Shown here piece by piece: positions 1-64,000 of a stretch of 64,000 bases of DNA; positions within the stretch are counted from its first letter, which is position 1; each line of letters opens with the position of its first letter. Location: assembly GCF_010730355.1 (NCBI RefSeq), contig NZ_AP022576.1, positions 3,348,001 to 3,412,000 of the forward strand, given 5' to 3'. The notes below the pieces were generated by a model. It made no database searches. It had not been told where the DNA came from and was given only the letters and a program-made list of their open reading frames with translations. A program made the position numbers and the translations under genes. Source of the DNA: Mycobacterium florentinum. Its GTDB lineage: Bacteria > Actinomycetota > Actinomycetes > Mycobacteriales > Mycobacteriaceae.

Positions 1-99
1 GGTGCCGTGGTAACCGCGGGCGGCGAACAGCTTGGTGGCAACGGCCAGCAACTCCTCGCGGCGCGTCAACCCGTTACGGGTGATGCTGTCGGATGACAT
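1..99 (-). CDS. TetR-family regulator, N-terminal part only (cut by window edge)
   Basis: Only the first 33 residues are inside the window; the gene continues beyond the left edge. They read as a typical TetR helix 1 and turn, with the segment REELLAVATKLFAARGYHGT that precedes the DNA-recognition helices in this family. The start is an ATG after two short polar residues. By position and sequence this looks like the counterpart of M. tuberculosis Rv0158. It is divergent from the small-protein genes that follow, so it could control them. The ligand-binding domain is not visible, so nothing can be said about the effector. Confidence 0.8.
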   Translation of the reverse strand, partial: MSSDSITRNGLTRREELLAVATKLFAARGYHGT

Positions 100-224
100 C
101 TCTACTCACTATCGTCGCTGCCAACGGGGCGGCATGGGCTGCGCGCCGGGCCCGGTTAAGGCAAGGTACCAATCAACTGGTTGGACAGTTTAGAGGCATG
201 GACGCCTGTCGCACCGGCACGGAT

Positions 225-255
225 GCGACTAGACTCGATTATTCGAACTAGTCGC
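225..255. promoter_or_regulatory. Inverted repeat upstream of the first small-protein gene
   Basis: Perfect 8-base arms GCGACTAG and CTAGTCGC are separated by 15 bases, ending 18 bases before the ATG of the first 41-residue protein gene. The size and placement fit a regulator operator or a leader hairpin. Part of the right arm (GAACTAG followed by a CG-rich stretch) is echoed as GAAACTAG upstream of the second copy, but the full dyad is not repeated there. The binding protein is unknown; the flanking TetR gene is the obvious candidate. Confidence 0.45.
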
Positions 256-273
256 GAGTACAGAGGTGGGGCG

Positions 274-399
274 ATGGATCCGAGTCCGGACTACGACGGC
301 AGCGACGAAATCGAATTCTTCATGAAGTACCTGACCTGGGGCCTGCGCGGCGTTCAGGACGGAAACGGCTACCCGCCGCCCGCCTACCCGCCCGTCTGA
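274..399 (+). CDS. 41-residue conserved small protein, copy 1
   Basis: A 41-residue protein with an acidic N-terminus (MDPSPDYDGSDEIEFF), a short aromatic-hydrophobic stretch (FFMKYLTWGLRG) and a proline/tyrosine-rich tail (GYPPPAYPPV). It is supported as a real gene by a second copy 333 bases downstream that is 37/41 identical. The ATG is preceded by a purine-rich AGAGGTGGGG, a reasonable ribosome binding site. No cysteines, no cleavable signal peptide and no full transmembrane helix are visible. Its location suggests relation to the small gene annotated as Rv0157A in M. tuberculosis, but I recall only the position and approximate size of that gene. Function unknown; the amphipathic centre could lie on a membrane surface and the tail contains a PPxY-like motif. 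Confidence 0.72.
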   Translation: MDPSPDYDGSDEIEFFMKYLTWGLRGVQDGNGYPPPAYPPV

Positions 400-606
400 A
401 CAGACTTTTTCGCGTCCCGAACAAATTGCGGTGCCGCGCGCCGGCAGGCACCTGCGGGCCGACATCCGATTTCAGATTGTCTTTGTGCTGCACGGTAATT
501 GGGGCCCAGCCGCGCTTGCCCCGATAGCGCTCGCCGCCGTCCGCGACCGGGTGCTGTGGACCGCGGCCCGATGCCGCAGCGCGTCGCCGAAACTAGCGTG
601 GGCACG

Positions 607-732
607 ATGGACCCCAGTCCGGACTACGACGCCAGCGACGAAATCGAATTCTTCATGAAGTACCTGACCTGGGGCTTGCGCGGGGTCGAAAACGGCCAGG
701 GGTACCCGCCGCCCGCCTACCCTCCGGTCTAG
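607..732 (+). CDS. 41-residue conserved small protein, copy 2
   Basis: Tandem paralogue of the preceding small protein, the same 41-residue length, differing only at residues 9 (G to A), 28 (Q to E), 29 (D to N) and 31 (N to Q). The acidic head, the FFMKYLTWGLRG core and the GYPPPAYPPV tail are unchanged. The 207 bases between the copies are not obviously duplicated apart from a short GAAACTAG-like stretch before the start, so each copy may have its own promoter. It ends 18 bases before the convergent stop of the P450 gene. Function unknown. Confidence 0.72.
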   Translation: MDPSPDYDASDEIEFFMKYLTWGLRGVENGQGYPPPAYPPV

Positions 733-749
733 GCAAGCCTGCGCGCCGG

Positions 750-1979
750 TCAGCCGCCGTAGGCGACGTCGAGGCGTTTGACCCCGTTGATCCAGCCCGA
801 CCGCAGTCGTTGCGGCTCGGCGAGCTTGGTGATGTCGGGTATTTGCTCGGCGAGCTCATCGAAAATCAATTTGATCTCCATGCGGGCCAAATTGGCACCG
901 ATGCAGTAATGCGCCCCATTGCCGCCGAAACTCAGGTGCGGGTTGGGGTTGCGCAAGATGTCGAATTGAAACGGGTTGTCGAAGACTTCGTCGTCGAAGT
1001 TGGCCGAGCTGTAAAACAGCCCCACGCGCTGGCCTTCCCGGACGGTGACACCGCCCAGTTCGACGTCGGCGAGCGCGGTGCGCTGGAAGCAATGCACGGG
1101 GCTGGCCCAGCGAATGATCTCGTCGACCGCGGTGGCCGGCCGTTCGCGCTTGAACAGCTCCCATTGCTCGGGGTTGTCCAGAAACGCGTTCATCCCGTGC
1201 GTCATCGCGTTGCGGGTGGTTTCGTTGCCCGCCACGGCCAGCAGGATGACGAAGAAGGCGAACTCGACGTCGCCCAGCGCATCGCCATCGATGTCGGCCT
1301 GGATCAGGCGCGTGACGATGTCGTCGGCCGGACAGCGGCGCCGCTCGTCGGCCATGTTGTAGGCGTAGGCCATCAACTCGGCATTGGCGGTGGTGGGGTC
1401 GCTGTCGAAGTCGGGATCGTCGGTGTTCATGATCGCGTTGGTCCAGTCGAACAACTTCGCGCGATCCGCCTCCGGCACACCGATCAGATCGGCGATGGCC
1501 AGCAGGGGCAGCTTCATCGCGATGTCGTCGACGAAGTCGCCGTCTGCCTTCAGTGCGGCGGTGCGCACGATTTCGGCTGCCGCCGCGGCCAGCTTCTCCT
1601 CGAGCCCGCCGATCGCACGCGGGGTGAACAGCCGCGACACCAGCTTGCGCAACCGGGTGTGTTCGGGCGCGTCGTGGTTGATCAGCAACGCCTTGGTGAG
1701 CTCGAGCTGATCAGACGTGACCCCTTCGGGCATGCGCATGACCGCGCCCTGCCGGTTGGTCGACCAGAGTTCGTTGTTGCGTGAGATGGCTCCAACGTCC
1801 TCGTGACGGCTGATCACCCAGTAGCCGCCGTCGTTGAAGATCGACTCGGGCTGGGCGTTCCACCAGACCGGCGCGGTGCGGCGCAGCTCGGCGAATTGGG
1901 TGACCGGAAGGCCCGCCAGCAATACGTCGGGGTCGGTGAAATCGAAATTCTCTCCGAACGGACACGTCGTCATTGTCAT
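750..1979 (-). CDS. Cytochrome P450, CYP125 family paralogue
   Basis: A 409-residue cytochrome P450. The I-helix oxygen-activation motif AGNETTRN, the EIIRW ExxR region and the haem-ligand loop FGGNGAHYCIGANLAR are all present. The N-terminal FDFTDPDVLLAGLPVTQFAE and the C-terminal RLRSGWINGVK closely follow M. tuberculosis CYP125A1, which hydroxylates the terminal side-chain carbon of cholesterol and cholestenone. This copy lies outside the cholesterol cluster and so is probably a second CYP125 acting on sterols or other branched lipids; that is inference. The ATG chosen follows AAAGGAGACGAC; an ATG two codons later is also possible. It is divergent from a TetR gene with an inverted repeat between them. 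Confidence 0.88.
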   Translation of the reverse strand: MTMTTCPFGENFDFTDPDVLLAGLPVTQFAELRRTAPVWWNAQPESIFNDGGYWVISRHEDVGAISRNNELWSTNRQGAVMRMPEGVTSDQLELTKALLINHDAPEHTRLRKLVSRLFTPRAIGGLEEKLAAAAAEIVRTAALKADGDFVDDIAMKLPLLAIADLIGVPEADRAKLFDWTNAIMNTDDPDFDSDPTTANAELMAYAYNMADERRRCPADDIVTRLIQADIDGDALGDVEFAFFVILLAVAGNETTRNAMTHGMNAFLDNPEQWELFKRERPATAVDEIIRWASPVHCFQRTALADVELGGVTVREGQRVGLFYSSANFDDEVFDNPFQFDILRNPNPHLSFGGNGAHYCIGANLARMEIKLIFDELAEQIPDITKLAEPQRLRSGWINGVKRLDVAYGG

Positions 1980-2005
1980 GTCGTCTCCTTTGACCGTGAC
2001 GTCGA

Positions 2006-2032
2006 TCATACATCGAACTAAAAGACGTATGA
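2006..2032. promoter_or_regulatory. Candidate TetR operator between P450 and TetR genes
   Basis: Inverted repeat with 6-base arms TCATAC and GTATGA around 15 bases, placed in the divergent promoter region of the CYP125-family gene and the adjacent TetR gene. Its location fits joint control of both genes by the TetR product. The arms are short, so this is suggestive only. Confidence 0.4.
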
Positions 2033-2067
2033 CCTGTCGTTCGGGGTGCGTCGGATATCGTCGCGAT

Positions 2068-2667
2068 GTGCGGACCCGGGGATGGGGCGGCAGCGTGCCG
2101 GCCAGCGACGAGGAGGCGGTGGCCCGCATCCTGTCGGCCGCTCGCCAGACCATCGACGAGCGCGGTGACCAGATCACGCTGGCGGACGTCGCACGCACGC
2201 TGAACGTGACCCGGCAGACGATCTATCACTACTTCGCCTCGACCGACGAGCTGCTGCAGGCGACCGCGCTCGGCGCGACCGCCGATTTCATGGATCACCT
2301 GGCTACGGCGCTGCACGGGCTGACCGATCCGGCCGCCGCGCTGATCGAGGGCATCTGCCTGACCCTGGAGCGCTTGCCGAAAGATCCCTACATCGGCCTG
2401 TTGCTGCGGACGTCGCGCACCGCGGCGTTCGCCGAACAGGTCACCGTCACCAACGAGACCGCCCGCGTGCTGGGACGGTCGATTTTGGAGCGGCTCGACG
2501 TCGACTGGTCGCCGTTCACCCCTGCCGCAGTCGACGACATCCTGCAGATCGTGTTGCGTACGTTGCAGTCGTTCATCATGTCGCCGCCGGCGGGCGGGGT
2601 GGCCGAATTGCGTCGGCTGCTCGCCGTGTGGGTCGGCCCCGTCGTCGCGGCGCTACCGCGGGCTTAG
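2068..2667 (+). CDS. TetR/AcrR-family transcriptional regulator
   Basis: About 199 residues with an N-terminal TetR helix-turn-helix: ARILSAARQTIDERG, then LADVARTLNVTRQTIYHYF, the recognition helix ending in the usual YHYF. The rest is a helical effector domain of unknown specificity. Two GTG starts are possible; the first is used here, and one nine codons later begins VPASDEEAV. It is divergent from the CYP125-family P450, so that gene is its likeliest target. Its stop codon overlaps the stop of pntB, which runs the other way. The H37Rv equivalent region has no TetR at this exact place and strand, so this gene and the P450 look like an insertion. Confidence 0.85.
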   Translation: MRTRGWGGSVPASDEEAVARILSAARQTIDERGDQITLADVARTLNVTRQTIYHYFASTDELLQATALGATADFMDHLATALHGLTDPAAALIEGICLTLERLPKDPYIGLLLRTSRTAAFAEQVTVTNETARVLGRSILERLDVDWSPFTPAAVDDILQIVLRTLQSFIMSPPAGGVAELRRLLAVWVGPVVAALPRA

Positions 2668-4088
2668 AGGGCTTTGAGCTCCTCGGCGACTGCGGTCACC
2701 GACTTCTTGGCGTCGCCGAACAGCATGCTGGTGCCCTCGCCATAGAACAGCGGGTTGTCGATGCCGGCGAACCCGGAGTTCATCGACCGCTTGAGTACGA
2801 TCACCGATTTGGCCTTGTCCACGTTGAGAATTGGCATGCCGTAGATCGGGCTCGAGGCGTCGTTGCGGGCGGCCGGGTTGGTGACGTCGTTGGCGCCGAT
2901 GACGATCGCGACGTCGGTGCGCGAGAACTCGTCGTTGATGTCGTCCATGTCCTTCATGGCGTCGTAGTCGACCTCGGCCTCGGCCAGTAGCACGTTCATG
3001 TGGCCGGGCATCCGGCCGGCGACGGGGTGGATCGCGTACTTCACCGTCACGCCCTTGTTCTCCAGCAGCGACGCCATGTCCTTGACGGCGTGCTGGGCCT
3101 GCGCCACGGCCAGGCCGTAGCCGGGGACCACGATCACCTGGTTGGCGTAGACCATCTGGATCGCGGCGTCGGCGGCCGAGGTCGCCTTCACCGTCTTGTC
3201 GCCGCCGCCGTCGCCGCTGGGGGCCACGCCGCCGCCCCCGAAGCCGCCGGCGACGATCGCGGGGATGGAGCGGTTCATCGCCTTGGCCATCAGGTTGGTC
3301 AGGATCGAACCGGACGCGCCGACGATCATGCCCGCGACGATCATCGCGGTGTTGTTCAGCGCCAAACCTGCTGCGGCAGCGGACAATCCGGTCATCGCGT
3401 TGAGCAGTGAGATGACCACCGGCATGTCGGCCCCACCGATGGGCAGCACCACCATCAGGCCGAGCACACCGGCCGCGGCCAGCAGGCCGATCATCCACCA
3501 CAGCGATGCCCCGCCGGTGCCGGGATGCGCGTGCAGGCCGACCATGACCGCCGACGCGATCGCCCCGATCAGCAGCAGCAGGTTGATCGGCTGCTGGGCC
3601 TTGCCGAATCCGATCGGCTTGCCGTCGATGATCTCCTGCAGCTTGCCGAACGCGATGATCGATCCCCAGAACGAGATCGAGCCGATGATCGCGGCGAACA
3701 GCGAGGCCACCACGATGTGCACGGTCGGCGATTCGCCGTGCTGGAAGACCGAAAAGCCCTTGGTGTCAATGAATTCCGCCAGCGCGATCAGCGCAACCGT
3801 GCCACCGCCCACGCCGTTGAAGAACGCCACCAGCTGCGGCATGGCGGTCATCTTGGTCATCCGCGCCGGGGGAACACCCAGCGCAACGCCCACCACCAGA
3901 CCGGCGATGATCAGCACCCACGACTCGGTGTGCCGGATCTTGACCAGCGTCGCCCCCACCGCCAGGGCCATACCCACCGCGGCGATCAGGTTGCCGCGCA
4001 CCGCGGTCTTGGGACCGGTCAGGCCCATCAGGCCGTAGATGAAGAGCGCGAAAGAAATGATGTAGAGGATCGTGACCAGATAGTTCAT
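2664..4088 (-). CDS. pntB: NAD(P) transhydrogenase subunit beta
   Basis: A 474-residue subunit of the proton-translocating nicotinamide nucleotide transhydrogenase, which uses the proton gradient to drive hydride transfer from NADH to NADP+. The N-terminal two thirds are a run of hydrophobic helices starting MNYLVTILYIISFALFIYG. The C-terminal domain III carries the NADP-binding stretch VVPGYGLAVAQAQHAV near residue 320 and GANDVTNPAA near residue 400. The start ATG overlaps the stop of pntAb by four bases, indicating translational coupling. It is the last gene of the pntAa-pntAb-pntB operon and ends against the convergent TetR gene. Confidence 0.97.
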   Translation of the reverse strand: MNYLVTILYIISFALFIYGLMGLTGPKTAVRGNLIAAVGMALAVGATLVKIRHTESWVLIIAGLVVGVALGVPPARMTKMTAMPQLVAFFNGVGGGTVALIALAEFIDTKGFSVFQHGESPTVHIVVASLFAAIIGSISFWGSIIAFGKLQEIIDGKPIGFGKAQQPINLLLLIGAIASAVMVGLHAHPGTGGASLWWMIGLLAAAGVLGLMVVLPIGGADMPVVISLLNAMTGLSAAAAGLALNNTAMIVAGMIVGASGSILTNLMAKAMNRSIPAIVAGGFGGGGVAPSGDGGGDKTVKATSAADAAIQMVYANQVIVVPGYGLAVAQAQHAVKDMASLLENKGVTVKYAIHPVAGRMPGHMNVLLAEAEVDYDAMKDMDDINDEFSRTDVAIVIGANDVTNPAARNDASSPIYGMPILNVDKAKSVIVLKRSMNSGFAGIDNPLFYGEGTSMLFGDAKKSVTAVAEELKAL

Positions 4089-4411
4089 TTCGCGGCCGGC
4101 TCCTCGCTCTTGGCGGGCGCCGACTTCTTGCCCTTGAACATGCCCAGCATCCGGTCGGTGACGATGAAACCACCGATCACGTTCAGGGTTCCGAACACCA
4201 CCGCGACGAACAGGATGATCTGCACCGCCAGCGACGGATGCTCGACCTCCCCGAACACCACCAGAGCACCCAGCACCACGATGCCGTGGATCGCGTTGGT
4301 GCCCGACATCAGCGGCGTGTGCAGCGTGTTGGGCACCTTGGAGATCACCGCGAACCCGACGAATCCGGACAGCACCAGAATCGCGAGGTTCTCTAACAGC
4401 TCGTCGTACAT
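4085..4411 (-). CDS. pntAb: NAD(P) transhydrogenase subunit alpha part 2 (membrane part)
   Basis: A 108-residue protein with three predicted transmembrane helices (around ILVLSGFVGFAVI, IHGIVVLGALVVF and ILFVAVVFGTLNVIGGF) and a charged lysine-rich C-terminal tail. It is the membrane portion of the alpha subunit, encoded separately from the NAD-binding part as in other three-subunit bacterial transhydrogenases. It starts immediately after the pntAa stop codon and overlaps pntB by four bases, so the three subunits should be translated together. Confidence 0.95.
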   Translation of the reverse strand: MYDELLENLAILVLSGFVGFAVISKVPNTLHTPLMSGTNAIHGIVVLGALVVFGEVEHPSLAVQIILFVAVVFGTLNVIGGFIVTDRMLGMFKGKKSAPAKSEEPAAK

Positions 4412-5503
4412 CTAGGAGTCCTCTCCGCGCGTCACACACGATGCCGCGATGATTTCGTCGTCGAAGTCCGGGGCCAGCTTCCCGTCGGTGACCAACAGCT
4501 CCAGCAGCGCGGTGATGTTCTTGCTGTACAGCTCGCTGGCGTGCTCGGGCATCGTCGCCGGCAGGTTCAGCGGCGAGGCGATGGTGACGTCGTGGCGGAC
4601 GACCGTGCGCCCGGGCTCGGTCAGCTCGCAGTTGCCGCCGGTCTCCCCGGCCAGGTCGACCACCACGCTGCCGGGCTTCATCGCTTCCACCGCGGCGGCG
4701 GTGACCAGACGCGGCGCGGGCCGGCCCGGCACCAGCGCCGTGGTGATCACGACGTCGAATCCGCTGATGGCCTTCTCCAAGGCCTGCTGCTGCTGTTCGC
4801 GTTCCTCGTCGGTCAGCTCGCGGGCATACCCGCCCTCACCGGCCGCATCGATCCCGACGTCGAGCCACTGCGCGCCGACCGAACGCACCTGGTCGGCCAC
4901 CTCCGGGCGGACGTCGTAACCGGTGGTGCGCCCGCCGAGCCGCTTGGCCGTCGCCAGCGCCTGCAGTCCGGCCACGCCCACCCCGAGCACCAGCACCGTG
5001 GCCGGCTTCACCGTGCCCGCCGCCGTGGTCAGCATCGGGAAGAACCGCGTCGACTCCGACGCCGCCAACAGCACCGCCTTGTAGCCGGAGACGTTGCCCT
5101 GCGACGACAAGGCGTCCATCGCCTGCGCCCGCGAGATCCGCGGGATGGCCTCCAGCGCGAACGCCTGCACACCGGCCGCCTTGAGCGCGCCGATCGAATT
5201 CTCGGCATTGCGCGGCGCCAGGAAACCGATCAGCGTCTGACCGCTGCGCAGCTTGCCCACCTCGTCGGCGGTCGGCGGCGCGACCTTGACCACGACATCG
5301 GCGGCCCAAGCGTCCCCGATCGTGGCGCCGGCCTCAATGTAGAGCTCGTCGGGAAGCAACGCCCGCGCCCCCGCACCGGCCTCGACCACGACCGCCACAC
5401 CGCTGCTTACCAGGGAAGCGACCGCCTTCGGTACCAACGCGACGCGGCGCTCATCGGCCCCGGACTCAGCAACTACTCCGATCGTCGTCTGCGCATCTGT
5501 CAT
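4412..5503 (-). CDS. pntAa: NAD(P) transhydrogenase subunit alpha part 1 (NAD-binding)
   Basis: A 363-residue soluble domain I of the transhydrogenase. It shows the alanine dehydrogenase/PntA N-terminal fold (ERRVALVPKAVASLV) and a Rossmann NAD-binding loop VLVLGVGVAGLQA near residue 170. An ATG beginning MTDAQTTIGVVAES is taken as the start; a GTG five codons upstream lies very close to an AAGGAAA and is an alternative. First gene of the pnt operon. It pairs with PntB domain III across the membrane to exchange hydride between NADH and NADP+. Confidence 0.95.
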   Translation of the reverse strand: MTDAQTTIGVVAESGADERRVALVPKAVASLVSSGVAVVVEAGAGARALLPDELYIEAGATIGDAWAADVVVKVAPPTADEVGKLRSGQTLIGFLAPRNAENSIGALKAAGVQAFALEAIPRISRAQAMDALSSQGNVSGYKAVLLAASESTRFFPMLTTAAGTVKPATVLVLGVGVAGLQALATAKRLGGRTTGYDVRPEVADQVRSVGAQWLDVGIDAAGEGGYARELTDEEREQQQQALEKAISGFDVVITTALVPGRPAPRLVTAAAVEAMKPGSVVVDLAGETGGNCELTEPGRTVVRHDVTIASPLNLPATMPEHASELYSKNITALLELLVTDGKLAPDFDDEIIAASCVTRGEDS

Positions 5504-5576
5504 GGCGCGTACATCCACTTTCCTTAGCTCAGCTGCCTTATTGCGAACTCCGCTGGATTGAACACCCTAGCGGCCA

Positions 5577-6047
5577 CTACCAAAGCGGTATGTCTTGGCC
5601 GTGTTCGGACGCCGGCCGGGGCCCGAAGTAGCGCCTTTCTGATGCGTCGATCCGTATGTCGTTGATGCTGGCCTCGCGGCGCGCCATCAATCCGGACGGC
5701 GAGAATTCCCAGAGTTCGTTGCCGTAGCTGCGGTACCACTGGCCGGTGTCGTCGTGGCACTCGTACTGAAACCGCACGGCGATTCGGTTGTCGTGAAAGT
5801 CCCACAGCACCTTGCGCAAGGCATAGTCGAGTTCGCGCTGCCACTTGCGGGTGAGGAAAGCCACGATCTCGGCCCGGCCGACGACGTGTTCGCCGCGGTT
5901 TCGCCACTGCGAGTCGGGCGTATAGGCGAGGCTGACTTTTTCGGGATCGCAGGTGTTCCAGGCGTCCTCTGCGGCCTGGACCTTCTGCAGCGCTGTCTCG
6001 AGGGTGAACGGGGGGAACGGGGGACGGGATTCGGGGGCGTCGCTCAT
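5577..6047 (-). CDS. NTF2-like protein, DUF1348 (SnoaL-fold)
   Basis: A 156-residue protein of the DUF1348 family, within the nuclear transport factor 2 / SnoaL fold. Typical features are the N-terminal helix [37 protein letters not shown] and the strands [11 protein letters not shown] and [18 protein letters not shown]. Family members are small cupped proteins with no agreed reaction. The chosen ATG gives [10 protein letters not shown]; longer forms upstream read low-complexity sequence. It lies between pntAa and fadE2, where H37Rv has no gene that I recall. Confidence 0.85.
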
Positions 6048-6083
6048 GAGTCCATCGTGCTCTACTCGAGCGCCTGCACTTCG

Positions 6084-6142
6084 CCGAGACTGAAACCTGG
6101 CACACCCGCGGCGGCGTGTCTTCGGCGTGGTTTCAGTGTCGC
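6084..6142 (-). repeat. Dispersed hairpin element, copy A
   Basis: Read on the minus strand, CGCGAC is followed by ACTGAAACC and, 31 bases later, GGTTTCAGT then CTCG: 9-base arms that pair perfectly. The loop contains CGAAGACACGCCG. Copy B near position 38240 has the same flanks and loop core but ACTTAAACC/GGTTTAAGT arms, a compensatory G-C to T-A change. It lies in the divergent region between the DUF1348 gene and fadE2, so it is not simply a terminator. Confidence 0.6.
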
Positions 6143-6213
6143 GTCGGTGGCGTGGAAGCGAAGCGTTTGTCCCGCGAGCGCCACCCTTACCCACGTGTCC
6201 TATCGTGGCGGTC

Positions 6214-7446
6214 ATGGACTTCGCGATGTCGGCTAAGGCCTCCGACTACCACAAGCGGTTGTCCGACTTCATGACTGAGTATGTCTTTCCGGCTGAGGCC
6301 GCCTACGACAACTACCGCCACGAGGCCGGCCCCGACGACCACACCGTTCCCCCCGTCATCGAGGAACTCAAAACCAAGGCCAAAGCGCAGGGCCTGTGGA
6401 ACCTGTTCCTGCCGGCCGAGTCCGGGTTGACCAACCTGGAATACGCCCCGCTGGCGGAGCTGACCGGTTGGAGCCTCGAGCTCGCACCCGAGGCGGTCAA
6501 CTGCGCGGCGCCCGACACCGGGAACATGGAGACCCTGCACCTGTTCGCCACCGAGGAACAGCGCAAGCAGTGGCTGGAACCCCTGCTGGCCGGCGAGATC
6601 CGCAGCGCCTTCTCGATGACCGAGCCCGCGGTCGCCAGCAGCGACGCCCGCAACATCCAGACCGCCATCGTGCGCGACGGCGCCGACTACGTCATCAACG
6701 GCCGCAAGTGGTGGACCTCCGGCGCGTCGGACCCGCGCTGCAAGATCCTGATCGTGATGGGCCGCACCAACCCCGACGCGGCCAGCCACCAGCAGCAGTC
6801 GATGGTCCTGGTGCCGATGGACACCCCGGGCGTCAAGGTGCTCCGCTCGACGCCCGTTTTCGGCTGGCAGGACCAGCATGGGCACTGCGAAATCGTTTAT
6901 GACAACGTCCGTGTTCCGGTGACCAACCTGCTCGGCGAGGAGGGCGGCGGCTTCGCGATCGCCCAGGCCCGGCTCGGGCCGGGCCGCATCCACCACTGCA
7001 TGCGCGCGCTCGGCGGGGCCGAACGCGCCCTGGCCCTGATGGTGCACCGCGCCAACAACCGGATCGCGTTCGGCCGCCCGCTGGCCGATCAGGGTCTGGT
7101 CCAGCAGGCAATTGCCCAGTCCCGCAACGAAATCGACCAGGCCAGGCTGCTCTGCGAGAAGGCGGCATGGACCATCGACCAGCACGGCAACAAGGCCGCC
7201 CATCTGCTGGTCTCGCAGATCAAGGCGGTGGCACCGCGAGTGGCCTGCGACGTCATCGACCGCGCCATCCAGGTACACGGGGCGGCCGGCGTCAGCGACG
7301 ACACGGTGCTCGCCCGGCTCTACGGCTGGCATCGCGCCATGCGGATCTTCGACGGACCCGACGAGGTGCACATGCGCACGATCGCGCGCTCCGAACTCGG
7401 CCGGGAACAATCGACCTTCGCGGCCGCGGTGACCCCACATGACTAA
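6214..7446 (+). CDS. fadE2: Acyl-CoA dehydrogenase FadE2
   Basis: A 410-residue flavin acyl-CoA dehydrogenase of the ACAD10/11-like type, catalysing alpha,beta-dehydrogenation of an acyl-CoA. Visible family signatures are the FAD-contact motif [14 protein letters not shown] near residue 135, the middle beta domain with GRKWWTSGA, and the C-terminal helices with [34 protein letters not shown]. The ATG giving [12 protein letters not shown] matches the start I recall for H37Rv FadE2 (Rv0154c). The last eight bases overlap the start of ptbB, so the two are co-transcribed and probably translationally coupled. The natural substrate is not known. Confidence 0.93.
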
Positions 7447-8263
7447 TGCCCTGCGAGAACTGTCGGGGGGCTGGAACTTTCGCGATGTCGCCGACGGCAC
7501 GCCCGCGCTTCGGCCCGGTCGGCTGTTCCGGTCCGGTGAGCTGAGCCGGCTCGACGACGACGGCCGCGCCACGCTGCGTGAGCTGGGCATCACTGATGTC
7601 GTCGACCTGCGGGCGAACCGCGAAGTCGCCCGCCGCGGGCCGGGCTTGGTTCCCGACGGCATCGAGATCCATCTGATGCCGTTCCCCGACCTTGGCGATG
7701 AGGCGCCGAATGACGACGCGGCGCCGCACGAAACCGCGTTTCGGCGGCTGTTCGAGGGCGACCCAGATCAATCCGACGAGGAAGTCAACCAAGCCGCCAT
7801 CCGGCACATGACCGGCGAGTACCACGAATTCCCGTCCCGCAACGGGGCGCAACGCGCTGTGCAGCAAGTCTTTTCGTTGCTTGGAGACGGACGCCCGGTG
7901 CTCACCCACTGCTTCGCGGGCAAGGACCGCACCGGCTTCGTGATCGCCACGGTGCTGGAATCGATCGGCATCGATCGCGACACCATCGTCGCGGACTACC
8001 TGCGCAGCAACGCCGCGGTACCGGTGCTGCGCGACCACATCTACGAGATGATCCAGCAGCGCTCCGACGTCGAACTGACCCCGGAGGTCGTCACGTTCAC
8101 CAAGGCGCGGCTGGCCGACGGTGTCCTGGGCGTGCGCCCCGAGTACCTGGACGCCGCGCGTCGGGCGATCGACGAGAAGTACGGCTCGCTGGACGCCTAC
8201 CTGCGCGACGCGGGCGTCACGCAGGCGGATGTGGACCGCCTGCGCACCGAACTGCTCGCCTAA
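7439..8263 (+). CDS. ptbB: Protein tyrosine / phosphoinositide phosphatase PtbB (MptpB)
   Basis: A 274-residue phosphatase with the P-loop signature HCFAGKDRTG (CX5R; nucleophile Cys158, Arg164), close in length and site position to M. tuberculosis MptpB. That enzyme is secreted, has triple specificity for phosphotyrosine, phosphoserine/threonine and phosphoinositides, and helps survival in macrophages. The N-terminal GGWNFRDVADGTPALRPGRLFRS is the typical opening of this family. No classical signal peptide is seen, as for MptpB. The start codon lies inside the end of fadE2, an arrangement also present in H37Rv (Rv0154c-Rv0153c). Confidence 0.94.
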   Translation: MTNALRELSGGWNFRDVADGTPALRPGRLFRSGELSRLDDDGRATLRELGITDVVDLRANREVARRGPGLVPDGIEIHLMPFPDLGDEAPNDDAAPHETAFRRLFEGDPDQSDEEVNQAAIRHMTGEYHEFPSRNGAQRAVQQVFSLLGDGRPVLTHCFAGKDRTGFVIATVLESIGIDRDTIVADYLRSNAAVPVLRDHIYEMIQQRSDVELTPEVVTFTKARLADGVLGVRPEYLDAARRAIDEKYGSLDAYLRDAGVTQADVDRLRTELLA

Positions 8264-8279
8264 CCCGCCAGGGCCTCGA

Positions 8280-9167
8280 TCAGGGCTTGCGCAGGGTGAA
8301 TTGGTTGAGGTCGGTGTAGCCCTTGCGGAAGAGGTTCGCGCAGCCGGTGAGGTACTTCATGTACGTTTCGTAGACCTCTTCGGACTGAATTTCGATGGCC
8401 TCGTCCTTGTGTGCCGAGAGGTTCGCGGCCCAGACATCCAGAGTCTTTGCGTAATGCCGCTGCAGCGATTGGCGACGCTTCAGCTTGAAGCCGGCCTGCG
8501 CCGAGAACTGCTTCACCATGTCGATGGTCGGCAGGTACCCGCCGGGGAAGATCACGGTCTTCATGAAGTCGCTGAACTCGACGATCGCCGGGGTCAGCGG
8601 CAAGCCCGAGGCGATGATCTCTCGCTCCGAGAGAACGGTGATGGTGTGCAGCAGGAACGTCCCACCGGCCGGCAACAGCTCGTACGCCCGCTCGAAGAAG
8701 GCGGTGTAGCGGTCGTAGCCGACATGCTCGAGCGGGCCGATCGCCACGATTCGGTCCACCGGTTCGTGAAAGCGCTCCCAGCCCTCGAGTAGCGCCCGCT
8801 TGGAACGCGGGCTGTCCAGCTCGTCGAGCGTCTTTTGTGCGTAGGCGGCCTGGTTCTTGGACAGCGTCAAGCCGACGACGTTGACGTCGTATTTCTCGAT
8901 GGCCCGCAGCATGGCGGCGCCCCAGCCGCAGCCGAGGTCCAGCAATGTCATGCCCGGCTGCAGGTCCAGCTTGCCAAGCGAGAGGTCGATCTTGGCGATC
9001 TGAGCCTCTTCGAGCGTCATGTCGTCGCCGCCCAGCCAGTAGGCGCACGTGTACATCTGGGTGCGGTCGAGGAACAGGCGGAAGAAGTCGTCCGATAAGT
9101 CGTAGTGCGCCTGTACGTCCTCGAAATGCGGCGTCAACCCGTCGGCCGTGTCCGTCCCGTCAGACAT
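8280..9167 (-). CDS. Cyclopropane mycolic acid synthase-family methyltransferase
   Basis: A 295-residue SAM-dependent methyltransferase of the CmaA/MmaA/UmaA family. It has the SAM-binding motif LLDLGCGWGAAM near residue 72, DMTLEEAQIAKIDL, and the family C-terminus KYLTGCANLFRKGYTDLNQFTL. The active-site segment reads GPLEHVG where CmaA2 has GAFEHF, so the conserved glutamate is kept but the adjacent alanine is proline. These enzymes modify double bonds of mycolic acid precursors on the acyl carrier protein. I cannot assign it to a named member. It is the last gene of a minus-strand run after the ALDH and SDR genes and has no counterpart at this place in H37Rv. Confidence 0.87.
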   Translation of the reverse strand: MSDGTDTADGLTPHFEDVQAHYDLSDDFFRLFLDRTQMYTCAYWLGGDDMTLEEAQIAKIDLSLGKLDLQPGMTLLDLGCGWGAAMLRAIEKYDVNVVGLTLSKNQAAYAQKTLDELDSPRSKRALLEGWERFHEPVDRIVAIGPLEHVGYDRYTAFFERAYELLPAGGTFLLHTITVLSEREIIASGLPLTPAIVEFSDFMKTVIFPGGYLPTIDMVKQFSAQAGFKLKRRQSLQRHYAKTLDVWAANLSAHKDEAIEIQSEEVYETYMKYLTGCANLFRKGYTDLNQFTLRKP

Positions 9168-9314
9168 GTTCGTGATGCCTTTCCCTGGACCCCGCCGGCG
9201 TGATGCGCCGGGCAGGACGTCGGGAGGTCCAGTTGCTGTGCAGCTCGGGGTCAACTGTAAGGCGAATCCTGTTGGAACGCCTCGCCGAAGGGCAGCAGGC
9301 TACCGGCGTTGTAG

Positions 9315-10178
9315 TCAGCCCAGCTTGAAGTTGGCCTGCTTGGCGGCGGACAGATCGGTGATCTGATCCCACTGCGCGGCGACGTCGTCGACCGTCGGCG
9401 GCTTGTCGAAGGTGATGCCGTCGTTCTGGAATAGCGCGACGCGCTGCACCTTGCCACCACCGACCACGAAAACCGAAGCGCTGTTGGGGTTTTCCTCGGT
9501 GCACAGGTAGGACACCACCGGCGCGACGTACTCCGGGGTGAGCTTCTCGAGCACTTCCTTGGGCAGGATGTCCTCGGTCATGCGGGTGGCCGCGATCGGT
9601 GCGACGGCGTTGGCGTGGATGTTGTACTTCGCCCCCTCCAGCGCCAGGCTGTTGATCAGGCCGACCAGGCCGAGCTTGGCGGCGCCGTAGTTGGTCTGGC
9701 CGAAGTTGCCGAACAGACCACTGGTCGAGGTGGCGACGACCACCCGGCCGTAGCTCTGCTCACGGAAGTGCGGCCACGCGGCGCGGATGACGTTGTAGCC
9801 GCCGTAGAGGTGCACCTTGAGAACGGAGTCCCAGTTCTCGAACGACATCTTGTGGAAGGTGCCGTCGCGCAGGATTCCGGCGTTGCTCACCACACCGTGG
9901 ATCGCACCGAACTCGTCGAGCGCGGTCTTGATGATGTTCTCGGCGCCCTCAGGCTCGGCGACGCTGTCGTAGTTGGCGGCCGCCCGGCCACCGGCGTCCT
10001 TGATCTCCTTGACGACCTCGTCGGCCATGTTGTGGCCGGCGCCGGTGCCGTCGCGGGCTCCGCCGAGGTCATTGACGATGACGCTGGCGCCCTCCTTGGC
10101 GAGGGTGAGCGCGTACTCGCGCCCCAGTCCTCCGCCGGCTCCGGTGACGACGATGACGCGATCCTGCACTCCGGGCAT
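9315..10178 (-). CDS. Short-chain dehydrogenase/reductase (Rv0148-like)
   Basis: A 287-residue SDR with the cofactor motif TGAGGGLG at residues 12-19, the NAG motif (VVSNAGILRD) and the catalytic TNYGAAK (YxxxK). The long N-terminal insertion IVNDLGGARDGTGAG and the overall pattern place it with the (3R)-hydroxyacyl-CoA dehydrogenase domain of peroxisomal multifunctional enzyme type 2, and with M. tuberculosis Rv0148. A beta-oxidation-like role is the family expectation. It follows the ALDH gene on the same strand after 53 bases, matching the H37Rv pair Rv0147-Rv0148. Confidence 0.92.
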   Translation of the reverse strand: MPGVQDRVIVVTGAGGGLGREYALTLAKEGASVIVNDLGGARDGTGAGHNMADEVVKEIKDAGGRAAANYDSVAEPEGAENIIKTALDEFGAIHGVVSNAGILRDGTFHKMSFENWDSVLKVHLYGGYNVIRAAWPHFREQSYGRVVVATSTSGLFGNFGQTNYGAAKLGLVGLINSLALEGAKYNIHANAVAPIAATRMTEDILPKEVLEKLTPEYVAPVVSYLCTEENPNSASVFVVGGGKVQRVALFQNDGITFDKPPTVDDVAAQWDQITDLSAAKQANFKLG

Positions 10179-10231
10179 CAGGTTCCTCTCTGCAATTGAC
10201 CAACGGTCGCGGGCGACCCCGAGCTAGTGTG

Positions 10232-11674
10232 TCAAAACAGCTTGCGAGCCATCTTCAGGGCCCGGTCCGTGTACGGCGGGTAGGTGAAGCTGGAGAGGTC
10301 GGGGCGAGTCGGTTTGGTCAGCACCGACTTGCGATGGCTGAACTCCTCGAAGCCCCACTTGCCGTGGTAGGCACCCATTCCCGAGGCGCCGACCCCGCCG
10401 AACGGCAGCTTGGCCGTCGACACCTGGAACGCCATGTGGTTGACCACGATGCCGCCGGCCGGAACTTCCTGGATCACCTTCTCCCGCACCTCGCGCGACT
10501 TGGTGAACAGGTAGGCCGACAACGGCTTGGGCCGCGCATTGACGAAACGTATTGCCTCGTCCAGGGATCCGACGGTGATCACCGGCAGCAGCGGTCCGAA
10601 GATCTCGTTGGTCATCAGCGGGCCGTCCACGTCGGGATCGACGACGACGGTCGGTTCGATGCGCAGGGTCGACGAGTCGCAGCCACCGCCGACGGTGGTC
10701 TTGCCGCCGGAGGCCTTGAGGTAACCGCTGAGCCGGTCGAACTGGCGCTGATTGGCCACCCGCATGCCGGTCGGGCCCTCCGAGCGGAACTTAGTGATGG
10801 CGGCGCCGATCTTGCTGACGAGTTCGTCGCGGATCGTCGCGTCGGCCAACACGTAGTCGGGCGCGACACAGGTCTGCCCACCGTTGAGGACTTTGATCCA
10901 GGCGATCCGCTTGGCCGCCACATCCACATCGGCGTCGGCCGCTACGATCACCGGGCTCTTGCCGCCGAGTTCGAGCGTGCACGGGGTCAGGTACGGCGCA
11001 GCGCCCTCGTAGACCTTGCGGCCGATCTCGGTTCCACCGGTGAACATCACCCGGTCCAAGCCCTGCGCGATCAGCTCCTGGCTCACCGCGCCGTCGCCTT
11101 CGACCACCGCGATCGCGTCGTTGTCGAGGTAGCGCGGGACCAGCTCGGCCATCACGTGCGACGAAGCGGCCGCGATCTCCGAGGGCTTGAGCACTACGGC
11201 ATTTCCGGCGGCGATCGCACCGACCGCCGGCCCCAGGGTCAGGTAGAACGGGTAATTCCAGGCGCCGATGATCAGCACGGTGCCGTAGGGCTCGTACTGG
11301 ATCCAGCCGCGGCCGGGAAGCTGTGCCGCCTCGAGGCGCGCGTACTTGCGTCGCGTCCACTTGCGCACCTTCTTGGCGGCGTACTTCGCTTCGCCGACGG
11401 TGCCGGCGACGTCGCCGATGAACGCCTCGAACGGGTGGCGGTCCAGGTCTTCGGCGAGCGCGGCGTTGATCGCCGTCTCGTTCTCTTCCATCAATCGCGC
11501 CAGCGCCAGCAGCTGACGCTTGCGCCACTCCACGTCACGGGTACGCCCGGTGGCGAAAGTCTGGCGCAGCCGGGCCACCGTCGCGGGGATATCGGCGGGT
11601 CGTGCCGCCTGCGACGCCGACGAAGCCCCGTTGGTGGACTCGGACGTCTTGGGTGCAACCGATTCGGTAGTCAT
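10232..11674 (-). CDS. Aldehyde dehydrogenase (Rv0147-like)
   Basis: A 480-residue NAD(P)-dependent aldehyde dehydrogenase of the class 3/fatty aldehyde type. It shows the cofactor loop FTGGTEIGRK, the general-base motif TLELGGKSP near residue 233 and the catalytic cysteine in GGQTCVAPDY near residue 267. The ATG follows GAGGGGAAGACAGCG, a good ribosome binding site; an in-frame ATG 19 codons upstream lacks one. The C-terminus ends with hydrophobic/basic residues (RALKMARKLF). It precedes the SDR gene and likely oxidises long-chain or lipid-derived aldehydes to acids; the substrate is inferred. Confidence 0.92.
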   Translation of the reverse strand: MTTESVAPKTSESTNGASSASQAARPADIPATVARLRQTFATGRTRDVEWRKRQLLALARLMEENETAINAALAEDLDRHPFEAFIGDVAGTVGEAKYAAKKVRKWTRRKYARLEAAQLPGRGWIQYEPYGTVLIIGAWNYPFYLTLGPAVGAIAAGNAVVLKPSEIAAASSHVMAELVPRYLDNDAIAVVEGDGAVSQELIAQGLDRVMFTGGTEIGRKVYEGAAPYLTPCTLELGGKSPVIVAADADVDVAAKRIAWIKVLNGGQTCVAPDYVLADATIRDELVSKIGAAITKFRSEGPTGMRVANQRQFDRLSGYLKASGGKTTVGGGCDSSTLRIEPTVVVDPDVDGPLMTNEIFGPLLPVITVGSLDEAIRFVNARPKPLSAYLFTKSREVREKVIQEVPAGGIVVNHMAFQVSTAKLPFGGVGASGMGAYHGKWGFEEFSHRKSVLTKPTRPDLSSFTYPPYTDRALKMARKLF

Positions 11675-11813
11675 CGCTGTCTTCCCCTCTCGCACCTTCC
11701 CGGAGCTGCCCACGACTGTGGCCGCAGACACATCCGGGCGATAACCGCGATCCTAACCATCTGGTCGGTTGGGAAGTAAAGGCGCCGCAGATTGCGACAG
11801 TGCTGTTGGCCGG

Positions 11814-13367
11814 TTACTTGACGCAGGGAACGCTTGTTGCCGTCATCTGGCTGAGGTCGGTCGGCGCGGGAGCGCGATCGCCGCTGCCCGTGGCGGCCAC
11901 GGTGTTCACCTGCCCGGACTGCTGGGTCTCGACGGCGACGCCCGGATGGCCAAGGTAGTCGGCCGCGGGAAACTGCTTTCCCACCGTGAGCCGGACGGTT
12001 CCGGGTGCTACGGCGCTGTTGGCGGTCGCCGGGACGTGCAGCTGGTCGGCCAACGCCTGAGCGCCTTGGTCGGCTCCCTGGCCGTATTCGATGAGGCTGT
12101 CGTCGGCCGGGGTCGCGGCGGTCGTGGCGCTGCCCCGGGTGTAGCCGCGGGCGGCGAAGGCGTCCTCGATCGCGCCGGCCAGGCCGTCGCGCGCGGTGGC
12201 GTTCACAACGTCGAGAATCACCGGCTGCGCTGGCGGCGTGGTCGGTGATGCGGCATCGAGCGCGGCCGGCGCGTCGGAGTAGAAGCGCTCGTGCACGATG
12301 CGCCGGATGGTCGGCAGGTCGACGAGGTTGATGTCGGATCCATTCGGATCCTTGCCGAAGCCGGAGATGGGCAAGGTGTAGAGCGACAGTGGCCGGCCGC
12401 TGAGTTTCGACGCCCGCGCGGCCAGGTCCATCAGATTCAGCCCGGAGTCGACGGCGACGTTGTCCTGGGCGACCTGGAGTAATTTCCGCAGCCCGCTCAG
12501 GCTCGACAGCGCGCCGCCGTTGCGTGCCGCATCGACCAGCGAGACCAGGAAGGCCTGCTGTCGCCGGGTCCGGTCGAAATCGGTGAACGAACCGTCGTCT
12601 TCGTCGCGTCGCTGCCGCACGAAGGCCATCGCGTCGGCGGCATCGATGCGCTGAACGCCTTGATGGAAGTCCGCACCCGAATAGCTGTCACGCGTATCGC
12701 CGTTGAGGCACACCGTGATCGGCTCGACGGCCTTGGCGATCTGGAAGAACGCGCCGAGCGTCACCTCGACGAAGTGATCGACCGAGATGCCGAGAAAGTC
12801 GTTGACGGCGCTGATTTCGGCCTTGCGGCCGGCTTCGCGCGCGGTCTGCTCGCGCGCGGCCAAATTGTTCGCGCCCGCCCCGTCCGAGTTGCCGGAGGCC
12901 TGCGCATTCAACGACTGCTGGTAGGCCAGCCCGTAGGCCTGCTTGATCTTGCCCACGCAGACCGACCCCGGACAGCCCGGCAACTCCGCATAGTCGTCGC
13001 GGGGAATCGACACCGCGGTGAGCGGCCCGTCGCCCTCCGATATGTGAACGATGATCAGCACATTCGCGTTGTAGCCGCCGGAGCTCTCGTCGCCGGCGTG
13101 CAGCGCGTCGTAAACATCCTGTGGTAGCGGCCGGCCGTTCTGGTCCAGTCGGCTGTCCAGACCCATCAGCAGGATGTTCTGATCCCCGCTCAGCGACGTC
13201 GATGCGTTGGGGAGCGCGTGGGAGATGATGATTTTGCCCAGGGCCGTGTGATAGCCCGTCCACCCCATACCGGTGAGTGCCATGACGGACGCCGAAGCGA
13301 CCGCGGCGACGAACCGGCCCTTCCTCAGCGTCCAGCGCCGCGATTGACCGAATCCGCCGCTGCCCAT
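11814..13367 (-). CDS. LytR-CpsA-Psr (LCP) family cell-wall ligase
   Basis: A 517-residue membrane-anchored LCP protein. A basic N-terminus and one transmembrane helix (about residues 18-38) are followed by the LCP catalytic domain, with NILLMGLDSRL, the SIPRDDY motif and FVRQRRDEDDGSFTDFDRTRRQQ, the arginine/aspartate residues that bind the polyprenyl pyrophosphate. A C-terminal LytR_C domain spans about residues 395-480 (VILDVVNATARDGLA). In mycobacteria LCP enzymes attach arabinogalactan to peptidoglycan. It resembles Lcp1/CpsA-type paralogues; which one is unclear. In H37Rv this interval between Rv0147 and Rv0146 holds no LCP gene as far as I recall. Confidence 0.9.
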   Translation of the reverse strand: MGSGGFGQSRRWTLRKGRFVAAVASASVMALTGMGWTGYHTALGKIIISHALPNASTSLSGDQNILLMGLDSRLDQNGRPLPQDVYDALHAGDESSGGYNANVLIIVHISEGDGPLTAVSIPRDDYAELPGCPGSVCVGKIKQAYGLAYQQSLNAQASGNSDGAGANNLAAREQTAREAGRKAEISAVNDFLGISVDHFVEVTLGAFFQIAKAVEPITVCLNGDTRDSYSGADFHQGVQRIDAADAMAFVRQRRDEDDGSFTDFDRTRRQQAFLVSLVDAARNGGALSSLSGLRKLLQVAQDNVAVDSGLNLMDLAARASKLSGRPLSLYTLPISGFGKDPNGSDINLVDLPTIRRIVHERFYSDAPAALDAASPTTPPAQPVILDVVNATARDGLAGAIEDAFAARGYTRGSATTAATPADDSLIEYGQGADQGAQALADQLHVPATANSAVAPGTVRLTVGKQFPAADYLGHPGVAVETQQSGQVNTVAATGSGDRAPAPTDLSQMTATSVPCVK

Positions 13368-13451
13368 AATGACTGAACATTGTCCCCGACGAGCTGGCGA
13401 AATCGCGGTAACCGCAACCGCGGGCCGACTTCCGGATCCGCTACGGAAAGG

Positions 13452-14374
13452 TCAGCTTTTGGTTGCGGTCACAAAGGTGTTCGCGAAAGGCCGGTCTTCG
13501 TTCTGCGGCTCGCGACCCAAGCGGGTGGCCTCCTCGCGGGCGTTGACCGTGCGAACGGCCCAGCCGTGGGCGGCGAACCACTCACCGCAGTCGGGTCGGC
13601 CCTCGTCTTCGAACCAGAGGTCGAACGGGTTGAACGAGGTGTCCTGGCCCCGCGCTTCGCGCTTGGCCTTCAGCTCGGCCCACCTTTGTTCGGCTTCCCG
13701 GCGCTTGTCCACGTCGACTCCGAAGTTCTCGACGGCCACCCGGCTGCGGGATCCGCTCAACGCGTCGATCGAGGCGAACAGCGCTTCCTGCGCGGCCGCC
13801 GGCAGAAACGGCAACAGCCCCTCGGCCAGCCAGGCCGTCGGCCGGCTCGGGTCGTAGCCGGCTTCGCGTAACGCCTTCGGCCAATCGTGGCGCAGGTCGA
13901 CCGGGACCGGCCGCCGCTCGGCGATGGGCGTCGAGCCGTGGCCGTCGAGCGTCTCCGCCTTGTACTCGAGGACCTTGGGCAGGTCGATTTCGTAGACGGT
14001 GGTGCCGTCGGGCCAGTCCAACCGGTACGCGCGCGAATCCAATCCGGCGGCCACAATCACCGCTTGGCGGATGCCGGCGGCGGCCGCGTCGGCGAAGTAC
14101 GCATCGAAGAAGTGCGTGCGCACCGCCTGGTAATTGATCATCTCCTGGGCGCGAACCGCGCCGTCCGGGTCGTCGTCCTCGGCGCCGGCCCACCACGCCG
14201 ACACCTGCTCGCGAACGCCCTCGAGTGCGGGCATCGAGACCAGCGGCTCGGCGAACTGGTCGCGGATCAGCGGGTCCGCGCTGGCGGTCTCGGCGGCACG
14301 GGCCAGCGCGACCATCACCGCGGTCGCACCGACGCTGGTAGCGATGTCCCAGGAGTCGTCCGCGCTGCGGGGCA

Positions 14375-14375
<1 letters not shown>
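13452..14375 (-). CDS. SAM-dependent methyltransferase, TIGR00027/Rv0146-type (1 of 3)
   Basis: A 307-residue putative S-adenosylmethionine methyltransferase of the mycobacterial TIGR00027 family (LCM/PPM-like fold). Family landmarks are [47 protein letters not shown] (SAM site), YEIDLPKVLEYK and [14 protein letters not shown]. Its ATG overlaps by one base the stop codon of the preceding methyltransferase, so the pair is translationally coupled. Substrates are unknown for the family; some members are thought to act on carboxylates. Last gene of a three-copy tandem array equivalent to Rv0145/Rv0146. Confidence 0.9.
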
Positions 14376-15340
<965 letters not shown>

Positions 15341-16294
15341 TCAGTGCGATGGTCCGGCGAAACGCGCCCGCAGCAGGGTGCTGCGCACGGCATCGTCGGC
15401 CAGGTCTTCGGGAACCGCACGGCCCAGGCGGGCCATCTCCTCGCGGTTGTTCACAACGCTCACGTGCCAGCCGTGGTTGGCCAGCCACTCGGCGGCATCG
15501 GTGCGGTCGGGCTCGTGGAAGGTCAGCGCCTGGACGTTGACGTCCAGGCCGAGCCGGTCCCGCATCCGCTGCCAGCGGTTGGTGTTGCTGCTCGCGTTCA
15601 TGCCGAACACCTCGATGGCGACCTGGCTGCCGGGGACGCTGAGCGCGGTGAACATCTCGAAAAGCCGGTCCTGGGCGTCGCTGGGCAGATACGGCAGCAG
15701 GCCCTCGGCCAGCCATGCTGTCGGTTGGGTGCGGTCGAATCCGGCCGCCGTCAGCGCCGCCGGCCAATCGTCGCGCAGATCCACCGCGACCGTGCGCCGG
15801 CTGGCGGTGGGGACGTGCGATTCCAGGACCTTGCCCTTGTATTCGAGCACCCGGGGCTGGTCGACCTCGTAGACCGCGGTCTCGGCCGGCCACTCCAGCC
15901 GGTAGGCGCGCGAGTCCAGACCGGCGGCCAGAATCACCACCTGCCGGATCCCGTCGGCGGTGGCGCCGGCGAAGTACTCGTCGAAGAAGTGCGTGCGGAC
16001 GGCCTGGTAGTCGATGCCGAGGCGATGCCCGCGCTGTCCCTGCTCGTCGCCGTCCAGCCAGGCCAGTTCGGGGTCGGTCAGCCGGGCCCATGCCGGGCCC
16101 GCGGACGACACCAGCTTCCGGGCGAAATCGTCACGAATCAGCGGGTTGGATCCGGCCGTCTCCGCGGCGCGCGCGGCCGCGACGCCCAAAGCGGTGGCGC
16201 CTACGAGCTCGGTGATGGCCCACGAATCCCCCGCGGTTCGTCGCGAGGGTGGTAACGGGGGCTGCAACGAGGCGGAGTCGTCGAGATCAGTCAT
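15341..16294 (-). CDS. SAM-dependent methyltransferase, TIGR00027/Rv0146-type (3 of 3)
   Basis: A 317-residue first gene of the methyltransferase array. It has [61 protein letters not shown] and [14 protein letters not shown]. The start codon lies inside an inverted repeat (TTTCGGG, 9 bases, CCCGAAA), a possible operator for the TetR gene located directly upstream on the same strand. The three methyltransferases are likely one transcription unit. Confidence 0.9.
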
Positions 16295-16316
16295 TTCGGG
16301 CCCATGTTACCCGAAA
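16294..16316. promoter_or_regulatory. Inverted repeat overlapping the start of the methyltransferase operon
   Basis: Perfect 7-base arms TTTCGGG and CCCGAAA separated by 9 bases, overlapping the ATG of the first methyltransferase gene. A protein bound here would block initiation. The TetR gene 50 bases upstream is the natural candidate. No binding data are available. Confidence 0.4.
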
Positions 16317-16365
16317 AAGTTAGTTAGCCTATACGCTTTGTGCGCGATCTCACTGCGCCTCAGGC

Positions 16366-16995
16366 TCACGCCTTGAACAGCGCGCCCTCCAGCAATTGGC
16401 CCAGCATGCCGGTGACGGCCTCCATCTCCTGGTAGCTCTGGACATAGCCGGCATAGAACCCGGCGCCGCACAGCACCACCAGAAGCGTCTCGATCAACGC
16501 ATTCGCATCGATGGAAACGGCGAACTCCCCTTGCTCAATCGCATCGTTGATGACACGTGTCAAAAAGTCACGGCAAATTCGCACCGCGTCGTTTTCAGAT
16601 TGACTCAATTCGGGATGTCGCTGGGATTCCAGAATCGAGCTGATCAGAAACGCCGACGCCGCCGGATGCTCGGAATTCGTCGCCACCGCCGCCGAGATGA
16701 ACCCGGTCAGCCTCGCCATCAGGGTGGTCTCGCAATCAGCCCGGGCGATACCGGCGCCGAATAGGAGTTCGGAGGTTTGGCTCAGCACTTCCCGATACAG
16801 CACTCGCTTGCTGGAGAAGTAGTGGTTGATGGCCGGCCGGGTGAGGTCAGCGCACACCGCGATGGCCTGGAACGTGGCTCCCTCGTAGCCACGTTCGCTG
16901 AACACCAAGCGGGCGGCGCGCAAGATTCTCTTGCGCGTCTCATCAGCCTTTGCCGCGGGTGGACGGCCCGGCCGGCGCCTCGCCGTTGACGGCAC
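16366..16995 (-). CDS. TetR-family transcriptional regulator
   Basis: A 209-residue TetR protein opening with a basic, proline-rich tail (RRRPGRPPAAKADETRKRIL), then helix 1 (RAARLVFSERGYEGATFQAIA) and the recognition helix ending PAINHYFSSKRVLY. The GTG start lies three bases from the end of the pirin gene upstream, suggesting a pirin-TetR unit. It sits where H37Rv has the TetR Rv0144 beside the methyltransferases, so those are its likely targets. The ligand is unknown. Confidence 0.87.
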   Translation of the reverse strand: MPSTARRRPGRPPAAKADETRKRILRAARLVFSERGYEGATFQAIAVCADLTRPAINHYFSSKRVLYREVLSQTSELLFGAGIARADCETTLMARLTGFISAAVATNSEHPAASAFLISSILESQRHPELSQSENDAVRICRDFLTRVINDAIEQGEFAVSIDANALIETLLVVLCGAGFYAGYVQSYQEMEAVTGMLGQLLEGALFKA

Positions 16996-16997
16996 CG

Positions 16998-17978
16998 TTA
17001 GAGTGTGCCACCCGTTCGGGTAGGCGCTAGAGCATTTGGCGGAATGTTGCCGAACTTTCCCGCTTGGTAGTCCTCCAGCGCCTGCACCAATTCCGCGCGC
17101 GAGTTCATCACAAAAGGCCCGTAGTGGAAAACCGGTTCACGAATCGGTTGTCCGCCGAGGAGAAGTACGTCAATTCCTGGGCTCGATGACGATTTGGCCG
17201 AGTCGGCAACAACGGTGATCCGATCGCCGGGCCCGAGCACGGCCAACTGTCCCTCGTTGATCGGATGACCGACCGGGCCGACAGAGCCACTGCCGGACAA
17301 CACATAAACCAGCGCATTCAAATCGCGTCGCCACGGAATGTTGAGCCGTGCGCCGTTTTGAATTGTGGCGTGCGCGAGCGTGATTGGCGTGTGAGTAACC
17401 CCGGGGCCGCCGTGACCATCGATCTCGCCGGCGATGATGCGCAGCAATGCCCCACCGTCGTCGGAGGCCAGCAGCCTGGCGTCGCCGCCTTCGATGGCCT
17501 GGTACCTCGGCGTGGCGAACTTGTCCTTCTTCGGCAGATTCACCCACAGCTGGATGCCGTGGAAGAGGCCACCGCTTTCGACCAGCTCGACGGGCGGGGT
17601 CTCGATGTGCAGGATGCCCGAACCCGCCGTCATCCACTGCGTCGCGCCGTCGGTGATCAGGCCGCCGCCGCCGTGGGAATCCTGATGGGCGAATTTGCCG
17701 TCGATCATGTAGGTGACGGTTTCGAAGCCGCGGTGCGGGTGCCAGTCGGTACCCCTGGGCTCTCCCGGCTCGTAGTCCACCGCGCCCATCTGGTCCATGT
17801 GCACAAACGGGTCCAGGGCGGCGGCGCTGACGCCGGCGAATGCCCGGACCACCGGGAATCCCTCGCCCTCGTATCCATGCGGCCCGGTGGTGATTGACCG
17901 GACCGGGCGTTCGGTCTCCTGTGGGGTGGCCGCGCCGACCCGGGGCAACGTCAATGTGTCTGCGGTAATGGCAGGCAT
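16998..17978 (-). CDS. Pirin-family bicupin protein
   Basis: A 326-residue pirin homologue with two cupin domains. The N-terminal metal site is visible as DWHPHRGFETVTYMIDG followed by HQDSHG and GILHIE (His, His, His, Glu). The C-terminal half ends FVMNSRAELVQALEDYQAGKFG, characteristic of bacterial pirins such as YhhW, some of which are quercetinases and others redox-sensing partners. The ATG follows GAAGGAGGTCGAT, a strong ribosome binding site. Divergent from the ClC gene. Its activity here cannot be decided from sequence. Confidence 0.9.
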   Translation of the reverse strand: MPAITADTLTLPRVGAATPQETERPVRSITTGPHGYEGEGFPVVRAFAGVSAAALDPFVHMDQMGAVDYEPGEPRGTDWHPHRGFETVTYMIDGKFAHQDSHGGGGLITDGATQWMTAGSGILHIETPPVELVESGGLFHGIQLWVNLPKKDKFATPRYQAIEGGDARLLASDDGGALLRIIAGEIDGHGGPGVTHTPITLAHATIQNGARLNIPWRRDLNALVYVLSGSGSVGPVGHPINEGQLAVLGPGDRITVVADSAKSSSSPGIDVLLLGGQPIREPVFHYGPFVMNSRAELVQALEDYQAGKFGNIPPNALAPTRTGGTL

Positions 17979-18055
17979 ATCGACCTCCTTCGTTGAGAAC
18001 TACTCGTATAACCGGACCGGAGTCCGCTTATTCCGCGCTGTCATAGGATGGCTCG

Positions 18056-19501
18056 GTGGAGCCGACGGAGGACGACCCCCAGCCCGCTGTCGCCCCGGAT
18101 GCCGCCGCCGGCGGGCGATTCGGGGCGGCCATCAGAAACTCCGACTACCTGCGCAAGTGGTTCCTGCTGGGCATCACGATCGGCGTGATCTCGGGCTTGG
18201 GCGCGGTGGCGTTCTATCTGGCCCTGAAGTACACCGGCGAATTCCTGCTCGGGTATCTCGCGGACTACCGCATCCCAACGCCGGTGGGCGAGGGCGGCAG
18301 CCACGGGTCGGCCGGCTTCACCCGTCCGTGGGCGATTCCGCTGGTGACGACCGGCGGGGCGCTGCTGTCGGCCCTGCTGGTGGCCAAGCTCGCGCCCGAA
18401 GCCACCGGACACGGCACCGACGAGGCCATCGAGGCGGTGCATACCGATCCGCGCGCGATCCGATTCCGGGCGGTGCTGGTGAAGATGGTCGCCAGCGCGC
18501 TGACGATCGGCTCAGGCGGTTCGGGTGGCCGCGAGGGCCCGACGGCACAGATCTCGGCCGGCTTCTGCTCGCTGCTGACTCGGCGCCTCGGCCTGTCCGA
18601 CGAGGACGGCCGGATCGCGGTGGCGCTGGGCATCGGCGCGGGAATCGGCGCGATCTTCGCCGCACCCCTGGGCGGAGCGGTGCTGGCGGCATCGATCACC
18701 TACCGCGACGACTTCGACTATCGCTGCCTGCTGCCCGGGTTCATCACCTCGGGAACGGCGTACGCCGTGCTCGGAGCGTTCCTGGGTTTCGACCCGCTGT
18801 TCGGCTACATCGACGCCGAGTACCGCTTCGAAAGGGCGTGGCCGCTGCTGTGGTTCGTGGTGATCGGTCTGGTCGCGGCGGCGATCGGCTACCTGTACGC
18901 CCGGACCTTTCACACCGCGGTCCGGCTCACCCGCCGGCTGCCGGGCGGGCCAGTGCTCAAGCCCGTGGTGGGCGGACTGCTGGTCGGGCTGCTGGGCCTG
19001 CTGATCCCGCAGATCCTGGGCAGCGGCTACGGCTGGGCCCAGCTGGCGGCCGATCGCGGATCGCTGATGGGCATCCCGCTGTGGATCATCCTCGTCCTGC
19101 CGCTGGCCAAGATCGTCGCTACGTCGCTGTCGATCGGCACCGGGGGCTCCGGCGGGTTGTTCGGCCCCGGCATCGTGATCGGTGCCTTCCTCGGCGCCGC
19201 CATCTGGCGCGTCGGCGAGCTGTCCGGGTTGCCCGGCATACCCGACGGGCCGGGCGTCTTCGTCGTGGTCGGCATGATGGCGTGTTTCGGCAGCGTCGCC
19301 CGCGCACCGCTGGCCATCATGATCCTGGTCGCGGAGATGACCGGCTCGTTCTCGGTGGTGCCCGGAGCGATCATCGCGGTGGGGATCGCGTCGTTGCTGA
19401 TGTCACGCACCAACGTGACCATTTACGAGGCGCAGCGGCTCAATCGAGAGACCGCCGAAGCCGAGCGCGCGCATCGCGCGCATGAAGCCGCGCCCGACTA
19501 G
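18056..19501 (+). CDS. ClC-family chloride channel/transporter
   Basis: A 481-residue integral membrane protein of the ClC family, counterpart of M. tuberculosis Rv0143c. The anion-path signatures are the GSGGSGGREGPTAQ loop, GIGAIFAAPLGGAVLA and the later TGGSGGLFGPGIVIGAFLGA. About ten or more hydrophobic segments are visible. Channel or Cl-/H+ exchange mode cannot be settled: the usual gating glutamate is present in GREGP. The GTG start gives MEPTEDDPQP; no strong ribosome binding site precedes it. Confidence 0.93.
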   Translation: MEPTEDDPQPAVAPDAAAGGRFGAAIRNSDYLRKWFLLGITIGVISGLGAVAFYLALKYTGEFLLGYLADYRIPTPVGEGGSHGSAGFTRPWAIPLVTTGGALLSALLVAKLAPEATGHGTDEAIEAVHTDPRAIRFRAVLVKMVASALTIGSGGSGGREGPTAQISAGFCSLLTRRLGLSDEDGRIAVALGIGAGIGAIFAAPLGGAVLAASITYRDDFDYRCLLPGFITSGTAYAVLGAFLGFDPLFGYIDAEYRFERAWPLLWFVVIGLVAAAIGYLYARTFHTAVRLTRRLPGGPVLKPVVGGLLVGLLGLLIPQILGSGYGWAQLAADRGSLMGIPLWIILVLPLAKIVATSLSIGTGGSGGLFGPGIVIGAFLGAAIWRVGELSGLPGIPDGPGVFVVVGMMACFGSVARAPLAIMILVAEMTGSFSVVPGAIIAVGIASLLMSRTNVTIYEAQRLNRETAEAERAHRAHEAAPD

Positions 19502-19505
19502 CCGC

Positions 19506-20057
19506 TCACGACTTCTTACGCCGCGCGGTGTCGGCCGCGCTCTTTTCGGTCTTCTTGCCCTCGTGGGTCAACGTGCCGCCGGCGCTCTCGAGATGGGCGC
19601 GGACAAACCACTGGAACTTCTCCGACTGCCCGGCCTGACCGATCAGCAAGTCCTGGGTGACCTGGTCGAGTTCGTCTGTCTCATCAATGGCTTGGCGAAT
19701 GTCCTCGATGACGCCGTTGTAGACGAGATCCAGCGCGGCCAGGTGCGCCTGGACGGTGTCCCGGCCGACCGAATAGTCGTCCCAGGAGCGGTCCCGAATG
19801 ATGGCGCCCGGGGTTCCCTCGAGCGAAGCACCAAGGGCTGCAATGCGTTCGGCGACGTCGTCGGCGAACGCGCGCACCGCATCCACCTGGGGATCGATCA
19901 TCTCGTGAACGCCAATAAAGTTGGGGCCCATCACATTCCAGTGAATATGCTTCAGCGTCAGGTGCAGGTCGTTGCAGGTGCTCAGTTGCTTCTGCAGCAG
20001 CTCGGCCAGCCGCGCACCCTGCTTGTCGGTCAATCACGGAATGGTGAACCGCGTCAT
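19506..20057 (-). pseudogene. dps: Dps ferritin-like protein with in-frame TGA at codon 8
   Basis: The body closely matches the mycobacterial DNA-protection protein Dps (M. smegmatis Dps1): LLQKQLSTCNDLHLTLKHIHWNV, GPNFIGVHEMIDPQVDAVRAFADDVAERI (ferroxidase His/Asp/Glu) and KFQWFVRAHLESAGG with a lysine/arginine-rich tail. The expected beginning is also there as ATG ACG CGG TTC ACC ATT CCG (MTRFTIP), but the next codon is TGA at 20034-20036, where Dps1 has glycine. A TTG follows at once and opens the rest (LTDKQGARLAE, 175 residues). Either translation restarts at this TTG and yields Dps lacking its N-terminal tail, or the gene is inactivated, or the base is an error. The rest of the frame is intact, which argues against long-standing decay. 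Confidence 0.75.
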
Positions 20058-20128
20058 CGATTGCCCTGCCTCTCGTATCCGTCAATTCACGACGGGTACC
20101 CGATGACCCGGCTCGAAACACCGGCTGG

Positions 20129-21040
20129 TCAGAGCGTGCGGATTTGCTGGGTCGGCAGTCGCGCGCCCCGGCGCGGCTCGTAGGCCAGTCCGCTGGCGTA
20201 GAGCACGCAGACCACCCGGTGGCGGTGCGGTCGCATCGGCTCCAGCAGTTCGAGCATCGCCTCGTCGTCGACCGGATGGCCCACCAGCGTCCAGCCGATC
20301 ATCTTCGGGATGTGGTAGTCGCCGATCGAAACGGCGTCGGCATCGCCGAATGCCCGTTGCGCGGTCTCCGCGGCCGTCCACTCCCCGACACCCGGCAGCG
20401 ACGTGAGCCCCTCGCGCACCTGCGCCGCCGACCGTCCCGACAGCCGTTCCAGCGCGGCCGCCCGGCGCGCACATATCACCACGCTCTGGGCTCGCCGTGG
20501 ATCGACATTGGCGCGATGGAATTCCCACGACGGGATGGTGCGCCAGACGTCGGCCGACGGCGGCACCCGCATGCCGGCCGGCGCCGGTCCGGGCGCCGGT
20601 GTGCCGTACTTGGACACCAGCACCCACCATGAGGAGAACGCGTCGGCGCCGGGCACCCGCTGCTCGATGATGGCCGGGATCAGGGCTTCCAGCACCTGTC
20701 CGGTGCGGCCCAGGCGCAGCTGCGGGACGCGCGCCTGCGCCGCGGCAACCGTCGGGTGCGTCGGGACGAAGTCCGAGGCGTCGTCGTCGGCGCCCAGCAA
20801 TGCGGGCAGTCGCTCCAGAAATTCCTCGGCCCCGCTGCCCCAGGCCTCGCCCTGCGCCGCGTCGGCGGCCACGCGGCTGATGCGTGCCGTGACCGGCCCG
20901 CTGGGCAGCAGGCTGGTTCGCCAGATGGTTCCGTCGCCCGGGGTGCGAAAGCAGGGGTCCCGCGGCCCGCGGCGCAGCGGCGCGAGGGTATGCCCGAAGC
21001 TGACTGCTCCGGGGAACGTCACCGTGCGCGTGCTCGTCAC
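20129..21040 (-). CDS. AlkA-like DNA-3-methyladenine glycosylase (Rv0142-like)
   Basis: A 303-residue protein of the HhH-GPD DNA glycosylase superfamily, counterpart of Rv0142. The helix-hairpin-helix reads SLPGVGEWTAAETAQRAFG, and the downstream SIGDYHIPKMIGW places an aspartate where AlkA has its catalytic Asp. It lacks the cysteines of an iron-sulfur cluster. The GTG start is preferred over a TTG one codon earlier because GGAG lies six bases upstream. It probably removes alkylated bases, but the true substrate range of this divergent group is not known. Confidence 0.82.
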   Translation of the reverse strand: MTSTRTVTFPGAVSFGHTLAPLRRGPRDPCFRTPGDGTIWRTSLLPSGPVTARISRVAADAAQGEAWGSGAEEFLERLPALLGADDDASDFVPTHPTVAAAQARVPQLRLGRTGQVLEALIPAIIEQRVPGADAFSSWWVLVSKYGTPAPGPAPAGMRVPPSADVWRTIPSWEFHRANVDPRRAQSVVICARRAAALERLSGRSAAQVREGLTSLPGVGEWTAAETAQRAFGDADAVSIGDYHIPKMIGWTLVGHPVDDEAMLELLEPMRPHRHRVVCVLYASGLAYEPRRGARLPTQQIRTL

Positions 21041-21104
21041 CAACGACTCCGGATTTCCACTCTGATTGACCGTCCACTACCTGCCAAGACACTATTGCGA
21101 TGTG

Positions 21105-21491
21105 ATGACGCCGTTCGACGCTCCCAATGCCGAGCTGGCCTGGATGTTTCTCCAGAGTCTGAGCGAAGGCGGCGACCTCGACGAGGGTTTCGAGTTGCTC
21201 AGCGACGACTTCAGCTACTGGAGCCTGTTCACCCGCGAGTCCTACGACAGGGAAGCGCTACGGCAAGCGACCGACCGGCGCAAACAATCCGTCGAACTCA
21301 CCATCGATTTGCTGCGCTGCATCAACGAGGGCGACACCGTGGTGGTGGAGGCCCATGCCACCGGCACCACCTCCAACGGCGAGCAGTACGACACCCCATT
21401 CGTCTGCATCTTCGAGACCAACGACGGGCTGATCGTCTCGATGCGCGAATACAGCGATACCCGCGCCCACGCCAAACTGCTGGGCGGGTGA
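21105..21491 (+). CDS. SnoaL-like NTF2-fold protein (Rv0141c-like)
   Basis: A 128-residue SnoaL-like protein: FLQSLSEGGDLDEGFELLSDDFSYW, then VVVEAHATGTTSNGEQYDTPFVCIFE and VSMREYSDTRAHAKLLG, the standard alternation of helices and sheet in this fold. Matches Rv0141c by position and kind. Several start codons are near each other; the ATG giving MTPFDAPNAE is used, and the codon before it is GTG. Convergent with the DUF427 gene, with one base between the stops. Function unknown, possibly a small cyclase, hydrolase or binding protein. Confidence 0.87.
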   Translation: MTPFDAPNAELAWMFLQSLSEGGDLDEGFELLSDDFSYWSLFTRESYDREALRQATDRRKQSVELTIDLLRCINEGDTVVVEAHATGTTSNGEQYDTPFVCIFETNDGLIVSMREYSDTRAHAKLLGG

Positions 21492-21492
21492 C

Positions 21493-21873
21493 TTACTCGG
21501 CGGTGACGCTGATGTCGGCCTTGTTGGGGTAGAACGCGACGTGCCCGGCGATCTCGGCCACCGCGGGGTACGGCTGCTCGTAGGTCCAGATCACATCCTC
21601 GACCGTGTCACCAGCCGAGGTGGTCACGGCGTAGTAGCTCGCGTCGCCCTTGAACGGGCAGTAGCTGACGGTCTCGGTACGGGTCAGCCGTTCCTGGGCC
21701 ACGTCGTCCAGCGGAATGTATTGCACCCCAGGGATAGTGGCTTCCCGCAATTCCAGCGCCGCGGTGGTGTCGGCGACGAGTTCGCCGTTGACGCGAACCT
21801 GAACACGTCCCTTGGTCGGGGCGATGGTGATCGGGTGCCCGGCGTTGGGTTCCAGGATTTCTTTGTGGGCCAT
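21493..21873 (-). CDS. DUF427 family protein (Rv0140-like)
   Basis: A 126-residue DUF427 protein, a small beta-rich fold. The diagnostic core is TVSYCPFKGDASYYAV, with HVAFYPNKADISV at the C-terminus. Counterpart of Rv0140. The ATG follows GAGGAGGAACGACC. The biochemical role of DUF427 proteins is not established. Confidence 0.9.
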   Translation of the reverse strand: MAHKEILEPNAGHPITIAPTKGRVQVRVNGELVADTTAALELREATIPGVQYIPLDDVAQERLTRTETVSYCPFKGDASYYAVTTSAGDTVEDVIWTYEQPYPAVAEIAGHVAFYPNKADISVTAE

Positions 21874-21998
21874 GGTCGTTCCTCCTCAGACGTAGGAATG
21901 CAACACCGTCGAGCGCTCAACACTTCCCGGCATCGACCGGCCCGAATGCGCAGCGGTGGTATTGCGACATATTGCGAAACGCCGGCATGGGACCGAGC

Positions 21999-23027
21999 CT
22001 ATTCGGGTTGGTCGGCCGTTCGCGGGGTGCGCATCGCGGCCCAGAACCGGGCGGCCTCGCGGATCGACTCCTCGATCGGGCGCGGCTCCCAGCCGAGCTC
22101 CCGCTTCGCCTTGCCGGCGTCCACCGGTGCTTCGGCGCGCATCATCCGCACCGACGCCAGGCTGAGTTGGGCGTCCGTACCGGTGAGCTTGGCTTTCAGC
22201 GTGCCCGCCGCGGCCAGGGCGTAGAGTATCGGAACCGAGATCGCGCGTTGCGGCGGCGGGACGCCGGCCTCGTCGGCCGCGATCCGGATCGAATCGTTGA
22301 GCGCCATCATCTTCTCGGAGACCAGGTAGCGCTCGCCGATGCGGCCGCGCTCGGCGGCCAGGATCATGGCCCGGGCCGCATCGTCGACACCGACGACTTC
22401 GAGCTGGATGCCGTTCATCAGGAACGGCAGCTTGCCGAAGACCGCGCCGGCGATGAAGGCACCGTGCGGCGTGCCGCCCCAGTCCCCGTCGCCGTAGGTG
22501 GTGGACACGCACATCGCGATGGCGGGCAGCCCGGCGTCGGCGACGTAACGCATCACCAGGTCTTCGGCCTGGACCCGGGATTGCACGTAGGGGGTCAGCC
22601 CGCCCGATGCGATCACGTCGTCTTCGGTCGCCACGTGACCGTGCCGCCGGCCCACGGTGGCGTAGGTGCTGGTGAAGATGAACCTGCGCAGGTTCGGTTG
22701 GTTGACGGCGACATCGAGAACGTTGCGCACGCCCTCGACGTTGGTGCGAAACAGCGGCGCCGTGTCACGCAGCCAAGCGCGGGTGTCGACGACGCAGTAG
22801 TAGACGTCGTCGACACCGTCCATCGCCTCGCGCACCGTGGCGGTGTCGAAGACATCGCCGTGGAAGCGGGTGACTTCGAGGTCGTCGATGGAGCGGGTGT
22901 TCGCGCCCTCGCGCACCATCACCCGCACCTCGAAGTCTTCGGCGGCACCCTTGGCGACGAGCTGGCGGGTGACATGCGAGCCCAGAAAGCCGTTGGCGCC
23001 GATGACAAGTTTGGGTTTGCCGCTCAC
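21999..23027 (-). CDS. NAD-dependent epimerase/dehydratase family protein (Rv0139-like)
   Basis: A 342-residue extended-SDR protein with the Rossmann motif LVIGANGFLGSHVTRQL at the N-terminus (GxxGxxG) and the atypical central FTSTYATVGRRHG. It resembles dihydroflavonol reductase / 3beta-hydroxysteroid dehydrogenase-like members and corresponds to Rv0139. The GTG start is chosen because GGAGG lies six bases upstream and the GTGA overlaps the stop of the preceding SnoaL-like gene by four bases, so the two form an operon. The operon has a KstR-type palindrome at its head, hinting at steroid-linked control. Confidence 0.88.
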   Translation of the reverse strand: MSGKPKLVIGANGFLGSHVTRQLVAKGAAEDFEVRVMVREGANTRSIDDLEVTRFHGDVFDTATVREAMDGVDDVYYCVVDTRAWLRDTAPLFRTNVEGVRNVLDVAVNQPNLRRFIFTSTYATVGRRHGHVATEDDVIASGGLTPYVQSRVQAEDLVMRYVADAGLPAIAMCVSTTYGDGDWGGTPHGAFIAGAVFGKLPFLMNGIQLEVVGVDDAARAMILAAERGRIGERYLVSEKMMALNDSIRIAADEAGVPPPQRAISVPILYALAAAGTLKAKLTGTDAQLSLASVRMMRAEAPVDAGKAKRELGWEPRPIEESIREAARFWAAMRTPRTADQPE

Positions 23028-23530
23028 TGAGCGCCTCCGTACTGCTCCAGGAAGCGCGCGGCGTCCTCGTCGAGGGTGCCGAGTTCTGCCGCCTTGCGGC
23101 ACCACTTCAAGGCGGCCTGCACGAAACGCAGCGGGTTGTAGATGTCTTCTTGCTGACGCCACAGGCCGTCGCCGGCGTAGGTGATGATCGAGATGTTCGT
23201 CTCGCCGATCACGGTGCCGTCACCGGGATCGCGCATCGGGTTGTCGAGTTCCATGATGATGCGCCCGGTGGGCTCGTCGATCACCGACCACAGCGAGGGA
23301 AACGCGACCATGTGGCTGCCCGGAAAACTGCCCATCGTCCGGCTGATCCACTCGCGGACCTCGTCGCGGCCGTGCATGGTGCCCGCGGCGTGTTCGATGT
23401 ACAGCACGTCGGGCGTGTAGTGCTGGACCCAGGCGTCCCAGTCGTGTGATTGCGCTGCCGCATCGACGGTCGCCTCGAATTTCGCGAAAGCATCGACGAG
23501 TTCGCTACGGGAGAATTGCGGGCTGTTCAC
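23024..23530 (-). CDS. SnoaL-like NTF2-fold protein (Rv0138-like)
   Basis: A 168-residue SnoaL-like protein: ELVDAFAKFEATVDAAAQSHDWDAWVQHYT, YIEHAAGTMHGRDEVREWI and RIIMELDNPMRDPGDG. Corresponds to Rv0138 in length and position. The GTG start (VNSPQFSRSEL) gives a protein of the expected size; upstream in-frame sequence carries no family similarity. It is the first gene of a two-gene operon with the epimerase-like gene. Related folds include steroid isomerases and limonene epoxide hydrolases, but no catalytic role can be read out here. Confidence 0.87.
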   Translation of the reverse strand: MNSPQFSRSELVDAFAKFEATVDAAAQSHDWDAWVQHYTPDVLYIEHAAGTMHGRDEVREWISRTMGSFPGSHMVAFPSLWSVIDEPTGRIIMELDNPMRDPGDGTVIGETNISIITYAGDGLWRQQEDIYNPLRFVQAALKWCRKAAELGTLDEDAARFLEQYGGAQ

Positions 23531-23538
23531 GCCAAAAC

Positions 23539-23552
23539 TAGAACACGTTCTA
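23539..23552. promoter_or_regulatory. KstR-type palindrome (TnnAACnnGTTnnA)
   Basis: TAGAACACGTTCTA is an exact match to the consensus TnnAACnnGTTnnA published for KstR, the mycobacterial TetR repressor of cholesterol catabolism. It is placed eight bases upstream of the GTG of the SnoaL-like gene, where binding would repress that operon. It also lies about 107 bases from the msrA start on the other strand. Confidence 0.6.
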
Positions 23553-23658
23553 CCGCGGTTTGTCGAGGCCTTCGCCTCGCGGGTGTACCCGGTGGCGAAC
23601 ATCAGGATAATCGGAAGCAGGTTGCGACCATTCGGTCCGAGCGAAACGAGGCGATCAC

Positions 23659-24174
23659 ATGACCAACACGCAAAAGGCGATCCTTGCGGGCGGCTGCTTC
23701 TGGGGCGTGCAGGACCTGATCCGCAAGCAGCCGGGCGTGATCTCGAGCCGGGTCGGTTACAGCGGCGGCGACGTTCCCAACGCGACGTACCGCAACCACG
23801 GCACGCACGCCGAGGCCGTCGAGATCGTCTTCGACCCGACGGTGACGGACTACCGCACGTTGCTCGAGTTCTTCTTCCAGATCCACGACCCGACCACCAA
23901 GGACCGGCAGGGCAACGACCGCGGCAAGAGCTACCGGTCGGCGATCTTCTACGTCGACGACGAGCAGAAGCAAATCGCGCTGGACACCATCGCGGACGTC
24001 GAGGCCTCGGGACTATGGCCCGGGAAGGTCGTGACCGAGGTCAGTCCGGCCGGGGACTTCTGGGAGGCCGAGCCGGAACACCAGGACTACCTGGAGCGCT
24101 TCCCGAGCGGATACACCTGCCACTTCATCCGCCCCGGCTGGAAGCTGCCGCGGCGCGCTTCTGCCAGCCAGTAG
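23659..24174 (+). CDS. msrA: Peptide methionine sulfoxide reductase MsrA
   Basis: A 171-residue MsrA. It repairs methionine-S-sulfoxide in oxidised proteins. The catalytic motif GGCFWG is at residues 11-16 (nucleophile Cys13), with [26 protein letters not shown] following, as in all MsrA proteins. Counterpart of Rv0137c. No resolving cysteine is evident at the C-terminus. Its 3' end forms the first copy of a 43-base direct repeat, and its stop codon sits at the base of a strong terminator hairpin. Confidence 0.95.
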
Positions 24175-24312
24175 CCCTCAGCGCCGCCGAGCCTGCGCTG
24201 AGGGCTAGCTTTTCGGTCGATTTCAGGGCCTGAACGCAGTCTCGATGCCGCCACCGCAGACTCGAGTGCGCCGCGGCGCGCTTCTGCCAGCCAGTAGCCC
24301 TCAGCGCCGCCG
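24147..24312. repeat. 43-base direct repeat duplicating the msrA 3' end beside cyp138
   Basis: The sequence at 24147-24189 (end of msrA, its stop, and the left arm of the terminator) recurs exactly at 24270-24312, an offset of 123 bases. The second copy runs into the last codons of cyp138 on the other strand, so cyp138 takes its TGA stop and final arginine codons from it. The right arm of the terminator is not duplicated. It looks like a local tandem duplication scar. Confidence 0.75.
24172..24212 (+). terminator. Rho-independent-type terminator after msrA
   Basis: A perfect 13-base stem, TAGCCCTCAGCGC pairing with GCGCTGAGGGCTA, with a 10-base loop and then GCTTTT. It begins at the msrA stop codon. 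The stem is unusually strong even for mycobacteria. The T run is short, as usual for this genus. Confidence 0.75.
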
Positions 24313-25626
24313 CACCACAACCCGCCCGCCGCCCTTGGGGGTGAACGCGACCCCGCGGCAATGCCAAGGCTCGTCGGGGGCATTCGTGGTCTCAATAGTG
24401 AAGTGGCGCAACACCGTTCGCAGCACCACATCCATCTCCATGTTGGCGAATGCCGCGCCCACACACCGGCGGGTACCCCCGCCGAACGGGATCCAGGACA
24501 GTGCCGACGGTTTCGACTCGATGAAGCGCTGCGGGTCGAAACGCGCTGGATCGGCGAACACGTCGGGATTGTCGTGGATCTGTGCGATGCCGACGATGAT
24601 CGAATAACCGCGTGGAATCACCCACTCGCCCAGCCGATAAGTCTCCGGGTACACGTGACGGCCGGCGAAATCGATTACCGTCCTTGCCCGTTGGACCTCC
24701 AGGATCGTTGCCTGGCGCAACTCGCCGCCCGTCCCGTCGGCCTCCCCGACGAGCTGGGCCAGTAGCTGCGGGTGGCGGCTGATGCGCTCGAATGCCCATG
24801 CCAGCGTCGACGCGGTGGTCTCGTGCCCGGCGGCCAGTAGCGCGAGGAGCTCGTCGCCAATGTCCTTGTGCGACATGGTCGAACCATCTTCATAAGTGCT
24901 GCGCAGCAGCAGCGCGAGCACGTCGGCCCGGTCGGTGAAGTTCGGGTCCGCCTGCTCGGCCGCGATCAGCTTCTCGATGACGTTGTCGTACTGGCGCCGC
25001 CACTCGTCGAGGCGGTGCCAGGGGCTGAACCGGCCGTAGTCCCGCTTGGGTTTAGGCAGCGCCGCCAGGCGTGAGCCCAGGGTGACCCACGGCGGGATGA
25101 GCCGGCGCAGTTCGTCGAGCTCGGCGCCGTCGGCGCCGAACACCGCACGCAGGATTGCATTCAGCGTGATTCGCATCATCGGCGCCAGCGTCGGGAACGA
25201 CTGGCCCTGCGGCCAGTCGGCGGTCTCGCGCAGTGTCTCCTCCTCGATGATGCTCTCGTAGTTCTTCATGCTCTTGCCGTGGAACGGCGGCGCGAGCAAC
25301 CGTCGGCGGCGGCGGTGGTCGTCGCCCTCGAGCCCGAACACCGATCCGTACCCGAACAGCCTGCTCAGATTGGGCTGGATATTGCCGAGCTCGTCTGGGC
25401 TGGTGGTGAAGATCTGCTTGGCCAGCTGCGGGTCGCTGACCATGACGACGCGCCCCCACATCGGCAGCTTCAGTGCGAATACGTTGCCATAGCGGCGCGA
25501 GAGTCGCCGCATCATCGAGCGCCGCGACGTCGCAAATCCCAAGCCCTGCACCAACTTCGGAAGCCGAACGGCCGGGGGCAAGCTGACCGTGGCGGCCGGC
25601 GGTGCGGCGGTGACTACTTCGCTCAT
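24301..25626 (-). CDS. cyp138: Cytochrome P450 CYP138
   Basis: A 441-residue P450, the same length I recall for M. tuberculosis CYP138 (Rv0136). Motifs: I-helix LAAGHETTASTLAW, ExxR in EVQRAR, PERF-type DPQRFI, and the haem loop PFGGGTRRCVGAAFANMEM. The N-terminus has a short hydrophobic/proline region without a clear anchor. The physiological substrate of CYP138 is unknown. It is divergent from a TetR gene with two tandem dyads between them, so it is probably repressed by that TetR. Its 3' end is formed by a 43-base duplicated segment. Confidence 0.93.
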   Translation of the reverse strand: MSEVVTAAPPAATVSLPPAVRLPKLVQGLGFATSRRSMMRRLSRRYGNVFALKLPMWGRVVMVSDPQLAKQIFTTSPDELGNIQPNLSRLFGYGSVFGLEGDDHRRRRRLLAPPFHGKSMKNYESIIEEETLRETADWPQGQSFPTLAPMMRITLNAILRAVFGADGAELDELRRLIPPWVTLGSRLAALPKPKRDYGRFSPWHRLDEWRRQYDNVIEKLIAAEQADPNFTDRADVLALLLRSTYEDGSTMSHKDIGDELLALLAAGHETTASTLAWAFERISRHPQLLAQLVGEADGTGGELRQATILEVQRARTVIDFAGRHVYPETYRLGEWVIPRGYSIIVGIAQIHDNPDVFADPARFDPQRFIESKPSALSWIPFGGGTRRCVGAAFANMEMDVVLRTVLRHFTIETTNAPDEPWHCRGVAFTPKGGGRVVVRRR

Positions 25627-25662
25627 GACCTCGCTGCTCCCATCATCCGCCCCGGTGAGGGT

Positions 25663-25680
25663 TGGTACCGCGGTGTACCA
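25663..25680. promoter_or_regulatory. Candidate TetR operator 1 (TGGTAC-N6-GTACCA)
   Basis: A perfect inverted repeat with 6-base arms and a 6-base spacer, in the intergenic region between cyp138 and the divergent TetR gene. An identically organised dyad lies 34 bases further on (centre to centre), about three helical turns. Two sites with the same core and spacing make a true operator likely. Confidence 0.65.
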
Positions 25681-25696
25681 GCGACCTTTCGGTGTA

Positions 25697-25714
25697 CGGT
25701 ACTCTGTGGTACCG
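25697..25714. promoter_or_regulatory. Candidate TetR operator 2 (CGGTAC-N6-GTACCG)
   Basis: The second perfect dyad with the same GGTAC-N6-GTACC core as the first, closer to the TetR start codon. Together the two sites cover the likely promoters of both divergent genes. Confidence 0.65.
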
Positions 25715-25753
25715 AACCTGACAAGGGTGTAAACACCGAAAGGGCCACCGACC

Positions 25754-26359
25754 ATGACGTCCGCGACGACGGTGATAGACGCGGTTGTCGACGATCCTTT
25801 TCGGCTCCGGCTGCTCGACGGCCTCGCCACCTCGATCGGCGAGCGTGGCTATCGCGCCAGCACCGTCGCCGACGTCGTGCGCCACGCGCGCACGTCCAAG
25901 CGCACCTTCTACGACCAGTTCGCCAGCAAGGAAGAGTGCTTCCTCGAGCTATTGGCCACCGACATCGAAAAGCTCGGCGAGAGCATCGCCGCCGCGGTCG
26001 ATCCCGAGACGGACTGGCACCTGCAGATCCGCCAGGCGGTCGAGGCCTACGTCGCGTATATCGAAGCGCGGCCGGCTATTACGTTGAGCTGGATTCGCGA
26101 GCTCCCCTCGTTGGGAGCCGCCGGTCGCCCGGTCCAGCGCCGCGGCATCCAGCTGCTGTCCGACCTGCTGATCGACCTCAGCGACAGCCCCGGGTTTCAG
26201 CGTGCCGACCTGCCGCCCCTGACCCCGCCGCTGGCCGTGATCTTGCTGGGCGGGCTGCGCGAATTGACCGCGCTCGCCGTTGAAGACGGAAAGCCCGTGC
26301 GCGAGATCGTCGAACCTGCCGTCGACGCGAGCATCGCACTGCTCGGGCCTCGCCACTAG
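25754..26359 (+). CDS. TetR-family regulator (Rv0135c-like)
   Basis: A 201-residue TetR protein, the same length I recall for Rv0135c. DNA-binding region: LATSIGERGYRASTVADVVRHARTSKRTFYDQFASKEECFLEL. The C-terminal helical domain contains ITLSWIRELPSLG. It is adjacent to and divergent from cyp138, and the two inverted repeats between them are its probable binding sites. Confidence 0.92.
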   Translation: MTSATTVIDAVVDDPFRLRLLDGLATSIGERGYRASTVADVVRHARTSKRTFYDQFASKEECFLELLATDIEKLGESIAAAVDPETDWHLQIRQAVEAYVAYIEARPAITLSWIRELPSLGAAGRPVQRRGIQLLSDLLIDLSDSPGFQRADLPPLTPPLAVILLGGLRELTALAVEDGKPVREIVEPAVDASIALLGPRH

Positions 26360-26404
26360 ACGCCGGGTTAGGCTCATCGCACCCCTAGACACGTAAGGAC
26401 TGCG

Positions 26405-26617
26405 ATGCGGCTATCCACTCGAAACCAGCTCAAAGGGACCATTACCGAGGTTGACCTCGGGACCGTGATGGCGGTCGTGAAGATCAAGCTCGATGGCGGC
26501 GATCAAATCGTCACGTCGTCGGTCACCAAGGACGCGGCAGTCGATCTCGGCCTGGCGGTCGGTCAGCCCGCGACGGTGTTCATCAAGTCCACCGAAGTCA
26601 CCATCGGGGTCGAGTAA
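26405..26617 (+). CDS. Molbindin (single Mop/TOBE domain, molybdate-binding)
   Basis: A 70-residue protein made of one Mop domain: MRLSTRNQLKGTITEVDLG, VVKIKLDGGDQIVTSSVT and GQPATVFIKSTEVTIGVE. Molbindins of this size assemble as hexamers that store molybdate or tungstate. There are no molybdate transporter (mod) genes beside it here, so it is a solitary unit. It ends one base before the convergent stop of ephF. Confidence 0.92.
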   Translation: MRLSTRNQLKGTITEVDLGTVMAVVKIKLDGGDQIVTSSVTKDAAVDLGLAVGQPATVFIKSTEVTIGVE

Positions 26618-26618
26618 C

Positions 26619-27503
26619 TCAAAGTTTCAGGAACGCGCGCAACCGATCCAGCACCAAGTCCGGTCGCTGCGCGACGATCCAGTGGCCGACGCCGTCGACC
26701 AGCTCGACCTCGAAATCGCTTATGCGGTCCTCGTATCCCTCCAATAGCCGCGGCGTGACCACCGGGTCGTCGGTACCGCTGAGCCAGCGCACCGGTACCT
26801 CGACGCGAAGATCGTTGTATTCGCCGCGCATCCAGGTGCGCATCTCCGTGGTCTGGAAGCTGCGATACCACCGCGAACCGGCTTCGGCGTGCCCGGGCTG
26901 ATTCATGCACTCGCTGTACAACCGGATGCTCTCGTCGGGCAGCGAGAATCCGCCGCCGACCCACGAACCCAGCATTCGCAGAAACCGCGAGTTCGGATCG
27001 CTGATCACCCGGGGCCCGATCACCGGCAACAGCATCGGAATCTGATACCAGAACCGCCAGAGGTCACGGACGGCCGCCAGATTGAGCTTCACCCAGGGCG
27101 CGACGGTGTTCACTCCGAAGAATCCGGTCACCTTCTCCGGATGGCGCAGCATCATGATGAACGCGGCGGGTCCGCCCCAGTCGTGCGCGACGAGCTTCAC
27201 CTTGTCGACACCCAGCTTGTCCAGCACGCCGGCGAGATCCTCGGCCAGCTCGGCCTTCAGGTAGCGCGACCTGGGCGCCGAACTCCAGCCCGCACCCCGC
27301 AGGTCGGGACACAACACCCGGTAACCATCGGCGGCCAGCGGGCCGATCAGCTCGTGCCACTCCCACCAGTTCTCGGGGAAGCCGTGTACCAGCATGACGG
27401 CCGGACCGTCGGCCGGACCGGCATCGGCGACGTGGATTGTCACACCGTCGCCGAGTTCTACGTACCGATGCTGGACGCCGTCCAACGCGGGCATGGTAAC
27501 CAT
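26619..27503 (-). CDS. ephF: Epoxide hydrolase-like alpha/beta hydrolase EphF
   Basis: A 294-residue alpha/beta hydrolase of the epoxide hydrolase group, counterpart of Rv0134. The HGFPENWWEWHEL oxyanion motif is followed by the nucleophile loop VAHDWGGPAA (Asp), and a C-terminal GVGHWIVAQRPD supplies the histidine. Aspartate as nucleophile supports epoxide hydrolase rather than esterase. A second ATG three codons in (MPALDG) is the more usual family start. The endogenous epoxide is unknown. Confidence 0.9.
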   Translation of the reverse strand: MVTMPALDGVQHRYVELGDGVTIHVADAGPADGPAVMLVHGFPENWWEWHELIGPLAADGYRVLCPDLRGAGWSSAPRSRYLKAELAEDLAGVLDKLGVDKVKLVAHDWGGPAAFIMMLRHPEKVTGFFGVNTVAPWVKLNLAAVRDLWRFWYQIPMLLPVIGPRVISDPNSRFLRMLGSWVGGGFSLPDESIRLYSECMNQPGHAEAGSRWYRSFQTTEMRTWMRGEYNDLRVEVPVRWLSGTDDPVVTPRLLEGYEDRISDFEVELVDGVGHWIVAQRPDLVLDRLRAFLKL

Positions 27504-27527
27504 GCTTGAAAAGCTAGCGCACCGAGC

Positions 27528-28763
27528 CTATTTCAGGAACCGTTCGATGTAGGGAGCGAACCGTTCGCGCAGCGCGCTCTCCTGCAGCCCGAACATTTCG
27601 AACGAGGTTTCCACGCTTCCCAGCCGGCCGCGCTGGTGGCCGGCCAGATAGTCGGCGATCGGCTGACGCGCTTCGGCGGTGAACGGTTCGCCGGCCAGGG
27701 CGTAAACCCGTTCGGCGACGGCGAGTTCGTCGGCCATGAAGTCGTCGAATCGGATGTCGAGCGAGCGTTCCGGGCCGATCGTGTCGCGGTCGCGGACGAG
27801 CGCGGTGAGCATCTGGTCGAGGCGGTCGACCCAGGAGTTGGCGATCAGTTCGACCGGCACCGGTGAGCGGTGCATGCGGGCGGAGTAGGTGATCATCGCG
27901 ATCATCGACAGCGCGACCGGTACCGGATCGCGGTGGGTGAACACGACGATGCTGTCGCCGAAGACGCGGTCCAGCACCGGCACCTGCTCGAGGTGCTGGG
28001 GCGACTTGAGCAGCCAGCGCTCGCCCCCGCGCAGGAACTGCATGGCCTTGAGTTGGGTGGCGAGGTATTGATAGTGCGGCGTCTGGTCGTGCGCCCGGTA
28101 GTAGTCACGCCAGCGGGGCACCTCGGCCAGTGTCTCGAACAGCATCGTCGATATGTCGTTGGCCAGCAGCTGGATCTCTTCGTGCACGTGATCGGTGGTC
28201 ATCTCGTGCATCAGCGGGAAATACGGCATCACCATGTTGACCACGCCGACGGCGACGTCCATCCGCGTCCGGCGCGGATCCGGTTCGGCGCCAACCTCAT
28301 TCGGTAAGGGAAATGGCTCGTTGCTTTCCCAGTACGGCATGGTGCGGAAGGTGGGCGGCGCGGCCAGCAGGTTGTGCAGGTGCGTGGTGCCGGTACGGGG
28401 CAGCCCGGCGATGACGATCGGCGAGCGCAGTTCGATGTCGTTGATCTCGGGGTGGCGGCGCAGCAGGTCGGTCAGCAGCAGCCGGTTCTTGAGCAGCTGC
28501 AGCAGTTGCCCGTAGAAGTTCACCCGTCCGGCGTCGTGCAGCCCGTCGATCTCGCGCAGTGCGGTGAGGTAGACGTCGAGGCGCTCCCGGTAGTCGTCGG
28601 GCCCGAAATCGTGCAGGCCGGTGTCGGCGCTGGCCTGCGCGTGCAGCGCGTCGGCGTCCAACCGGCACTGCGCGGCCATCATGGCCATCATGTCGAGGAT
28701 CTGCCGGCCCTCGGCGCTGAATTGGGGCTGGGCAAGGTCAGTTAGGCGAACGGCGTCGGTCAC
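27528..28763 (-). CDS. Sulfotransferase family protein (PAPS-dependent)
   Basis: A 411-residue protein with the 5'-phosphosulfate-binding loop GLPRTGTTHLHNLL (PRTGTT at residues 122-127) and a second block FTHRDPVPVALSMIAM that contacts the 3'-phosphate, as in PAPS-dependent sulfotransferases of the Sulfotransfer_3 type. Such proteins are numerous in nontuberculous mycobacteria; acceptors may be lipids, sugars or alcohols. The start is GTG. It is the first gene of an accessory block inserted between ephF and the Rv0133-like acetyltransferase, divergent from a TetR gene. Confidence 0.88.
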   Translation of the reverse strand: MTDAVRLTDLAQPQFSAEGRQILDMMAMMAAQCRLDADALHAQASADTGLHDFGPDDYRERLDVYLTALREIDGLHDAGRVNFYGQLLQLLKNRLLLTDLLRRHPEINDIELRSPIVIAGLPRTGTTHLHNLLAAPPTFRTMPYWESNEPFPLPNEVGAEPDPRRTRMDVAVGVVNMVMPYFPLMHEMTTDHVHEEIQLLANDISTMLFETLAEVPRWRDYYRAHDQTPHYQYLATQLKAMQFLRGGERWLLKSPQHLEQVPVLDRVFGDSIVVFTHRDPVPVALSMIAMITYSARMHRSPVPVELIANSWVDRLDQMLTALVRDRDTIGPERSLDIRFDDFMADELAVAERVYALAGEPFTAEARQPIADYLAGHQRGRLGSVETSFEMFGLQESALRERFAPYIERFLK

Positions 28764-28791
28764 GGCGACTTATGTTACTCTGAGTTTCGTA

Positions 28792-29367
28792 ATGGTTGTA
28801 GACTTTGGCCGACCTCGTGACCCGCGCATCGACGGCGCGGTGCTGCGCGCCACCGTCGAACTGCTCGCCGAGACGGGCTATCCCGGCCTGTTGGTCTCGG
28901 CGATCGCCGAGCGAGCCGGCACCAGCAAGCCCGCGATCTACCGCCGTTGGCCCAGCAAGGCGCACCTGGTGCACGAGGCGGTGTTCCCGATCGGTGCCGC
29001 GACGGACCTTCCCGACACCGGATCGCTGCCGGAGGATCTGCGCGAAATGGTGCGCCGCGCAATGGTTTTCCTGACGACGCCGGCCGCCAAAGCGGCGCTG
29101 CCGGGGTTGGTCGGCGAGATGGCGGCGGACCCGACGCTGCATTCGGCGCTGTTGGAGCGCTTCGCCGGCATCATCGGCGGCGGGCTCGCCGAACTGTTGG
29201 AAAGTGCCGCAGCGCGCGGTGAGGTTCGTGCGGACGTGACCGCGGCCGAATTGGCCGAAGCGATGGCCGGCATCACGCTGATCGGCCTGCTCACCCGCCC
29301 CGCCGAACTCGACGGCACCTGGGTCGATCGCACCACCACGTTGCTCCTGAAAGGAATCACCGCATGA
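28792..29367 (+). CDS. TetR-family transcriptional regulator
   Basis: A 191-residue TetR protein: GRPRDPRIDGAVLRATVELLAETGYPGLLVSAIAERAGTSKPAIYRRWPSK, a form common in actinobacterial TetR regulators with the WPSK end of the recognition helix. The stop overlaps the start of the DUF1214 gene by four bases (ATGA), so they are co-expressed. Divergent from the sulfotransferase gene, which is a plausible second target. No convincing long dyad is seen in the 28-base gap. Confidence 0.9.
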   Translation: MVVDFGRPRDPRIDGAVLRATVELLAETGYPGLLVSAIAERAGTSKPAIYRRWPSKAHLVHEAVFPIGAATDLPDTGSLPEDLREMVRRAMVFLTTPAAKAALPGLVGEMAADPTLHSALLERFAGIIGGGLAELLESAAARGEVRADVTAAELAEAMAGITLIGLLTRPAELDGTWVDRTTTLLLKGITA

Positions 29368-30467
29368 CGCACGAATCGACCGCCGCGTGGAAAGAGTTGC
29401 TGGCCACCATCGGCGACCTCGACCGCAACTTTCTGGAGGGGGACCGGGCGGTCTCCGACGACCGCCACATTGCCGACGGCTACCGCATGCTGGCGACGAC
29501 CCTGGGCGTCGCCTTCGACACGTACCTGTTCCCCGAACCGGGTCGCCCGCAGTTCGTCGCGGTCAACACGCCATTCCGACGCGACCGCCGATGGGGCGGT
29601 GACAACACCGACGCGTATTACTTCATCTGCCCGGTCGACCCGCAGCGTCGCTACCGCATCAGCGGCAATAAGGGTGACAGCGTGTACTTTTCGGTGACCG
29701 CCTACAACGAACCATCCCCGGGCGCATGGTCGGACCGGATCGTCGCGATCGTGCGCGACACCGATCTGGACATCGATGCCGACGGCAACTTCTCCTTCGA
29801 GTTCCCGCCGACGGCTGACGCCGCCGTGCTGATGACCCGCGATTACCAGGCCAACCCGCTGACCGGGCGCCCGGTGGCGTGGAACATCGAGGCGCTCGAC
29901 GATCCGGAGCCGATCCGCCATGGCGACGCCGAAACAGCGGCCAGACTGCGCGCGGCCGCCGCCTGGATGCGCACCATGGGTGCCATCGTGCCCCTCCCGG
30001 TCGGGACGCGGGTCGACGACCAACACGGGCTGGGCCACGAAACTGTCCACTCCGCAAACGAATTCGCAGCCCCCTATCAAGTGCCCGACGCCAACTTCGG
30101 CTGGTCGGCGCGCGACGCGTGCTACGCCTACGGCAGTTTCGTGCTCGACGACGACGAGGCGCTGGTCATCACGCACCGGCCGCCGTCGTGCCGGTTCTGG
30201 AACCTGGTGGTGTGGAACCAGTTCATGGCCACTTACGGCGACGAGGACGCCCGCTCTTCGCTCAACAACCACACCGCCGAACTCAACAGCGACGGCACCG
30301 TCACGATCGTCTTGTCCGGCACTCCGACGGCGCACCCGAATTCGCTTACGACGCTAGGCTATCCGCAGGGCAACCTCGCGTTCCGCTGGTTCCTATCCGA
30401 CGGTGTGCCGGTACGCCCTGAGGTACAGCTCGTCAAGGCCATCGACGCACCGACCGCGGTGCACTAG
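29364..30467 (+). CDS. DUF1214 domain-containing protein
   Basis: A 367-residue protein of the DUF1214 (and DUF1254-like) group. Typical pieces: YYFICPVDPQRRYRISGNKGDSVYFSVTAYN in the middle and FWNLVVWNQFM, LGYPQGNLAFRWFLSDGVPVRPEV near the end. No signal peptide or membrane segment is visible. Members are often found next to sulfotransferases or lipid genes in mycobacteria; the reaction is unknown. Translationally coupled to the TetR gene upstream; its stop overlaps that of the convergent oxidoreductase gene. Confidence 0.85.
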   Translation: MTHESTAAWKELLATIGDLDRNFLEGDRAVSDDRHIADGYRMLATTLGVAFDTYLFPEPGRPQFVAVNTPFRRDRRWGGDNTDAYYFICPVDPQRRYRISGNKGDSVYFSVTAYNEPSPGAWSDRIVAIVRDTDLDIDADGNFSFEFPPTADAAVLMTRDYQANPLTGRPVAWNIEALDDPEPIRHGDAETAARLRAAAAWMRTMGAIVPLPVGTRVDDQHGLGHETVHSANEFAAPYQVPDANFGWSARDACYAYGSFVLDDDEALVITHRPPSCRFWNLVVWNQFMATYGDEDARSSLNNHTAELNSDGTVTIVLSGTPTAHPNSLTTLGYPQGNLAFRWFLSDGVPVRPEVQLVKAIDAPTAVH

Positions 30468-31510
30468 GTCTGCCGGACCAGCTCGATCGCGCGGCCCAGC
30501 GTTTCCAGCTTGGCATCGAGCGTCTCGCCGGCGGGATAGAGCCGCACGGTGTTGACGCCGGCGTCGCGCCAGACCGCAAGGCGCGCACGGACCATCGGCT
30601 CGGTGCCGATCAGCGTGGTGCCCAGCACCATATCGTCGGTCACCAGCCGGGCGGCACCGTCGCGGTCACCGTCCTGCCAGCGCTCGCGCACGGCGGCGGC
30701 GACGTCGGCCCAGCCCTGCCGGCTGTAGGCCTGGTTGTAGAAGTTCGTGCTCGACGACCCCATCCCGCCGAGGCTGAACGCGAGCTCCTTCTTGCGGCCG
30801 GCAACCATGCCGTTCAGTTCGTCCTCATCGGCCGCGAACGCGACCTCGGCGCCCTGACAGATGTCGATGTCCGCGCGGGTACGCCCGCCGGCCGCCAGGC
30901 CCTCGTCGAGGTGGGCGAAGTACGCCCCGGCCGCGCCCTCCGGGACGAAGCTGGTGCCCAGCCAGCCGTCGGCGATCTCCCCGGTCAGCCGCAGCATCGC
31001 CGGGGACAGCGTGGCCAGGTAGATCGGAATGGCGTGCTGAGGTGCGTTCGACACCCGCATCGGCACCGCCTCGCCGGGGCGGGGAATCTGAAATTCCTTG
31101 CCGGAATGGGAGATCTTGCCGCCGGCGAACACCTGCCGCACGATGTCTACGGTTTCCCTGATCCGGGTCAGCGGCCGGTTGAACGAGACACCGTGCAGGC
31201 CCTCGATCACCTGGGGACCCGAGGCGCCCAGACCCAGCAAGAACCGCCCGTTGGACAGGTTGGACACCGTGATCGCGGTCTGAGCGACCAGCACCGGCGA
31301 CCGGGTGCCGACCTGCAGGATTCCGGAGCCGAGCAGCATCTTCTCGGTACGGGCGGCGAGGTAGCCCAGCGCCGACGGCGCATCCGCGCCCCACGCCTCG
31401 GCGACCCAGCACACGTCGAGTCCCAGCTTTTCGGCTTCGACGGCCAGCGTCACCACCTGGGCGACTTCGTCGCTGCCGCCGGACAACTCGACCGTCGTCG
31501 CGGTGCGCAT
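30464..31510 (-). CDS. Luciferase-like (LLM class), probably F420-dependent oxidoreductase
   Basis: A 348-residue TIM-barrel protein of the luciferase-like monooxygenase superfamily. Features: VEAEKLGLDVCWVAEAWGADAPSALGYLAARTEKMLLG at the N-terminus, LSNGRFLLGLGASGPQVIEG, and YLATLSPAMLRLTGEIADGWLGTSF, all typical of mycobacterial F420-binding members. Reaction and substrate are unknown. The start codon overlaps by one base the stop of the SRPBCC gene, and the two are co-transcribed. Confidence 0.88.
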   Translation of the reverse strand: MRTATTVELSGGSDEVAQVVTLAVEAEKLGLDVCWVAEAWGADAPSALGYLAARTEKMLLGSGILQVGTRSPVLVAQTAITVSNLSNGRFLLGLGASGPQVIEGLHGVSFNRPLTRIRETVDIVRQVFAGGKISHSGKEFQIPRPGEAVPMRVSNAPQHAIPIYLATLSPAMLRLTGEIADGWLGTSFVPEGAAGAYFAHLDEGLAAGGRTRADIDICQGAEVAFAADEDELNGMVAGRKKELAFSLGGMGSSSTNFYNQAYSRQGWADVAAAVRERWQDGDRDGAARLVTDDMVLGTTLIGTEPMVRARLAVWRDAGVNTVRLYPAGETLDAKLETLGRAIELVRQT

Positions 31511-32034
31511 CAACGGACCCCCCGTTCGGCCAGCCTCTTGATTGCGGCCAGCGTCGTGCTGATCGCCGTCTCGAATTCGCGCATCCGGACGAACACGATC
31601 TTTTCTTCCTTGTCCGGCATCGAATCGATCGCCACCGACAGCCCCGAGCGTCCCGGTCCCATCTGCATCCAGTAGCTCAGGTTGGTGCCGCCGTCGCGGG
31701 GTGCCAGCCGGAACCGCCAGATCGACGACGGGTGTTCGACATCGCCGACCGCCCAGGCGAATTCCTTTGGCGGCTCGCAGGCGACGATGTGCGAGGTGGT
31801 GCTCCATTCGCCGAACGCGTCGTGCTGGCTGTGTCCGACGAAGCTGGCACCGACCTCGGGCCCCTCGGCACCGCCAGCCCACTCGACGGACTGCAACTCG
31901 TTGCTGAACGTCGGCATCAGTTTGATATCCGAGATCAGGTTCCAGACCCGGGAGGGATCGGCGTCGATCCACGTCGAGACTTCCACCGTCGGCTTATCCG
32001 CATAACGTGCACCGGTCCACTCCACGCAGCCCAT
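31510..32034 (-). CDS. SRPBCC (START-like) lipid-binding family protein
   Basis: A 174-residue polyketide cyclase/START-like protein: VEVSTWIDADPSRVWNLISDIKLMPTFSNELQSVEW, then GHSQHDAFGEWSTTSHIVACEPPKEFAW, the usual helix-grip fold order with a long C-terminal helix (FETAISTTLAAIKRLAE). Such proteins bind hydrophobic ligands. Its coupling to the luciferase-like oxidoreductase suggests a common hydrophobic substrate. It follows the desaturase gene on the same strand after a 22-base gap. Confidence 0.88.
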   Translation of the reverse strand: MGCVEWTGARYADKPTVEVSTWIDADPSRVWNLISDIKLMPTFSNELQSVEWAGGAEGPEVGASFVGHSQHDAFGEWSTTSHIVACEPPKEFAWAVGDVEHPSSIWRFRLAPRDGGTNLSYWMQMGPGRSGLSVAIDSMPDKEEKIVFVRMREFETAISTTLAAIKRLAERGVR

Positions 32035-32056
32035 TGTCCCCCACCCGGGGCGGGAC

Positions 32057-33178
32057 TCAGGCGGCGACGAGCTCGCGGTCGGCCGGCTTGCCGGCCTTGA
32101 TCTTCGGCAGCAAAGACGTCAGCTTGCCCGGTTCCGGGAAGGTCAGCTTGACGATCTTGCGCACGACGGTGCCGAACTGCTGCGGCAGCGGGCCCTTGTT
32201 GTAGGGGATCCCGTAGCGCTCGCAGATCTCCTGCACCTCGGGCGCGATCGTCGAATACCGGCGGGCCGGCATGTCGGGGAACAGATGGTGCTCGATCTGG
32301 TGTGACAGGTTGCCGGACAGCAGGTGGAAGATCTTGCCTCCGGTCAGGTTGGCCGAACCGAGCACCTGGCGGAAGTACCACTGGCCACGCGACTCGTCCT
32401 GGGTCTCCTCGATCGTGAATTCCTGTGTGCCGTCCGGGAAGTGGCCGCAGAAGATGATCATGTACGACCACACGTTGCGCATCAGGTTTGCGGTCAGGTT
32501 GCCCGCGAAGACGAACGGCGCGAACGGGCCGGCCAGCAACGGGAAGGCGACGTAGTCCTTGAGTGTCTGGCGCTTCGTCTTCTTCCAGATCTCCTTCAGG
32601 GTGCCCAGCTTGTCGCGGACCCGGATCTCGCCGGCGCGGATCTTCTCGGTCTCCAGTTCGTGCAGCGCAACGCCGTATTGGAACAGCACCATCAGCAGGA
32701 AGGCATACAGCGGGTTGCCGATGAAATACGGCGTCCATTTCTGGTCTTCGCTCATCCGGATGATGCCATAGCCGATGTCGCGGTCCATCCCGACGATGTT
32801 GGTGTGGGTGTGGTGCATGTAGTTGTGCGAGTGCCGCCACTGATCGGCCGGGCACGCGGTGTCCCATTCGAACGAGCGCCCGGAGATCGTCGGGTCACGC
32901 ATCCAGTCGTACTGACCGTGCATGATGTTGTGGCCGATCTCCATGTTGTCCAGGATTTTCGCGACACCCAGCATCGCGGTGCCCAGCAGCCAGGCCGGCG
33001 GCAGGAACAGCAGAACGCGTCCGCCGACTTCCAGCGCCCGCTGGGTCTTGATGACGCGGCGGATGTAGTCGGCGTCTTCTTCGCCGAGGTCTGCCATCAC
33101 GCGGTCTCTGATGGCGTCGAGTTCACGGCCGAACGCGTCGGCCTGCTCGGGGGTAAGAGTGATCTTGTTGTGCGACAT
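32057..33178 (-). CDS. Membrane fatty-acid desaturase (DesA3-like)
   Basis: A 373-residue di-iron membrane acyl desaturase with the three histidine boxes: HNIMH (residues 83-87), HNYMHH (118-123) and HQIEHH in the C-terminal half, separated by hydrophobic segments. Closest in type to M. tuberculosis DesA3 (Rv3229c), the stearoyl-CoA delta-9 desaturase that makes oleic acid and depends on the reductase Rv3230c. The adjacent upstream gene encodes just such a reductase, so the pair is a complete desaturase system. In H37Rv the pair is elsewhere; whether this is the only copy in this genome cannot be seen. Confidence 0.92.
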   Translation of the reverse strand: MSHNKITLTPEQADAFGRELDAIRDRVMADLGEEDADYIRRVIKTQRALEVGGRVLLFLPPAWLLGTAMLGVAKILDNMEIGHNIMHGQYDWMRDPTISGRSFEWDTACPADQWRHSHNYMHHTHTNIVGMDRDIGYGIIRMSEDQKWTPYFIGNPLYAFLLMVLFQYGVALHELETEKIRAGEIRVRDKLGTLKEIWKKTKRQTLKDYVAFPLLAGPFAPFVFAGNLTANLMRNVWSYMIIFCGHFPDGTQEFTIEETQDESRGQWYFRQVLGSANLTGGKIFHLLSGNLSHQIEHHLFPDMPARRYSTIAPEVQEICERYGIPYNKGPLPQQFGTVVRKIVKLTFPEPGKLTSLLPKIKAGKPADRELVAA

Positions 33179-33206
33179 AGCCCCTCCTTCAAGGGTTGGT
33201 GGGCTG

Positions 33207-34313
33207 TTAGAGCGAGAGATCGACGTCGCCCACGGGGACGGAGACGCAGATCTGGATGTTTTCGTCCGGGGCGGTCGAGACCGCGCCGGTGGTCAAGCTG
33301 CGCACGGTGCCGGAGACCTTCCGGCGCGTGCAGGTGTGGCAGATGCCCATCCGGCATCCGTTCTCCGGCGTCAGGCCGGCCGATTCGGCCTGCTCGAGCA
33401 GCGAGCGTCCGTCGTCGACGACGTCAACGCCGCTGTCCGCGAACGTGATTCGGCCGCCCGATGGGTTCGCCGGAGCCGTGATCACCGGCGGCACGAAGCT
33501 CTCGGTGTAGACGTTGTCGCAGTGTTCGCGGACTGCCTCGACCAAAGCACTTGGGCCGCAGACGAATACCGCATCCGGTGCGGGCATCGCCGCGGCCAGG
33601 TGCTGCGGTCCGAAGCGGCCGGCCAGCTCACCCGTACCCGAACGGGTGTAGCCGTGCAGCACCTTCACCCCGGTCATCGTGCTCAGCTCGTCGCGGTAGC
33701 AGGCCTCGGCTTCGGTGCGGGCGTAGTGGACGAACGCGATTTCGGCCCCCTGGTTTTGCAAGTGCCCCTCTGCAACCAGGGTGCGCAGCATCGACATGAC
33801 GGGCGTGATGCCGCTGCCGCCGGAGACGAGGAGAATCCGCCGGGGCCGTTGGGTCGGCAGGACGAAGTCGCCGCCGACCCCGGACAACCCGACCACCATG
33901 CCTTGGCGGGCCTGCTCGTACAGATAGTTCGAGACCAGGCCGTCTGCGTGGCGGCCGACGGTCAGCTCCAGGGTCGAGCTGCCTTCGACGTTGGCCGGTG
34001 AGTAGCAGCGGGTGTGCCGGCGGCCGTCGATGTCGAGCGCGACGTTGACGTACTGACCGGCCCTGAAGGTGTGGGTGGACGTGAAGCTCTCGTTCGGAGC
34101 GAGGGTGAGTGTGACGCTGCGCGGCGTGGTGCGGCGCACGTCGACGACCTTGGCGCGGGCTTCGCCCTGGGTCCAGGTTGGGTCTACCAGCTCGGTGTAG
34201 CGGTCCACGCCGTGCGGTCCGGTGAGCAGGTCAACCAGGTCGGAACCGAGGACGCGGTCCCGGAAAGTCTTGGCGAAGCTCCGACGCGGGGTCTGACTTC
34301 TTTGAGTGAACAT
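33207..34313 (-). CDS. Ferredoxin-type oxidoreductase partner of the desaturase (Rv3230c-like)
   Basis: A 368-residue electron-transfer protein. An FAD domain (RAGQYVNVALDIDG, RCYSPAN) and an NAD(P) domain (RILLVSGGSGITPVMSML, VFVCGPSALVEAV) are followed by a C-terminal plant-type [2Fe-2S] domain with CRMGICHTC plus a later cysteine (NIQICV). This order matches Rv3230c, which feeds electrons to DesA3. The ATG giving MFTQRSQTPRR is chosen because AGAGGACGG lies upstream. Divergent from a FabR/DesT-like repressor, probably its regulator. Confidence 0.92.
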   Translation of the reverse strand: MFTQRSQTPRRSFAKTFRDRVLGSDLVDLLTGPHGVDRYTELVDPTWTQGEARAKVVDVRRTTPRSVTLTLAPNESFTSTHTFRAGQYVNVALDIDGRRHTRCYSPANVEGSSTLELTVGRHADGLVSNYLYEQARQGMVVGLSGVGGDFVLPTQRPRRILLVSGGSGITPVMSMLRTLVAEGHLQNQGAEIAFVHYARTEAEACYRDELSTMTGVKVLHGYTRSGTGELAGRFGPQHLAAAMPAPDAVFVCGPSALVEAVREHCDNVYTESFVPPVITAPANPSGGRITFADSGVDVVDDGRSLLEQAESAGLTPENGCRMGICHTCTRRKVSGTVRSLTTGAVSTAPDENIQICVSVPVGDVDLSL

Positions 34314-34374
34314 GTGTACACCGTCCTCTTGGACGCTGCAGCTAGTCAAGGATTTCCGCAGCTCTGTGGTAGGC

Positions 34375-34387
34375 TTCACATAGTGAA
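34375..34387. promoter_or_regulatory. Dyad TTCAC-N3-GTGAA at the start of the desaturase repressor gene
   Basis: A perfect 5-base inverted repeat around ATA whose right half includes the GTG start of the TetR-type repressor gene. A second short palindrome, GTGTACAC, lies just upstream of the oxidoreductase ATG. DesT and FabR, the relatives of this regulator, bind palindromes in the same divergent arrangement. The arms are short. Confidence 0.4.
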
Positions 34388-35057
34388 CGGTCGTACTCCT
34401 AGCTCACGGCCGCACCGTTCTAGCCGCGAGCGCTCCCGCGAAAGCCCCTCCCGTGAAGAGCGCAAAGAGGCGACTCGGCGCGCCATCATCGCCGCTGCTC
34501 TCAAGCTGCTGCAGGACCGCAGCTTTTCCGCCCTGAGCCTGCGTGAGGTGACCCGCGAGGTCGGGATCGTCCCGGCGGCGTTCTATCGGCACTTCGAGTC
34601 GATGGAGGCGCTCGGGCTGGTGCTCATCGACGAGTCATTCCGCAGCTTGCGCGACACCTTGCGCGATGCGCGGGCCGGCAGGCTCGACCCGAACCGGGTG
34701 ATCGAGTCGTCCGTCGAAATCCTGATCGGCAGCGTCGCGGACCGACGCGAGCACTGGCGGCTGATCGGCCGCGAACGCAACAGCGGGCTGAGCGTGCTGC
34801 GCTACGCGATCCGCACCGAGATCCGGCTGATCACCTCCGAGCTGGCGACCGACCTGGCCCGCTTCCCGGGACTCAATGCGTGGAGCACCGAGGACCTCAA
34901 CGTGCTGGCGACCCTGTTCGTCAACTCGATGATCGTGATCGCCGAGGCGATCGAAGACGCCCAGACCGCCGAGGCGCTCGAAGACATCCGGCGTACCGCC
35001 GTCAAACAGCTGCGGATGATCGCCATCGGTATCGCCGGCTGGCGCAGCACTCCTTAA
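34383..35057 (+). CDS. TetR-family repressor, FabR/DesT-like (desaturase control)
   Basis: A 224-residue regulator with a basic serine/arginine-rich N-terminal tail, then RRAIIAAALKLLQDRSFSALSLREVTREVGIVPAAFYRHFESMEALGLVLIDESFRSLR. This LSLREVxREVGIxPxxFYRHF plus LGLxxxDE pattern is that of E. coli FabR and Pseudomonas DesT, which sense the unsaturated/saturated acyl-CoA ratio and repress desaturation genes. It lies divergently next to the desaturase-reductase operon, so the same role is likely here. The C-terminus (KQLRMIAIGIAGW) also resembles FabR. Convergent overlap with the acetyltransferase gene. Confidence 0.85.
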   Translation: MNGRTPSSRPHRSSRERSRESPSREERKEATRRAIIAAALKLLQDRSFSALSLREVTREVGIVPAAFYRHFESMEALGLVLIDESFRSLRDTLRDARAGRLDPNRVIESSVEILIGSVADRREHWRLIGRERNSGLSVLRYAIRTEIRLITSELATDLARFPGLNAWSTEDLNVLATLFVNSMIVIAEAIEDAQTAEALEDIRRTAVKQLRMIAIGIAGWRSTP

Positions 35058-35659
35058 CGCGGGGCCCGCCACATCGCCCACAGCGGTGGGCCGCCGTTGG
35101 GCAGGGGCATCTCCTGGATGACCTCGAATCCGAACCGCAGGTAGTAGGGCACGTTTTCGGGCTTGCTCGACTCGAGATAGGCCGGGCAGTGCTCGGCATC
35201 GCAGCGATCCAGCCTCGACCGCATCAACGCCTGGCCATAGCCCTGTCCGCGGACCGTCGGGTCGCTGCCGATTGCCGCCAGATACCAGTGCGGCTCCTCG
35301 GGATGCTCGCGCTTCATCAATTCCTGGATGTCGCGCGCCATCCCGGTACGCAGGCCGAACACCCGCAGAAAGGCCGGCGTCATCGCGAACTGTGCCCACC
35401 GCGATTCCTGCCAGTGGTTCGGCGGATCCCACAAGGCTGCCGCGCCGATGACGCCTCCGTCGTGGGCCACCTCGACACCGCCGAGAGGCAGATGATGGTG
35501 CCGGGTCATGGCCGAGAACATCCGCGTCAGGTGCGTGGTCCGGGTCATGCTGTTGGGAAATATCCAGGCCATCACCGGGTCGTCGAAGAAGGCGCGGCTC
35601 AGGGTGGCCGACAACTCGCGGAGGTCGGCTTTGCGCGCCGGACGTGCCTGGGAGGCCAT
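35054..35659 (-). CDS. GNAT-family N-acetyltransferase (Rv0133-like)
   Basis: A 201-residue GNAT protein, matching Rv0133 in length as I recall it. The acetyl-CoA-binding motif A is visible as YLAAIGSDPTVRGQGYGQALM (RGQGYG, the Q/RxxGxG/A signature) followed by LESSKPENVPYYLRFGFEV. The acceptor is unknown. It marks the right boundary of the accessory block that starts after ephF. Confidence 0.9.
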   Translation of the reverse strand: MASQARPARKADLRELSATLSRAFFDDPVMAWIFPNSMTRTTHLTRMFSAMTRHHHLPLGGVEVAHDGGVIGAAALWDPPNHWQESRWAQFAMTPAFLRVFGLRTGMARDIQELMKREHPEEPHWYLAAIGSDPTVRGQGYGQALMRSRLDRCDAEHCPAYLESSKPENVPYYLRFGFEVIQEMPLPNGGPPLWAMWRAPR

Positions 35660-35728
35660 TACGTCAGGCTAGTGGCTACCATGCGGGATGAACACGAAAC
35701 GGCTGCAGTTGGGGGGTACCCCGAGGCG

Positions 35729-36817
35729 ATGACCGGACTTTCACGGCGGACATTCGGGCAGATCGCGACCGGCGTGGGCGTGCTCGGGGCCGGTGCGTTG
35801 GCCGGGGGGTGCAGCCGCGAGCATCACGGCGCGCCCGCTAATCCGCCGCCACCGGCCAAGGGTGTGGGAATCACCTTGTCGCACGAGCAATTTCGCACCG
35901 ACCAGCTGGTGCTGCAAGCCCAGGCGGCCGAAAAGGCGGGCTTTCAATACGTCTGGGCCAGCGACCACATCCAGCCGTGGCAGGACAACGAGGGTCACTC
36001 GATGTTCCCGTGGCTGACGCTGGCACTGGTCGGCAGCCGCACCAGCCGCATCTCCTTCGGCGCCGGCGTCACCTGTCCGACCTACCGCTACCACCCGGCA
36101 ACGGTGGCGCAGGCCTTTGCCTCGCTGGCGCTGCTGAGTCCGGGCCGGGTGTTCCTGGGGCTCGGGACCGGCGAGCGGCTCAACGAGCAGGCCACCACCA
36201 ACATGTGGGGCAAATACCCCGAGCGTCACGACCGGTTGGTCGAGGCGATCGAACTGATTCGCCAGTTGTGGACCGGCCAGCGAATCTCGTTCGCGGGCCG
36301 CTATTTTCAGACCAACTCGCTGAAGCTCTACGACATACCCCCGAATCCGCCGCCGATCTTCGTCGCCGCCAGCGGACCCAAAAGTGCAAGGCTGGCAGGG
36401 CAATACGGCGACGGCTGGATCACACAGGCCCGCGATCTGACCAATGCCAAACTGCTTTCCGCGCTCACCGACGGCGCCCACGCCGCCGGGCGCGATCCGG
36501 CGACGCTGGGTAAGCGTGCCGAACTGTTCGCCGTCGTCGGCGATAACGAGGAGGCCGCCGCCACGGCGGCCTTGTGGCGCTTCACCGCCGGGGCCGCCGA
36601 TCAACCCAACCCGGTCGAAATTCAGCGTGCCGCCGAGGCGAACCCGATCGAGAAGGTGCTGGCCAACTGGACGGTCGGCACCGATCCCGCCACGCACGTC
36701 ACCGCCGTGCAATGGGTTCTCGACGGCGGCGCCATCCCGTTTCTGCACTTTCCGCAGGGCGACCCGATTGCCGCCATCAACTTCTATCGCGACTACGTCC
36801 TGCCCAAGCTGCACTAA
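35729..36817 (+). CDS. fgd2: F420-dependent hydroxymycolic acid dehydrogenase, Tat lipoprotein
   Basis: A 362-residue luciferase-like F420 enzyme exported by the Tat system: the N-terminus has SRRTFG, a hydrophobic stretch and the lipobox-like LAGGCS. The mature part (GVGITLSHEQFRTDQLVLQAQAAEKAGFQYVWASDHIQPWQDNEGHSMFPW) is very close to M. tuberculosis Fgd2 (Rv0132c), shown to oxidise hydroxymycolic acids to ketomycolates in the envelope with F420. The ATG giving MTGLSRRTF is preferred over one 16 codons upstream because it gives the standard Tat leader. Followed by fadE1 as in H37Rv. Confidence 0.93.
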   Translation: MTGLSRRTFGQIATGVGVLGAGALAGGCSREHHGAPANPPPPAKGVGITLSHEQFRTDQLVLQAQAAEKAGFQYVWASDHIQPWQDNEGHSMFPWLTLALVGSRTSRISFGAGVTCPTYRYHPATVAQAFASLALLSPGRVFLGLGTGERLNEQATTNMWGKYPERHDRLVEAIELIRQLWTGQRISFAGRYFQTNSLKLYDIPPNPPPIFVAASGPKSARLAGQYGDGWITQARDLTNAKLLSALTDGAHAAGRDPATLGKRAELFAVVGDNEEAAATAALWRFTAGAADQPNPVEIQRAAEANPIEKVLANWTVGTDPATHVTAVQWVLDGGAIPFLHFPQGDPIAAINFYRDYVLPKLH

Positions 36818-36862
36818 GCGTCGGCGCCGTGGCGGCCGATTCCGGGCCCCACCTACGATGAG

Positions 36863-38212
36863 GTGACTCATTCAACGATGCCGGTGCGACGATGCACCGG
36901 GGAATGGTTGGCCACGGTGTGGGACTTCGAAACAGATCCGGAATACCAGGCGAAGCTGGACTGGGTCGAAAAGTTCATGATCGAAGAGCTGGAACCGCTC
37001 GATCTGGTCGCCCTCGATCCGTACGACAAGCAGAACACCGAGATGATGACCATCCTGCGGCCGTTGCAGCAGCAGGTGAAAGACCAAGGCCTGTGGGCCG
37101 CACATCTGGGGCCCGAACTCGGCGGCCAGGGCTACGGCCAGGTCAAGCTGGCGCTGCTCAACGAAATCCTGGGGCGGTCGCGCTGGGCGCCTTCGGTGTT
37201 CGGCTGTCAGGCACCGGACTCCGGCAACGCCGAGATCCTCGCGCTGTTCGGCACCGACGAGCAGAAGTCGCGCTACCTGCAGCCGCTGCTGGATGGCGAG
37301 ATCACGTCGTGCTACTCGATGACCGAGCCGCAGGGCGGTTCGGATCCGGGGATGTTCGTGACGAGCGCGACCCGCGACGGCGACGACTGGGTCATCAACG
37401 GGGAGAAGTGGTTTTCCAGCAACGCCAAGCACGCGTCGTTCTTCATCGTGATGGCGGTGACCAAGCCCGACGCGCGCACCTACGACAAGATGTCGCTGTT
37501 CATCGTCCCGGGCGAGACCCCGGGCATCGAGATCATTCGCAACGTCGCGGTGGGCGGCGAGTCGGGCAAGCACGGCTCGCACGGGTACGTCCGCTACAAC
37601 GACGTGCGGGTGCCGGCCGACCATGTGCTGGGCGGTGAAGGCTCGGCATTCATGATCGCGCAGACCCGCCTCGGTGGTGGCCGCATTCACCACGCGATGC
37701 GCACGATTGCGCTGGCGCGCAAGGCCTTTGACATGATGTGCGAGCGTGCGGTGTCGCGTCAGACCAGGCACGGCAAACTGGCCGACTTCCAGATGACCCA
37801 GGAGAAGATCGCCGACAGCTGGATCCAGATCGAGCAGTTCCGGCTACTGGTGCTGCGCACCGCGTGGCTGATCGACAAGCACCACGACTACCAGAAGGTG
37901 CGCCGCGACATCGCGGCCGTGAAGGTCGCGATGCCCCAGGTGCTGCACGACGTCGCCCAGCGGGCGCTGCACCTGCACGGCGCACTCGGGGTCTCCGACG
38001 AGATGCCGTTTGTGAAAATGCTCGTCGCCGCCGAGTCGCTGGGCATCGCCGACGGCGCTACCGAGCTGCACAAGATGACGGTGGCCCGCCGCACGCTGCG
38101 TGAATACACGCCGGTGACAACGCCTTTCCCGTCGCAGCACATACCGACCCGGCGCGCCGAAGCGCAGGCCCGGCTAGCGGAACGACTGGAGCACTCGATC
38201 GCCGAGTTCTGA
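36863..38212 (+). CDS. fadE1: Acyl-CoA dehydrogenase FadE1
   Basis: A 449-residue acyl-CoA dehydrogenase, counterpart of Rv0131c. Signatures: YSMTEPQGGSDPGMF in the FAD region, NGEKWFSSNAKHASFFIVM, and GGGRIHHAMRTIALARKAFDMM with the C-terminal LHLHGALGVSDEMPF. Related to FadE2 in this window (ACAD10/11-like). The start is GTG; a later GTG (VWDFETDP) would remove 18 residues. It follows fgd2 after 45 bases and could share its transcript. The substrate chain length is unknown. Confidence 0.92.
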   Translation: MTHSTMPVRRCTGEWLATVWDFETDPEYQAKLDWVEKFMIEELEPLDLVALDPYDKQNTEMMTILRPLQQQVKDQGLWAAHLGPELGGQGYGQVKLALLNEILGRSRWAPSVFGCQAPDSGNAEILALFGTDEQKSRYLQPLLDGEITSCYSMTEPQGGSDPGMFVTSATRDGDDWVINGEKWFSSNAKHASFFIVMAVTKPDARTYDKMSLFIVPGETPGIEIIRNVAVGGESGKHGSHGYVRYNDVRVPADHVLGGEGSAFMIAQTRLGGGRIHHAMRTIALARKAFDMMCERAVSRQTRHGKLADFQMTQEKIADSWIQIEQFRLLVLRTAWLIDKHHDYQKVRRDIAAVKVAMPQVLHDVAQRALHLHGALGVSDEMPFVKMLVAAESLGIADGATELHKMTVARRTLREYTPVTTPFPSQHIPTRRAEAQARLAERLEHSIAEF

Positions 38213-38232
38213 CGGCGTCTGCGCCCGACCCC

Positions 38233-38290
38233 CGCGACACTTAAACCATTGCGACGACACGCCGAAAAGATCACAACGGTTTAAGTCTCG
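38233..38290. repeat. Dispersed hairpin element, copy B
   Basis: CGCGAC, then arm ACTTAAACCATTG, a 22-base loop containing CGACGACACGCCG, then arm CAACGGTTTAAGT (12 of 13 pairs) and CTCGCG. The flanks and the loop core are shared with copy A near 6088-6136, while the stem differs by a compensatory pair. It lies between convergent fadE1 and htdZ. Confidence 0.65.
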
Positions 38291-38313
38291 CGCAACGGCC
38301 AGAGCCGCGAGCG

Positions 38314-38769
38314 TCAGGAAATGTAGCGGATGATGCTTTCGGCGACGCAGGCCGGCTTCGGCGATCCGTCCACCTCGATGGTGGTCGACATCGTCCCCTG
38401 CACGGTGCCGTTGCCCAGGTCTTCGACGCCGACCAGCGTAGTCGTCGCGCGAACCTTGGAGCCGACCGGTACGGGCGACGGGAAGCGAACCTTGTTGAGC
38501 CCGTAGTTGATTGCCAGCTTGATGCCCTTGACGGTGTACATCTCGTGTTGCAGCCGGGGCAGCAGCGACAGGGTCATGAAGCCATGTGCGATGGTCTTGC
38601 CGAAGGGACCGTCCTTCGCCCGTTCCGGGTCGACGTGGATCCACTGGTGGTCACCGGTCGCGTCGGCGAAGAGGTTGACCTCTTCCTGAGTGATGGTCAC
38701 CCAGTCGCTTTGCCCGATGGTCTCGCCCGTGGCGGCGGCGAGGTCGGCGACTGACTCGAAGGTACGCAT
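38314..38769 (-). CDS. htdZ: (R)-specific enoyl-CoA hydratase HtdZ (MaoC-like)
   Basis: A 151-residue single hot-dog hydratase, the same length I recall for M. tuberculosis HtdZ (Rv0130). The hydratase 2 motif is seen as FADATGDHQWIHVDPERA, with the catalytic Asp and His five residues apart, then GPFGKTIAHGFMTLSLLP. HtdZ hydrates trans-2-enoyl-CoAs to (R)-3-hydroxyacyl-CoAs. Convergent with fadE1, an enzyme that could supply enoyl-CoAs. Confidence 0.94.
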   Translation of the reverse strand: MRTFESVADLAAATGETIGQSDWVTITQEEVNLFADATGDHQWIHVDPERAKDGPFGKTIAHGFMTLSLLPRLQHEMYTVKGIKLAINYGLNKVRFPSPVPVGSKVRATTTLVGVEDLGNGTVQGTMSTTIEVDGSPKPACVAESIIRYIS

Positions 38770-38804
38770 GCTTTCTCCTCTGCTCGCGGGTAAGCATAGA
38801 ACTC

Positions 38805-39302
38805 GTGAGGCTGCTGTTGATCGCCGATACCCATGTCCCCAAGCGCGCCCGCGATCTGCCCGCGAAGGTGTGGGACGAAGTCGCCCGGGCCGACGTCGTC
38901 ATCCACGCCGGGGACTGGATCGCGGTCGAATTGCTCGACCAGCTGGAATCGCGGGCGGCGCGGCTGGTCGCCTGCTGGGGCAACAACGACGGGCCGCAAT
39001 TGCGGGCGCGCCTGCCGGAGCGGGCGGACGTCACGTTGGCGGGTGTGCACTTCACGGTCGTGCACGAAACCGGCGCCTCGTCCGGCCGCGAGGCTCGCAT
39101 GTCGCGGCTCTATCCGGACAGCGACGTGCTGGTGTTCGGGCACAGCCACATCCCGTGGGACACCACGACCACGACCGGGCTGCGCCTGCTCAACCCGGGC
39201 TCGCCGACGGATCGCCGCCGCCAGCCGTTCTGCAGCTACATGACGACCAGCGTCGATGCCGGCACAGTGACCGACGTCATGCTGCACCACCTCGAGAAGT
39301 AG
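38805..39302 (+). CDS. YfcE/MJ0936-type metallophosphoesterase
   Basis: A 165-residue calcineurin-like phosphodiesterase: LLLIADTHVPKRA (metal site DTH), VVIHAGDWIA (GD), WGNNDGPQL (GNND), a lone His in FTVVHETGA, and FGHSHIPWD (GHSH). All metal ligands of the family are present. These enzymes hydrolyse phosphodiesters such as bis-pNPP; the natural substrate is unknown. The GTG start is 35 bases from the divergent htdZ start. It has no counterpart in the H37Rv htdZ-fbpC interval that I recall, so it belongs to the inserted block with the exporter. Confidence 0.88.
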   Translation: MRLLLIADTHVPKRARDLPAKVWDEVARADVVIHAGDWIAVELLDQLESRAARLVACWGNNDGPQLRARLPERADVTLAGVHFTVVHETGASSGREARMSRLYPDSDVLVFGHSHIPWDTTTTTGLRLLNPGSPTDRRRQPFCSYMTTSVDAGTVTDVMLHHLEK

Positions 39303-39332
39303 CCCAGCTAAAGGCCCTACACAGCCTGCACA

Positions 39333-39363
39333 CATATATAGGTCGTAAACAGAGCTATATATG
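39333..39363. promoter_or_regulatory. Candidate MarR operator overlapping the marR start codon
   Basis: Perfect 9-base arms CATATATAG and CTATATATG separated by 13 bases; the right arm includes the ATG of the MarR gene. Such AT-rich dyads stand out in this GC-rich region. It fits an autoregulatory operator controlling the whole MarR-ABC operon. Confidence 0.65.
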
Positions 39364-39816
39364 CAAGGACTGAAGGCACACACCGACCTGGTCGCCGACG
39401 TGTTCGGCGTCGTCGGCCGATTCCGCCGCCAGCTGCGCAGGTCCGCCGGTCGGGGACTCGACTCCGCGCGGTTCACCGAATCGCAGTCGGAACTACTGTG
39501 GCTGGTCGGCCGCCGGCCGGGGATCTCGGTCCGCGCGGCGGCAGGCGAACTCGGGCTGGTGCCCAACACCGCGTCGACGATGGTCTCCAAGCTGGTGGCC
39601 AACGGCTCGCTGATCCGGACCGTCGACGAAACCGACCGTCGCGCCTGCCAATTACGACTCGCCGAGCCCACCCAGCAGATCGTCGACGCATCGCGTGCCG
39701 CCCGGCGTGCGGTGTTGTCCGAAGTGCTGAACGGACTCGACGAAGACCAAATCGATTCTCTGACAAAGGGGTTGGAGATTCTCGACGTGGTGGCCCGCAG
39801 ATTACAGGAGAGATGA
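39361..39816 (+). CDS. MarR-family transcriptional regulator
   Basis: A 151-residue winged-helix MarR protein. The DNA-binding part reads LLWLVGRRPGISVRAAAGELGLVPNTASTMVSKLVANGSLIRTVDETDRRACQLRLAE, helix-turn-helix plus wing with the conserved DRR. The ATG lies inside a 31-base dyad and has no ribosome binding site, so the mRNA may be leaderless or start just upstream. Its stop overlaps the ABC ATPase ATG (ATGA), giving a three-gene operon regulator-ATPase-permease. A drug- or lipid-responsive efflux switch is likely. Confidence 0.9.
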   Translation: MQGLKAHTDLVADVFGVVGRFRRQLRRSAGRGLDSARFTESQSELLWLVGRRPGISVRAAAGELGLVPNTASTMVSKLVANGSLIRTVDETDRRACQLRLAEPTQQIVDASRAARRAVLSEVLNGLDEDQIDSLTKGLEILDVVARRLQER

Positions 39817-40652
39817 CTATGACGAGATTACCGATGGCGATCGACTGCCGGCACCTGACCTTCCACTATGGCCAGTTCACCGCCGTGGACGACCTGACAC
39901 TCGAGGTACGGCCCGGCGAGACGATGGGCCTGCTCGGACCCAACGGCGCGGGCAAGACGACGCTGGTGCGAATGCTGACCACGCTGACCCCCGTGCAGCA
40001 CGGCGAACTGCGCATCTTCGGGCTGGACTCCCGGCGCCGGACCGTCGACATCCGCAGCAATATCGGCTATGTGCCGCAACAGCTTTCAATCGAACCCGCG
40101 CTGACCGGCCGGCAGAATGTGGAATGGTTCGCCCGGCTCTACGGCGTGCCGCGCGCCGAGCGCGCCGACCGGGTCGCGCAGGCACTACAGGCCATGCAGC
40201 TACTCGACGTGGCCGACCGGCTGGCGGGGACCTACTCCGGCGGCATGGTGCGCCGCCTGGAAGTGGCGCAGGCGCTGGTCAATCGCCCGTCCCTGCTGGT
40301 GCTCGACGAGCCGACCGTGGGACTGGACCCGATCGCGCGCGACGGCGTGTGGACTCAGGTGCAGAGCATGCAGGCCCAGTTCGGCATGACCGTGCTGCTG
40401 ACCACGCACTACATGGAGGAGGCCGACGCGTTGTGCGACCGCGTCGCGCTGATGCATCGCGGCGTGCTGCGCGCGGTGGGCACGCCCACCGAGCTGAAGT
40501 CGAAGGTGTCGCCCGGCGCCACGCTCGAGGACGTGTTCCGCCACTACGCGTCCTCGGATCTGCGCGGCGAAGAACCCGAGTCGCCCGAGGTATCCCAGTC
40601 CGAATTCCGCGAAATCCGTACCAGCAGAAAGGTTGCCAGCCGTGCCAGTTGA
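39813..40652 (+). CDS. ABC-2 type exporter ATP-binding protein (DrrA-like)
   Basis: A 279-residue ABC ATPase: Walker A GPNGAGKTTL, Q-loop in YVPQQLS, signature YSGGMVRRLEVAQAL, Walker B LLVLDEPTVGLDP and H-loop TTHYMEEAD. The C-terminal extension (GATLEDVFRHYASSDL) is that of daunorubicin-type DrrA and NodI-like ATPases. Translationally coupled to the MarR gene upstream and overlapping the permease gene downstream. ATP hydrolysis would power export through the partner permease. Confidence 0.94.
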   Translation: MTMTRLPMAIDCRHLTFHYGQFTAVDDLTLEVRPGETMGLLGPNGAGKTTLVRMLTTLTPVQHGELRIFGLDSRRRTVDIRSNIGYVPQQLSIEPALTGRQNVEWFARLYGVPRAERADRVAQALQAMQLLDVADRLAGTYSGGMVRRLEVAQALVNRPSLLVLDEPTVGLDPIARDGVWTQVQSMQAQFGMTVLLTTHYMEEADALCDRVALMHRGVLRAVGTPTELKSKVSPGATLEDVFRHYASSDLRGEEPESPEVSQSEFREIRTSRKVASRAS

Positions 40653-41469
40653 CCACACCTGCGAAACCCCGGCAGCCACGCTGGTGCGCGCACCGCGCGG
40701 CTGGCAGCGGGTCGGCGCGACGTTGGGCCGCATCGGCGCGTTCGCGATCGTCGAACTGCAGAAGCTGCAGCATGACCGCACCGAACTCGTCGCCCGAATG
40801 GTGCAGCCGGCCCTGTGGCTGCTGATCTTCGGTACGACATTTTCCAAGTTGCACGTCATCAACACCGGATCGGTGTCCTATCTGGCCTTCCTGGCTCCGG
40901 GCATCATCGCGCAGTCGGCGCTGTTCATCTCGATTTTCTATGGCATACAGATCATTTGGGATCGTGACGCCGGCGTGCTGGCCAAACTGATGGTGACGCC
41001 GGCGCCGGCGTCGGCGCTGATCACCGGCAAGGCCTTCGCGGCCGGGGTGCGCTCGGTAGCCCAGGTCGTCGGCGTGCTGGCGCTGGCTTACCTGATGCGC
41101 GTCGGACTGACCGTCAACCCGCTGCGCATCCTGGCGGCCATGGCCACCGTGATGCTCGGTGCGGCGTTCTTCGCCTGCCTGTCGATGACGCTGGCCGGGC
41201 TGGTCCGCAATCGCGATCGCCTGATGGGTATCGGGCAGGCCATCACGATGCCGTTGTTCTTCGCGTCGAACGCGCTGTACCCGGTCGACGTGATGCCCTC
41301 GTGGCTGCGGGTGCTGAGCACCGTCAACCCGCTGAGCTACGAGGTCGACGCGCTGCGGGCGCTGTTTATCGGCACCCCGATGAACCCGCTGGACCTCGTC
41401 GTGTTGATCGTGGCGGCGGTGCTTGGAATCGCCACCGCTTCAACACTTCTGCGGCGACTGGTCGCCTAG
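40642..41469 (+). CDS. ABC-2 type exporter permease (DrrB-like)
   Basis: A 275-residue ABC-2 permease with about six transmembrane helices, including MVQPALWLLIFGTTF, YLAFLAPGIIAQSALFISIFYG and ITMPLFFASNALYPVDVMPSWL; the last is the conserved ABC-2 signature before the final helices. The GTG start (VPVDHTCETP) has AAAGG about ten bases upstream. Overlaps the end of the ATPase gene by 11 bases. The substrate is unknown; relatives export antibiotics or lipids. Confidence 0.92.
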   Translation: MPVDHTCETPAATLVRAPRGWQRVGATLGRIGAFAIVELQKLQHDRTELVARMVQPALWLLIFGTTFSKLHVINTGSVSYLAFLAPGIIAQSALFISIFYGIQIIWDRDAGVLAKLMVTPAPASALITGKAFAAGVRSVAQVVGVLALAYLMRVGLTVNPLRILAAMATVMLGAAFFACLSMTLAGLVRNRDRLMGIGQAITMPLFFASNALYPVDVMPSWLRVLSTVNPLSYEVDALRALFIGTPMNPLDLVVLIVAAVLGIATASTLLRRLVA

Positions 41470-42761
<1,292 letters not shown>

Positions 42762-42772
42762 CACCCAGAACG

Positions 42773-42819
42773 AGCATCGGCAGCAGCGCACCGGTCAGGC
42801 GTTGCTGCCGATGCTTTTT
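42773..42819 (+). terminator. Rho-independent terminator after fbpC
   Basis: A perfect 13-base stem AGCATCGGCAGCA / TGCTGCCGATGCT with a 17-base loop and a following TTTT run, 12 bases after the fbpC stop codon. On the opposite strand it also follows the end of the convergent DUF1275 gene and could act there, though without a T run. Confidence 0.85.
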
Positions 42820-42831
42820 GGTGTGCCCGGA

Positions 42832-43512
42832 CTAGTCGAGGACGGTGCGCCGGTCCAAGTGCAGATACGTGATCGCCGTGGTCACCGCGCACCCGCCGGA
42901 AGCAACGACGAGCATCCAGCTGCCGTTGACAACCAGGCTGATGCAGCCACCGATCGTCGCCCCGAGCATGAAACTGGCGAGCAGCAGAAAGTAGCCCAGC
43001 CAGTCCGCCGCCGTGCCGCCGGCGATGTGCCGCTCGATGCCCTGGCCCATCTTGACCAGCGTGCCGGTGACATAGCTCAACGGCACCGACACCTCGCCGT
43101 CCTTGACGAACGACGTGTTCAACGCGCCGACGCCGAAGACCACCAGCATGATCGGCGCGAAGTCGAGCATGTTCTCGTGCCACCCCTCGTCGAGCACGTC
43201 GACCGTGGTGGCGGTGATCAGGCTGAAGGTGGTCAGCACGGTCGGGCCGTGCGGGTGCGCCGACCAGAATCGGCGGCGGCACGCCGAGGCGACCACCACT
43301 CCGGTGAGGAAGGACAGCATCAACACCCCGGCCGATATCGACAGCAGCACGTCATGCCGGAAGTACCCCAGCACCGCACGCTGGGCATTGCCGGTCATGA
43401 AGGTGACGAAGTACCCCTCGGAGTGGGTAAACGCGGTTGCCCCAAGGACACCGGCCAGCCCGGCCAGCACCCACGACAATCGGGCTTCGCTGTCGAAAAT
43501 GTCACTTGCCAC
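42832..43512 (-). CDS. DUF1275 (YoaK-like) membrane protein
   Basis: A 226-residue protein with about six transmembrane helices. Typical DUF1275 pieces are GLAGVLGATAFTHSEGYFVTFMTGNAQRAVLG, VFGVGALNTSFVKDGEVSVPLSYVTGTLVKMGQGI and a hydrophobic C-terminal third. The family's transport or binding role is unknown. The position and strand match Rv0128 next to mak in H37Rv. The start is GTG. Confidence 0.87.
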   Translation of the reverse strand: MASDIFDSEARLSWVLAGLAGVLGATAFTHSEGYFVTFMTGNAQRAVLGYFRHDVLLSISAGVLMLSFLTGVVVASACRRRFWSAHPHGPTVLTTFSLITATTVDVLDEGWHENMLDFAPIMLVVFGVGALNTSFVKDGEVSVPLSYVTGTLVKMGQGIERHIAGGTAADWLGYFLLLASFMLGATIGGCISLVVNGSWMLVVASGGCAVTTAITYLHLDRRTVLD

Positions 43513-43551
43513 TCGGACATGCTTTCAGACGCCCCCGGCGGGCGCAGAGAC

Positions 43552-44900
43552 TCACTCGACCGCGATGAGCCGGGCGATGGACCGCAGCGGGATCGGCAAC
43601 CACCCCGGCCGGTGCCGCGCCTCATAGCCGGCCTCGTACACGGCCTTGTCGAGTTCGTATGCGGCCAACAGCAACGGCGAATCCCGCGGATCGGTTTCCG
43701 ACGCGGCCGCGTAACCGTCGCAGAAGGCGGTGCGGTTGCGCTCCACCCACTCCCGGGCACGCGCGGCCAGCTGCTTGTCGCCCTCGTGGTCCACCAGCGG
43801 CCCGTAGGCGGCGTACTCGAATGACCGCAGCACGCCGGCCACGTCGCGCAGCGGCGAATCCGGGGCCCGTCGCTCGTGCAGCGGCTGGCCGGGTTCGCCT
43901 TCGAAGTCGATCAGCAGCCAGCTCTCCGGGGTGCGCAGCACCTGCCCCAGGTGCAGGTCACCGTGCACGCGCTGCACGGTGATCGTCTCGCCGGCCAGCT
44001 CCCCGAAGCGCTTTTCGATCGTTGCCGCGTGTTCCTCCAGCTCGGGAACCAGCGCCGCGGTCGACGCCAGCCGGGCCAGCACGTTGTCCACCGGGAAGGT
44101 GGACTGCGCGGTGCCGAGAGTTTCGGCCAGGGTGGCGTGTACCGACGCGACGGCCTCCCCGAGCCGGTAGGACTCACCGGCGAAGTCGCCGCCGACCTCG
44201 TGGGCGTAGAGGTCACCCTCGGCGAACAGGTCGCGAACGCTGGCCGTGGCCATGGCCCAGCCTTCGGCGGCGTTGGACTCGAACTCGGTGACCATGCCCA
44301 GCGGCCACGCCGTGTCTTCGGTGCCGTCGGTTCCGGCGATCTCGTAGGTGCCGAACAGCCGGGCCACGTTGGGGTTGCCGGCGCGGCCGAGCACCCGGTT
44401 GAGCTCGATGTCCGGGTTGATGCCGCTGCTGACCCGGCGGAACACCTTGAAGATGGTGGATCGGTCGAAGATCACGCTGGTGTTGGACTGCTCGGCGTCG
44501 GCCACCCGCGGCCACGCGTCCAGCGGCAGCGTGACGTCCGGCTCCTTGCGGAACACCACCTCGGTGCCGCCCGAATCGCGGACGGCGGACGTGTCGATCA
44601 GCGACAGCAGAAACCGCGGAGCCTCGGTTTCGTACAGTGCGTCGTAGCCGGTCCGGTCGTCGGCCGAACCGATGGTGGCCACGGTGTTGTATTCGGTGAC
44701 CGGCTCGGCGTCCCAGCCGACCAGCACCTGATAACGCTCCGACGGCCCGCTGGTGTAGGTGGCGTCGACGAGCACCAGCTCGAGGTCGTCGCGCAGCGGA
44801 ACGATGACCGCGGGTTCGGCGCTGGACAGCTCGCGATTGCGCCCGGCATACCAGCGCTGCTGTGGCAACCATTCGAGCCAAGGCAGCTTCGCTGACTTGT

Positions 44901-44904
<4 letters not shown>
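43552..44904 (-). CDS. mak: Maltokinase
   Basis: A 450-residue maltokinase, which phosphorylates maltose to maltose-1-phosphate for the GlgE alpha-glucan pathway. It has the protein-kinase-like/APH fold: [26 protein letters not shown] contains the catalytic HGDLHxGQ and the metal-binding DFEG. The N-terminal [19 protein letters not shown] is the family cap. The ATG overlaps by four bases the stop of treS, so trehalose synthase and maltokinase, which act in sequence and form a complex in mycobacteria, are translated together. Confidence 0.96.
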
Positions 44905-46685
<1,781 letters not shown>

Positions 46686-46795
46686 CAATTCCACGATGCC
46701 ACGTGTACCCGAGGCGGGCAGGTCGAAATCACGCCGCTAATCTGCCGGCCCGGCAACCGAATTGGCTGCCGGCCAGGCGGTATGCGCGTCCGGAA

Positions 46796-47863
46796 TCAGG
46801 CCGGAGGCCCGTCGCCCAGTGTCACGGGTGCGCTGCGCGCGCCGCCCCCGGAGTTCCAGTGCAGCGTGATGACGTCACCGGGGTGGTGCGGGACCAGCAC
46901 GTCCGTCATCGCGGTGGGACCGTTGATCGGCACGTTGTCGACCGCAGTGATCACGTCGCCGGGTGCGATGCCACTGCCCGCGGCGGGACCGCCGTCGACC
47001 AGGCGCTGGACCCGCGCGCCGTTGCCGCCGTTCTCGGCGACGCCCATGCCGATGAAGGCCGTCGGGCCGATGTGCACCGTGTTGGAGCCGGCGCCGGAGC
47101 GGATCTGTCCCGCCACCCCCATCGCGTGACCGATCGGAATGGCAAAGCCCTGGCCGCCCGACATCTTGTAGCTGTCGGTGGCGGCGGTGTCCACGCCGAC
47201 GACCTGCCCGGCGTTGTTGACCAGCGGCCCGCCCGAGTCGCCGGGCTTGATCGCGGTGTCGGCCTGGATCAACCCGCCCAGCGTCTCGTCGGCGCCGGTC
47301 AGGGTGTCGGTGGCCGAGACGGTCTGGTTGAGGGCGACGACCTTGCCGGGCACCACGCTGGGAGCGCCACCCTGGCCGTGCGTGTTGCCGAGCGCGACGA
47401 CCGGCTCGCCGACGGCCACGCCGCCACCGATGGCGGCCGACGGCAGCCCGCCGGCACCCCGGAGCTGCAGCACCGCGATATCGGCGCTGCGCGAGTAGCC
47501 GATCACGTCGACGGCGTAGGTCTGACCATTGCCGACGTCGAACGCGCTGATGTCGGTGGCGGCCGAGATCACGTGGTTGTTGGTCAGCACCACACCGCCG
47601 GGATCGATGACGATGCCGGTTCCGGCCCCGATCGCGTTGTTGTAGCCGAACCGGGTGCTGATGTTGACGACCTGCGGTCCGACTTGGGCAGCGATCGCGG
47701 CGGGATCCAGTGGGAACATCGGGGCGTCGCGGAACCGGTCGCTCGCCAGCGTCGACGGCGATGCAGCTGCCGGGACCGTGGTCAGGCCCAGGCCCAGTCC
47801 GATCACGGCCAGCACACTGACCAGCCATGACCGCCGAACTGAGCGGGGGTGCCCTTTGCTCAT
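46796..47863 (-). CDS. pepA: Secreted trypsin-like serine protease PepA (Mtb32A)
   Basis: A 355-residue HtrA-like protease with PDZ domain, the same length I recall for M. tuberculosis PepA (Rv0125). A signal peptide (SWLVSVLAVIGLGLGLTTVPAAAS) precedes the protease domain, whose triad is visible as NNHVIS (His), SRSADIAVLQL (Asp) and KPGDSGGPLV (Ser). The PDZ domain follows (GVAENGGNGARVQRLVDGGPAAGSGIAPGDVITAV). It is a known vaccine antigen in M. tuberculosis. The ATG follows a strong GGGAGG site. The PE_PGRS2 gene found nearby in H37Rv is absent. Confidence 0.96.
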   Translation of the reverse strand: MSKGHPRSVRRSWLVSVLAVIGLGLGLTTVPAAASPSTLASDRFRDAPMFPLDPAAIAAQVGPQVVNISTRFGYNNAIGAGTGIVIDPGGVVLTNNHVISAATDISAFDVGNGQTYAVDVIGYSRSADIAVLQLRGAGGLPSAAIGGGVAVGEPVVALGNTHGQGGAPSVVPGKVVALNQTVSATDTLTGADETLGGLIQADTAIKPGDSGGPLVNNAGQVVGVDTAATDSYKMSGGQGFAIPIGHAMGVAGQIRSGAGSNTVHIGPTAFIGMGVAENGGNGARVQRLVDGGPAAGSGIAPGDVITAVDNVPINGPTAMTDVLVPHHPGDVITLHWNSGGGARSAPVTLGDGPPA

Positions 47864-48009
47864 CCCGTACCTCCCTGCACCGGGTGCGAACCAGAAGCGG
47901 CCCAGCCTCTACGTCTGGACCGCACAATTTGTGTACCTCACCGTAATGCAGGTAGCTAGTTGAGGGCGCACGGAACGCTGATCGGCCATTGCGCCCCTAA
48001 GCTGGGACG

Positions 48010-48426
48010 GTGGGCGAATTCGACCCCAGGGTCCGGTTCGAACAGTCCCCGGTGGCGCGGCTGGCCACCAGCTCGGCGGACGGAAAACCGCACCTGGTGC
48101 CGGTGGTTTTCGCGGTCGACCCCGACTCCCCGGACATGGTCTACACCGCGATCGACGCGAAGCCGAAAACCTCGCAGCGGCTGCGCCGGCTGGCGAACAT
48201 CGCCGGCAACGCCGCGGTCAGCCTGCTCGTCGACCACTACGCCGACGATTGGACGCAGTTGTGGTGGGTCCGGGCCGACGGGGCGGCCACCATTCATTCC
48301 GACGGCGCGGTAATGCACACCGGCTATCGGCTGCTGCGAGCGAAATATCCTCAGTACCAATCGGTTTCGCTGAACGGCCCGGTCATCGCGATAGCGGTGC
48401 ACCGCTGGTCGGGCTGGCACGCCTGA
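48010..48426 (+). CDS. F420-/flavin-binding PNPOx-fold protein (Rv0121c-like)
   Basis: A 138-residue split-barrel protein: [64 protein letters not shown] and [21 protein letters not shown]. This pattern is that of the TIGR03668 (Rv0121) F420-binding group of pyridoxamine-5'-phosphate oxidase-like proteins. The reaction is unknown. GTG start. Confidence 0.88.
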
Positions 48427-48557
48427 GCGGACCCCGCGCAGCGGGCAATTGTGCTGGTCCGTGGCCTTGTGTTGGGCGGCAGTTGGGAGAAAGGTTGCCT
48501 CATACGTTCTGTGAGCTAGGACACACCCTGCCCGGCCGAACGAAGTGGAGGAAGGTC

Positions 48558-50717
48558 ATGGCGGACAAGGCGAACGCGTCGGCGGGCACGGGGGCAGCTC
48601 CCACCGCGAACTGTCCTGGCGACGTGCGCAACATCGTCCTGGTGGGCGCCTCGGGCGGCGGCAAGACCACCCTGGTCGAGGCCCTGCTTGTCGCGGGCGG
48701 CGTGCTGACCAGGGCGGGATCGGTGACCGACGGCAGCACCATCTGCGACTACGACGACGCCGAGATCCGCCAACAGCGTTCCGTCGGCGTCGCGGTGGCC
48801 TCCCTGTCGCACGGCGGAATCAAGATCAACCTGGTGGATACGCCCGGATACGCCGACTTCGTCGGCGAGCTGCGCGCCGGACTGCGGGCCGCGGATTGCG
48901 CGCTGTTCGTGATCGCGGCCAACGAGGGCGTCGACGAACCGACCAAGTCGCTCTGGGCGGAATGCAGCCAGGTCGGCATGCCCCGCGCCGTGGTGATCAC
49001 CAAACTCGACCATGCCCGCGCGAACTATATGGAGGCGCTGCGAGCCGCGCAAAACGCGTTCGGCGACAAGGTTTTACCGCTCTACCTACCGACCGGTTCG
49101 CCATCCTGCGAAGGCCTGATCGGCTTGCTCTCGCAGCAGCGGTACCAATATTCCGGTGGCACCCGCACCGTCGAGCCGCCGGATCCCTCGGATGCCGACC
49201 GAATCGAGGAAGCGCGCGGCACGCTGATCGAGGGAATCATCGTGGAATCCGAGGACGAGTCCCTGATGGACCGGTATCTCGACGGTGAGGTGATCGACGA
49301 GGCGGTGCTCATCGACGACCTGGAGCGCGCCGTCGCCCGCGGGTCGTTCTTTCCGGTGATCCCGGTCTGCAGCAGCACCGGCGTCGGCACCCTCGAGCTG
49401 CTCGAGGTCGCCACCCGCGGCTTCCCGTCCCCGATGGAACACCGGATGCCCGAGGTCTTCACGCCGCACGGCGCTCCGCACGCCGAGCTGGCGTGCGACG
49501 CCAAAGCGCCGTTGTTGGCAGAGGTGGTGAAGACGACGTCGGACCCGTACGTCGGCAGGGTGAGCCTGGTCCGGGTGTTCTCCGGGACCATCAGGCCCGA
49601 CACGACCGTGCATGTGTCGGGCCATTTTTCGTCCTTCTTCGGGGAGTCCAACGGCAGCAGCCATACCCATCCCGATCACGACGAGGACGAACGCATCGGG
49701 GTGCTGTCCTTTCCGCTGGGCAAGCAGCAACGACCCGCACCCGAGGTGGTGGCCGGCGACATCTGCGCGATCGGCAAACTGAGCCGGGCCGAAACCGGGG
49801 ACACCCTCTCCGACAAGGCCGAGCCCCTGGTGCTGAAACCGTGGGCCATGCCGGAACCACTGCTGCCGATTGCCATTGCGGCGCATGCCAAGACCGACGA
49901 GGACAAACTGTCGGTCGGGTTGGGCCGGTTGGCGGCCGAGGACCCCACGCTGCGCATCGAGCAGAACCAGGAGACGCACCAGATCGTGCTGTGGTGCATG
50001 GGTGAGGCCCACGCCGGCGTCGTCCTCGAAGCGCTGGCCAACCGGTACGGCGTCACCGTCGACACGGTGGAACTGCGTGTTCCGCTGCGAGAGACCTTCA
50101 GCGGCAAGGCAAAAGGCCACGGTCGCCACGTCAAGCAGTCCGGTGGGCACGGCCAGTACGCGGTGTGCGACATCGACGTGGAGCCGCTGCCGGAAGGTTC
50201 CGGATTCGAGTTCGTCGACAAGGTGGTCGGCGGAGCGGTGCCGCGGCAATTCATCCCGAGCGTGGAGAAGGGTGTCCGCGCGCAGATGGAAAAGGGTGTG
50301 CACGCCGGGTATCCCGTGGTCGACATCCGGGTCACCCTGCTCGACGGCAAGGCCCACAGCGTGGACTCGTCGGACTTCGCGTTCCAGATGGCGGGTTCCC
50401 TGGCGCTGCGGGAAGCCGCCGCCGCGACGAAGGTGACCCTGCTCGAGCCGATCGACGAGATCTCCGTGCTGGTGCCCGACGATTTCGTGGGTGCGGTGAT
50501 GGGCGACTTGTCGGGCCGGCGCGGGCGGGTGCTGGGCACCGATACCGCGGGCCAGGACCGCACGGTGGTGCGGGCCGAGGTGCCTCAGGTCGAGCTGACC
50601 CGGTACGCGATCGACTTGCGTTCGCTGGCGCATGGCGCCGCGTCCTTCACCCGGTCGTTCGCCCGCTATGAACCGATGCCGGAGTCGGCCGCGACCAGGC
50701 TGGCGGCTACTGTGTGA
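48558..50717 (+). CDS. fusA2: Elongation factor G-like protein FusA2
   Basis: A 719-residue translational GTPase related to EF-G (Rv0120c). G1 GASGGGKTTL, G3 DTPGYADF and G4 TKLD are present; G4 differs from the usual NKxD. The later domains follow EF-G order, including KGHGRHVKQSGGHGQYA and the domain IV/V segments VGGAVPRQFIPSVEKGVR and MGDLSGRRGRVLGTD. An internal His/Asp/Glu-rich insertion (SHTHPDHDEDER) lies in domain II. Alternative EF-Gs of this type often lack full translocation activity and may work in stress or ribosome recycling. The ATG follows GTGGAGGAAGGTC. Confidence 0.93.
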   Translation: MADKANASAGTGAAPTANCPGDVRNIVLVGASGGGKTTLVEALLVAGGVLTRAGSVTDGSTICDYDDAEIRQQRSVGVAVASLSHGGIKINLVDTPGYADFVGELRAGLRAADCALFVIAANEGVDEPTKSLWAECSQVGMPRAVVITKLDHARANYMEALRAAQNAFGDKVLPLYLPTGSPSCEGLIGLLSQQRYQYSGGTRTVEPPDPSDADRIEEARGTLIEGIIVESEDESLMDRYLDGEVIDEAVLIDDLERAVARGSFFPVIPVCSSTGVGTLELLEVATRGFPSPMEHRMPEVFTPHGAPHAELACDAKAPLLAEVVKTTSDPYVGRVSLVRVFSGTIRPDTTVHVSGHFSSFFGESNGSSHTHPDHDEDERIGVLSFPLGKQQRPAPEVVAGDICAIGKLSRAETGDTLSDKAEPLVLKPWAMPEPLLPIAIAAHAKTDEDKLSVGLGRLAAEDPTLRIEQNQETHQIVLWCMGEAHAGVVLEALANRYGVTVDTVELRVPLRETFSGKAKGHGRHVKQSGGHGQYAVCDIDVEPLPEGSGFEFVDKVVGGAVPRQFIPSVEKGVRAQMEKGVHAGYPVVDIRVTLLDGKAHSVDSSDFAFQMAGSLALREAAAATKVTLLEPIDEISVLVPDDFVGAVMGDLSGRRGRVLGTDTAGQDRTVVRAEVPQVELTRYAIDLRSLAHGAASFTRSFARYEPMPESAATRLAATV

Positions 50718-50760
50718 AAGCACCTGATAAACAGCCAGATTGGGAGCTCCGGATTCGAGT

Positions 50761-51234
50761 ATGTCGACGTTCAATGGACTGCCTGCCCATATCCTGCTCA
50801 ATCATTTCGTCGTTGTCCTAGGTCCGCTGGCGGCGGTTCTGGCGATCCTGTGTGTGGTGTGGCCCGCGGCGCGACGCCGGCTGATCTGGCTGGTTCTGCT
50901 GCTGGCGGTGGGCACCCTGGTCTTGACCCCGTTGACCACCACCGCGGGCGTCTGGTTATCGGCTCGCGTCGGCGCGCCGTCGCCGGTGCTCACCAACCAC
51001 GAGCAACTCGGCTCCACGCTGATCTACATCGTGGCGGCACTGGCGGCGACGGTCACGGCGTTGGCCGTCCTGCACGTTCGTGAGGCGCGCGGGGTGGACA
51101 TGAAGCTCACCCTGCACGCCGTCGTCGGGGTGCTGGTGGTCATCGCGGCCGTGGCCACCCTGGTGCAGATCTATCGGGTCGGCGATTCGGGCGCGCGCGC
51201 CGCGTGGGGAAACGTGACGTCGTCGGGCCAGTGA
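50761..51234 (+). CDS. DUF2231-like four-helix membrane protein
   Basis: A 157-residue membrane protein with four hydrophobic helices: HILLNHFVVVLGPLAAVLAILCVVW, LIWLVLLLAVGTLVLTPLTTTAGVWL, LIYIVAALAATVTALAVLHV and LHAVVGVLVVIAAVATLVQIYRVG. The LPAHILLNHF opening and histidines in the helices fit the DUF2231 group, which may bind haem or metal; no function is proven. The ATG is chosen as the first strong start. Not part of the H37Rv order that I recall between fusA2 and fadD7. Confidence 0.8.
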   Translation: MSTFNGLPAHILLNHFVVVLGPLAAVLAILCVVWPAARRRLIWLVLLLAVGTLVLTPLTTTAGVWLSARVGAPSPVLTNHEQLGSTLIYIVAALAATVTALAVLHVREARGVDMKLTLHAVVGVLVVIAAVATLVQIYRVGDSGARAAWGNVTSSGQ

Positions 51235-51259
51235 GGTTGCCGCACAGTCTTTCTCGGCG

Positions 51260-52846
51260 TCAGGCTCCGCCGAACTGTTGGGCCACGGCGCGGCGGTCCA
51301 GTGAACCCTTGGCGGTGTGCGGCAATTCGCTGGCCACAAGGAAGGTGGCGGGCACCTCGTAAGGCGCCAGCCGATCCCGGCAGAACTCGGTGAGCTCCTC
51401 GGGGCTCGGCGGAGTCGATCCCCGTGCGACCACCACCGCGGCCACCGTCTCGCCGTACATTTTGTCCGGCAGCCCGAGCACGGCCACCTCCAAGACGTCG
51501 GGATGGCCGGCCAGTACACCCTCGACGCGTTCCGGTGAAATCTTCTCGCCGCCGCGGTTGATGAGCTCCTTGATCCGCCCGCGGATGCGCAGATCACCCG
51601 CGCTGGACAGCGACCCGAGATCGCCGGTGCGCAGCCAGCCGTCGGTGAAGTTGGCGGCGGTGATCGCCGGGTCGCCGAGGTAGCCGCGCACCACGGTCGG
51701 GCCACGCAGCCAGACCTCGCCGACGGTTTCGGCGGGAAGGGATCGGCCGTCGGGCCCGACGATCCGAATCTGCGGACTGGTCGACCGGCCCACCAGACCC
51801 GTTGTCTCAGCCGGATTTTCGCTTTGGTCGATGCCAGTGGTGGCGATCTGATGGGTGCCTTCGGTCATCCCGAACGCACACACCACGGTTGCGCCGAAGG
51901 TGTCTTGCAGGGCCGCAGCCGTTTCCGTGGTGAGTGGGGCGCTGCAGCTGCGGATGAAATGCAGCCCGGCCCGTCCGCCTTCGGGCCGCTGCGTCTTGGC
52001 GCGCTCCAACAGGATCTGATGAATGGTCGGAACCGCGGTGTACCACGTGGCCCCCACGGCGTTGATGTCGTCCCAGAAGGTGTGCGCCGAGAACTTCCCA
52101 CGCGCGGGCAACAGCACGGTCCCCCCGGACGCCAGCGTCGACAGCAGCGTGGCGACCAGACCGTGGCCGTGGTAGAGCGGCATCACCGCAACCGTCGCGT
52201 CCGCCGGGCCCAGCTGATAGCCGGCGATGATCGCCCGCACCGAACTGGCGATGTTGGTGTGCGTCCAGGGGACCATCTTCGGCATACCCGTGGTCCCGCC
52301 GGTGAACATGATCATCGCGTCGTCGTCCCGCAGGCCCTCGGGCGCCGTCACGTCCGGATTCGGCGGCGCCGGCGCATCCAGCTCGACCGACGAAGGGGCG
52401 CCGTCTCGCCCGACCACCACCCTGATCGTCCACCACACCAACCCCGGCTGCTGCTCATCACCGGGGCCCTCGCCGTCGACGAGCACCACACCCGCGCCCG
52501 CGACCTCGCTGCGGGCGCGCTGGTCGCCGACGGGCAACGCCGGGTCCAGCGGCACCGCGATCAGCCCGGCGCGCGACGCCGCCAACAAGCTGACGACGAA
52601 CTCGGCGTTGCTGCCGGACCGCAGCGCGATCCGGTCCCCCGGCCGCAAACCGCCGTCCTTCAGCTGCTTGGCCAGGCCGTCGACCAGCCGGACCAGCTCG
52701 CCGTAGCTGACGGTCCTGCGATCGGGGGTGGCGACCAGTGCCGTGGCCTCCGGCTGGCGGATGGCCGCCGCCGCCACCAAATCGGCGATGCTCGTGGATT
52801 CGTCGGTCAACTCCGCCTCCGGGATGATCAATTCAGACGTCGCCAT
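51260..52846 (-). CDS. fadD7: Acyl-CoA synthetase FadD7 (oxalyl-CoA synthetase-like)
   Basis: A 528-residue ANL-superfamily adenylating enzyme. A-motifs: MFTGGTTGMPKMVPWTH (P-loop), FGMTEGTHQ (A5), GWLRTGDLG (A7) and RIRGRIKELINRGGEKISPERVE (A8), with the C-terminal catalytic lysine in TAKGSLDR. Counterpart of Rv0119. Its neighbour oxcA encodes an oxalyl-CoA decarboxylase homologue, and plant and yeast oxalyl-CoA synthetases belong to the same ANL branch, so oxalate activation is a reasonable guess. Divergent from oxcA. Confidence 0.92.
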   Translation of the reverse strand: MATSELIIPEAELTDESTSIADLVAAAAIRQPEATALVATPDRRTVSYGELVRLVDGLAKQLKDGGLRPGDRIALRSGSNAEFVVSLLAASRAGLIAVPLDPALPVGDQRARSEVAGAGVVLVDGEGPGDEQQPGLVWWTIRVVVGRDGAPSSVELDAPAPPNPDVTAPEGLRDDDAMIMFTGGTTGMPKMVPWTHTNIASSVRAIIAGYQLGPADATVAVMPLYHGHGLVATLLSTLASGGTVLLPARGKFSAHTFWDDINAVGATWYTAVPTIHQILLERAKTQRPEGGRAGLHFIRSCSAPLTTETAAALQDTFGATVVCAFGMTEGTHQIATTGIDQSENPAETTGLVGRSTSPQIRIVGPDGRSLPAETVGEVWLRGPTVVRGYLGDPAITAANFTDGWLRTGDLGSLSSAGDLRIRGRIKELINRGGEKISPERVEGVLAGHPDVLEVAVLGLPDKMYGETVAAVVVARGSTPPSPEELTEFCRDRLAPYEVPATFLVASELPHTAKGSLDRRAVAQQFGGA

Positions 52847-52933
52847 GGTCCTTGCTTTCTCGCATGTGTAACAGCACCTGATTGCACGATGCAGAGAAAC
52901 CGCCCTGTTCGTCCAATACTGTTCAGCTCACGA

Positions 52934-52982
52934 TCGATAATCGGTGGCTATCGACCTGCCTACCAGCAGTCGATAACCACCG
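52934..52982. promoter_or_regulatory. Candidate LysR-type (OxyS) binding region between fadD7 and oxcA
   Basis: TCGATA-N9-TATCGA is a perfect dyad of the LysR T-N11-A type, and a further half-site TCGATA occurs 15 bases on. The same stretch also contains 14-base arms (CGGTGGCTATCGAC and GTCGATAACCACCG) with one mismatch. It lies in the divergent promoter region of fadD7 and oxcA; the LysR regulator OxyS is encoded just after oxcA. Confidence 0.5.
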
Positions 52983-53075
52983 TGAATCGCTGCATAGTGG
53001 CTCGGTCTTGGACAGCGGCGGGGAACCCGGACCACAGTGATGGACGACAGGCATAGATACACGAGGAGTCGGGAC

Positions 53076-54830
53076 ATGACCACACTTTCGACATCATCCA
53101 CCGCCGCGCCGGACGGGTCGGAAGACGCACCCCTGACCGACGGCTTCCACCTCGTCGTCGACGCACTCAAGGCGAACGACATCGACACCATCTACGGGAT
53201 CGTCGGCATCCCGATCACCGACCTCGCCCGTGTCGCCCAGGCCCGCGGGATGCGCTACATCGGTTTCCGGCAGGAGACTTCCGCCGGCAATGCCGCCGCG
53301 GCCGCCGGGTTTCTCACCCGCCGCCCCGGGGTGTGCCTGACGACATCGGGGCCCGGGTTTCTCAACGGCCTGCCCGCATTGGCCAACGCCACCACGAACT
53401 GCTTCCCGATGATCCAGATCTCGGGTTCGAGCAATCGAGCGCTGGTCGACTTGCAGCGCGGCGACTATCAGGACCTGGATCAGCTCAATGCCGCAAGGCC
53501 TTTCGTAAAGGCGTCCTACCGGGTCGACCGGGTCGAGGACATCGGGCTCGCGATCGCTCGAGCGATCCGCACCGCCGTGTCCGGGCGGCCGGGCGGTGTC
53601 TACCTCGATATCCCGGGCGCCGTGCTGGGCCAGGCGATGGATGCCGCCCAGGGGGCCGAAAGCGTCTGGCGGGTCATCGATCCCGCGCCTCGACAGCTGC
53701 CGGCGCCGGAAGCGGTCGATCGTGCCCTCGACGTGCTCGCGCGGGCCCGCCGGCCGCTGATCGTCCTCGGTAAGGGTGCCGCATACGCACAGGCCGACGC
53801 CGTGATCCGGGATTTCATCGAATCCACCGGAATTCCGTTCCTGCCGATGTCGATGGCCAAGGGGCTGCTGCCGGATTCGCATCGCCAGTCCGCGGCGGCG
53901 GCACGGTCGGTGGCCATCGCCCGTGCCGACGCCGTGCTGCTGGTGGGTGCCCGACTGAATTGGCTTCTCGGCCATGGCGAATCGCCGCAATGGGCGGCCG
54001 ACGCCAAGTTTGTGCAAGTCGACATCGCGGCGTCGGAATTCGACAGCAACCAGCCGATCGTGGCGCCGCTGGCCGGCGACATCGGGTCGGTGATGTTTGC
54101 CTTGCGCGACGGCCTGGCCGCCCGTCCGATCACGGTGCCGACGGAATGGACCGACGAGCTGGCCGAGCGCCGAGCACGCAACGACGCCAAGATGACCGAG
54201 CGTCGCGCCGAAAATCCGCACCCGATGCGGTTTTACAACGCACTGGGTGCGATTCGTTCGGTGCTGCAAGCTAATCCGGACGTCTACGTGGTCAACGAGG
54301 GCGCCAATGCGCTCGACTTGGCCCGCAACGTGATCGACATGGAGCTGCCGCGGCACCGCCTCGACACCGGAACCTGGGGGGTGATGGGCATCGGCATGGG
54401 TTACGCGATCGCCGCCGCGGTCGAGACCGGCCGGCCCGTCGTCGCGATCGAGGGAGACAGCGCATTCGGCTTCAGCGGCATGGAAATCGAGACGATCTGC
54501 CGCTACCGGCTACCGGTGACGGTCGTCATCCTCAACAACGGCGGCGTCTATCGAGGCGACGAAAAGCCGGCCGGGGACAGTCCCGCCCCCACCGTGCTCA
54601 ATGCCGGTGCGCGCCATGAGCTGCTCGCAGAAGCGTTCGGCGGCAAGGGATATCACGTTACCACCCCAGCGGAGCTGCGGGCGGCCCTGGCCCATGCGCT
54701 CGCGTCGAACGGCCCGTCGCTGATCGACTGTGAACTCGATCCGTCGGCCGGGGTGGAGAGCGGACACCTGGCGAGCCTGAACCCGACGAGCGCGGCCAAT
54801 CGGAAGCCGGCGGTCAGCGCCGGCGGGTAA
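53076..54830 (+). CDS. oxcA: Oxalyl-CoA decarboxylase-like ThDP enzyme
   Basis: A 584-residue thiamine diphosphate enzyme, counterpart of Rv0118c. The three domains are visible: Pyr domain with the catalytic Glu in GFRQETSAGNAAAAAGFL, a central domain around VLGKGAAYAQAD, and the PP domain with IEGDSAFGFSGMEIETICRYRLPVTVVILNNGGVY (the GDS...NN cofactor motif). In other bacteria OxcA converts oxalyl-CoA to formyl-CoA. The ATG follows GAGGAG. With fadD7 it could form an oxalate-degrading route; a formyl-CoA transferase is not seen here. Confidence 0.93.
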   Translation: MTTLSTSSTAAPDGSEDAPLTDGFHLVVDALKANDIDTIYGIVGIPITDLARVAQARGMRYIGFRQETSAGNAAAAAGFLTRRPGVCLTTSGPGFLNGLPALANATTNCFPMIQISGSSNRALVDLQRGDYQDLDQLNAARPFVKASYRVDRVEDIGLAIARAIRTAVSGRPGGVYLDIPGAVLGQAMDAAQGAESVWRVIDPAPRQLPAPEAVDRALDVLARARRPLIVLGKGAAYAQADAVIRDFIESTGIPFLPMSMAKGLLPDSHRQSAAAARSVAIARADAVLLVGARLNWLLGHGESPQWAADAKFVQVDIAASEFDSNQPIVAPLAGDIGSVMFALRDGLAARPITVPTEWTDELAERRARNDAKMTERRAENPHPMRFYNALGAIRSVLQANPDVYVVNEGANALDLARNVIDMELPRHRLDTGTWGVMGIGMGYAIAAAVETGRPVVAIEGDSAFGFSGMEIETICRYRLPVTVVILNNGGVYRGDEKPAGDSPAPTVLNAGARHELLAEAFGGKGYHVTTPAELRAALAHALASNGPSLIDCELDPSAGVESGHLASLNPTSAANRKPAVSAGG

Positions 54831-55746
54831 CCCCCAGCAGCTGGGCATCGAAGAACTCGTCCAGCGCAAGCTCTTCCGCGGATGCGACGAGCGCCCGGGC
54901 AACCGGCGATCCGGGCCCGGAGGCGTTGGTGGCCAACGCGATATCGGCTTTCACGGCCGGATCGACCATCTCGACCGCACGAATCTCTGCACCGATCTGC
55001 GAGGTCCACAGCCAGGTGTGCGGGACGATGCATGCCCAATTGCCGGAGGATACCTGCGCGAGCAGCGAAGCCACAGAATCGGTTTCGACCTGCGGGGTGA
55101 CGGTGATGCCGTGGCCGGCGAAGGCCTCGTCGATGATCTGACGGTCCCGCATATCGGCGGTGAGCAATGCCAGCGGCAGCTGCGCGGCATCCGGCCACGC
55201 CAACGTCGATGCGGCCGAAGGCAACATGTCCGCCGGCGACACCAGCACGTAGCGCTCCGCGTAGAGCGGCACCAGGTCCACGTCGTGGGCGTCGTCGTGC
55301 GCCGCGTGCACGATGGCGGCGTCCAACTCGAATTCACGCAAGCGCCGATACAGTTCGGTGGCGGCCAACCGGGAATTGATCTGCACCTTGACCAACGGAT
55401 GCGCCGAGCAGAAGGCCGAAAGCACCAGGGACGCCGTTGTCGACGCGGTGGGCACGGTACCCAGCCGGAGCGTGCCGGTGATCCCCGACCGCACGGCATG
55501 CACCTCGGCCTTGAACGCATCGTGCTCGGCCAGAATCCGCTTGGCCCACACGACCAGTCGCTCCCCTTCGGGGGTGAGGCCTTCGAAGCTGTGCCCGCGG
55601 TTGATCAACGTGACGTTGAGTTCACGTTCCAGCTTGGCGATCGCGGCGGACAGCGCGGGTTGCGACACGTAGCACTTCTCGGCAGCCCGGGCGAAATGGC
55701 GTTCCTGGGCGACCGCGACGAAGTACTCCAGCTGACGAAAGAGCAC
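54814..55746 (-). CDS. oxyS: LysR-family regulator OxyS
   Basis: A 310-residue LysR-type regulator. The winged helix-turn-helix is in FRQLEYFVAVAQERHFARAAEKCYVSQPALSAAIAKLERELNVTLINR, followed by a periplasmic-binding-like effector domain. Counterpart of Rv0117, reported in M. tuberculosis as a regulator affecting katG. Its last 17 bases overlap the end of oxcA on the other strand, and LysR-type dyads lie before oxcA, so control of oxcA/fadD7 is the simplest model. The GTG start follows GAGGAGGTGAG. Confidence 0.92.
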   Translation of the reverse strand: MLFRQLEYFVAVAQERHFARAAEKCYVSQPALSAAIAKLERELNVTLINRGHSFEGLTPEGERLVVWAKRILAEHDAFKAEVHAVRSGITGTLRLGTVPTASTTASLVLSAFCSAHPLVKVQINSRLAATELYRRLREFELDAAIVHAAHDDAHDVDLVPLYAERYVLVSPADMLPSAASTLAWPDAAQLPLALLTADMRDRQIIDEAFAGHGITVTPQVETDSVASLLAQVSSGNWACIVPHTWLWTSQIGAEIRAVEMVDPAVKADIALATNASGPGSPVARALVASAEELALDEFFDAQLLGVTRRR

Positions 55747-55832
55747 CTCACCTCCTCGGTCTGGGCACCGATTCCGCTGAGGTTAACATTCCTGATTCCG
55801 GCAGGCCGCCGCGTTGAGCTGGTCCGCCGACC

Positions 55833-55879
55833 GTCGACTTGTTGGGCGCAAACATCCGGTTTTGGCACGACAAGTCGAC
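55833..55879. repeat. Stem-loop with 10-base arms GTCGACTTGT / ACAAGTCGAC
   Basis: Perfect 10-base inverted repeat around a 27-base loop, five bases beyond the stop codon of the isochorismatase remnant (reading the minus strand). No T run follows, so it is not a classical terminator; it may be a 3' hairpin or another dispersed intergenic element. Confidence 0.5.
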
Positions 55880-55884
55880 GCTGG

Positions 55885-56019
55885 TCAACGAATAGTGTTC
55901 TCGTTCAACGGCATCGGCGCATCGCCGCCTGACAAGTCCAGGAAGTCGCGTTGCACGTCGATCAGCACCAACGCCGCCGAACCCGCGCGCGGCTGGATGT
56001 AGTGATCCGCTGACGCCAT
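55885..56019 (-). pseudogene. Isochorismatase-family hydrolase, N-terminal remnant
   Basis: A 44-codon reading frame starting ATG after GGGAGCGGGC and reading MASADHYIQPRAGSAALVLI, then DVQRDFLDLSGGDAPMPLNE, NTIR and a TGA. The ALVLIDVQRDFLD segment is the hallmark first strand and catalytic aspartate of isochorismatase-like cysteine hydrolases, which normally run to about 180-200 residues. Nothing downstream in any frame continues the fold, and a stem-loop follows directly. It is therefore probably the leftover 5' end of a deleted gene. The region between oxyS and ldtA otherwise shows no coding sequence. Confidence 0.6.
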
Positions 56020-56187
56020 GCCCGCTCCCTCGCCGGACGCCGCCGGCGACGAGATCGAACTCAACCGGTGATCGGATCGTTACCGTGGAGACCGGGCAGG
56101 AGTGTCATTGTTTGCTAGAAGCCGTAATGGTCAGACTGCCAGTAGAATATCGTCGTGTTGATCGCACCATCTCGGAGGGTTGACGCC

Positions 56188-56943
56188 ATGCGTCGTGGGG
56201 TTCGTTATCTATTTGTTATGGTCGCGATCACGGGCTTGGGCGTGATGGGATCCGGCATCCAAGCGGTGGCCTCGGTCCCGGTGCCCGAGCCAACCCCGGT
56301 CGTCGCCGCGATTTTGCCGGCCGATGGCGCGCTGGTGGGAGTTGCGCACCCGGTCGTCGTGAAATTCAGCGCGCCGGTGATCGACCGTGCCGCCGTCGAG
56401 CGGTCCATCCACGTGGCCTCGCCGAGCAACATCGCCGGACACTTCGAGTGGCCCGAGAACAATGTCGTGCAATGGGTTCCGAACCAGTACTGGCCCGCCC
56501 ACAGCCACGTTTCGGTGGGCGTCCAAGAGCTGACAACGGGCTTCGACACCGGCGACGCATTCCTGGGTGTCGCGAGCATCTCCGGGCACACCTTCACCGT
56601 CAGCAGGGACGGGGAAATTCTGCGCACGATGCCCGCCTCGATGGGTAAGCCCGCCCGCCCGACGCCGGTCGGCAACTTCACCGCCCTCGAGAAGCAACGC
56701 AGCGTGGTCATGGACTCGCGGACCATCGGCATCCCGCTGAGCGCCCCCGACGGATACAAGATCACCGCTCAGTACGCGGTCCGGGTCACCTGGAGCGGGG
56801 TCTACGTGCACTCGGCACCCTGGTCGGTCGATTCACAGGGCCACGCCAACGTCAGTCACGGATGCATCAATCTGAGCCCGGACAACGCCGCGTGGTACTT
56901 CAACAACGTCAACGTCGGCGACCCCATCCAGGTCGTCGCGTAG
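56188..56943 (+). CDS. ldtA: L,D-transpeptidase LdtA (LdtMt1-type)
   Basis: A 251-residue L,D-transpeptidase, the same length I recall for M. tuberculosis LdtMt1 (Rv0116c). An N-terminal signal/anchor (YLFVMVAITGLGVMGSG) precedes an Ig-like domain (VVAAILPADGALVGVAHPVVVKFS) and the YkuD catalytic domain. The active-site motif HSAPWSV...SHGCINLS has the nucleophile at Cys226. It makes 3-3 peptidoglycan crosslinks, the carbapenem-sensitive step. The ATG follows CGGAGGGTTGACGCC. Confidence 0.96.
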   Translation: MRRGVRYLFVMVAITGLGVMGSGIQAVASVPVPEPTPVVAAILPADGALVGVAHPVVVKFSAPVIDRAAVERSIHVASPSNIAGHFEWPENNVVQWVPNQYWPAHSHVSVGVQELTTGFDTGDAFLGVASISGHTFTVSRDGEILRTMPASMGKPARPTPVGNFTALEKQRSVVMDSRTIGIPLSAPDGYKITAQYAVRVTWSGVYVHSAPWSVDSQGHANVSHGCINLSPDNAAWYFNNVNVGDPIQVVA

Positions 56944-57094
56944 CAATCCCGGGTATCGGGGCACCAGCAAATCTGTGCCGCCGCGCTGGCTGCGGCCCTG
57001 GACAAGGCTGTGGCCACAGTCACAGTGATCCGGTGGAAGACTCGTAGCGGGCGGGTCGTTGGCGCTAACAGATCGTCCGAACGAGAGGCTGGGC

Positions 57095-60000
57095 ATGAGT
57101 ACTGATGCGAAGCACGAGAACGGGACAGGTACGAGTGCTCAGATCACGCCGCGAGAACGAGTAACCGAGCGGATCCTGCGGGTGGAGGCGACCGATGAGC
57201 AATATCGGAACGCCAAGCCCCATCTCGCGCTCCAGGCAGCGGCCCGCCAGCCCGGCCTTCGACTGCCGCAGATCCTGGAGATGTTCGTCGAGGGCTACGG
57301 CGACCGGCCCGCACTCGGGTGGCGGGCCCGCGAGTTGACGACCGACCCCGCCACCGGCCGCACCACCTCCCAGCTGCTGCACCGATTCGACACCATCAGC
57401 TACCGCGATCTGTGGGCCAACGTCCGCGCCGTCGCGACGGCGTGGCGACGCGACGAGGTCAACCCGCTGACGCCGGGCGACGTGGTCGCCACCCTCGGCT
57501 TCGCGAGCCCCGAGTACTTGACGCTGGATCTGGTCACCGGTTACCTCGGCCTGGTTGCGGTGCCCCTGCAACACAACGCAACCGCCTCTCGGTTGCAGCC
57601 CATCGTTGCCGAAATCGAACCCCAGGTGCTGGCCACCGGCGCGGGGTATCTGGACCTCGCCGTGGAGACGGTGCTGGGCAGCACGTCGTTGCGGCGCCTG
57701 GTGGTCTTCGACTACCGACCGGAGATTGACGACCAGCGGGAGAACCTGGAGCGCGCGCGGGCGAAGCTCGCCGACGCCGGCATGGCGGTGACCATCGAGA
57801 CCTTCGACGAATTGGTCGAGCGTGGCCGTGCCCTGCCACCGGTGCCGATCTACACCGGCGAAACCGACGAGCGCCTGGCCCTGATCATGTACACCTCGGG
57901 CAGCACCGGGCTGCCCAAGGGTGCGATGTACACCGAGCGCATGGTCTTGAAGCTGTGGACCAACGAGCTCAACCCGGCGTTCGCCGACGTGCCGGTGATC
58001 AACGTCAACTTCATGCCGCTCAACCACGTGGGCGGACGGATACCGCTCGCCTCGTCGTTCCAGGCCGGCGGCACCAGTTACTTTGTGCCGGAGAGTGATC
58101 TGTCGACGTTGTTCGATGACTGGAATCTGGTGCGCCCCACCGAAATGGGCATGGTGCCGCGGGTGGTCGAAATGCTGTACCAGCGCTACCAAAGCGCGGT
58201 GGAGCGACTGATCGGGCAGGGCGCCGAGCCCGAGGACGCCGACACTCAGGCGAAAGCCGAACTGCGCGAACAGCTTCTGGGCGGACGCGTGATCACCAGC
58301 TTCTCCACCACCGCTCCGCTGGCCGCCGAGATGAAAGACTTCATCGAGTCGTGCCTGGACGTGCATGTGCTCGACGGCTACGGCCTGACCGAGGTGGGGA
58401 TGGTGTTCAAGGACGGTGTGGTGACGCGGCCGCCGATCCTCGACTACAAGCTGGTCGACGTGCCCGAGCTGGGTTACTTTCACACCGACAGGCCCCATCC
58501 GCGCGGCGAGCTGCTGGTGAAGTCGCTGACGGCGTTCAGCGGATATTTCAAGCGACCCGATGTGACGGCGAATGCGTTCGACCCGGACGGGTACTACCGC
58601 ACCGGTGACGTGATGGCCGAGGTCGGACCGGATCACCTCGTCTACGTCGACCGGCGCAACAACGTATTGAAGCTGGCCCAAGGCGAATTCGTCGCGGTGG
58701 CACAGCTGGAGGCCGTCTTCAGCGGCGCCGCCCTGGTGCACCAGGCGTTCGTCTACGGCAACAGCGAACGGCCCTACCTGTTGGCCGTCGTGGTCCCGAC
58801 CATCGAAGCGCGGGAGCGGTTCGCCGGTGATCCCGACGGCCTCAAGGCCGCGCTGAGCGAATCCCTGCGCCGCACCGCCAAAGTCGCCGAGTTGCAATCC
58901 TACGAAGTCCCGGTGGACTTTCTGGTCGAATCCGAGCCGTTCAGCGAGGACAACGGTCTGCTGTCGGGGGTCGGAAAGCTGCTGCGACCCAAGCTCAAGG
59001 AGCACTACGGCGCCCGGCTCGAAGACCTCTATGCCGAGCTCGCCGCCACCCGGACGGCCGAGTTGCGCGCGCTGCGCGAAGGCGCGGCGGACCGGCCGGT
59101 GATCGACACCCTGACGCGCGCCGCCGAGGCATTGCTCGGCCTGGCCGGCGGTCCGCCGCAGCCGGATGCCCAATTCCTGGACCTGGGCGGCGACTCGTTG
59201 TCCGCGCTGACCTTCTCGAACCTGCTGCAGGACATCTTCGACGTGGAAGTACCGGTGGGCCAGATCATCAACCCGGCCTCCGATCTGCGTCAACTCGCGG
59301 AATACGTGGAATCCGAACGTGAATCGGGCTCCAAGCGGCCCACGTTCTCTACCGTGCACGGCCGCGGCGCAACGGAAGCCCGCGCGTCCGAGCTCACCCT
59401 CGACAAGTTCATCGACGCCGCGACCCTGGCCGAGGCCCCGACGCTGCCGCACGCCACCGGCACACCGCACACGGTGTTGCTGACCGGAGCCAACGGCTAC
59501 CTCGGCCGCTTCCTGACGCTGGAATGGCTTGAGCGGCTTGCCGAACGAGGCGGAAAACTGATCACCATCATCCGCGGCGCGGACGCCGAGGCCGCCGGCA
59601 AGCGGCTGGAGACCGTTTTCGACAGCGGGGATCCGCAACTGCTGAAGAGGTATCGTGCGCTGGCCGCCGACCATCTCGAGGTCGTCGTCGGCGATATCGC
59701 CCAGCCGAAACTTGGTATGGATCAAGCAACTTGGGAGCGCTTAGCGCGCGACGTCGACATGATCGTGCACCCGGCTGCGCTGGTCAACCATGTCCTGCCG
59801 TACGACCAGCTGTTCGGCCCCAACGTGGTGGGCACCGCGGAATTGATTCGCCTGGCGATCACGACGCGGATCAAACCGGTCACCTACATGTCGACGGTCG
59901 CGGTGGCCTTTTCGGTCGATCCCGCCACGTTCGCCGAGGACGGCGACATCCGCACCGTCAGCGCGGTGCGGCCCGTCGATGACAGCTATGCCAACGGCTA

Positions 60001-60676
60001 CGCGAACAGCAAGTGGGGCGGCGAGGTGTTGCTGCGCGAGGCACACGACCTGTGCGGTTTGCCGGCGGCGGTGTTCCGGTCCGACATGATCCTTGCGCAC
60101 AGCCAGTACGCCGGACAGCTCAATGTCCCGGATGCGTTCACCCGGTTGATATTCAGCTTGCTGGTGACCGGCATCGCGCCGACGTCGTTCTACCAAACCG
60201 ATGCGCAGGGCAACCGGGCGGTAGCTCACTACGACGGTCTGCCGGCCGACTTCGTGGCGGAGGCGGTCACCACGCTGGGCGAGCAGATAGCAACGGCCGC
60301 TGAGGATTCCGGCCGATACCGGTCCTTCGACGTGATGAACCCGCATGACGACGGCATCTCGCTGGACGTCTTCGTGGACTGGTTGATCGGCGCCGGCCAT
60401 GACATCCGGCGCATCGACGACCATGACGCATGGTTCGGGCGTTTCGAAACGGCGCTGCGCGCACTACCCGACAAGCAGCGTCAGCATTCGGTACTTCCCT
60501 TGCTCGACGTCTACCGGAAGCCCGAGGCGCCGCTGCGGGGCGCGCCCGCGCCGACGGATGTGTTCCGCGGCTCGGTACAGGCAGCCAAAATCGGTGCGGA
60601 CAAAGACATCCCGCATTTGTCGGAGCGGCTGATCGAGAAGTACGTCTCAGATCTGCGGCTGCTCGGGCTGGTGTAG
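57095..60676 (+). CDS. car: Carboxylic acid reductase (FadD9-type)
   Basis: A 1193-residue modular carboxylic acid reductase. Adenylation domain: [15 protein letters not shown] near residue 266 and [12 protein letters not shown]. Carrier domain: [12 protein letters not shown] with the phosphopantetheine serine near residue 700. Reductase domain: [14 protein letters not shown] near residue 795 (NADPH) and [13 protein letters not shown] with the catalytic Tyr/Lys near 968. It reduces carboxylic acids to aldehydes using ATP and NADPH after activation by a phosphopantetheinyl transferase, which is not in this window. M. tuberculosis has FadD9 (Rv2590) elsewhere; synteny with H37Rv ends here. The ATG follows GAGAGGCTGGGC. 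Confidence 0.96.
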
Positions 60677-60685
60677 CCCGAAACG

Positions 60686-61276
60686 CTAACCGTGCAAACC
60701 GTTCTTGACCGCGGCGTCCTGCTTGCGGCCGACGTCGATCGCGATCTCCGGGTCGATCGGGTCGTTGGGTGCGCTGTCGAACTCCAGGTTGACCAGCGCC
60801 CTGCCCTCGGTGAACAACAGTACGGCGATGGCCTGCGAATTATCCTGCGTGGTGCCCGAGATCATCGCGCCGTTGGAGCCGACGTCGACGGGCTGCCAGG
60901 CGCCGGTGACCTTCTTGGCGTAGTTCGTTTTGGTGTTCTCCAGGGCGGCCGCCGCCGTCGCGGGATCGGCGACGATCAAGATGGTGTCCCCGATGCGCCG
61001 GCTGTTGTCGGCATTGACGAACAGTTGCGCGACGCCGGTGGTGTTGTTGGAATTCAGCACCGGCGGTTCCGGCGCGGTGAAGTCACCGCCGACATCGCCG
61101 GGCTGAATCAGCAGCGCGCTGTAATCCGGGGGCGGCCCGGTCGGGGTGCTCACCACCGCGCCACTCTTGGACGACGGAGCCGAAGTCTTGCCGCTGTTGC
61201 CGCAACCGGTGATCGCGATGCCGACCGCAATGGTGGCGGCCGCCCAACCGGTGGCGGTCATCCGAGCACGTCCCAT
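60686..61276 (-). CDS. Mycobacterial lipoprotein of unknown function
   Basis: A 196-residue predicted lipoprotein: short basic start, hydrophobic stretch ATGWAAATIAVGIAI and lipobox ITGC, then a Ser/Thr/Pro-rich linker and a folded domain (YSALLIQPGDVGGDFTAP, AVLLFTEGRALVNLEFDSAP). The GGAAAGG upstream fits an ATG at MGRARM. I do not recognise a named family with certainty; it is of the general kind of small mycobacterial Lpp/Lpq proteins. Convergent with car, with nine bases between them. Confidence 0.82.
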   Translation of the reverse strand: MGRARMTATGWAAATIAVGIAITGCGNSGKTSAPSSKSGAVVSTPTGPPPDYSALLIQPGDVGGDFTAPEPPVLNSNNTTGVAQLFVNADNSRRIGDTILIVADPATAAAALENTKTNYAKKVTGAWQPVDVGSNGAMISGTTQDNSQAIAVLLFTEGRALVNLEFDSAPNDPIDPEIAIDVGRKQDAAVKNGLHG

Positions 61277-61409
61277 GGGCATCCTTTCCAGCGAGAACAG
61301 GGCCAGCGCATATGAACATACGCGCACGCACCAATCGACAGGCGCCGGTTCGCACCTATCCTCGGGTCCGGGGCCACAAAGTTTCGATTCGCGCGATAAG
61401 GAGATCGAG

Positions 61410-62354
61410 ATGACGGCTGCAGTGGCACGCGCGGTACGGTTCGACCGCTACGGGGACCGTGACGTGCTGTACGTGGCAGATATCGACATGCCGGCGCCCG
61501 GCGAGGGCGAGGTGGTCGTCGAGGTTCGCGCCGCCGGAATCAACCCGGGCGAGGCCGGGATCCGCTCCGGGGCGATGCATGAGATGTTCCCCGCCACGTT
61601 TCCCTGCGGGGAAGGCAGCGACCTCGCCGGTGTCGTGACGGCCACCGGTCCCGGGGTCACCGAGTTCGCGATCGGCGACGAGGTTCTGGGGTTCAGCTTC
61701 CGGCGATCAAGCCATGCCACCCACACCGCCGTTCCGGTGGACCAGTTGGTCCGCAAACCGCCCCAATTGAGTTGGGAAGCAGCGGGTTCGCTCTACGTCG
61801 TCGGCGCGACCGCATACGCCGCCGTCCGCGCCGTCGCGCCGCAGCCGGGCGAAACCGTCGCCGTTTCGGCGGCGGCCGGAGGTGTCGGCAGTCTCGTCGT
61901 CCAGCTGTTGGTACTGCGCGAGGCGCGAGTGCTGGGCATCGCCGGCGAGGGCAACGCCGAATGGCTGCGGGCACACGGCGTCATCCCGATCACCTACGGA
62001 GCGGGGTTGGCCGAGCGGCTGCGCGAGGCCGCGCCGGACGGAGTCGACGCGTTCATCGACCTGTTCGGCCCGGACTACGTGCAGCTCGCCGTGGATCTCG
62101 GGGTCGCACCGCAGCGCATCGACACGATCATCTCCTTTCAGAAAGCCGGCGAAGTCGGCGCCAAAACCGAAGGCAGCACTGACGCGTCCACCCCGGAAGT
62201 GCTGACCGAGATCGCCGACCTGATCGTCAGCGGCGCCGTCGATTTCGATATCGCCGCGACCTTTCCGCTGGAGCGGGTGGCCGATGCCTTCGAGGAACTC
62301 GAACGCCGGCACACGCACGGCAAGATCGTGCTGCTGCCCAACGGTTCGCGCTGA
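61410..62354 (+). CDS. NADP-dependent quinone oxidoreductase-like MDR protein
   Basis: A 314-residue medium-chain dehydrogenase/reductase of the zinc-free quinone oxidoreductase group. Features: MPAPGEGEVVVEVRAAGINPGEAGIRSG, FPCGEGSDLAGVVTATGPGV, and the cofactor loop AVSAAAGGVGSLVVQLL (AxxGGVG). The zinc-binding cysteines of alcohol dehydrogenases are missing. The ATG follows AAGGAGATCGAG. Similar in kind to Rv0149, which is absent from its expected place next to the Rv0148-like gene; whether this is the moved orthologue cannot be told from here. Confidence 0.9.
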   Translation: MTAAVARAVRFDRYGDRDVLYVADIDMPAPGEGEVVVEVRAAGINPGEAGIRSGAMHEMFPATFPCGEGSDLAGVVTATGPGVTEFAIGDEVLGFSFRRSSHATHTAVPVDQLVRKPPQLSWEAAGSLYVVGATAYAAVRAVAPQPGETVAVSAAAGGVGSLVVQLLVLREARVLGIAGEGNAEWLRAHGVIPITYGAGLAERLREAAPDGVDAFIDLFGPDYVQLAVDLGVAPQRIDTIISFQKAGEVGAKTEGSTDASTPEVLTEIADLIVSGAVDFDIAATFPLERVADAFEELERRHTHGKIVLLPNGSR

Positions 62355-62357
62355 CCG

Positions 62358-63995
62358 TCAGCCGACGCCGAGCTCGACGATCTTCATCACCACAAAGACG
62401 GCGGCCAGCACCAGGTAGCCGCGCAGGATCAACAGGCCGGTCCGGTGGATCGGTGAAAGAGCCGGGCGGTCAAGAGAACTCAGGTTCGGAGTCTGCCAAG
62501 TCTGCTGCTCCTGCCTGCGCAGCGCCCGGCTTTCGGCACGGCCAACCGGCGAGCCGAGTTTGGCCGCGCGAGTGTCGCTGTACCACTGGTCGCCGATGAT
62601 CGCCACGGCGCCGCAAAGTACGCCGACCGCCGCACCTGCCACGAGCCCACCCTCGAGGCTCGCCGTGGACAGGGCCGGGAAGAACGTGGTCGCCGTCAAA
62701 GCCAGCGACAGCAGCACCAGCGCCCACACGATCGCCCAGGCAATGACGTTCTGCCGCAACGTGTTCACCCACGGCCCCAGTATCGCCCGGTCATTACAGA
62801 GCAACACCAGGAACACCGTCGCTGACGGCAACAAGATGCCGGCCAGCGCCTGCACGCCCTGGGTGACCAGCCCGAGGATGTGATCGGGACTGAACGCCAC
62901 CGCGGCCGACGCCACGAGCAAGAGCGCGTAGCCGCCGTAGAACCACGGCGCCTCGCTGATCTTCCAGTGCAGTGAGTGCCGCTTGCCCATCGCGTCGCCG
63001 ATGGCATAGGTGGTGGCCAGCCCAATTGCGTTGGCCCCGATCAGCGAACCGTCCAGCAGGATGATCGCGAACAGCACGCCCACCGGGTGGCGCAGGCCGC
63101 TGGCGACCGCACCGGCATCGGTGAAGCTGCCGGTGCTGCCGGTGAGGCCGAAGGCGGTCACCGCCATCAGCGCCGTCGCCCCGACAATGACCACGACGAT
63201 CCCGATGATCAAATCGGCCCGCGCGTAAGGAATCCAGCGCGCGGTGATGCGCTTGTCGACGACGTTGGACTGCTGGAAGAACAACTGCCACGGCGCGACA
63301 GTGGTCCCCACGATCGCGATGATCAACAGCAGGACGGTGGAGTTGAGTCCTCCCGGAAACTGTGGAACCAGCCCGCCGACAGCTACTTTCGTGCTCGGAT
63401 GCACCAGCAGGACCATCGGGATCATCACCACGTTCACCGCGATCAGCAGGAACATCAGCCCTTCCCAGCGCCGGAACGAGCCCCCTGCCACCACTGCGAA
63501 CAGCAGTACGGCGGCGGCGGGGATCGCAATGATCTTCGGGCAGCCCAGGAATCCCAACGCGAGTGCGACACCGATGAATTCGGTGACGATCGTAAGGGCG
63601 TTCAGAACCACCAGATCACCGACGCTGAATGCACCCCAGAACTTTCCGAAACGCTCGAAGATCAGGCGTGCGTGCCCGACTCGGGCGACCGCACCCAAGC
63701 GCAGCACCATCTCCTGGTTGACGTACAGCACCGGAATCAGCAAGGCCAGCGTCCACAACAGGTTCATCCCGTAGTCCTGACCGGCTTGGGCGTACGTCGC
63801 GACGCCGCCGGCGTCGTTGTCGCCCACCATGACAATCAATCCGGGACCGGTGATGACCATCAGCGTGCGCAACCGCCGCCACCAGCCGCGCAACGCGCCG
63901 TCGTCGTCACGGCCGATGCGGCCGAACGCTCCGATGATGTCGCCGGTGTGCGCGGAATCCAGCACTGGCCAGTCACCCTGCCGGGTGGAAATCAA
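62358..63995 (-). CDS. Divergent Nramp-family divalent metal transporter
   Basis: A 545-residue membrane protein of the Nramp (SLC11) fold with about eleven helices. In helix 1, GPGLIVMVGDNDAGGVATYAQAG aligns with the canonical Nramp helix but has DAGG in place of DPGN. In helix 6, TTVAPWQLFFQQ replaces the usual MPH motif with APW. The asparagine and methionine that select transition metals in true Nramps are thus lost, as in Nramp-related magnesium transporters. The C-terminal part (ILGPWVNTLRQNVIAW) is also long. Mg2+ or Mn2+ uptake is inferred. The TTG start lies at the window edge and the true start may be beyond it. Confidence 0.88.
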   Translation of the reverse strand: MISTRQGDWPVLDSAHTGDIIGAFGRIGRDDDGALRGWWRRLRTLMVITGPGLIVMVGDNDAGGVATYAQAGQDYGMNLLWTLALLIPVLYVNQEMVLRLGAVARVGHARLIFERFGKFWGAFSVGDLVVLNALTIVTEFIGVALALGFLGCPKIIAIPAAAVLLFAVVAGGSFRRWEGLMFLLIAVNVVMIPMVLLVHPSTKVAVGGLVPQFPGGLNSTVLLLIIAIVGTTVAPWQLFFQQSNVVDKRITARWIPYARADLIIGIVVVIVGATALMAVTAFGLTGSTGSFTDAGAVASGLRHPVGVLFAIILLDGSLIGANAIGLATTYAIGDAMGKRHSLHWKISEAPWFYGGYALLLVASAAVAFSPDHILGLVTQGVQALAGILLPSATVFLVLLCNDRAILGPWVNTLRQNVIAWAIVWALVLLSLALTATTFFPALSTASLEGGLVAGAAVGVLCGAVAIIGDQWYSDTRAAKLGSPVGRAESRALRRQEQQTWQTPNLSSLDRPALSPIHRTGLLILRGYLVLAAVFVVMKIVELGVG

Positions 63996-64000
63996 AGTCA

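Follow-up and report, generated by a model that had tools for sequence, protein, structure and literature searches.

A Mycobacterium small-protein family, encoded alone or as the tail of CAP-domain proteins, is linked to mce loci and may dock onto Mce lipid-import systems

The window analysed here, a stretch of 64,000 nucleotides from Mycobacterium florentinum, begins with a TetR-family gene, followed by two tandem genes for 41-residue proteins, a P450 gene and a second TetR-like gene (Table 1). An earlier note, made from the sequence alone, had drawn attention to the tandem pair, and its description was confirmed: both ORFs lie where it had placed them, and the encoded proteins are identical at 37 of 41 residues. 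The two neighbours it had called a TetR gene and a CYP125-family P450 were also recognised as such, by a Pfam match to TetR_N and by the best solved relative, respectively.

Table 1. Genes and sequence elements at the left end of the window
Feature	Position	Strand	Remarks or basis
TetR-family regulator, 5' part (cut by window end), divergent from the modules	1..99	-	Pfam TetR_N, TetR_C_24
CAACTGGTTG element between TetR gene and module, possible operator	174..183	.	Recurrence upstream of modules
TAGACT, -10-like hexamer upstream of copy 1	230..235	+	By eye
AGAGGTGG, Shine-Dalgarno-like site of copy 1	262..269	+	Sequence
Module gene, copy 1	274..399	+	41 aa, ends in stop
TAGCGT, -10-like hexamer, 7 nt before copy 2 start, apparently leaderless-like	594..599	+	
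Module gene, copy 2	607..732	+	41 aa, ends in stop
CYP125-family P450, neighbour, judged outside the system	750..1979	-	Best solved relative CYP125, E 1.5e-153
Second TetR-like gene, neighbour	2095..2667	+	By eye

The likeness of the two copies is confined to their coding part. The ORFs agree at 108 of 123 nucleotides, whereas the flanks are only 40% (60 nt upstream) and 38% (60 nt downstream) identical, which bears out the earlier observation that the intervening DNA is not obviously duplicated. Between the copies dS was 0.54 and dN 0.053 (NG86), a ratio of 0.10 and far from one; this comparison had been proposed as a check. Across 51 core-type sequences (L064-L113) the pooled pN/pS was 0.146, and variable columns at the first, second and third codon positions numbered 10, 9 and 37 of 41. 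The low ratios and the third-position variation indicate that the product is under selection, as had been supposed, and that the module, as the unit is called here, is a conserved protein-coding unit under purifying selection. A reading as an RNA element was set aside, with no Rfam match in window positions 1-3000 and a codon pattern that favours a protein.

The weight placed on the pair was not sustained, as the tandem arrangement was seen in the window, at L064 and L074 and, by coordinates, in genomes G031, G110 and G132. The window pair is one local duplication within a wider family. At L085 (M. montefiorense) a degenerate-looking second copy was seen at about 5252, downstream of an intact module. 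Gene conversion between the tandem copies was also considered (dS 0.54 within the window pair versus 0.98 for copy 2 between the window and L064) and rejected as a conclusion, there being too few sites.

Upstream of the modules several elements recur. Of 53 core-type modules, 39 have CAACTGGTTG 92-122 nt ahead of their start, against a chance expectation of 0.06 per window; a TAGACT-type motif is visible by eye in many core upstream regions, and a permissive Shine-Dalgarno-like 4-mer was present in 91 of the 96 upstream regions examined. Copy 1 shows the order TAGACT, AGAGGTGG, ATG. For copy 2, all three examples (window, L064, L074) have no recognisable Shine-Dalgarno sequence and carry TAGCGT 6-7 nt before the ATG, an arrangement that looks leaderless; leaderless starts are common in mycobacteria (PMC4633059). 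On these features, copy 1 would be Shine-Dalgarno leadered and copy 2 leaderless, and the duplication may separate two translation modes for nearly one peptide. The suggestion that duplication serves dosage or functional specialisation thus stands in its first part, the duplication, while dosage or specialisation between the copies is possible.

Core-type modules and a divergently oriented TetR gene sit together in the broader surroundings of mce1. A window-type module is divergent from the same TetR-family gene in 50 of 50 named core loci (L064-L113; the whole TetR gene is seen at L144, 7464-8099), and the fetched DNA contained pntB in 44 of these loci, the second TetR-like gene in 7 and the P450 in just 6, so the earlier stress on the P450 was not supported. 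In the window, the P450 and the second TetR-like gene (750-2667) stand between the module and pntB as an apparent insertion. The small M. tuberculosis gene Rv0157A, placed between pntB and the TetR gene Rv0158, would correspond in position to the core module.

Although none of the 50 named core loci shows an mce gene within its own roughly 10 kb of DNA, Mce1R, found at E 1e-50 in 20 of 24 chosen genomes, is within 40 kb of the core module in all 20 of them and within 10 kb in 14. Six stretches, chosen for closeness, share the order module, TetR, Mce1R, FadD5, YrbE1A, YrbE1B, Mce1A, and the order at L133 and L134 is similar. In the window's genome mce1 lies ~30 kb from the module. Counter-examples to close linkage are G022, with Mce1F ~60 kb from the module, G115 and G075 (about 51-53 kb) and G016, where the two are far apart. 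The labels Mce1R, FadD5, Mam and MceG are putative, given in part by resemblance; the genes that were scanned have Pfam support as GntR-FCD, MlaE permease and ABC ATPase.

The homologue search outlined in the earlier note was run, and relatives exist outside this locus. The window's own genome holds six further copies (E 8e-5 or better), and a profile built from its eight copies gave hits at E 1e-3 or better in 142 of the 148 genomes sampled from the genus. An order-wide sample of 298 genomes contained 36 with a match at 0.01, of which 35 belong to the genus of the window, and a wider profile matched 24 of 251 genomes in a family sample, 21 in the genus and three weakly in another genus. Four matches were set aside as weak: that in G329 (E 0.002) lies inside a 542-aa frame, and those in G517, G528 and G482 (E 7e-4 to 8e-3; one genus) lie inside frames of 1186-1196 aa. 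In the samples searched, sequence matching places the family in Mycobacterium alone, the genus being taken as broadly as GTDB defines it. A phage origin was rejected, with no match in 50,697 phage records and a single PHROG at E 0.25; seven viral-contig matches, which cover 17 residues and are 59% identical, were attributed to chance. The module matched nothing in Pfam or NCBIfam and no PDB chain carries it, in agreement with the earlier description of the pair as being of unknown family. 'Rv0157' occurs in the main text of neither Casali and Riley 2007 (PMC1810536), from which 'small' is likewise absent, nor PMC4633059, nor in PMC9094748.

Each module is laid out as an acidic DPxPDYD head, one predicted amphipathic helix and a proline-rich end. 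Ten columns are invariant in a 28-sequence alignment, including D6, Y7, D11, E12, W22, R25 and G26. The separate form was predicted as a single helix (residues 9-29) with moderate confidence (pLDDT 70), and the hydrophobic moment of four sequences, 0.45-0.50, is about twofold the shuffle mean of 0.22-0.23. Neither a transmembrane segment nor a domain match was detected in the module. Most separate copies in alignment A4 retain the PPxY motif noted earlier, most of the fused tails described below lack it, and PPxY was dropped as a constant family feature.

Of 53 modules outside the core locus, 44 were accompanied by mce/yrbE genes in the DNA fetched around them and a further 4 by Mam-type genes only, which, with the Mce1R result, is the gene linkage looked for in an Mce accessory protein. 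These 53 comprise 28 chosen by a tool (24 with mce/yrbE genes and 1 with Mam-type genes only), 19 picked by hand (15 and 2) and 6 from the window's own genome (5 and 1), and they are not independent, since the members of the pairs L124/L158 and L136/L163 are on equally long contigs and look like the same records. In the other five no mce or Mam gene was found in the DNA fetched: L120 and L157 have the CAP tail, L121 has an MPT51-like gene, and L143 and L169 have neither. The last two, L143 (Mycolicibacterium hodleri, 5001-5108) and L169 (G086, near 1358), are separate modules without an mce, CAP or TetR match, and that of L169 adjoins genes that by eye resemble acyl-CoA dehydrogenases. In the window's own genome, an MceF gene is found within 5 kb of five of the six other copies, and the remaining copy comes after Mam1, Mam2 and CAP genes; by arithmetic, ~1.8% of this genome lies within 5 kb of its ten MceF matches.

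A typical accessory locus runs mce genes, two Mam/Mas-type genes, CAP, module and MPT51-like gene, the last matching PDB 1r88 at E 6.9e-128. At L115, L125, L163 and L167 the module is instead upstream of the yrbE-mce start, and at L170 it lies between Mam2 and an ABC ATPase resembling MceG, where the record's incomplete table lists no gene. Complete-looking mce operons were also seen on plasmids of M. paragordonae, M. branderi and M. madagascariense (L205, L206, L207); two of these plasmids have a CAP gene with the tail, and the third has an unlisted module of the separate kind. The presence of mce operons on large plasmids suggests that accessory mce systems may move between species.

Two kinds of gene encode the module: a separate ORF, or the C-terminal tail of an exported CAP-domain protein. 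Separate ORFs have 36 to about 50 residues and no signal peptide, and their start codon coincides with the start of the module (a stop stands directly before it at L058). From L064-L170, 32 distinct tail-bearing CAP ORFs were extracted, with starts set by script and signal peptides judged by eye; L168 was dropped because it lacks the search motif. At L162 (G031), near 5091-5108 on the minus strand, the tail stops after six residues and is open in other genomes. The CAP domain passed the Pfam cut-off (PF00188) in 3 of 3 proteins scanned, one of them tail-less, and the matches of a structure model include CAP proteins, for example 4h0a and GAPR-1. Packing of the tail on the CAP domain was not seen in this model, which is too poor to judge it (pLDDT 59).

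In 19 tail-bearing proteins mean identity was 79% in the CAP part, 28% in the linker and 81% in the tail. Where a CAP protein lies near a separate module it has no tail and ends just past an AVYG motif (9 of 9), none of the 39 tail loci has a separate module, and no locus examined had both forms. This either-fused-or-separate pattern is as expected of partners that can be fused. One CAP gene in an mce operon of the window's own genome (L189/L196) was found with neither a tail nor a nearby module. CAP (SCP/PR-1) secreted proteins, PF00188, are hosts of the fused form; the module differs from the CAP domain in lying outside it, past the variable linker, and in also existing alone, and only the fusion partner, not the module itself, matches PF00188. 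The nearest NCBIfam model to the CAP part is the divisome-associated lipoprotein DalA (NF052539; E 3.9e-13 and 1.4e-7 for two proteins), whose scores, 49.6 and 31.5 bits, lie below the cut-off of 200, arise from CAP residues only and leave the module uncovered.

Distribution among genomes points to Mce1 as a more constant companion of the module than CAP or TetR. Of 20 chosen genomes with a completeness of 90% or more, 16 have both module and Mce1F, and four that look like one clade (G050, G088, G092, G147) have neither; in two less complete genomes, G005 has neither and G003 (72% complete) has Mce1F with no module found. The four genomes without module and Mce1F keep TetR at 68-70% identity. 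The CAP family is missing (E 1e-10, module-only matches excluded) in 8 of 24 genomes, namely these four together with G002, G016, G075 and G115, in which the module is present. G075 and G115 are two 3.3-Mb genomes taken as leprosy-type because the G075 module equals that of M. lepromatosis (L096). In both, TetR is broken by stops, PntB is 87-88% identical and the module is open over 37 codons; between their two modules, 4 codon differences are synonymous and 3 change the amino acid, a constraint not strong by itself. Only one complete mce operon is present in M. leprae (PMC1810536). Synteny and co-loss may each be single inherited events in one genus. At L176-L179 (G088, G147, G050, G092) the TetR neighbour is kept, the module is absent and a gene that by eye is LtrA-like comes next.

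Linkage to mycobacterial mce operons is shared by the Mas/Mam proteins and Mkl/MceG (Casali and Riley 2007, PMC1810536), and the case for the module, by phylogenetic profile and survival in M. leprae, uses the logic applied there to Mkl. The module differs from those proteins in its length of ~40 residues and in lacking both a transmembrane segment and any domain match.

The wider family and its Mce linkage, both beyond reach of the first reading, are the main finding. Mce systems, the subject of intensive study, supply mycobacteria with fatty acids and sterols, and members of the CAP fold often bind lipids. We consider the chances about even that the pair are copies of a Mycobacterium-specific docking microprotein that works with Mce lipid-import systems, a proposal built on sequence and gene order. 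The helix (about residues 9-29), held between the DPxPDYD head and the proline-rich end, would bind a surface common to Mce complexes. In accessory systems the module would hold the CAP protein at the transporter, in cis if fused and in trans if separate; for the copy near mce1 the importer itself would be the target, perhaps under TetR control, and tandem copies would add a second, differently initiated dose. The least certain part of the docking proposal is the membrane side on which the separate form acts, a single target being not obvious because the separate form has no signal peptide and the tail follows an apparent one. The separate form might leave the cell by another route, or bind something reachable on both sides. 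More tentatively, and with the balance tilted against it, the microprotein could be a missing subunit or regulator of the Mce importer across the genus, acting in trans near mce1 and, in accessory mce systems, in cis as a CAP tail that can be detached, with the separate form reaching its partner without a signal peptide.

The sidedness problem would vanish if the module were a general membrane- or lipid-binding amphipathic peptide that serves both membrane sides and has no single partner. Its hydrophobic moment and single predicted helix are consistent with this, as are its lipid-related neighbours (Mce, FadD5, MPT51-like, CAP) and the two placements without mce (L143, L169). However, ten invariant columns exceed the needs of simple amphipathicity, and alternation between fused and separate forms with one type of protein argues for a more specific role; we regard the general peptide as unlikely, at perhaps one chance in several.

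It is somewhat less probable still that the TetR-pntB neighbourhood carries the core gene as a passenger whose role is unrelated, its link to Mce being one of shared real estate. The constant TetR neighbour (50 of 50 named core loci), the tens of kb that sometimes separate it from mce1 and the retention of TetR in four genomes without the module would all fit. Against this, other copies occur in different mce operons of the same genome and on plasmids, the two 3.3-Mb genomes combine a broken TetR with an open module, and those same four TetR-retaining genomes also lack Mce1F. That the module is a substrate of type VII (ESX) secretion, with the invariant YxxxD (Y7 and D11 in 28 sequences) as export signal for a peptide whose ORF begins at the module without a signal peptide, is very improbable, since such substrates form a helical hairpin with WxG and YxxxD/E, whereas the module has one predicted helix, no hairpin and its W after the Y rather than before, and the same motif stands in tails of proteins that already start with an apparent signal peptide.

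Returning to the docking microprotein, its fused and separate forms are natural experiments for mapping its partner, and the tandem copies, one with a Shine-Dalgarno leader and one leaderless-looking, would offer a neat pair for comparing two modes of translation start on nearly the same peptide. If the module is a subunit or regulator, it would provide a short, easily mutated handle on the assembly or control of Mce complexes. The family hints at an overlooked part of mycobacterial lipid uptake.
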